A DNA stretch of 64,000 nucleotides, taken from NCBI GenBank assembly GCA_004794785.1, contig SJOL01010424.1, positions 464,439 through 528,438 of the forward strand, read 5' to 3'. This document shows positions 1 to 64,000 of this stretch, piece after piece (the stretch's first letter is position 1; each line of letters opens with the position of its first letter). The DNA is from Opisthorchis felineus. Its lineage: Eukaryota; Platyhelminthes; Trematoda; Opisthorchiida; Opisthorchiidae. Both the position numbers and the translations under genes were made by a program. The notes beneath the pieces were generated by a model. It was not told where the DNA came from. It saw only the letters and a list, made by a program, of their open reading frames with translations, and searched no databases.

Positions 1-3000
1 GGATGGACTGTTTTGAAAAGCTCTGATATGTTTAGATTTAGGACGCAGTCTGTTGCATGAAACACATGGTTCTTGCAAGGTAGACAGTCTGGGGACGCTA
101 AGGTCTATCAGTCATGGATTCCTCTTGGAGAAACATTCCACATAATTTTCAGGCATTCATCTCAGTCCATGTGAAGCGTTCTAGAGAACTCAATCGGAAA
201 TGGCCGTACTGTTTGCTGCGAATTCATCAACATCCGAGGTCGTTGGAAATAGAGAATGGAACCTGCAATTTGGACCATCATTTGAAATAAGTCACTAGTT
301 TCTCTCCTCGTAGTGTAACTCCGTCAGTTTGCGGAGGCTTCCTAGCAGCTTTTTTATGTCGTCACAGCTTTCGTTGAGGGGCTTTAAATCCCCCTGACCT
401 TTTGATCCTGTGAAACTTCATCAGTCAGGAGTATCTTTAATGGCCGAAAATTTGGAGAAAAAACTTGGATCTATTCACGGGTAACTTTCCAGGTCTGAAC
501 AAAAAACCGTCAAGTCAGGAAAGCAAGTTACACTGTTTTTCTACAATAGAATGGTACAGCCATCAATTTACTGATTGAGTTGCATCCAGCTTTAGCAGCA
601 ATTTTACAGGGAGTTCCAGTATGAGGATCGGATTTTAGCACCCACTCAATCCTATCGATACAGGCTTCAAAGAACAGTCGGATGTCTTGCGATATGTTAG
701 CACTTCACATCAACTAACCTCTGGTAAAAGTGGAAGCCTGTCGCTCAATTTTTTTTGGACTACATTAGGTCAGATGGACAACGTAGGATGAGATATTTGG
801 AAAGGGGTTTGGAGTTGGAGTTCCAGCCTTGTGGCTGCTACTATGTATTCCCAAGAGGTGACCTTATCTCGGTGATCACAGCGGTAAACTTTGATTATAA
901 GCTCTACTAAAGCAGGGTTGTGACCTGCAATGTTCCGACTTCGGTTGAGTTTGGTAATTGATTACTCCAGCCTTGAGGAAACACCTTCGTTGGAAAAAAC
1001 CCTCTACTTTTGCTAGGAACCATATAAGGTGGATTAGGCACAGAGATAATAAGATTTAATCGTATTTGAGTGTTTTCAACAGTGTTTGTCTACATGGCGA
1101 AATATGCCCCTTTGAGCCTCCTTTGAATCGTTGCCTTTCCTGGGGAGTGCTTTCATACATTTAGTATTACAGGTCGATGATACTTTACTGAGTTGCAATA
1201 GGGAATAACACTTGGCTGAGTAAAGCACTTAGCTAGCTGAGCTAGCTAGAATAAAGCCATTCTAACCCAAATACAAGGCTCATCCCCACATTTTCCCAAA
1301 AATTACTTGACGTCGTAAACCCTAACGAAACAATCCCAAAGCGTTTTCGTTTCATCTCCGTCATCTCCGACATTTTCTTGGTTTTTAGGAACCATCACAC
1401 CGTACTTATCCGGTCAACGACCAAATTAACCAAATGGGCTACATTTTGTTGAGAAGCCGTTCTCAGCACACATTTGTTAGTGGACGACAATTAACTCGTT
1501 AAGATACCGCACCAAACGATCTCTATCAGCGAATGCTTGTTGTCGCTCACTGTTTTATGATTCATAAAACCAGTACGCCTTCACAGAGGAAGCAGACAAA
1601 CCCAAACTGCTCATTCGTTGTGTGGCTATCATTCGTTCCTTCTCTCTCTCTCTTAATCTTTTTTACATCTTCTCCCAGTCCATCAGAAAAAACCACCAAC
1701 ATCAACCACCCCGATGCGAACTCATGAATGGTGAGGACGAGTTGAGTTAGGCAGTTTCTCTTGGTAACCATACGACACCACGTCCAATCTTTGGAAGATC
1801 ATCGAGACAAAGTGTGCCATAAAAGTGTCACGCAAACCCAACGCGAAGACAGCACACGCAAATATACACACACCCACACATGACTACTCTCCGTGATACC
1901 TTGTTATCCACAAACATTTTACAAAAACGTTCACAGTAAGGAATACAACTGATGTGGTTGAAATTACCTTATCGAAGGAGCGTACAAAAAGGAATAGGCC
2001 TTTGCACTCCATGAAAGTCTCGAGTCGTCCTTACCATTAGATAATGAATAAAACATTTATGTAAACGCCGGAGCAATCTTTGCGGCTAAATTCATTCGGA
2101 CAGTTTGCCTTGCGTGGTTGTGTGAGACCATAGGGTTGCTTTTCATGTAGGTGGGCTCTCAATGGTTCTGCCATGTGAAAACGCCGGTAAAGGCAAACTA
2201 CTTGCAAGTAGTTCAAAAAATCCGCCTATGGCTGGAGAAGCGATCGCACTACCACAATTTCGACCTTCGTCAACTGAGGTTATGTTCGAAGCGTGAGTCA
2301 TCTTTCAGTTCATTCAGTTCTTTCTTCAGTGATATATGAGGTATGCTTTCGTGGATTTCCACCACTTCAAATGAAACAGCTCATTAATGTGTTGCAGAGA
2401 CGATTTGAATGAGCTGTAAACGCTCGATTGAACGGAGATTCGAAACATTTTATGGGCATTTTACCTCCGTTGTTGTCTTCAGCAGCCTTCGTACAATACC
2501 GGAATGATGGTTGTATATGCCTCTGAAAAGGGATGGAATTTTGCCGAAGCCCAAGTAAACTGGCATGACACTGATTACTAGCAGTAGAGTGCGGTGATAA
2601 GAATTGTTAGTGTGGCAGTACAATTAGATGGGCACTACGTTCGCGCGTGTTCCTCCAGTAATCTTATTCATCCAAAATTTCGACAAAATTAGTTACCCAG
2701 ATGAATTTCACCTTAAGCTTTGAGAAAACCTGCTAAGGTTAGCTTGGGTTTAGGTACAGAACCGGTGTTGACAATTGCTAGCGTCAAACTGTATTGGGCA
2801 GCATACCCACTTACTTGAACATAATCCAGACTGATAGAGTAACTATTTGGGACATGATTAGCGAGTGTATTTTCAAAGTTAGTCACTGACAAGGAGCATT
2901 TTGAATCGGCGGCCCCAACAAATGCAAAACAACCGGCATTCATCGGTGTGCAAATCAACACTCTACGTTCCTTTCATCTTTCCGGCTGAATAGTTTTCAC

Positions 3001-6000
3001 ATTCCACAAATTCGTAAAAAAATCGATGGGGATCCTATCAGTCATAAAGCATACATGTGAGGCAGTACAATCTAAATCCTTACAGAGTCCCTGCTTGGAG
3101 TATTCATTCAGTTGCAATGAATGCACTGTTAATTACAGTTATATTCCCGTTGTAAATAATTATAGAATGTGTAGGTAATAGACAACAACACTTTTAAGCA
3201 TACTTGATAATCCGTTTACTGTAACAACCTGAAACTACTATCCGGATAGTCATGTGTTCCTCTCCTCCATGCCAAGTCGCAGAAACCCAGAAGCGCTCGT
3301 TTGGCCGAGGTTTTCAGGAACCGAACACAACTTCATCTGATCTCTAGACTGACCACAAAATCGGTTGTTATTCATCTGTGTATCCGCTGCGGTAAAATGC
3401 TCAGCAAGCAATGTGTGGTAGCATCAAATGTTGGTCTTTTTCTAGGATACTGCAGCCACGAGTATGTGCTCTTAGGGCACGAAGATTCCCAGGCAGTCTA
3501 AAAAAGCGGCAAGAATTACTTCATACCGCAGTGGGCGTAAGTCGGAATAAATAAGAACAAATTACCGAGCTGATTATATAAATTATGTGGAACGAAAAAG
3601 TAACATGAACCGACTGTTGAGCATCGTTTCTAGGAACTTTGGTCTATTGGGCAGGTGCTCCCTGCTATGGTCTAGATTGAAGGGTCCAATCTGTGTCCTG
3701 TCTCGACCAGATGGCTGGTGATTGACTCTCGTCTTGTTGCAAAGTCAGCCAGCTGTGTACCAGCCGTTTGGGTGGGTGTTATTTTGCTCTGTTTCTAACC
3801 TTTGATCAGTTTTACCAATCTAGCATCTCAGCAGCTGCAAGTGAGTTGGTATACGCAATTACTGGTTGATAAAACTGACGTTGATGTTCTAATCGGCAGC
3901 AATGGTAAAGCCCTTATTTATGCCATAGCATTGAGTTGCGCTGCAGTACACGTTCGAGACAGTCGCGTCTAAGTTCTGTTTAGATTGACTTACTGGTGCA
4001 GAGCTTGTTTAAATAAGCAGGCTTCTTTGGCGTTGTAATCTGCATTTCAGGAGGTACATCATCAGGAAAAGCCCTCTAGTCAGAAATTACTTCTAGTTGA
4101 TCACTCGAAAGTGTTTTGTGAGTGAATTCTCTTCCTAAAGGGGTCACTTTTGAGTTGTCCAAAGCAGCAGCTTGTTGAGAAGGGATATATACAGGTGTGC
4201 CTTCGCAACAAGATGAGCGTTTAAATGAACTCACTTTTCAGGTGATCTTTTCAACTCAAGAAAGTCTAAAAAAGTTTGCATTCCCTCTAAAAATCATCCA
4301 CAAAGACTCACCAGACACGTTCCCTTTCCACTCGCACTTTTTCCTGTGATGGACTGAAACGACAGAAGTACTTATAACGGATTAGCCAGAAATGGTCCCA
4401 TTTGGGTTGGTCTCCACAGACGGGGAAAGTGTAGTATTTGTGTTACACATAGATGAGAATCATATTGTGGGTACTTGTATGCATACTTGTATGGCTAGTC
4501 ATCCTCAGTAGTGCCAATTCGTATATTGTGCTCCACGTCAGTTCAAATTTTAAATGCAGCCGGACAGATTAAGCTTTTCCAGCTTTTGAACTAGTGGAAG
4601 CTTCTGCATGCCACACGAATACTGAGTCGTTGAGTGAACGCTGAAGTTAGGCAAAAGTTTCATGAAATGAGAAATACGATATTCAGAAATATAGGCAGTC
4701 CACATACAGTCTGTCGCATCACGGAGTAGAGTGGGAAGTTATCCTCCCGATCACAGCAGAAGTTTCCGGTTTCATGCTTGCGGGTAAGGCATACTGCCTA
4801 ATCGCGAGCAATCACTGATCAACAGATGTCCAAGAGGTGGCTTCGTGGAGAAACCGTCTATATTGTATACTACTCCCATTCACATCAGTACCCCAAACTA
4901 AATGCAGAATATACCTCAGAAGTGTGCACCGCCTCGGACCGCCGTGTTGCTTCGACTCCCCCCATTGAAAGCGACAGAAAAAAAGTAAGCAGATGTTGAA
5001 AGATAGTCACAAGGTGTATTTACCAGTGCGTGCTAGGTCTACTTCCATGGACTTGCGTACTCCTAATGACGAATGTTGTACGTATATCTACAGCCTTCTA
5101 AGTTTGAGCACGAGTAATCCTCCACTGGTCACACAAAGCAACTTATGGAGGGATATGTCCATTTTCGCTATTTACAGCATTCGATCTAAAAGGATTGCTT
5201 TGAGTCCATTGACTTTGTGGATAAAAAGCACAGGAGTGTCATCTGATGTGGAAGCATGTGCTGACTGATTAACATTGCTGAAATATCACCATACTGACTC
5301 TGTTGAAGTGAATGCCATATGTCACACGCGGGACTAGACGTAACAAAAGCGAACCAGTTGCAGAAAAGGACAAATGTGGTTAGGAATATCTGCACGTTAG
5401 TCAGGTCAAAGTTCATGAAAGATATAGCTAGTTTGTGCTATCATTTGAAAAAGGCGAGCAACAGACTAGTACAGTTGAAGGGGTTTGAGAAATTTCTTCT
5501 GTCAACGAAAAGTTCGTCGGTAGAGAGTCCGATGATGGGGAGCCTCGAGGCCGCCTAATTTGACCACTTTGGGACGGTTTCATGGTACTGGGTACAAGGT
5601 CCGAAATGCTGTGTCCCGACTGACGTCGCGTCTCGTATGGATTAGCTGGGTTAAAATAGATTTTGCTTCGAATTCACAAGGTGAAGCACTTCGCGCAGTG
5701 GTCTCTAGTCCATATAGATAAGTACCCGACCGTACGACCTGTCACAATGGCACATGTGCACTTGAGTTGGAAAACAACCGACAAGGAGGTCGGCGTTGGC
5801 GGTTTAGCCCTACTTTGCATACGAAGAAGAGGTGAAGTTGAGAGCAGCTATTGAAGTTTAGCGGCGCTCAACGTGGATCTTACATCTGCGAAAAGACTTC
5901 TGGTTAACACGTCAGTCATCACGCCATCCCTAAACGTGAGCGCTAAGCAAAGGTGTTTGCGTTTGACTGTTTCGCTGACCTTTGTTTCGGATCTGTTCTG

Positions 6001-9000
6001 GACATTGTGTGGGGCAAACCTATCAGGGAAGTCGAGCTGCTTTGGAGACGTTCTCAATAGTAAGCAGTCCGCATTCCACTCGAGATTCCGAATAAAGTCC
6101 CCGGTTCGTCTGATCAGTAATGTGTCCTGAAGGCAGATGTGATCGTCCACTGCACTCCCCGTGGTAATTGATGTTGTGTGTAGAGACAAGCCCTCAAGAA
6201 GTTTCATGACTTGAATTAAAACACGCAGACCAGGTATGTGGGTCCGCGTACTTCACACCATTATGAGTATTTTTCAGTTAGGAGCGATACCTTATCTAAC
6301 GGCGGGTTTAGGCAGGATCGTAGGTGACCAAGTTGTGCGTTCAAATGAGTGCAAACAAACTAATACCTGAATAGCAAGAAGGTTTTTTGAACTTAGTCCT
6401 AAATCAGTGAAGTGGTGATCGCAGAAACAGAAACCACGCGCCAACAAAATGTAGTGTACCGTACCTTAAAGTATTTCCAATTTTAGTGCACAGCCTTAGA
6501 CACATTGAGCAGAGATAATCGTACTTCTGTGCTCAGCTATCCCCATATTTCGTCAGATAAATCAGCGCAGGATAAGTTAGTAAACTCAATGAAAATAGAA
6601 GACCAATGAAACAGGTGGTAAACAGTAAAATTCTAACAGAAAAGTGTTGGGTTCGAATCAACCACTAGCTTTCAGAGTGCTCCCGTCTAGAGGTTGGGCT
6701 TACGCAATAATTATTTGACAAGAAATTTCCACTACTGAGCGCTCCTCTCTTTTGAAGCACACAGTTGTTCTGTCGCACTACTGACTGAATGGTCCCCCTC
6801 ACTCCTTGATATATTCCGCAAATGCCTATTTACTCGAATGCCAAAAGTCGGTCCAAAATCACGCATACGATGTTATCCTGATCCAACTAGACTGATGGTG
6901 TATAACTATTCATTTCGCCTCAGCAACCACACCCCAATTAGCCCATTTCAGCATCAGAGTTTCAGGCTGAATGTGTTTTTGTGGTTCGATGAATACCCGT
7001 CCGTTTGCATGTTGTTTTTCGAAGGTGTGATGTTGAGGGACAAATTGCTTGGACTGCGTACAGTCGTACAGAACACATCCGCACACATAACTACAAGCAT
7101 GCGCTTCCAACCAGTGGAGGGACTAACGAATTTGCCCACAGGCAGTAGGCACGCTATCGCGTTGCTATTTTGTTCGCCCTACCAGCCACTTGACGAATCA
7201 CCACGTGAGATTTCTCTCTCCCTCAAAAACTCGATTCGAATATATCCCACATATTTGTCCTTGCCTCTCTCTCTAGTGTCCAGCTATAGAGGATAGGAAA
7301 AAACTTTTCCATATGTGTTTATCAGCGAATGTGGCGTATGCATATGAGCTGGTTAGGCAGACTACCAAGAATCACTAACCCTCCATATGGTACAGCTGAT
7401 TGGATGGGAAAATACACGGAAATATTACAGTATACTTTTTATAAAACAAACTAGCAGTCGATATAAGGTGTGAGATTTGTAGAATTTAATTGTGGTGTAT
7501 TTGAATAAGTTTCAGATTGTTAATATGGGGGGGGATATCGTAACCGCTTATTGTTGATGCATATATTTGTCCACCTAAAAGTCTCCTTTTTCCAAATGTA
7601 GCTGAAAAAGAATATGAAACTTCACTGCATCCGAACAGAAGAACGAGGGCCGTGGTATGTAGATCTTTGCTGATGATCTTCATGTATACATTGTATTAGG
7701 AAAAGTTAACCTTCTGCATATGATGTTGATGTCACTTCGCTTGTTCTGATGAATTTTATGAGTGCGTTGTAAAGTCATCCAAACAAACACTTCTGAAAAA
7801 TCGAAGTTTTATCGAATATATGTTTAAAGAACCTATGACTTATTCTTCAGCCTAATTTGGTGATAGAATTGAAACGTCCCCAATCAAGGGATTTGTCTCT
7901 TTCATGTCATGTTGTACCAGTAGATTGAACTACACCAAAAGGAGCAACATTCATAGACATTTGATGTCCCCACTCCTCCCCACAGTGTTAAATGAGAATG
8001 ATGAATCGGGCGTCAGTCTGCCACATTGAGTACAGGAGGAAGTCCGGTTTGGCCCAGTATTTCAGTACACCCGAGGTGACCAAACTACGACACCCATATC
8101 AGGCTTTCTGGAATGGAGAGCAACGTCTTCTGTGGAAAAAAACATCTAACCTTTGGTGGGTAGGGAAAGCCAAGTTCTTTGGGTGACTTGGTAGACACGG
8201 ATTATGTTCTATCAATGACCCTACAGACCTGCATGCAATAGTGGGTGCTAAGTCTTGGAGGAGGTGGAAATATTGCCGTACACACATTTTTGGGACCTGT
8301 TTATGCGTTTACACACTGGAACTCATGCTGATCGTACCGGCGTAAATAAGCACCTGCAAATTTGCGCGTCCCATTGCTTTTTACATGTTAAGGCATCCTT
8401 AGTCTTATTCATAGAACATTCCTATCAAATTCCTATGACGACTGGACAGGGAACTCAACTTGCACCTCACTTCTAAGTAATTGGTTTGCCTCGTGTTGAA
8501 AAAGAAGCTTGAGTCAACCAGGTATGAGTTATTTGAGGAAAGATAAGTGAAAACAAAACATTGCATCCCAGAAATTTTCTTATCAGACCTCTATAAGGAA
8601 AGCGGCTGAACAGACCGCGTCGATTTCAACGTCTTAAATCCAAAATATATTACCTCATTTCACAACTACCTGACGTAGCACAAAGCCACTCATTCCCAAG
8701 TCGGAGAAGGCATGAAAATAATTATGCGATCATGAAAGACGAACAACATGAGCCATAGATTCTGACGCACCTGCTGCTACGGCACTCGCCAACTGATGAT
8801 TTCATGTTTGCTTGTCTTGAGAATTAATGCATTCAGAAATGACCATAAGGTCACTGATAATCCTGTTGGTCGTAGTTTACTAGGTATGGTTTACTCATCA
8901 GTTTATGCGGTTTCTGGGGCGGATGTAATATGCGTCAGTCTAGCTGTTACCTGCCGCACATCTGCTGTCCACGAACGTGCTCACAAAGTGTGGAAACTTC

Positions 9001-9717
9001 GAGCAGCCTGAACGACAAACGCACTCAGGCGTGAAGTCAGCTGCTCTTCGAAAATGGTAAACGTGTTCCCTTTTCAGGTGGTATCACAAACCCACTTTAT
9101 TGTGAAGTTTCTAAGCTATCCGAATCTGTCGCTCGAGGCCGTTGTTAAACACAATTTAATCAGATATTGAGGTGCGAACACTGCGGCTAGTTAACTAGCC
9201 ATTTAGCAGTGAAAAAACGGGATGAGGAACAGTTTGCTGAGCCGTGATCAATCAACCGATGTGATCAAGCAGAAGAAGGACCGCACACGTGGATGAGCCG
9301 GGTGAAAAAAGGATCGGGAACTGCTTTAATGTGGCTTACCCGTTCACTTTCTCGTTTGAGATTATGTGGATTGAACGGCAGTTGCCAAGGCTACTGAGGA
9401 GGGGTAACCGAACCAACATGATGAGTGGCTATAATTCAAAACAACTACACATCTAAGGGTGCTTTGGACAAGTGCTTTTTCTTATTTGTTGCTGAAATAG
9501 GCAGACTTAATTTGAGGTTTTCGGTGCATAAACTCGCTTGGGTTGAGCTAACACAAGCTTTGCTTGAATTTTTTTGCCGTGTGTGACCTTCATTTTGCTC
9601 ATGGCCTGCCACGCGCTTGCGTGGCAAACTCAGTACGACTAACCACTTAGATTAAAGTATATAGATGTCACTATAGCCAGGACACAACGATTCAAATTAG
9701 TTCAGCAACTCTGTGAG
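1..9717. other. No recognisable gene or element
   Basis: ORFs here are short and overlap on both strands. The longest (6838-7296, plus; 5848-6207, minus) have no family I recognise. Only a short CT tract and an imperfect 19-bp palindrome of TAGCTAGC type at about 1232-1250 stand out. Confidence 0.6.
1638..1653. repeat. (CT)n short tract
   Basis: Pyrimidine microsatellite of about 16 bases. Confidence 0.85.
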
Positions 9718-9950
9718 TAGTGTGTTAAGTCTAGACAACATTATGCCACAATATGTCGAATATCGTACCAGCTGAAACATGGGGGGGGCCTGGTGTAGCA
9801 CATTCAGTTGAAGCGGACCGTCATAAATCAGAGATTCAGCTGTACGCAGCTGAGCCTTTTGTCAAAGCCATATTCATGTGCAAATGAGAGTATTTGTCGA
9901 AATCTGTCCAATTTGGGTTCAAGTAAAACATAGTGTAACAGCCAAACGGT
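9718..9950 (+). mobile_element. Hammerhead repeat family, copy lacking the ribozyme
   Basis: Sense-strand A segment (ATATCGTACCAGCTGAAACA near 9760, then the INCAGCTG and AAATGAGAGTATTTG tail) followed directly by the start of the next monomer (TTTGGGTTCAAGTA near 9915). It shows the monomer-to-monomer joint of the family, then diverges before the ribozyme. A run of eight G at about 9781 is a local oddity. Confidence 0.7.
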
Positions 9951-10254
9951 ATCTTCGAGTAAGACCAAAACCTCCGGGAAGGCAAAACAAAGCCGGAGCT
10001 GGGTTTCTATACGGTACCATTAACGTAAGACGTCAATTCACAAAATATACAAACCTCGACAGTTGTTACTCGTGCACACCAAATGGAACCAAATGAGCAA
10101 ACAGGTTCCCACGTGAGACAGTCACACGTGCATAGGGTCGGCCACAAAATGTCTGGATGACCTCAAGGTCAAATGAGTGAAGTGGTAGAGACAAACAAAT
10201 GCCAGTTCACACGCACGCACTAAACACAAAAGTGGAGTGGGGGTTACAAAGTAA

Positions 10255-10385
10255 TGGACGATCCACATAGAGTTGACGGAAACTGGGGGACTGTGCCTAC
10301 CTGATGAACCCCAAGAAGAGCGAAACTGATCACGGGCTGTCGAAGAGTTCTCAGCAACCTTATTACCACTGTGTTACGTCTAGTT
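10255..10385 (+). mobile_element. Hammerhead repeat family, ribozyme fragment
   Basis: B segment with CTGATGA at 10301-10307 and GAAA at 10322-10325, and cleavage triplet ATC. Stem II is ACCC/GAGC and the two closing pairs of stem I are lost (ACGGGC against GCCTAC). The core bases remain but helices are weakened, so it is probably inactive. Downstream the family sequence continues through CTGTCGAAGAGTTCTCAGCA. Confidence 0.75.
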
Positions 10386-13300
10386 CAGAATAAATTTAAG
10401 GAGCATATGATCCCCGTAGTGAAAACTGCTGCACACACAGAGCCTGCTTTGACTTGTGTTCATCGGTTGATTGCTCCGGACATTTGCTTGATCCTTTGAG
10501 ATCACTTCTGAATACGTTGAGTTCCAAACAACTCCCGGGTATTTCTTAAAAACATCTGTGCACGTCACTAAATTTGCTGCAGCTCGCTCTACTTTCTTAC
10601 TCATCTTACATCAATGGTCGCTTACTTAAAAATGATTTACTGTTAATAGCATACATCAAGTCATGTTACGAGACTACCAAATTGAGGCATCATAAGCTTA
10701 ATATTACTTTTTCCGTGCTTTTATCCGCGGTGCTTTTCAGCCCCTATTTATTGTCCTAGGTTTCCTGTCGTCATTTTTGCGGTACGCGCCAGGATGGTGT
10801 TATGTCCCCAGTTCAATGGGATGCGTAATTCCGCATACTGAGTAGATTGGCACTCAAAAAAGTGACTGCACAGACACCATATATTTACACAGCCGTTGAG
10901 TACTACAGATTGTCCATCAACGACACCAACTATTGCACATCATACGTGTTCTCACAAAAGTACGGATTTGAACTTTAGAGACTACACTGGTAGGTCAATC
11001 ACTTTTCCGTGGACTTGTCTATAGAGTTGTTGCATTATGCCAGAAGGAACGCAAACAAAAGTTTATTCTGTGCTTAAAGTAGCATTGGGTGTTGTTTCAA
11101 TTCAGGAACGAAGAAAAACTTCGGGGATTTTTCGAACCAGTAGATAGGTTCACAGATAGCAGAACGGTTGCGAGCAGCCATACAAGCTGATGTCACTGGG
11201 GTGCGCTGCTGTACACTATAACATATTAGGAATGAGGTGGAAAATGTTTTTCCATTGGGAAAGGCATCTTCCTGAGTTCCGGTTCTTTTCCACACATGTT
11301 TCCACATGTGTGATAGCACCAAACACAGCCTCAGGGCGCTGTTTTTTCTGGGTTATGTAAACAAGTGCGTAGCCAGGTGCAAGAGGTCTGAGAACATCAC
11401 ACAATGTTTTTTGGTGCCATTTTTAGTTTTTGTTCTCGCAACAAGCCATGTTGAATCCAATTCTACATGTTTATGCTGTTGTTCTGGAGGATTTTATCAC
11501 CCGGTTGATGAAAAGAGGAGATTCGTCTCACAAAGTGAAATATGCTACAGCATTCCTAAAGCATCATTAAGAATTTTAAACCTGAGAGTTTATTTCGCTG
11601 ATAAGTTAGGAATAACCATTCACTGTTGACTTTAGATGCATCTAACTCCACGAATAAAGTAGTAACTCCAGGCAAATCTCACAGTTTTTCTAAGGGGGAT
11701 GCAATAAAACTCGATTTTGGTCTCCCAAAATCTGACATTTTCTTTGAAAACATCAAGTTTTCTGCCGACTACGAGAATTAGTTTGCGGATTTGTAGTCGG
11801 TCGATCAGGGCTTATTCTCAGGCTGAAAGCCCGACCACCTGACTGATAATTAAGGAAAACGCAATCGGAAGATAGGAGGACAATAAGGTTTAATTTCACT
11901 CTGATCAGACATAGAAGAGGGCTACGTTTCACAGACATATAGCACACTACTCCTAAGGTTGCTGAAAACTCCTCGACGTTTCACTGCACAGCTCGTAGTC
12001 CAAAATTCCAATGTAAAATAGGCTATTACTTACCTATAATTCACTATGGGTTTGCCACTACCTATATGGTCAACAACAGAATGAGCTGTATTCGCTGCAA
12101 AATCTGCACATTAGCCAGTAAACCTGACAAACGTAAACCAGTTGGGGCAAAAATGTCCATTGACCATGAAACTTCATTACCTACCTTCCCAATTTGAAGC
12201 TTAATGAATAGAGCAGAAACTAAACACCCGCTCACATGTCAGTGTACTGTGTAAAGTTTACGGTGTGCCCAGCGTCAGAGAAGGTTGTCAGACAACCTTT
12301 TACACCTTTGGTAACGAAGATCGGAATTAGAACTCGTTTGGTACAGAGATGTTAGATACTACCTTACTTGAAAGCCACCTCGTAATGGGTTCTTCAGTTA
12401 AGTGTGAATGTAGCGCCATCCTCTACAGCAGCTTGGTCTGTTGTTGTATGTATTTTTACTTGGCAGGTCAAGGATGTTCTCTGCCTAATTGCACAGGCAA
12501 CCCAGATGACCGACTGAATAGGACTTCGGAGTGCCAGTTGAAAAGGTGGATCAGGCTCTTCTGGATCACCCTTGTGATTACTTAAGAGAAGAGACGTAAA
12601 ACGCTATTTTTACTTTTACAGAAAGATTCGGAGTTGGAGGATAAACTTTCACGTAACGTCTTCAAAACGAGCTTCGAAAATTGGACTCGACTGGTTTCAT
12701 CTTTCCTCTAACCCAACACTGCAACATGTCTTCCAATCAACAGAACTAATGGTTTTGAAGCATGGTTACACAAGCTTCATATGTCCCACTGCCGGTGAGG
12801 ACAGAAAGCACACTTTCTCTAGTACGGCCAACTTCAGTTTCTTGCCCGATGAACCATCTCACGCAAGGTTTCAGCTACCCGCATCTGTTGCCCCAACACG
12901 TGCCATAGTTAACTCTCGGTTCTGATCGTTCATTCTGCCAGTGCATACATGTAACGATCTAAAACATGTCTGCTTGCATTCACTATTATCGTGCGTTCCA
13001 CCCTCAGGGGACAAGTTTGATAGTATAAGGGTAATTGCTAACATTTTCAATTGGTCTGCATGGTTGGCACTCAAAACACGGGGTACCGCACGACTGTTTC
13101 CTTTGGTGGCCTCATGATGATGATCGCCACTGTGGGCACGCACATAGGCCCCTCCTATGCTGGTTGTTGAAAGAACAACTTTAACTGAACTGAATTAGTA
13201 TTAATGATTAAAGCGGATCCAGCGACATTTCCTTGCTTTAAATCTAGCCAGGATGTGCCTGATCAACCTGCTGTCAGTAAATGCTATTCCCTATACTCGA

Positions 13301-13967
13301 TCCAACCAAAGTAAGCCTCCCTCACCCATGATTGTGCCTCACTCAAAGACAAGCAATAAATACTATTTTCTAAAAAAAAGTGGCCCTTATGGTCCGCAAG
13401 ATGGTTCAAAACGTTCTTACCTAACTTGAATCCGTGTGCTTTAGAGTAAAGTGAAAAAAACTATGAACATCTTTACGTGCATAGCTTTTCTCTGTTCGAG
13501 TGTCACCACATATGCCATCAAGAGAAACCCCTCAACAGAAACAAGCTCTCCTTGTGTGAGTAGTTTTTACGGCACAATTTTCCTATCGAAATCTCTTATT
13601 GATGAGACGCCCCAGAAACATACGGCAAATACTTCATGCTCCCAAAAAAGGTTAGATTTACTACCCTATTTCAAACCTTAGAACAAAACTGCTCTCTGAC
13701 TCTTGACTTAACTATTTGAAGAGAAAAGTCAACGTCACTAGAAATTTTGCTCTACCATTTATACCTTGAACACCACTGGACGAACTTGACGTGGTTTGAT
13801 TTGACCGATTGTTTGGCTTGATAGCGCTTTCAGAATATTGAACCAGGCAGCTTTAACTCGATACTTACCAGGTTACACATAACTCAGTAGTTGCTTTCGT
13901 TGTCTTTCATACAGTGAGCTTCTTTTGTGACATTGCCTCAGAGTAAAAGGAAATAACTAAAATGGCT
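10386..13967. other. No recognisable gene
   Basis: Only a roughly 25-bp hammerhead-family fragment at about 11950-11975 (AAGGTTGCTGAAAACTC) and the weak signal-peptide exon candidate at 13463 are noted. Confidence 0.55.
13463..13555 (+). other. Candidate signal-peptide exon of an unknown gene
   Basis: A 31-codon ORF begins MNIFTCIAFLCSSVTTYA, a plausible secretion signal with a likely cut after TYA, and ends exactly before GTGAGT. No partner exon downstream is recognised, so it may be chance. Confidence 0.18.
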
Positions 13968-14402
13968 GCTTGTACTAATCCAAACAAGCAATCTTTCGCG
14001 CCGTACACTCATTTGCACACTAATTTGGTTGTCGTGGGAGACTCAACTGGATCGGCTCCAGCGAAATCTCTCGTTCTTGATTTTCTTCTTCAGCTAAATG
14101 TTCTGCACAAGACTGCCTCATTTTCAGTTGCTACGATAGTTGAGGTATCTTAGGGTATTTTTTTTTGACAGGGTAAACTATTCATAAGGTTGCTGAAAAC
14201 TCTTCAACAGCCCATTATCGGTTTCGCTCTTCTTGGGATCCGTCGGGCAGGCACAGGCCCCGAGTTTCCGTCAATCCGCTTGAACTCAAATTACAAGCAA
14301 TGTGTGAAATACATTCATCTGCATACTAATTTGGTTTTAACGGGAGGCTCCACTGGATGCTCGTTTATGGTTAGTCGTGTTCAGTGGAGCGGTTTTCAGT
14401 AA
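13968..14402 (-). mobile_element. Hammerhead repeat family, A-B-A direct dimer
   Basis: Two A segments (about 13995-14150 and 14300-14400) flank one B segment (about 14180-14290) in the same direction, sense on the minus strand. This is a permuted dimer as expected from a circular or tandem RNA intermediate. The ribozyme at about 14211-14255 is dead: the CTGATGA box reads CCGACGG. An oligo-T run at 14159-14166 interrupts the A-B boundary. Confidence 0.8.
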
Positions 14403-15689
14403 CCCTAAGTGTATAGATCACAGGAATTGTTTTTGATCTGACATCTATCTTCAGAGGTATAGCAGACGACTTGCATTTCTTCAAAGCGCTTTCCCATGGG
14501 GACGTGGTGTAGCTCTCGTTTATGTGGGATCTTAGTGATGGGATCTATGAAAACTTAAACCCTGTTGCTCACTTTTCTCTTATGTTCTTGTAAACTTTCG
14601 ACAAAATCCTGTTTTTGCCTCCATTTTGCCTAATTCCCTGATTTTTTGATGAGAGAAACAAATTTAGACAAACCTGTTTTTTTACTTTGGTGAGCTTTCG
14701 GGATTTCCGAAGATTTAAATGGCCCAGCATGACAGAAAACTAACTAGTGCAATTCATGTGAACCCAAAGTGACAATTTTACGCATCACTAACTGAGGCCA
14801 TCAATTATGCGCTCTTTTACGGATGGTTATACTTTGGACATTCCAGATATTTTAAATTTGAACCTTGTAAGCTACATCACTAGTTCCCGGAACATCCTCG
14901 TAAACGGTGAAACCGCCACTGCCGATTTCACGGAATTGCGTAGGTTGCATCAGATGACAAGTCCGCGTTTGGGAGTCGGAATCTTCACTATCAACCAGGT
15001 CTATTGTTGCCTTAGTTAAACTTCGTGCGCTGTTCAACAGGTGTCCTTGTCAGTGGGGACTTCAGTTTAGGACAGCTATCTATTATTCTTAATATAGATA
15101 GCAAGTAGTATTATCAACTCTTTTATTTTGTTTCCCAATACAGTAGAGGTGCTCATTATAAAACGCCTTCCCTGAATTGCCAGTATATATTGCCAGCATT
15201 TTGTGAATGGCCAAATGTATGCCAGTTTTTGCGCTCCTAGACTCTGACTATCGATTTCAGCCTGACTTTTGTGGTTTAAAGATGCTTGAATTGGAAGAGT
15301 TACCTACTCCCATAATTTTGTAGCAGTTTAACTACAAAGAAGGCCTGCTCATCAATGAATTTGATACTCCAGTACACTACTCATGACACCGTGAAGGCTG
15401 AAGAAGTTTTTTTACTGATTCAATAGTATTGTCCACCCTTTTTATAAACAAACCTCTTTCTGTCTGTTTTTTTGAGAATTCTCGAAGGTGTGGTTGATGA
15501 TCGCCCCTTTTGGGCTAAATATCATGGTAAGCAGCCCGGGGATTATATATTCTTACGGATCAGCCGCATCAAACTCATGGAAAAGATTTTATCGATAGCA
15601 TGTATTGGTTACTAGCAGCGTTGTACAACTCATGTTGACAGTGACGACCCATATCTCACACTCAGCCTCCCTCCACATGTGGCAGACAC

Positions 15690-15709
15690 CACACACACAC
15701 ACACACACA
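15690..15709. repeat. (CA)n microsatellite
   Basis: About ten CA units in a region without ORFs. Confidence 0.95.
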
Positions 15710-17856
15710 AACCGAATAATCTGCCACCTCCGCAATGGTGGCCAATGTACCTGAACTTATCTACATACCTCGGGGCAATTCATTCGCGCGCTGTAGGCAA
15801 TGCAGAAGCTAATTGACTGAATTAATAGGGCCCCGAATAGCGAGGTAAACCTGCGAGGGAAAATCAGCAGCGACACTTGCTAGATCCGTGATTCCCACTT
15901 TCCACAGAGGTGGGTGCGCACGTGCGTGAATGTGCGAGTGTCTGTATTGACCAGGGTTAGGCCGTGAATTACGGCCAGTAGTCACACACCCCGGGAGTGA
16001 ATTACAAGTAAGAGGCAGCAGTAAGCAATTTGACTGTGCTAACTGAATAGACAGAGCATGCGCTAATTTAATTTTAGATCAATCACAAGATGAAAAAGCA
16101 AACCTGTTTTTGGAAGTTTGTGAGTAGCTTTCGGTGAGCTATCCACACACCTACAGACTCACATAACCACATCGATGGAACAAACTAGAGTAATAAGAAG
16201 TGAACAATGACCTACGCATCAAGTGTGTTCCAATTCCCAGGTGAAACAAATGAGCTGCAAGTTTATCGCTGAATGGTGCATCACCATCGATAGGAAACCA
16301 ATAATCTAGGCAGACAATTTTTTTGCAACAGACGCGACACCTAATCCGAAAACCCCTATGGTCAAAACAAGTTCGAGTCCGTGTGTATTTCGACACATGC
16401 TTTCAAGGCCACTGTTACTGAACATATCACATAGGATTCACGAGGTAGTGAGTATAAAACTAACAGATTAAATTCGGTTCCGAATTGATTAAATTTGCTT
16501 TTTTCAAAACTGCATCGTGTCGTGTTTCCGAACAAACGGGGCAGTATAAATCTTTCTTTGATTAGTCGTATTCAACTGAACGTGGCTTTCAACTATCTCG
16601 ATTATTGAAAACCAATATTTTTTACCCCTTATCCACAGCGGCTTATTCGAACATCCATATGGTGGCTTTATCAGGAATGGAACAATTCAGCCTTAAGAAC
16701 TTAAAGCACCTGCTCATAAACATTACGGTCATAATGAGAAATCGGAATGCAGGTGTATGCGCAGGGAAAACCGTTGGCGTGCAGCTAGAAGTGAGTTACA
16801 AGTTCCTACACAGATGCACAGGCTGTTGCGGAATCAGGTTCAAATATAGGGGTAATCGACGCCGGTATCTCGATGGCGAACAATCGACTGGTTGCGATAC
16901 CATAGCTAAACGCACTGGTGGCTTGTGACAGGCCTCTGCACTTTCGCGCGCCGATCCCATTCCGACGGATGTACATCAGCATCAGGGGTTCCCATGACGC
17001 ACCGCGTCCAGCCCACCATAAATCCGGCCTTGCGCAGGCCTCCAGCGGTTTGAACGCCGTCCACCGACAGATTCGATACGGACGCCACCACGCGTTGCCA
17101 ACTAGGGCACGGAATTATCTCTACGACTTTGTCAAGTCAGGCAAGTTGTACTTTCACACAGGCCTGGTCTAAGTTTCAGTCGACTCCTGATTCAGGTTAC
17201 CACACGCTTTCCCGTCATGCAGCCTAGACGCAATTTTCACTTGAGGCGATATCTTGGAAGGACACCTAGCAGATACGGTCTAAACTGAAAATGTTTTCAT
17301 CCACTGTTCCTGTCATCAGAACTGTTAAATGGACGTGTGAGCTGACCTCGACTGTCTAAACCTCCTGGCTAGCTCCACTGCTAATACAAACAGATGGAGC
17401 TTGTGTGCCTTTTGTGGGTTTTCTTCCGGAAGCCTCTGCTTACTAGATCATGCGTAGCCATCGGTTCACTGCGACAGGCACATGGCTGGTCCAGCGAACG
17501 CCCACCAACATGTCAATAGCAGATCGAACACTTGCATGCGGATCGATAATGCAGGCAACTGGATTTTGGCCTGCGTTGTATGGGCAGGGCATCCGGCTGT
17601 GATATCACCGTAAATGGTAAAGTGCAGTAAGTTATCACGATCAGAGGGCACACTGTAGCCTGAGTTGGAATGAGCGATTGAAGGATATGACGGGCATTAT
17701 CTGGTATGTATGGCTGAATGAACTAACTGTACAGTCATGTAAAAGACCAATTTTGTGTGCATACTGATCAAGAACGGCTTGTGCGTTTTTTGGCAGATAG
17801 TGTGTGCATCTGGAAATTTGTGAGTTTTTGTGCGAAAAAATATGTCCATTGTTACC

Positions 17857-17945
17857 GAAGTACACTCATTTGCAAACAAATTTGGTCTTGCGAGAGACTC
17901 ACCTGGAACTCAGCTGAATCTCTCGTTTATGATGTTTCTAACATA
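17857..17945 (-). mobile_element. Hammerhead repeat family, terminal A segment only
   Basis: About 88 bp matching the outer terminal segment: CGAAGTACACTCATTTGCAA, a GAGACTCACCTGGAA core and GAATCTCTCGTTTATGATG. No ribozyme is present. It is very similar to the left end at 25653. Confidence 0.75.
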
Positions 17946-20936
17946 GCTTTGTTAGTTTACATCAATAAGCAAATTTATTTCAAAAAATTCCTTGTTAGAT
18001 TTCTCAGGTGTTCTAAGAGTGTTGCTCTCGTGGTAAGTAGTTCAGCTGTGTATATGGGAAAGTGATTTGCGTCGCTGCAGTTGCAGTGCTTTTAGTGTCG
18101 TGCAAATAAGCACTCGAAACACAACTTTAGTTTTTTGATACGCATACCGTCGTGTCCAACTTAAGATACTTTGGCCTATTCTTCTACTTATTCATGTTTG
18201 AATCAGAACAGCTGAACAAAAAGAGTTAATGAAAACCGTACACAAGATGATATGTGAGATAATTGTGAAATTTTTTAAACCATTTTTGAAGGGGAATATT
18301 GTGTCCGGGAGGACCACTGGTACTAACCACGAGGGATCATCTGAACAAACTACGGCTACCCGACTGATGCCGTCGAGTGTTCCAACACCCCAATCTGTTG
18401 TCGCTGTGAGCACTTTAATTTTTCTCATCTTCGCATTATTGACTAAAATATCAGAAAGTGGCGTGAATTTTTGCACATGTAAACTTAGACAGTGGAATAA
18501 TCTGTTCAGTAATGTATTGCGTCTCCATCTTTATTTTCAGTGCCCTTCTCAATATTTGCATCACGTGTTTTACTCCTTCGACATTTTATTTCTCACTTCT
18601 CTGCATTAAATTCTTTAGCTTGATACAACAAGGTCGGTTCATCAAGCCGGTAACTGCCACTCCCAAACAGTCAGCATCATCTACAGGATGGCAAATCAAT
18701 GCAATAGTATGTGGGGATCACTTCACTCAGGTGATCTGCATCGGACAACAAACATAGCACGACACATCGTTAGCCGTAAAAGTAGACTGATTGAATTGGA
18801 AAACGTTTGGAACCACTGAAAAGCAGGTATCGAACGGTCTGTCGGTTGATGATTTCATACAGAAAGGCTAAGAAAGTAATAACAATAAAGAAAAAATTTA
18901 CCCCATGATACATGGGTTTTCTACTGGGAAGTCCCCATCCCCCATCAGCACCAGGTCACGCCGTATAAAGTTGAGCATTGGAAGGGTGAGTGGCAGTGCA
19001 CACAGTCCGAGATCACGACAACCACACAACTAATCAGCCATTAGTTGCTCGGGGGTAGAGTGATCAGTCTATCCAAATGTTTACGGGTTCGAATAACTTT
19101 CCAGTTTCAGGCGGAACGACATGCGAAAAAAATGTTCGTGCACTCGTTGAGTTTGTCTTGTATGATGAAACTTCGCTGGTTACAAAAAAAGAAGCTAAGT
19201 TATAGCTACATACAGAGAAGCAGTATGCCGGAGCTTGAAAGAGGTTCGTGAAGTTATCAGTTAGAACAAATCGCAAAACATGTAACAAACAAGAGCGGCG
19301 ATAACGGGAGATAGTCGCGAAGCCAAACTCATGCAGATCCAACGAAACGCCTGTTAGTGTGCTTTATACTTGTTCATGAGAGGAAGACTATTTCCTGGGA
19401 GAAACTTGCCTTGGAAGACTTATTCACTGGACGTCTCAAAATGTCCACGCTAGTTTCCACAATTGTATTCAGGTTGCTGCTCGTAGAATCATACCACCAA
19501 ATTAGACAAATAAGTTCCATATTCGGTAGAAAATAGTGGGGGAAGTTTCCTCACATCTGTCTGGGGTGTATGAAAAAAATCAAGTGGTCATTAAGGTTCT
19601 CATTACTAATTCAATTGAATTTTGGGTTCAGTTTGAGCTGCGATGGAGTATCAACAGTTTTCTTTGATTTTCCGTCATCTAATCCCACCGGATTGTCCTT
19701 CCACGACCACCTAGTTTGCTTTGTTCCTATTTCCTTCAACGCCACTCATATTGGTCTTGCTAATTGGGCATCCATTGTCATTGCCGTCTGTCACCTACTT
19801 GTACCTGAGTCATTATATGAGCTCACATTTGAAGAGGGGGTCATGTTTGCGGTTGGGCTTGCAAGTGTGTTCAGTGGGCGCTGCACACGCGGCGGTGTTT
19901 CAGCGTAGGTTACAACATTGTCTGTATCTAATGCCCTCTGGCGTTAGTTGGTTTGGTGGGAGACGAACGACCAAACAATGTGTTAACAGGTTGATAAGAA
20001 ATGAATGCTGTCGTTGTCATTCTGGACCGATTTCGAGGAACAAATCAGTTCAGAAAGCCTACAATTTACTTGCACCGTAATATTTTTCCACTGTGAAGTT
20101 TCACGGAATCCTAAACGCTTGCTCCCCCATTCGTAAACCGATGTGTTAAAAACGGACCATTTCTGTCCCACTAATCTTTCTTTTTTCACTATATCAAAAT
20201 GTATACCCGATGTCAATAGATTCTTGCCCTACTCTAATAGATTTGATCTCTACTTGAAGAAAGTATCATTAGATTTCTCCATCACAAGTGATATATGAAG
20301 ACTGACGAAGACTGAGCAATGGCGCACTACCAGTTTTACCTCATTTCGGGTCCATCGGGTAGCCGTATTGCCCTAAGTTTAACCAATTTCCCATTATTCG
20401 AACACCAAACTGTGCGTATCTTGGACCTGACATTCGTTCACATCCTCACTTTGCGAGCTCGAGAGTCAAACGAGTATCGAATAAACATCTGGGTTATGTA
20501 TCCCTCACATAAATCTTCAGTACAGATACCGTCTTACAATGCGGTTAGGCTTTTGTTCAAAATGACGAAGTACTTTCTTCTTAACGTAATGTGGAAAGAT
20601 AGAGTAAATTCTTCTGGTTTATCGCTACTTTCACCCTTCTTGAGTTAACCAGCTAGGCTTAATCATAAGAGATTAATTCGGCATTTACTTTACAGGAAGG
20701 AGTACTGATGGGCCCTTTGCAGTTAGATGACCTTGTCAGGGATCCTCAGAATAGGCTCTTAAATCGTTTTGAACTGACAGTCGTACCTGCCACAGCCAAT
20801 TTTGGCTGATGCGTGTACGTTATCGTCTTCGATCTGAATATCTTCACTGGGATGGTCGAAGGGTAAGTTTGTGGCCTTCTGTGTTATCACAGAAAAATGT
20901 GATGGATACCGGAGCACAAACAAAAATCAATAGTTT

Positions 20937-21385
20937 CCGAAATACATCCATTTACACACCAATTTGATTTTAACGGGGGACTCAACTGATTCCCAGCTGA
21001 ATCCCTCATTTATGATATTCTTCAACTGACTGTGCAGCACAGAGCTCGCCTCACGTTTTTTCTTATACGATATTCGAGATGTTGCAGTATATTTTCTCGA
21101 AAGAAAACAACTCACAAGGTTGCTGAAAACTGGCAGCAACTGGAATGTAAGGTGACCTTTGTACAGGACGTTCAGTTAAGGAGTATCGGCTGGGATTCAG
21201 TTGAGTCTGCCGTTAACACCAAATTATATGTTGCGAAGCAGTAGAGTTAGCGAATTGTATCCAACTTAGGTTAAAGCAGAACACAAGCTTGACGGCAACC
21301 AGTGGACTGAACCCACATGATGAGCCTGAAGTGGAAGGGCTAAACCGGTCGTGGGCTGTTTAGGAGAGTTCAGTAACCCTCTGAG
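20937..21385. mobile_element. Hammerhead repeat family, fold-back pair, decayed
   Basis: The left half (20937-21132) is minus-sense and ends near AAGGTTGCTGAAAAC. The right half (from about 21187) is plus-sense and runs from the A tail into a B segment. The ribozyme at 21316-21356 reads ATGATGA and TAAA instead of CTGATGA and GAAA, although GGTC and GTGGGC survive. Stem II is expanded and mispaired, so it should not cleave. Confidence 0.75.
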
Positions 21386-24068
21386 TAGTTTCCCTCAAGA
21401 AACTAATAGTTTGTTCGGTACTCAGGGCCTTTCGGATGGTAGGCTTGCTAATGGAACTTGTGAAGACAACGTAGAAGAGGTCGTTCTAGGGATCTTTGTT
21501 TGGCATAGAAAAGCTGCGCCAGCCATCTAAACCTTGAACAAATAAATCTTAGATTTCAATCTCTTTTGAGTGTCTGTAAGAGGTTATTGTGAAGCCTCAA
21601 GTCGGGTTTTGCCGTGACTGGTGAAATCCACGCCTTCCTCGCGATGAAACGCTCCGGAATTTTTCACTAGGTGTTAAGAGGAATATCTTTGGCTGGTCTG
21701 ACAGTAATATCACAGTTTTCCTATTTAAATCTCAACTGAATGTGATGTTGACATTTTCTAAAGGGATGTCAAACTTGCGCCATATTATCCTAGGTGTTGT
21801 AGGTGTCCCCTTCAGATTTCTATGGGACCACCGAAATTAAGGACGGGCCATCCTATCGATTTCTTTTAGGCGTCTTATGATAAGACTGCGGTGGTTTTGG
21901 GCATATTTATCCCAGCTTGGGTTCCTGCAACTGACGCTTTTTCCATCTTCTTTAGGTACACTCTGCGAGTGCTTGATGGCTCTGCATAGGAGAAAACCCT
22001 CTTATACATTGAAAAACGGCCAAACACCGACGTTGAATGCAGTGCAAAACTGATTTTATAACACGCAAATATTAGGTAGACTCAAATCCAAGAAACTTTT
22101 GGACAGCTTACGTCAGGCGAAATAATGGGTGATTTTTATACAAGCGCCGTCCATCAGGCTTTAGTAGAATTGGTACAACCGAAAGTCAGGAAGAACGCTG
22201 AAGGGTTCACATGCATGACTTCAAGATATCCAACAGATTGCTCAAAAATCTCTGGAACCACTAATATTAAAGACCAGTCTGTTGGAACTCATCAAGATAG
22301 TTATCAAAACTAGAATGAGAAATACCCGGTGCCCTATTGGACTGTGCACTATAGGTCCGAAACACACAAAAGCAATTTATTTTACTGGTCGGGAGCTGGT
22401 TTATTCTGGCTAATGTAGGCAATACTTATGAGGTGGAGAGTTCCCAAGGAAAGTTGACGTGCCTGTTGCCCAAGTAGAAGGACGTTTTTATCGACCGATA
22501 TACAGTTAATTGATAAAATTTGTCCTTAATATGGATTGCATACTTTTACTGGGAGGTTGAATTGTTCAAATAGAATAGAATAAGAGACAAAACAGGGACA
22601 CTTCACCCAAAAAATTTCAGGCTGTTCATTTACCGAGCAGTAATTTGTTGAAACCTGGGTGAATGATTACAAATATATTATTTGGAGTGGGCATCTGAAC
22701 GGAAGTCTAAGGGCGGTCCGCCCTTGAAGGTATCCATTCAATGGAAGACCTGCAATGAAACAGAAGCCTCAAGGAATAAAACAATGATTTCCTCTTTTGA
22801 TGACCTTTCAAAAGAGGGGGGTAGATGTCGCATCACTGAAGTGAAGAATTAAGCAACTTCTACGAACAAACTATCCCAGATGGATCTCCCGGGGTTTTCT
22901 GCCGCCGTAACCTCATTCGAGGTTTCAGTTCTGGAATGAGAAAAGTAATAAATTTGTTTGCAAATGAGTGTATTTCGCTAATTTAGTGCCGTTTTGGTTC
23001 AAGTAGAACATAAGGTTGACGGAAACTCGAGGACTGCGCCTACCTGATGAGCCCCAAGGAGGGAAAAACCGGTCGTGGGCTGTCGAAGAGTTTTCAGCAA
23101 CCTTAAGAGTAGTGTATTACGTCAATAAATTGGCTGACTTTTTGTGAGTATTGCTTATAAAAGTAGAAACTACAAGCTTATTTTAAAGGCATGAGTTTCA
23201 CTCTGAATGTAGATTCTATGTTGTACTGCTGTCTTTGGCCTTGTGTGTCAAAAAACCATAATTACAATAAAGCGAGTATATTCCATTACCTCCTCAGAAC
23301 GAACGCGCGATAAGAAATGCCAGATTCCAAGGACGAGTACAATGAGATCCGAAAAGTCCCTCTAAATGGTATATGATTGGTGTCTTATGGGGGACGACGG
23401 AAGTCGCCCTCTGCAGGTCAAAATTGCCTCCATGAGACTTGCTACCATATAGTCCCTGCTGAAGAAGGCCCATTAACTACCTTCCCCTGCCAAGAGTGTT
23501 TTCACCAAAGTGAATGGGCGAAAGCCAGTGTTAGGCGCTATAATCTGGCTAACGGTCAGTCAGCTGTCCGTCAACTGAAGTTGCGTAAGACCTGATTCCA
23601 AGCCAATAGCGGCGAGAGCAGAAAGCAGGTTTGATGATTTTTGGGGATGAGAATACTACCGGAATCTAAAAACCGTAACGACTATTCTGCCCAACCGTTC
23701 TCTGCCTGTTCCTTACTGTCATGCACCTGAGTGTGTAGGTGCAATCTTGAACAAAGGCTGACTAGCGCTGGGGATGCAATTCGTAACCGCCCCCCATAAA
23801 ACTTTAATGACAGTGCCTCTTACGTGCAATTCCGTTCAAAATATGACGCAATCCGCGCTACCATATTGGCTGAAGTGACAAGAATAGATCAATAACTAGC
23901 AACTACCACACTCATCAGTCATCCCAGAATCTCTGTTTGTCCGAGTGGTCACTACTTTAAACGAAGCACTGTTTACATTGATGCCCCACCTTATTTCCGT
24001 CTTTCTCCTTCGATAAGTGACTCTTCTGAATTTGTTTGTATTGTGAGGAGGTTTGTGAATCTTTGTGG
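21386..24068. other. No recognisable gene outside the repeat at 22950-23123
   Basis: ORFs such as 23377-23595 have no recognisable domain. Confidence 0.55.
22950..23123 (+). mobile_element. Hammerhead repeat family, A-tail to B joint
   Basis: This plus-sense copy starts within the A tail (GCAAATGAGTGTATTTCGCT) and runs across the monomer joint into B. The ribozyme at about 23038-23069 has CTGATGA (23044-23050), GGTC and GTGGGC, but GAAA has become AAAA and the last pair of stem II is lost. It shows that a monomer runs about 85-90 nt from the tail to the next cleavage site. Confidence 0.8.
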
Positions 24069-24312
24069 AGATTTCGTCCTGTAAGTGAAGCCAATCTATG
24101 CTGAAAAGCCGAAAAGCACTGCACAGCTGTTTCATCCTTATTAGGAATCATTAGCAGTGCGCATCTCACTACTAGCCAGGAGGTCGCGGGTTCGAGACTC
24201 TCCGGAGTTTCGTGACATTCGCACTGCTGATGATTCCCAATAAGGATGAAACAGCTGTACAGTGCTTCTCGGCTTTTCAGCGTAGATTGGCTTCACTTAC
24301 TGGACGAAATCT
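24069..24312. repeat. Long inverted repeat (hairpin) with a tRNA-like B box in the loop
   Basis: Arms 24074-24169 and 24212-24307 are inverted copies, 96 bp each with about 8 mismatches, extending a few bases further outward. The 42-bp loop contains GGTCGCGGGTTCGAGACTCT, which resembles a polymerase III B box (GGTTCGANTCC) as in tRNA-derived SINEs. Arm sequence such as GGATGAAACAGCTGT and CAGTGCTT resembles a trematode interspersed repeat I recall, but I cannot confirm it. It lies directly downstream (minus sense) of the LINE remnant. Confidence 0.8.
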
Positions 24313-24689
24313 TCTGAATTTCTACTGATGCCTTGGCAGTTTCTGGAGGTAGATGTCTGATGCAAAAACTGAAACATAATTCCGTTTCGGCCAGCTAACA
24401 TGATTGAAATCCCGCACCATTTCAGGGTCGCCATGCCACTGAAATCAGCCAGTACTAGTGACCGGTTAGTGAAGCATTCAGTGGTGCTGAGACACGAAAA
24501 AGTGGGGATAGGCGTTTGCGTAAAGTGGCCGCGTACATTTGCTGCATCCATATCAAACCATGAACAACGTTGTCTGAACTCATCTGACGACCCAAGTGTT
24601 GAAAAACTTGTCCCCTGTAACATGATCTGGAAATCACAGTATTCTGATCGAAGGACCACTTACTTTGGTTCTCACCTACCAGATGACCA

Positions 24690-25630
24690 GCCATTTTCCT
24701 GAATGCCTTGTGTCACAGCTGCTGCGGCGGTCAGCAGAAATGCTCCTAAAACATCCATCCAGTGTTGGTTCCGATGGTGTGGGCCGTAGTGCGCCTGTGC
24801 AGCCAGACGTTCAACATAGTCCTTAGTAGTGTTGGTCTAGCTTCTCAGCCGATCGCCTTGATGACAGCACCAATCTTGGCGCAGTTTAGGTGCAAGAACA
24901 GCTCTGACGATGTCCTCATATGGGCGGCAAAGAGTCTGTTCAAACCACCAAAGTTGAGCCTACTTGTGTCGAACAATGCGCTGATGGTGGACCTCCTCAT
25001 TTGATACGAGATTTTGGACGCTTACACCCAGAATGTTTCTTAAACACCAGTGGTCGAAAATCTCAATCTTGCAAATATCTGTGTGCCGCAACGGTCAGTT
25101 TTTGCAAGATTGAAGTAAAACAGATTGGATGACACGCTGATAGATTGCAGTCTTAGTCCTCAAATTAATTCCTTTTCCGAGCCACGCCTCATTTGTGGAA
25201 ACGTTCTACAAACAATGTCCAAGCGGATCTTGACCTCATTCTTAACCTAGCCGTTTGGAGGAATGGTTAAGCCGAAGTTTCTTAACTCTCCGCAGTTGTG
25301 TGCTGGTGGAGAAAAGACCTTGGTTTTTGAGGCGTCGATCTCATGGTCGACGAAAGAAATGCAGGCAGATTCCATTGAGGACCGGCAGTAGACTGTGGTG
25401 TTCTGCAGCGAAGACACCATAATCATCCACGAATTACAGGTCCATGATGGGCACATTCTATTGTATTTCCACCCCATAATATCCGTTAACATCTTAGAGT
25501 AAAATCCAGTCAGTCACAAAGGCAAAAATTAAAGGAGACAGCTGAGAACCCCGTAGAATCTCATACGACAGGCCAAGGGTTGACGATTCTTCGTCACACA
25601 TACGGACGCGCGCCGTCATGGTTGCTTAGA
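24690..25630 (-). mobile_element. Degenerate LINE reverse transcriptase, 3' part
   Basis: Read on the minus strand with several frameshifts and stops, the order of conserved LINE segments is preserved. TARVRMCDEESS and EILRGSQLSPLIFAFVTDWI (about 25505-25625) match the RT motif usually GVRQGCxLSPxLFNxxIDWI. A DASKTKVFS block follows (about 25300-25325), then RTKTAIYQRVIQSVLL (about 25110-25165), the block IFDHWCLRNILGVSVQNLVS with NEEVHHQRI (about 24970-25060) and a tail ending AAQAHYGPHHRNQHWMDVLG (about 24740-24815). These correspond to RT motifs and the C-terminal segment common in trematode non-LTR elements. Endonuclease and N-terminal RT are missing. It is non-coding now. Confidence 0.82.
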
Positions 25631-25652
25631 AAGACATCAGTTGCACGAAATT

Positions 25653-26044
25653 AGCGAAGTAGACTCATTTGCAAACAAATTTGGTTTTGCGGGAGACTCA
25701 CCTGGAAACCAGCTGAATCTCTCGTTTATAGCGTTTTCAAGCAATTTGGGTTCAAGTAGAACATAAGTTTGACGGAAACTCGGAGACTGCGCCTACCTGA
25801 TGAGCCCCAAGAAGGACGAAACCGGTCGTGGGCTGTCGAAGGGTTTTCAGCAAGCTTATGAGTAGTGTATTACGTCTATGCATGTATAGCAATATCTCGA
25901 ATATCGTGCCAACTGAAACATGAGGTGGCCTGGTGCAGCGCATTCAGTTGCCTAGAAACATCGTAAACGAAAGATTCAGCTGGGTTCCAGGTGAGTCTCT
26001 TGCAAAACCAAATTTGCTTGCAAATATGTGTATTTCGCTAATGT
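25653..26044. mobile_element. Hammerhead repeat family, complete fold-back element
   Basis: This is the best example of the family architecture. The left end (about 25653-25740) and right end (about 25958-26044) are inverted copies of an 85-90 bp segment with few differences. Inside, a plus-sense partial monomer runs from TTGGGTTCAAGTAGAACATA through an intact hammerhead ribozyme to the right terminus. No ORF is present. Its left edge abuts the degenerate LINE that ends near 25640, so it may have inserted into, or next to, that LINE. Confidence 0.85.
25791..25833 (+). ncRNA. Hammerhead ribozyme, type I, core intact
   Basis: The catalytic core is complete: CTGATGA at 25797-25803, GAAA at 25818-25821 and the cleavage triplet GTC ending at 25827, so self-cleavage is predicted after 25827. 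Stem I inner helix pairs GCCTAC with GTGGGC (6 bp including one G-U). An outer stem I helix pairs GGAAACTC upstream with GGGTTTTC downstream, leaving an internal loop typical of natural type I hammerheads. Stem II is GCCC/GGAC around loop CAAGAA with one C-A mismatch. Stem III is only CC/GG, the minimal form known in metazoan and Penelope-associated hammerheads, which often need a dimeric RNA to cleave well. It lies inside the fold-back element at 25653-26044. Activity is inferred, not shown. Confidence 0.85.
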
Positions 26045-26550
26045 TGACTGTTGATATTTGTGTTGTTATTATAGAACAACGCATAGAGCAGGACATGCAT
26101 GGAGAAGAATAGTATTCCAGTGTGAAATACAAATTTAAGGATATATCTTAGAAGAACGCAGTCCACTTACTTCAAATAAGCTTGACCAAGCTACTCAAGA
26201 GAGAAAATTTTTTTTCTATTTTTACTTTTCGTTTTTAAATCCATACCCTTTTTTAGCATTCTTGCCGAGCATTCAAACTATCAAAGGGATGTTTTACTCT
26301 CCGTAAGTTCGTGGGGCATATGTAGATGGGTTTCCCAAGCACTACGAATGAGGGATTTGGAGATTCAGTACCTCACGGATTGATGCTCAGGTTGGAATTA
26401 AAATATCGCTATGCGCCATGCACTGGAGCATATAAGCTTAAGTCCAACAGGATAAAACATATTTTTGAACATTCTTTTCAGAAACATATTTTTTAGCCGA
26501 TTGTTCGGGGAACTGTTTCTAAAAAGATAACTTCCCGAACAGTTCCAAAC

Positions 26551-26805
26551 ATTAGCGAAATACACTCATTTGCAAACAAATTTGGTTTTGCGAGAGACTC
26601 ACCTGGAACCCAGCTGAATCTCTCGTTTCCAGGCAACTGAATGTGCTGCACCAGGCCGCCTCATTTTTCAGTTGCTACGATATTCGAGATATCGCGATAC
26701 ATGTATATTCGTAATGCACTACTCACTGCTGAAAATTCTGCGACAGCCGACGACCGGTTTCGCCCTTCTTGGGGCTCATCAGGTAGGCGCAGTCCCCGAG
26801 TTCCA
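26551..26805 (-). mobile_element. Hammerhead repeat family, 5'-truncated monomer
   Basis: Single minus-sense copy: the A terminus at 26551-26630 leads to the B segment with an intact ribozyme (26746-26788), and identity stops abruptly at about 26805, just beyond stem I. The internal sequence is nearly the consensus, so this is among the youngest copies seen. Confidence 0.85.
26746..26788 (-). ncRNA. Hammerhead ribozyme, type I, minus strand, core intact
   Basis: Read on the minus strand, the order is GCCTAC, CTGATGA, stem II GCCC/GGGC (perfect 4 bp) with loop CAAGAA, GAAA, minimal stem III CC/GG, cleavage triplet GTC, then GTCGGC. Stem I inner helix has five of six pairs; one position is changed from the family consensus. 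All core nucleotides are present. The element is cut off just beyond the ribozyme at about 26805, so the outer stem I helix is partly lost. It has the best stem II in the window. Confidence 0.82.
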
Positions 26806-28089
26806 AACATTTTCCACTTAGTCAGACAGCTGATTCATTTTTTGAAGGAATCACTTGCAGAGTATTTTTGTATTCCACTTTGAACATTCAAAAACGGCTT
26901 CAGAAAGTTCTTTACTGAAGCGTTTCGCAGTAATCCCCAAGGTCTCTCCGGTAATTATGAGGAAATTTAGTTGATATACTTTTCCATTTTGGCCTGACAG
27001 TTATTGCAAGCGGTATGTCCCTGGTCCTGTGCAATAGGACAGCTTTAAATAGGTCTTAACGATATCTCGATGAATGACAGCCAGCAAGGAGACTAGGACT
27101 ACTGACTTTAACTCATTTTTCATCAGACTGTGGGTCCAGCATGTGCCCACGAATTACAAAATACTAGTAAAAGTAATTCTGTCCAATGATTGATTTCCTG
27201 GCAGATTTCTAGCAGACTTCCAGCCTGAATAGTGACGTATTAGGCATGACAAGTTCTACTCACAGATGGTAATGTTTGATTAGCTAATTTTATCACGTCT
27301 GTAAACTAGCGTTCGTAGTGTCTTGAAGACTGACGAAGCGGCTTGATTTCAGACAAAATGGGCGAATGTTCGACGGCTGTGACTCATAGCGGAGCCTGTA
27401 AGGGGGCTAGAAATGGAGTTCCAGGTTGTTAGGGTTCAGAAACATAAACATGAACTAAGTTAAGTGTTGACGAAGCACAGCTCACGTTGCCGGGGTTTGC
27501 ACCAAGGCGTAGTTGGGGCGGCACCTGTCCTTAGTTAGTTGTTCTGGGATATCAGCATCCTTGAGACGATTTGCATGAGAATAACAAAGTGTGACGTTCC
27601 GTTTGGAGCTAGAAACATCCAAACGTATCAAAGGTATCAACTAAAGCACGCAGTCCTCCTAGCATTAAGTCACACGAGTTTCTAGTGCGATGCGTTGACC
27701 TTCACAAAACGATTGTGCCGAATAGGATGAAAACAAGCAATAACAAAAATGGGTAGCGGTCTGAATGGAAAGATGTTTTTTTTCACACCTAATCCAGTTG
27801 TTGCGACGGCACCCATAATCAATCGGAATTCAACGTTGTAAAGTAATTTTAGACAATTTTGTACCTAACAAAACAAGATTTAAATCAGCTCTAACTCTAA
27901 CCTTTTCTTGAAACTACAAGAGTGAGATGATTTGCTTTTCCCTCTCCATTGATTTCCAAGCCCCGGTGGTAATGTTCATTTCCGGTCGGGGAATCATATT
28001 CCATAGTATATTTGGTTGTTCCTAGCCTCAAACATCTGGTTTGTTTGTTTTGTGCGTTATGTTCTTCCCATGTGCGAACTAAACGACTT

Positions 28090-28602
28090 GGAGCGGAACA
28101 CTACTCACATGGTTACTGTAAACTGCTCGACAGCGCACGACCAGTTTCGCCATTCTTCGGGCGTATCAGGTAGGCACAGTCCCCGATTCTTCGTCAAGCT
28201 TATGTACTACTTGAACCCAAATTGTACTAACTTGGCTAAATCCGCTCATTTGCACACCACTTTGGGTTCGACAGGAGACTCAACTGCCTATTTTATGATA
28301 TTCTTCAACTAATGTTGTCGTACAAAGACCGTCTCATCTTTCATTTTTCGCGCCCTTCGAGGACTGTACCTACCTGATGCATCCAAGGAAGCTCGAAACC
28401 GGTTGTGAGTTGCCGAACATTTTCCAGCAACCTTAAGAGTAGTGCTTCTTCGAGAAATTGGGCTGCGATACCTCGAATATCATAGTAACTGAAACATTCA
28501 GTAGCCCTTATGCGGCACATTTAGTTGAGGAATTTCACAAACAAGAGATTCAGCGGGATTCATTTGTGTTTGCCAATAGGTGTATATTGCCGATGTCAAA
28601 AT
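28090..28602. mobile_element. Hammerhead repeat family, B-A / B-A fold-back
   Basis: The left half (to about 28345) is minus-sense B then A; the right half (about 28346-28602) is plus-sense B then A. Both ribozymes are damaged: the left one (about 28132-28176, minus) reads CTGATAC, and the right one (CTGATGC at 28374-28380) has a collapsed stem II, although GAAA is kept. The two halves are joined inside ribozyme-proximal sequence. Confidence 0.75.
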
Positions 28603-28929
28603 AAACCAACTATCTTCGCAGGCTGGATTAAGTCATCCACGGCTACATAATTGGAAGACCATAATGTTTACAATGCTCCGACAGTTGGCTTAGCGACAAA
28701 GCGGACGAGTAAGTTCCAAAGTTTTTGGATTAAAATCGAGTTTTAATACAACGCATTGGGTCTTGCTTATCTCATTCTTAGTTCATGCATGTCCACCCTT
28801 TCCACATACGAAAGAACGCAAACGAACGAAAAAGGGAAAGAATAGATAATCTGAAGGCTAAACGTCAAGCCGGTTCAGAGATCCACCAATTCGTCAAACT
28901 GTCCAGTAAATAACATGTTAACCTTCATA

Positions 28930-28972
28930 AAGGAAACTACTCACAAGGTGGCTGAAAACTCTTCGACATTTT
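28930..28972 (-). mobile_element. Hammerhead repeat family, short fragment
   Basis: About 40 bp match the family (AAACTACTCACAAGG, then GCTGAAAACTCTTCGACA), and identity ends before the ribozyme core. Confidence 0.55.
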
Positions 28973-31571
28973 AACCTCTTTTGATCCTGATTTAATCTCC
29001 AAATCTGAATTCAACCGAACATCACATCCCTATCTCACAAAATCCGTTCAGCTAACAGTTCTACAGGAATGCCCCTAACTTATGTGGTATTCATCCACTG
29101 ACATTCGACAACGACGCACTATGAATATCTGACCGATAAAAATTACAAGAGCAATCTAACCACTGGTATAACACCTTGATAACATTGGCCCAACCAAGTT
29201 GTCTTAGGCAAAAGAATGGTTAACTGCCAAAAGCAAAGATTCTAGGACGAACGCCCATTAGTTTCTGTAAAAAATGAATTGTCACCTACCTGGAGCTTCG
29301 CAAATGAAGGATGTATTTACCACCATGAATATTTAAAGCGCACCATTTATTGAATTTCAGGTAAAATCTTGAGGATAATTTTGATATGGCAGTAAGATAG
29401 CTAATCTGGGCCAATTCTAATTTGCCATTTTCGTGTCCTAGCACGTGAGTTAAAACACACTGGGTGCATACTTTAGGACAGGGAGCGTTAGTATAGGCTG
29501 TCAAGCTGAGATAAACATCCGTTTCAAATGTTGCATAAAGCTGAATGATTTAAGGGGTCAATTTCTATACAAGTGGAGACTGACTCATGTTGGCCAGGTG
29601 GCACTCAAGATGGTAACCTCAGTTTCAAAAAAGGCCTGGCCACTGCCCAGTGCCACAATACTGATTGACATTTCTTGGACCTTTACGTATGCAGTGTATG
29701 CATGAGCGTGCCGTGTTCATGTGGCTTCAGCGGGCTTAAATTCAGACTTCAGTTTGAACTTTATGGCGCTATTTTATAGTCTTGAGTCTCGTGTTGTCCT
29801 TAGTAAACAGTAAGCGTCAAATCCGCTTTCTTACTACTATTGCCAACTTTTCTGTTTGGGTGTTTGGGTAGCTGTGTTGCCTTACACGCAAAACGGCCAA
29901 CAACACTTCCCCTCATATAGATATCACGTTTGGCTTGGTCGAGTTAGGTGTGGTTTACTTATTCCGTGGTTCCACTATGTATGTCCGATCTATGCTATAA
30001 TGTTCACTTCTAAGTTATGAAAAAGGTTATCCTTCCTTTTTAAGGAAGGAGGGGTCCCGGACAAACTCAGTTAGGCACGAAAGTGCTCTTGGAGGGTGGG
30101 GTGGTTTAAAAGTTATTATGTGGAGTTGTGCGCTCATTTGTTAATTTTTTCGCCGAACTAAGTAGTATTGCGCCCACAGGCATAATACCTCTTCTCTCCA
30201 ACTGTTTCTTCATTTCTCACTCAAGCCAAAAAAATATCCTTAAGGTTATCCATTCTGTGTGCCGAGTTTGAGAAGGAAGGCTACGCAAATCGACAGTTTT
30301 GAATATGCAGTCATTCGTCCTAACGCTATCTCATACGGCCCTCTCCCTCTATGATGTTTTTTTCATCTCGTTTACAAGAAACTAATAAATGTCCACCGTT
30401 TAGCTAAGAATCTCGTTCCACTGCTCGTACTGTTTGCAGGAAGAATTCCGGATAAAAACACTGCGTTGTTGTCTGACGTCTGTGCCTTTAGTAATATGAT
30501 ATCACGATGGAAAGGCATTATCAAGCATCAATCGGTTTCTTCCAGCGGCTGCGTTCGCTCGCGTCTACTAACCAATTACAGTGGAGCAAACAGTTTTGCC
30601 CGTACTGAAATGTGGAAAACACGCGTGTGAAGTGTAACAAGTGATGCCAAATGGATGTTTGATAGATTTTTCAAAACGAACCTTAGATTTCTTGTAAGAT
30701 TTTTGGTGCAATCAGCTGTTGATTAATTCACCATTTACCAAGTTAACCTAATAAGCTAAGATAAGCTAAAATAAGGCTCGCATCCAAGCCATACTCACTA
30801 GCTATGCGAACCGTTTGGCAGGCGCGTATTCCGGAAAGTAGCAGCCTGAAGTTACAAAACCAAAAGATTGTTTGCCCGATCCTTCCACGCCCAGCTGATG
30901 AGTCCTAATTGGGATGAGATGTTTCGTTTGACTGGGCTTTTAAAATCCGGCCAAGTCACTATAAAAAGCTTTGGAATTTAACTGACATCATTTATGCAAT
31001 TTGCTTATGTGGTGTCCAGTTTTAGGTGCTTTCGATGGGAAATTTAGTTGGTGTGGTTGCTTTTTACTTCTGTCTGTCTGACTTTGAGAAAGGTCCTTTT
31101 GTCCTGATTAGACTGCTCATTTAGGTTTAACGAAGGCAGTGTTCATTGGAAACGTCTGCTCGTACGTGCTGGTTTTTCATCAAGCTCGCAATAATTGTAA
31201 TGTACTGTACTCACCGTGCTCACTAGGGTCGGAATCAGATGCTGTGTGTGTGTGTTTGAGTGGCCATGCATGCAGAATCGATAAAAAATAACACGTGTCA
31301 CCGTTTTAATGTCGCATTGCTTCATCTGGCAATCCTTGCAATCCCCATCTTCATTGTTATTTTAAATAAGCCACTCAGTCTATTATTTGCAATGCTTAAC
31401 ACTTTCACCTTTTCAGAAAATGGGCCCTGTTAACTCTAGGTGTGAACTGGTGCTGAGTCAGTGCTGTTTTTGGTCTTCACGTGATTCACATGAGGGGCTT
31501 AATTCTTTGGGTATGTATGCACATACATTTCATTGTGTTGACGCCACGTCGAGAAAATTTTTTTGATGCAG

Positions 31572-31624
31572 AGAACAGACAACAGATTTACAGATTCACA
31601 GGATGCATCGGGACCGCAACTGAG
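31572..31624 (+). other. Candidate upstream (5') exon, possibly of TFAP2
   Basis: A 53-bp stretch lies between a good acceptor (TTTTTTTGATGCAG) and a perfect donor (CTGAG followed by GTAAGT). In one frame it is open and ends in phase 0 (NRQQIYRFTGCIGTATE), compatible with the exon at 36914. It has no recognisable similarity to the N-terminus of AP-2 proteins. It could be a 5'UTR exon or chance. Confidence 0.22.
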
Positions 31625-34245
31625 GTAAGTTCAGCTCAAGTGACACTGTCAGCATGAACTGGCACTTCGAATTCCGACCCCTGTTGGTGTTTTGCGGTAG
31701 GTTTTAATTTATCATGAACGTTTTATTGGCGGCGCCAATTCGCTTGCAATTTTAAGTACCACACGCTTGGAAATCGCTACTTCAGTTATACTTATCTGCC
31801 AGTGGTTACATTACAACAGATCGATGGTCTTGTCATTGTGAAGACCCTGTTGCCCACGTGAGCGTTGGCAACGTTACACTTTCGGTCGTGCAACGAAAAA
31901 CAAACCGGAAGTTTATGGGTGCGTTTTTTATCGGCAGGATAGAACCATTCCAAACGTGATTCTCAGGTTAGCTCGAAATCTAACGAGGATTCATTGAAAT
32001 TATTGCATTTATTGACATAAAATGACGCAAGATATGTTTTTATGCTTTGTTGAATACATCTCGGAAACAGGTATTTGTGTTCCGGGCCCCAATAACGAGC
32101 AGAATTTTAGCCGTTCTGTCATTTATGTCTATCCGAGGACTGCCTATCAATTTATCCACATTAAATTTCCCTGTTAGAGCCATGGAATCGATGCAAGCGC
32201 GCCAACAGTTCAACTATCTCAGTTTTTCATAATTCGAATTGTTCACAAAAGAGACTTACAGGCTGGGTTGTCGCAACCTCCTACAACACATGACTAGATT
32301 CTGATTGGCTCATTTTCGCCGTCGATACTCCTGGCTTTTCGCACCCTCTTCCCTTGCTTTACTCATTCCGGCTACTTTGCACGAAGATAGTGTGGCCACC
32401 AATACAAGCACATGCCACACGTATGTCCTGCTGTGATCAGGGCACAAAAACAGGAGTGTGGGGGTGGTCCATGTGCTTCGATCCGCGTCTGCCAATCCTT
32501 CATTCCAGGCTCTGCTGGATCAAAGGACTTATTGGCCTTGGGGCAGAGCGACAAAAAAGATGTGCAACAGGATAGGTGGGACAAGAAAAACTCCGGATGG
32601 CAGGAGGGGGTAGACTCCTTCCACACCCTCCTCGGACTTTATGTTGACCAGATGCAATGGATCAGCCTATCAACCGCTGGTAGATCGTTCCTCGTCCTCC
32701 TCACACGAATGATCGGGGAGGCAGGGTGGAGTGTGGCTTAAATGGAATCATTGATTCTACTGATACCACAGCTGGACAGTCTGCTTTCTGCCTTTGGCCA
32801 TTAACGTGCAACATCCAGTCTATTGTCCGTTCTTTCTGGAGCAGTGCCAGAAATCGTGCCTCGGGGTACCCGGCTGAGACTCACGTTTTGCTCGGAGCCA
32901 TTTCCATTGATTTGGGAAGAAATTAATTATCGAATTTAATGTCATCCGACATACAGGTGAGTCTGTATTGGCAGTGGCTTTTCTGGCCGGTATTTGTTAT
33001 GATGTTTGACCTCAGTATATTGTAGCGAAAGTCACCCAGAACGTTTCAACTTGGCTCGCCTTACACTAATGCTGTAAGTGATAAGTTACCGATGGTTGTA
33101 GTACGGATTCTATCGGATATAGCGAAGATAAAATGGTCCCAGGGTTGACAGGGCTGTTGTGTATCGATTTGAGGCAAACTATGTAGATAACCGCCTTCAC
33201 ACAGATGTACATGCTTACTGTACATCCACGCGTCACTTCGAGACCTCTGGCACATCTGGCCAGTGCAGTATGAGTAATTTTACCTACTGGCGAAATCGAC
33301 CACACATAAATGCACCAACTCCATATGAAGAAATCTAAACGAGTAGAGAATGCAATTTGGCTGCTCACCGCAGTGAGGGAAGCCACTTTTTACTACCCGA
33401 ACCAGGTATTAATAGTAGTCGTAATTCGATACTTAAAACGATCTGTAGCTAACATAGAAGTATTGTATCTGGACCAAATTTTATTACATTTTCCATATTA
33501 CAACCTTATTCGGCTTGTATGACATGAGTAGACCTATGTAACCGATTTAACAACGAAAAGACATGCTTAATGAGGGTCACCACGTACAGTTGAGCCTTGA
33601 AAACTTGAAAACTATGAGGCTGTGGGCAAAACTCTTGTTTTTCTGGATAGGTGCCTAATAAACGCTTGCATCGTTGTACTGTTTGATTACTGGTGTCATT
33701 CGTATTAGGCGTACTTCGCTTTGAGAGACTTCAATACAAGGATAGTGGTTGAAACAAGACCAGAAATGCTGCGGCGAAACACTCCACACACTTCTCTCCG
33801 CACTGACGTTGTCACTTCGATTGGTGATGAAACGTGAGCAGTCCAGTTGCCAAGCTCGGCTAATAGGCCATCAACCAAGGTGGTGTTTCTACCCTAAACA
33901 AGACTACGATGGTTCCCTCATATAAGATGCCTTGTGGTGACCATTTCACCAGGAAAGATACACTTTTGGTGCTTCGGACAAATGCTACAAGAAAGTATCT
34001 TCCTGTCAGTAACTTGGTCACTTATCTTTAGTGGGTAACTTGCCCCTCGTAGAGTACTTTTACAACTATCAGAAGCGACCATAATTTCACACTTTCATAT
34101 CTTACTAGTGGATGGCATTTCACTTATTTGTTGAGAAATGAGTTCGGCGAATTCAACAAGCGGATGTCACTGATAGAAGTATCTAACCGACAAAAAAAAA
34201 CCACACATGGATAAAAATTCAACAGGTTGAGTAATGAGTAATGAG

Positions 34246-34530
34246 GCCCCAGTACCAACCACACTCCTTCTTGAGGTCCTGCTTATATTGACCAAAGAGG
34301 GCCACCCCTTTGTAACGTTTGATCTTGCAGAGGCTTGCTTGCAGGTAGAAGAATCTAAAGGGCTTCAACAATCAACACACATCGCGGACAGTAACAGTAC
34401 AACAATACAATACAACAGTACAGTACAGCCGTCAACGAAGAGATCATAGATATAATTCTGACAGGTATATGGGATTTAGCTGAATAACTGAACAGTATCA
34501 TTGTGATGGGACGCATACCTCATGGACTGT
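34246..34530 (+). mobile_element. Gypsy-type LTR retrotransposon RT relic
   Basis: The first block (34318-34347) encodes FDLAEACLQV followed by ESKGLQQSTHI, matching the Gypsy RT motif around LDLADAYLQIxV and DESKxLLTINTH. The second block (34443-34527) reads IIDIILTGIWDLAE, a stop, LNSIIVMGRIPHG, matching the xIMDxMLxGxxGVAAYLDDIIVxGR block that holds the catalytic YLDD, here degraded to a stop plus LNS. The region between the blocks is replaced by an ACA/CAGTA-rich simple repeat. No LTRs are recognised. It is inactive. Confidence 0.72.
34385..34432. repeat. Simple repeat of ACA/CAGTA units
   Basis: Irregular tandem repeats (AGTACAACAATACAATACAA, then CAGTACAGTACAG) separate the two halves of the Gypsy RT relic. 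Confidence 0.7.
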
Positions 34531-36913
34531 AATAATGACTTAATCTAACCCTTCAGCATACCAATGATTACGGTTTCAATCACACTTCCATCTAGTAGCT
34601 AGGTTTCATTTTTGATCAGTATGGTCGTCATTCTGACCCTGATAACACTGATGCCAACTCCTACTGATGCAACTTCACTCCGCGCGTTTTTTTGGGCAAG
34701 TTAATCGCTACACCTCGTTGTACCAGCTATGCTTGTTATGTGCGCACCAATTAACAAGCTACCGACTAGAAATACGGAATGTTACTGGTCGGATTAGTAC
34801 CAAAAATCCTTTGATTATGTCAATTCGATGTTAACGTCGGATCTTCTGCCTACACACTTTGACCCATGATTACCAATTATCGTTACAGTAAATGGATTTA
34901 AGCACAGTGTCGGTGCTGTTAGTTCACATGTGTATTCCGATGGAAGCGAAAAAGCCATAATGCGCGTTGTCCGTCCGTTACCAGCAGCTAAAAGAAACTG
35001 TGGAGAAGTTGAAAAGGATGTACTTGAAAAAGTTTCGCAGGACGGTTTGTGGACGCCTTCTTTCTTTCTCAGCTGACTATCAGCTTCTTTTAACAATATA
35101 TGGTCCCAAAGTGGGGATTCCAGACTAACTGCTAGACGATTACAACGTTGAGCAATTACCTTGCTTGGCTACAATTTCAGTATCCAGTTATGGATAAACT
35201 GGTGCTCATTCAGGACTGATCAGCTTAAACAAATTACATGAAAAAGATTCTTTGGTCGCTTCCATAGCTTTCAGAAAAGACGTGAACCCTCAGTTGGGGA
35301 CGCTTTTGTACTTCTCAGTCGCTTTCCATAATAGTAAGGGAGTTAATGCCGTAGATTTCCTGTTGCCAGAAGCCCTCGTACATATACAAATAATCTTGGC
35401 TTGCGCGCAAGTTCACAGGCGACTTACATTTATTTCAGCACCAAGATTCTCTGTCTAATGTGAACGCAATTCCTTTTCGGAAGCTAAAGCACAAGTCTTA
35501 TGAATGCACTTACCCGTAGTTATGTTTGCTTAGTGCATGTTAAACAATACGTCACCGCCTGTTCACTTTGCGCTGTTGCTGCCATTATTCAACCTAAAAT
35601 GCCTGTTGTGCCTTCGCCCAGTCTAGAACACTCACGGTCAAGACTTCCTATTGAATTTGCGACTCCAGCTGATGCTTATTGTTGCTTATGCTTTTTCTAC
35701 CTGGTCTGATGCTTTTCTATCAATTGCCAATTTAGTGGCGTCACAATATCCATCGCCCAACGTCTGTTTGGTCAGTTTAGCTGTTCATAACCATCGCTCA
35801 CCGAAAACGAAGCATAGTTAATCTCTTTTATTTTTCAGTAGTTTTGTCCTCAAAGCGGACTAGCTATAAAACAGTTCCTGGGTGATCGAAAGGAGAGGTT
35901 GAATAACGTATACAGTGCTGTCAGGTTTGATGTACCGACCCCAAAGCCAGATGAGTGCCAGTCTGGTCCGAAAAGTGTCATCTAACCATGAACATCGGGT
36001 AGATCTGGCTTGCTATCGTTCAGGTATCAGAAGATTAGCATAACGACCCTTATTCGCAACAGTCCTTGGACCACTCAACTTATCGCTGAATTCCCGGTGC
36101 AGCTACTGGCCGTTTTAGGAGTTTCTGCGTGAAAGGAAATCCCATCTACCAAAGGATACCTCCGTTGTCCTGCTCTTTTTTGATACCGACCAGGAAAATG
36201 GAGCCCTTTTTCACCAATGCAGGTGATTTAGGTCCTCCGAAAAATCTCCCAAGCAGCTGTACGCAGGCAGAATGCACGCAATGGCTAAACTGAGTTCACA
36301 TTCCTCAAACCCAAACTTTCTCACGGGGTTAACTCGTTAACTGTTCTGTTATAGATAAGCTGTTACAGTAATTTTTGTAAACTTATTGGATTCTTAGTTA
36401 TGAGCTATCCGGTTAAAGTGCACTTTCGACTTTGATCGAGCGAGCTGCGTCAGTCAAGTTGAAGAAATTATCGAGTTTGGCTTGGCTGAATCAATATATG
36501 GTCAGTTACAAATGCGTGCTCGACAGAAGTGAAAAAACGTGAGACAGAGAACCCTTCACTCATGACAGTAGTTGTGCTGTCCAGCGCGTAGGAGTAGTAT
36601 ACCTTGTTATTACATGACAAACGAATCACCGCTATTCGTTGTACAACCCCCAACTAGGTAGGCGTTTTGTAGCAGATTTCGTCCAAAACGACAGTACCAA
36701 ACTAGTGCAAGCAGGCTACATAAAGCTGCTTGATCTTATCTGTGAGTACTACGCAACTCATACCACCTATTAAGTGATGACCTCTACCTTCCGCAGAATA
36801 AGTGACAGCGATTTACCCCCTTGCTTATTCTGTGTATTTTCTCAAATGTGTGTTTGGAGCAACCCCAGTCAACGGCAAAATGTTCATTAGGATTTCTGCT
36901 TGCTTTCTTCCAG
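34531..36913. other. Sequence directly upstream of the first visible TFAP2 exon
   Basis: Probably intronic, because the exon at 36914 lacks a start codon. No promoter, CpG-dense island or AP-2 N-terminal coding sequence was recognised. Confidence 0.5.
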
Positions 36914-63086
<26,173 letters not shown>

Positions 63087-63650
63087 GCAAGTAATAGGCT
63101 TATTGCTGGACAAATAGATGCTTCTCAGATTGGTACTGATAACGAACAATTCATTTGACACATTCCTGTTGTTTTCAAGCTATAGATTGAGTGGTTGTCC
63201 AACTTTTGTTTCAACTTTCCGATATTCTGCCGAAATTTGATTCAACGCAACGCTCTCCGATCTAACTAACCACTGTAGAAATGTCCGACTTCTTCGGTTA
63301 ACGGAAACTAAACTCGGAGATGGACAGCCTAAATACAGGATAATAGTATTCGGAATATCATGAAGTCCACTATAGCTGACTCGACGAAATGAGCAACAGA
63401 CCCGTGATGCTAAACCACGAAGTACTTCGACTAATTTCATTAGACGCCACATTCACGAGGAGCCAAACGGGGGCATTTGTCCGTCTCGTTCTCCGACATA
63501 GTACTGGATTATCTCTCGAAGTGATAAGTATGCCAGTGGGCTGAATGATGAAGTTCAAGACAAAACCCCCTTCGATGGTCACCATTATCATACCATTTGT
63601 GTTTGCTTATATGTATCTCCCAAGCGTGGTTAGGATATGATGCATATTCT

Positions 63651-63719
63651 ATATATATATATATNNNNNNNNNNNNNNNNNNNNNNNNNNNNNNNNNNNN
63701 NNNNNNNATATATATATAT
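63651..63719. repeat. (AT)n microsatellite containing an assembly gap
   Basis: AT repeats at 63651-63664 and 63708-63719 flank 43 unknown bases (63665-63707). The true repeat length is unknown. Confidence 0.97.
63665..63707. other. Assembly gap (43 N)
   Basis: Run of N within the AT microsatellite. Any ORF translated across it is artificial. Confidence 0.99.
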
Positions 63720-63904
63720 TACTTCGTTAGCAGACATGAGTGTCACACATCAATTTTTAAGAACTTTTTTGGATCATCAATTATAACGAATGAGTGGTGT
63801 TTGTGCTGTATACAGCCACGAAGAGCAACGTGCTATAATACCAAAAATGAATACAGTCTTGAAGAAAAATTAGGGAGCTAACAGTCCCCCAAAATTTTCG
63901 TGCA

Positions 63905-64000
63905 TAATTTTCTTCAGTTGAATTTTCCATGCGAAGACTGCCTCATATATCCGTTGGAACGACATCCAAGGTATCAAAGTAGGCATCAAAACTACTCATA
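63905..64000 (-). mobile_element. Hammerhead repeat family, fragment cut by window end
   Basis: This minus-sense A-internal segment (CTTCAGTTGAATTTTC, GACTGCCTCATATATCCGTT, AAACTACTCATA) continues past the end of the window. Confidence 0.65.

Follow-up and report, generated by a model that had tools for sequence, protein, structure and literature searches.

What is the repeat that carries a hammerhead-like motif twice within 25653..26805 of this stretch of the Opisthorchis felineus genome, and what machinery spread it? We analysed the whole 64,000-nt stretch (the window) together with related copies elsewhere in the assembly. The repeat is a 307-bp non-coding unit, and we think it is probably an animal retrozyme that is non-autonomous and owes its spread to Penelope-type machinery.

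The hammerhead and its palindromic stem III

The interval contains two copies of the repeat, one forward and one inverted, with one hammerhead apiece. Unit positions u1-u307 correspond to window 25735-26041.

25651..26041, plus strand: foldback copy; an inverted u214-307 (25651-25744) overlaps a complete sense unit u1-307 (25735-26041)
25762..25860, plus strand: hammerhead with compound stem I; stem II contains a C-A mismatch; cleavage is predicted after 25827
26552..26802, minus strand: second copy, with its 5' end truncated to about u43 and its sense 3' end at u307
26731..26804, minus strand: hammerhead of the second copy; core at 26752-26782
26541..26553, plus strand: 13-bp target duplication of the second copy, left copy, AGTTCCAAACATT
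26799..26811, plus strand: the same duplication, right copy; its first bases overlap the truncated end of the element

A target duplication was also looked for at the foldback copy 25651..26041, and none was found.

The repeat has the features of a type I hammerhead: CUGAUGA...GAAA...UH, helices I and II, and an open-ended helix I. The earlier note had described a dispersed repeat family encoding such a ribozyme with a minimal stem III, and the sequence supports that description, with corrections to stem III, to details of the helices and to the intactness of the cores. The CTGATGA, GAAA and GGTC that it reported are present (CTGATGA at 25797-25803, GGTC ending at 25827), and the inner stem I, GCCTAC/GTGGGC, pairs (25791-25796 with 25828-25833). 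The outer stem I also pairs, GGAAACTC (25774-25781) with GGGTTTTC (25841-25848), but the 3' strand had been given as GAGTTTTC, a spelling that belongs to other copies and not to the copy at 25791. Outside both of these is an additional 10-bp helix, CATAAGTTTG/CAAGCTTATG (25762-25771 and 25851-25860), so that stem I is compound, with helices of 6 (inner), 3, 8 and 10 bp (outer), and the hammerhead is at the tip of a long rod. The 4-bp stem II exists as claimed and is perfect at 26746, but has a C-A mismatch (GCCC/GGAC) at 25791. The copy at 26746 has a T-C mismatch in the inner stem and an outer 5' strand that is one base short, and it lacks the outer 10-bp helix because of its truncation. In undecayed copies elsewhere, stem II (GCCC/GGGC) and the inner stem I are complete, and the 8-bp outer helix has one C-A mismatch.

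Stem III is a loopless palindrome, ACCGGT. The two base pairs proposed earlier are indeed a minimal stem III, but CC/GG without a loop cannot form in one molecule. Without a loop in the palindrome, the two C-G pairs require two ribozymes, that is, a dimer; the only single-molecule alternative is an A-U pair closing a CCGG tetraloop. We found no stable intramolecular stem III, and the geometry requires a dimer. A dimer would accordingly be expected for hammerhead action, as with axolotl HHR_Amex1. A stem III of this kind predicts that cleavage needs two units, and it would link processing to tandem transcripts.

Comparison with Rfam models, which are independent of the family, placed a hammerhead (Hammerhead_HH9) first at both copies, but below the gathering cut-off. 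The scores were 31.9 and 28.4 bits (E of 1e-5 and 1.4e-4 when 1.5 kb was searched), and an undecayed copy elsewhere scored 36.0 bits (E 1.6e-7), all under the curated cut-off of 52. A search of the whole window at the gathering threshold gave no matches.

The motif recurs across the window. CTGATGA-N(8-20)-GAAACCGGTC occurred three times, compared with 0.00 expected from 100 shuffles. A covariance model of the family gave 19 matches at E<=0.01, and 12 of these had E<1e-10, in agreement with the previous count of about a dozen copies. The model was trained on 54 rows, eight of them from this window, and those eight score high by construction because they are in the training set. The 54 were aligned from 62 family rows retained after two short matches were skipped; seven identical or near-identical rows and a chimeric row (window 53844-53957) were left out. 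Read by eye, the core letters are intact and in register in four of the 12 strong copies (25797, 26776, 53853, and within 10262-10366). A looser regular expression for the core passes six of the 19 matches, including 23005, in which G12 is A, and a second family at 24195. The copies outside the interval are as follows.

53788..53892, minus strand: core letters intact, stem II weakened
10262..10366, plus strand: core letters intact
23005..23109, plus strand: core damaged, G12 to A
28104..28208, minus strand: decayed
14181..14286, minus strand: decayed
21278..21385, plus strand: decayed
42645..42748, plus strand: decayed
38505..38581, minus strand: internal deletion
44050..44154, plus strand: decayed
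54843..54950, minus strand: decayed

Nothing pointed to selection on the ribozyme: conservation was 93.9% in the core, 91.3% at paired positions and 92.7% elsewhere. Covariation was uninformative (88.3% of cells paired, compared with 88.2% in shuffles).

A different hairpin element is located at window 24069-24312, with 101-nt arms that are 92% complementary. Its plus arm contains a hammerhead-like GCACTG-CTGATGA-TTCC-CAATAA-GGAT-GAAA-CAGCTG-TA-CAGTGC, which scores 26.9 bits against Rfam Hammerhead_1 (cut-off 34). Related pieces are found at ten other genomic loci and at window 37570-37629.

The 307-bp unit and the form of its insertions

The unit is non-coding, within the 150-450 bp typical of retrozymes, and has a GC content under 50% (46.6% in the commonest unit) and a type I hammerhead. 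It contains no open frame with a reverse transcriptase (RT) plus GIY-YIG. The computed fold of the circular unit is -100.0 kcal/mol (z -4.0), and none of 200 shuffles reached so low an energy. This fold includes stems I and II, and three bases beside stem I pair across the core. In a 113-nt piece, the hammerhead-competent fold is 2.6 kcal/mol above the minimum.

The family covers 3,973 bp (6.2%) of the window in 32 segments that are 72-94% identical to the commonest unit. A SINE would have a tRNA-like head or a poly(A) tail; no tRNA was found in the window, and the element ends examined had no poly(A). Two long open frames on the plus strand, 36806-37495 and 42962-43636, could be exons of a host gene; neither has a Pfam match above cut-off, and a protein search with a 179-aa part of the first found no homologue. 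The window also contains a (TA)16 microsatellite at 46536-46567.

The unit is abundant in the genome (630 Mb, 1,848 contigs). The 37-nt core occurs exactly 1,940 times (960 and 980 on the two strands), and a reversed control of the core had no exact matches in the same genome. Separate insertions are fewer, since some of the 1,940 cores are in suspect arrays (see below); 100 of them, as listed, group into 69 clusters. Among these 100, neighbours on the same strand are spaced by 307 bp (13 pairs) or 293 bp (nine pairs), suggesting two subfamilies; an example of the 293-bp period beside the 307-bp one is at L026:2793-3178. A 396-bp query gave 9,950 first-look candidates in the genome, and 40 of them were scored.

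Sense 3' ends were concentrated at two sites of the unit, site A (u298-307) and site B (about u140). Window copies had 31 sense 3' ends, and 25 of these were at u298-307 (14) or u124-151 (11), a count that omits one segment end at an internal unit junction. With random placement (20,000 draws), the number at these sites averaged 4.1 and never exceeded 13. None of 32 5' ends was at either site; the 5' ends scatter. We then have the same pattern in 51 elements (clusters of at least 150 bp, with both flanks present and no N nearby), in which 66 of 85 sense 3' ends were at u300-307 (41) or u130-153 (25). The genomic loci were the best matches to a window copy and so favour well-kept copies; the window counts are independent of this bias.

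Many of the insertions are flanked by target duplications of variable length. Exact duplications of at least 7 bp, spanning 7-15 bp, were found at 24 of the 51 elements (2.3% in a control with mismatched flanks), and none of that length at the remaining 27. Duplications of at least 9 bp flanked 12 elements (control 0.3%), and those of at least 12 bp flanked seven (control 0.05%). Two further insertions in the window illustrate the forms that occur.

22950..23121, plus strand: head-to-tail junction copy (u276-307, then u1-140); sense 3' end at u140
22947-22954 and 23124-23131: 8-bp duplication AATAAATT flanking the junction copy
53792..54130, no single strand: foldback copy, inverted u1-124 followed by sense u83-303
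53785-53794 and 54134-54143: 10-bp duplication ACATTAGTAA flanking this foldback copy

Many insertions share one layout: a duplication, an inverted unit starting from u307, sense u~215-307, u1-~140, and the duplication again. The middle junctions of foldback insertions differ from locus to locus, and we take each to be newly formed because of this variation. Junctions between units also occur in diverged copies, for example at 22950-23121 and at L010. Among the 100 listed cores, all eight pairs of opposite-strand neighbours within 600 bp are in the order minus then plus, so that both sense 3' ends face outward. The insertions thus have the traits of Penelope-like elements, with an inverted terminal unit, a tail-like end and a target duplication of variable length, and the connection to retrozymes and Penelope elements suggested earlier is borne out by this anatomy.

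A LINE-type enzyme might instead have mobilised the same retrozyme, with inversions arising by twin priming. LINE insertions are 5'-truncated, have duplications and are occasionally inverted, and this genome is rich in LINE-like reverse transcriptases that have long open frames (judged from the best 150 PF00078 matches, of LINE and LTR types by reading). However, the usual LINE pattern includes neither two fixed internal 3' ends nor outward-facing pairs, both of which are found here, and none of the element ends examined finishes in poly(A) or a simple repeat. We regard mobilisation by a LINE-type enzyme as unlikely.

Penelope elements and tandem arrays of the same genome

The genome contains a large Penelope family. 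We found six GIY-YIG loci (L061-L066), and pieces of L062, L063, L064 and L066 were above the cut-off of the GIY-YIG profile. One piece of L064 scored 26.5 bits against RVT_1, below the cut-off of 29.6, and two other pieces (from L063 and L064) matched neither GIY-YIG nor RVT_1. A 333-bp query from a Penelope end gave 3,155 first-look candidates, of which 40 were scored.

In this family (L063, L064, L066 and L087-L106), 3' ends are fixed and may carry a further tail of about 36 nt; inverted ends also occur. By hand count, similarity in 10 of 20 copies taken from the 40 scored stops at or near ...CCAACGACCAT, and the other 10 run on through the tail. The stop is 76 nt past the CTGATGA of these elements where no indel intervenes; in the retrozyme, site B is about 78 nt (72-91) past the unit's own CTGATGA. 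No counterpart of site A was found at the Penelope ends. L064 has an inverted tailed end at its start and a 12-bp duplication, ATATTTGAAGAA, and L089 has a 16-bp duplication with two mismatches. We rejected the motif at the start of the Penelope frame (CTGATGATGTC...GAAA) as a hammerhead, as Rfam recognised it at none of three ends (of the 20), and we used it only as a landmark.

The tail-like end, inverted ends and duplications would also be explained if the unit were a pLTR shed by some unseen Penelope family, and not a separate retrozyme; minimal hammerheads do occur in Penelope pLTRs, according to the part of PMC7761336 available to us. However, the one Penelope family examined has different ends, and no sequence is common to the unit and loci L061-L066. 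There was also no match to the unit among those listed for L031-L066, although these loci are mostly inside LINEs or LTR elements, and in each DNA search bearing on this reading 40 candidates were scored. A shed pLTR appears improbable to us.

The assembly also has tandem arrays of the unit, and these are best treated with caution. Many contigs carry arrays in which perfect 307-bp units stand head to tail, up to 10 or more in number. At 13 loci, 84 of 96 full units are letter-identical, but the outermost segments differ by 3.7% (188 of 5,081 bases), and by as much as 14% in single segments; some arrays adjoin runs of N. Identical interiors with diverged edges are the pattern of gap filling by an assembler; L074-L086 are probable cases. 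Long perfect arrays would suggest rolling-circle reverse transcription. We rejected the 10-unit perfect arrays as one-event insertions, since the comparison of interiors and edges indicates gap filling, and we did not use array length or youth as evidence. Probable gap-fill arrays call for caution about retrozyme copy numbers taken from draft assemblies.

The arrays and the 293-bp spacings might be taken to indicate that the family is mainly a tandem satellite with a hammerhead by chance, but the arrays show the gap-fill pattern and the window copies are all dispersed, with duplications, making a satellite very unlikely. A MITE (a DNA transposon bounded by terminal inverted repeats) in which the hammerhead-like sequence is incidental could be suggested by copies such as 25651-26041, which have an inverted arm at each end. 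It was rejected as scarcely credible, given duplications of no fixed length (7-15 bp), unequal ends (one is often at u~140 and not at the arm end), scattered 5' ends, tandem junctions and variable middle junctions.

Relatives of the unit and a proposed route of spread

The closest known systems are the metazoan non-LTR retrozymes, whose hosts are stated to include platyhelminths (Cervera and de la Pena 2020, PMC7229834, in the part available). As described there, they consist of non-coding units of about 150-450 bp that carry a type I hammerhead and have a GC content below 50%; tandem junctions occur, the duplications exceed 4 bp, and Penelope elements co-exist with them, all as found for our unit. 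In contrast, the copies of our unit are mostly dispersed, 5'-truncated or foldback, and its fixed 3' ends and opposed units are not described in that part of PMC7229834. The same text describes hammerhead repeats of axolotl and newt with a unit of about 330 bp and dimer activity, and in axolotl HHR_Amex1 a single-pair stem III with a palindromic tetraloop; their sequence and hosts are different, and the palindrome here is CCGG. By its description in part of PMC6155905, schistosome Sm-alpha is likewise a trematode non-autonomous element with a type I hammerhead.

The unit also resembles Penelope elements themselves. Minimal hammerheads of Penelope-like elements reportedly cleave as dimers. They resemble the unit in the near-absent stem III and the expected dimer, whereas the unit lacks a frame for RT or endonuclease, and its stem I is long and compound. 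The passages available on Pen2a_Av (PMC3846280) and PAc (PMC11167929) describe an inverted terminal unit, an optional tail, 5' truncation, partial tandems and a 9-10-bp duplication, as in the insertions studied here. The unit differs in being non-coding and in having end sites about 140 nt apart, compared with published tails of 30-40 nt and the tail of about 36 nt in the Penelope family of this genome. The Penelope anatomy in PMC3846280 includes an inverted pLTR, a tail and the 9-10-bp duplication, and the Penelope enzyme is described in PMC11167929 as cleaving both target strands and extending them from internal RNA sites; so far as these partial accounts go, the insertion form of the unit matches both. 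A literature search found no account of this repeat family or of foldback retrozymes, which does not prove that there is none.

Judged by its sequence, the repeat fits a new family of a known class, an animal retrozyme with a predicted dimer-type hammerhead. We consider it probable that the unit is non-autonomous and was spread by Penelope-type machinery, which would have acted in trans on unit RNA. In the route that we propose, head-to-tail transcripts would pair through their ACCGGU palindromes and cleave after u93, giving 307-nt monomers that would be ligated into circles. A Penelope reverse transcriptase-endonuclease would cut both strands of the target, and each target 3' end would prime a cDNA within the RNA, at either site A or site B. 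Joining of the two cDNAs mid-element would generate the foldback form and the target duplication.

It is possible, and we suggest it tentatively, that two similar RT start boxes (ATGAGT..GT..ATTWCG, just before each 3' site) let the Penelope machinery in trans prime both strands on one RNA, with the cDNAs then joined. The similarity between end sites A and B is weak, and 312 of 7,828 pairs of unit segments (4%) score as high.

The mover of animal retrozymes is left open in the available part of PMC7229834 ("LINEs or PLEs among others"), which names Penelope a "strong candidate" because it co-exists with retrozymes. Here, the insertions of the unit themselves bear the Penelope signature, and the genome that holds them has a large Penelope family. 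We believe that their anatomy is unusually direct, although not conclusive, evidence for Penelope-driven spread, and it makes the claim testable, as priming by a Penelope protein at u140 and u305 of the 307-nt RNA. If the suggestion about the start boxes is correct, the hammerhead would be at a set distance from an RT start site, and the insertions would be a structural record of Penelope spreading animal retrozymes.
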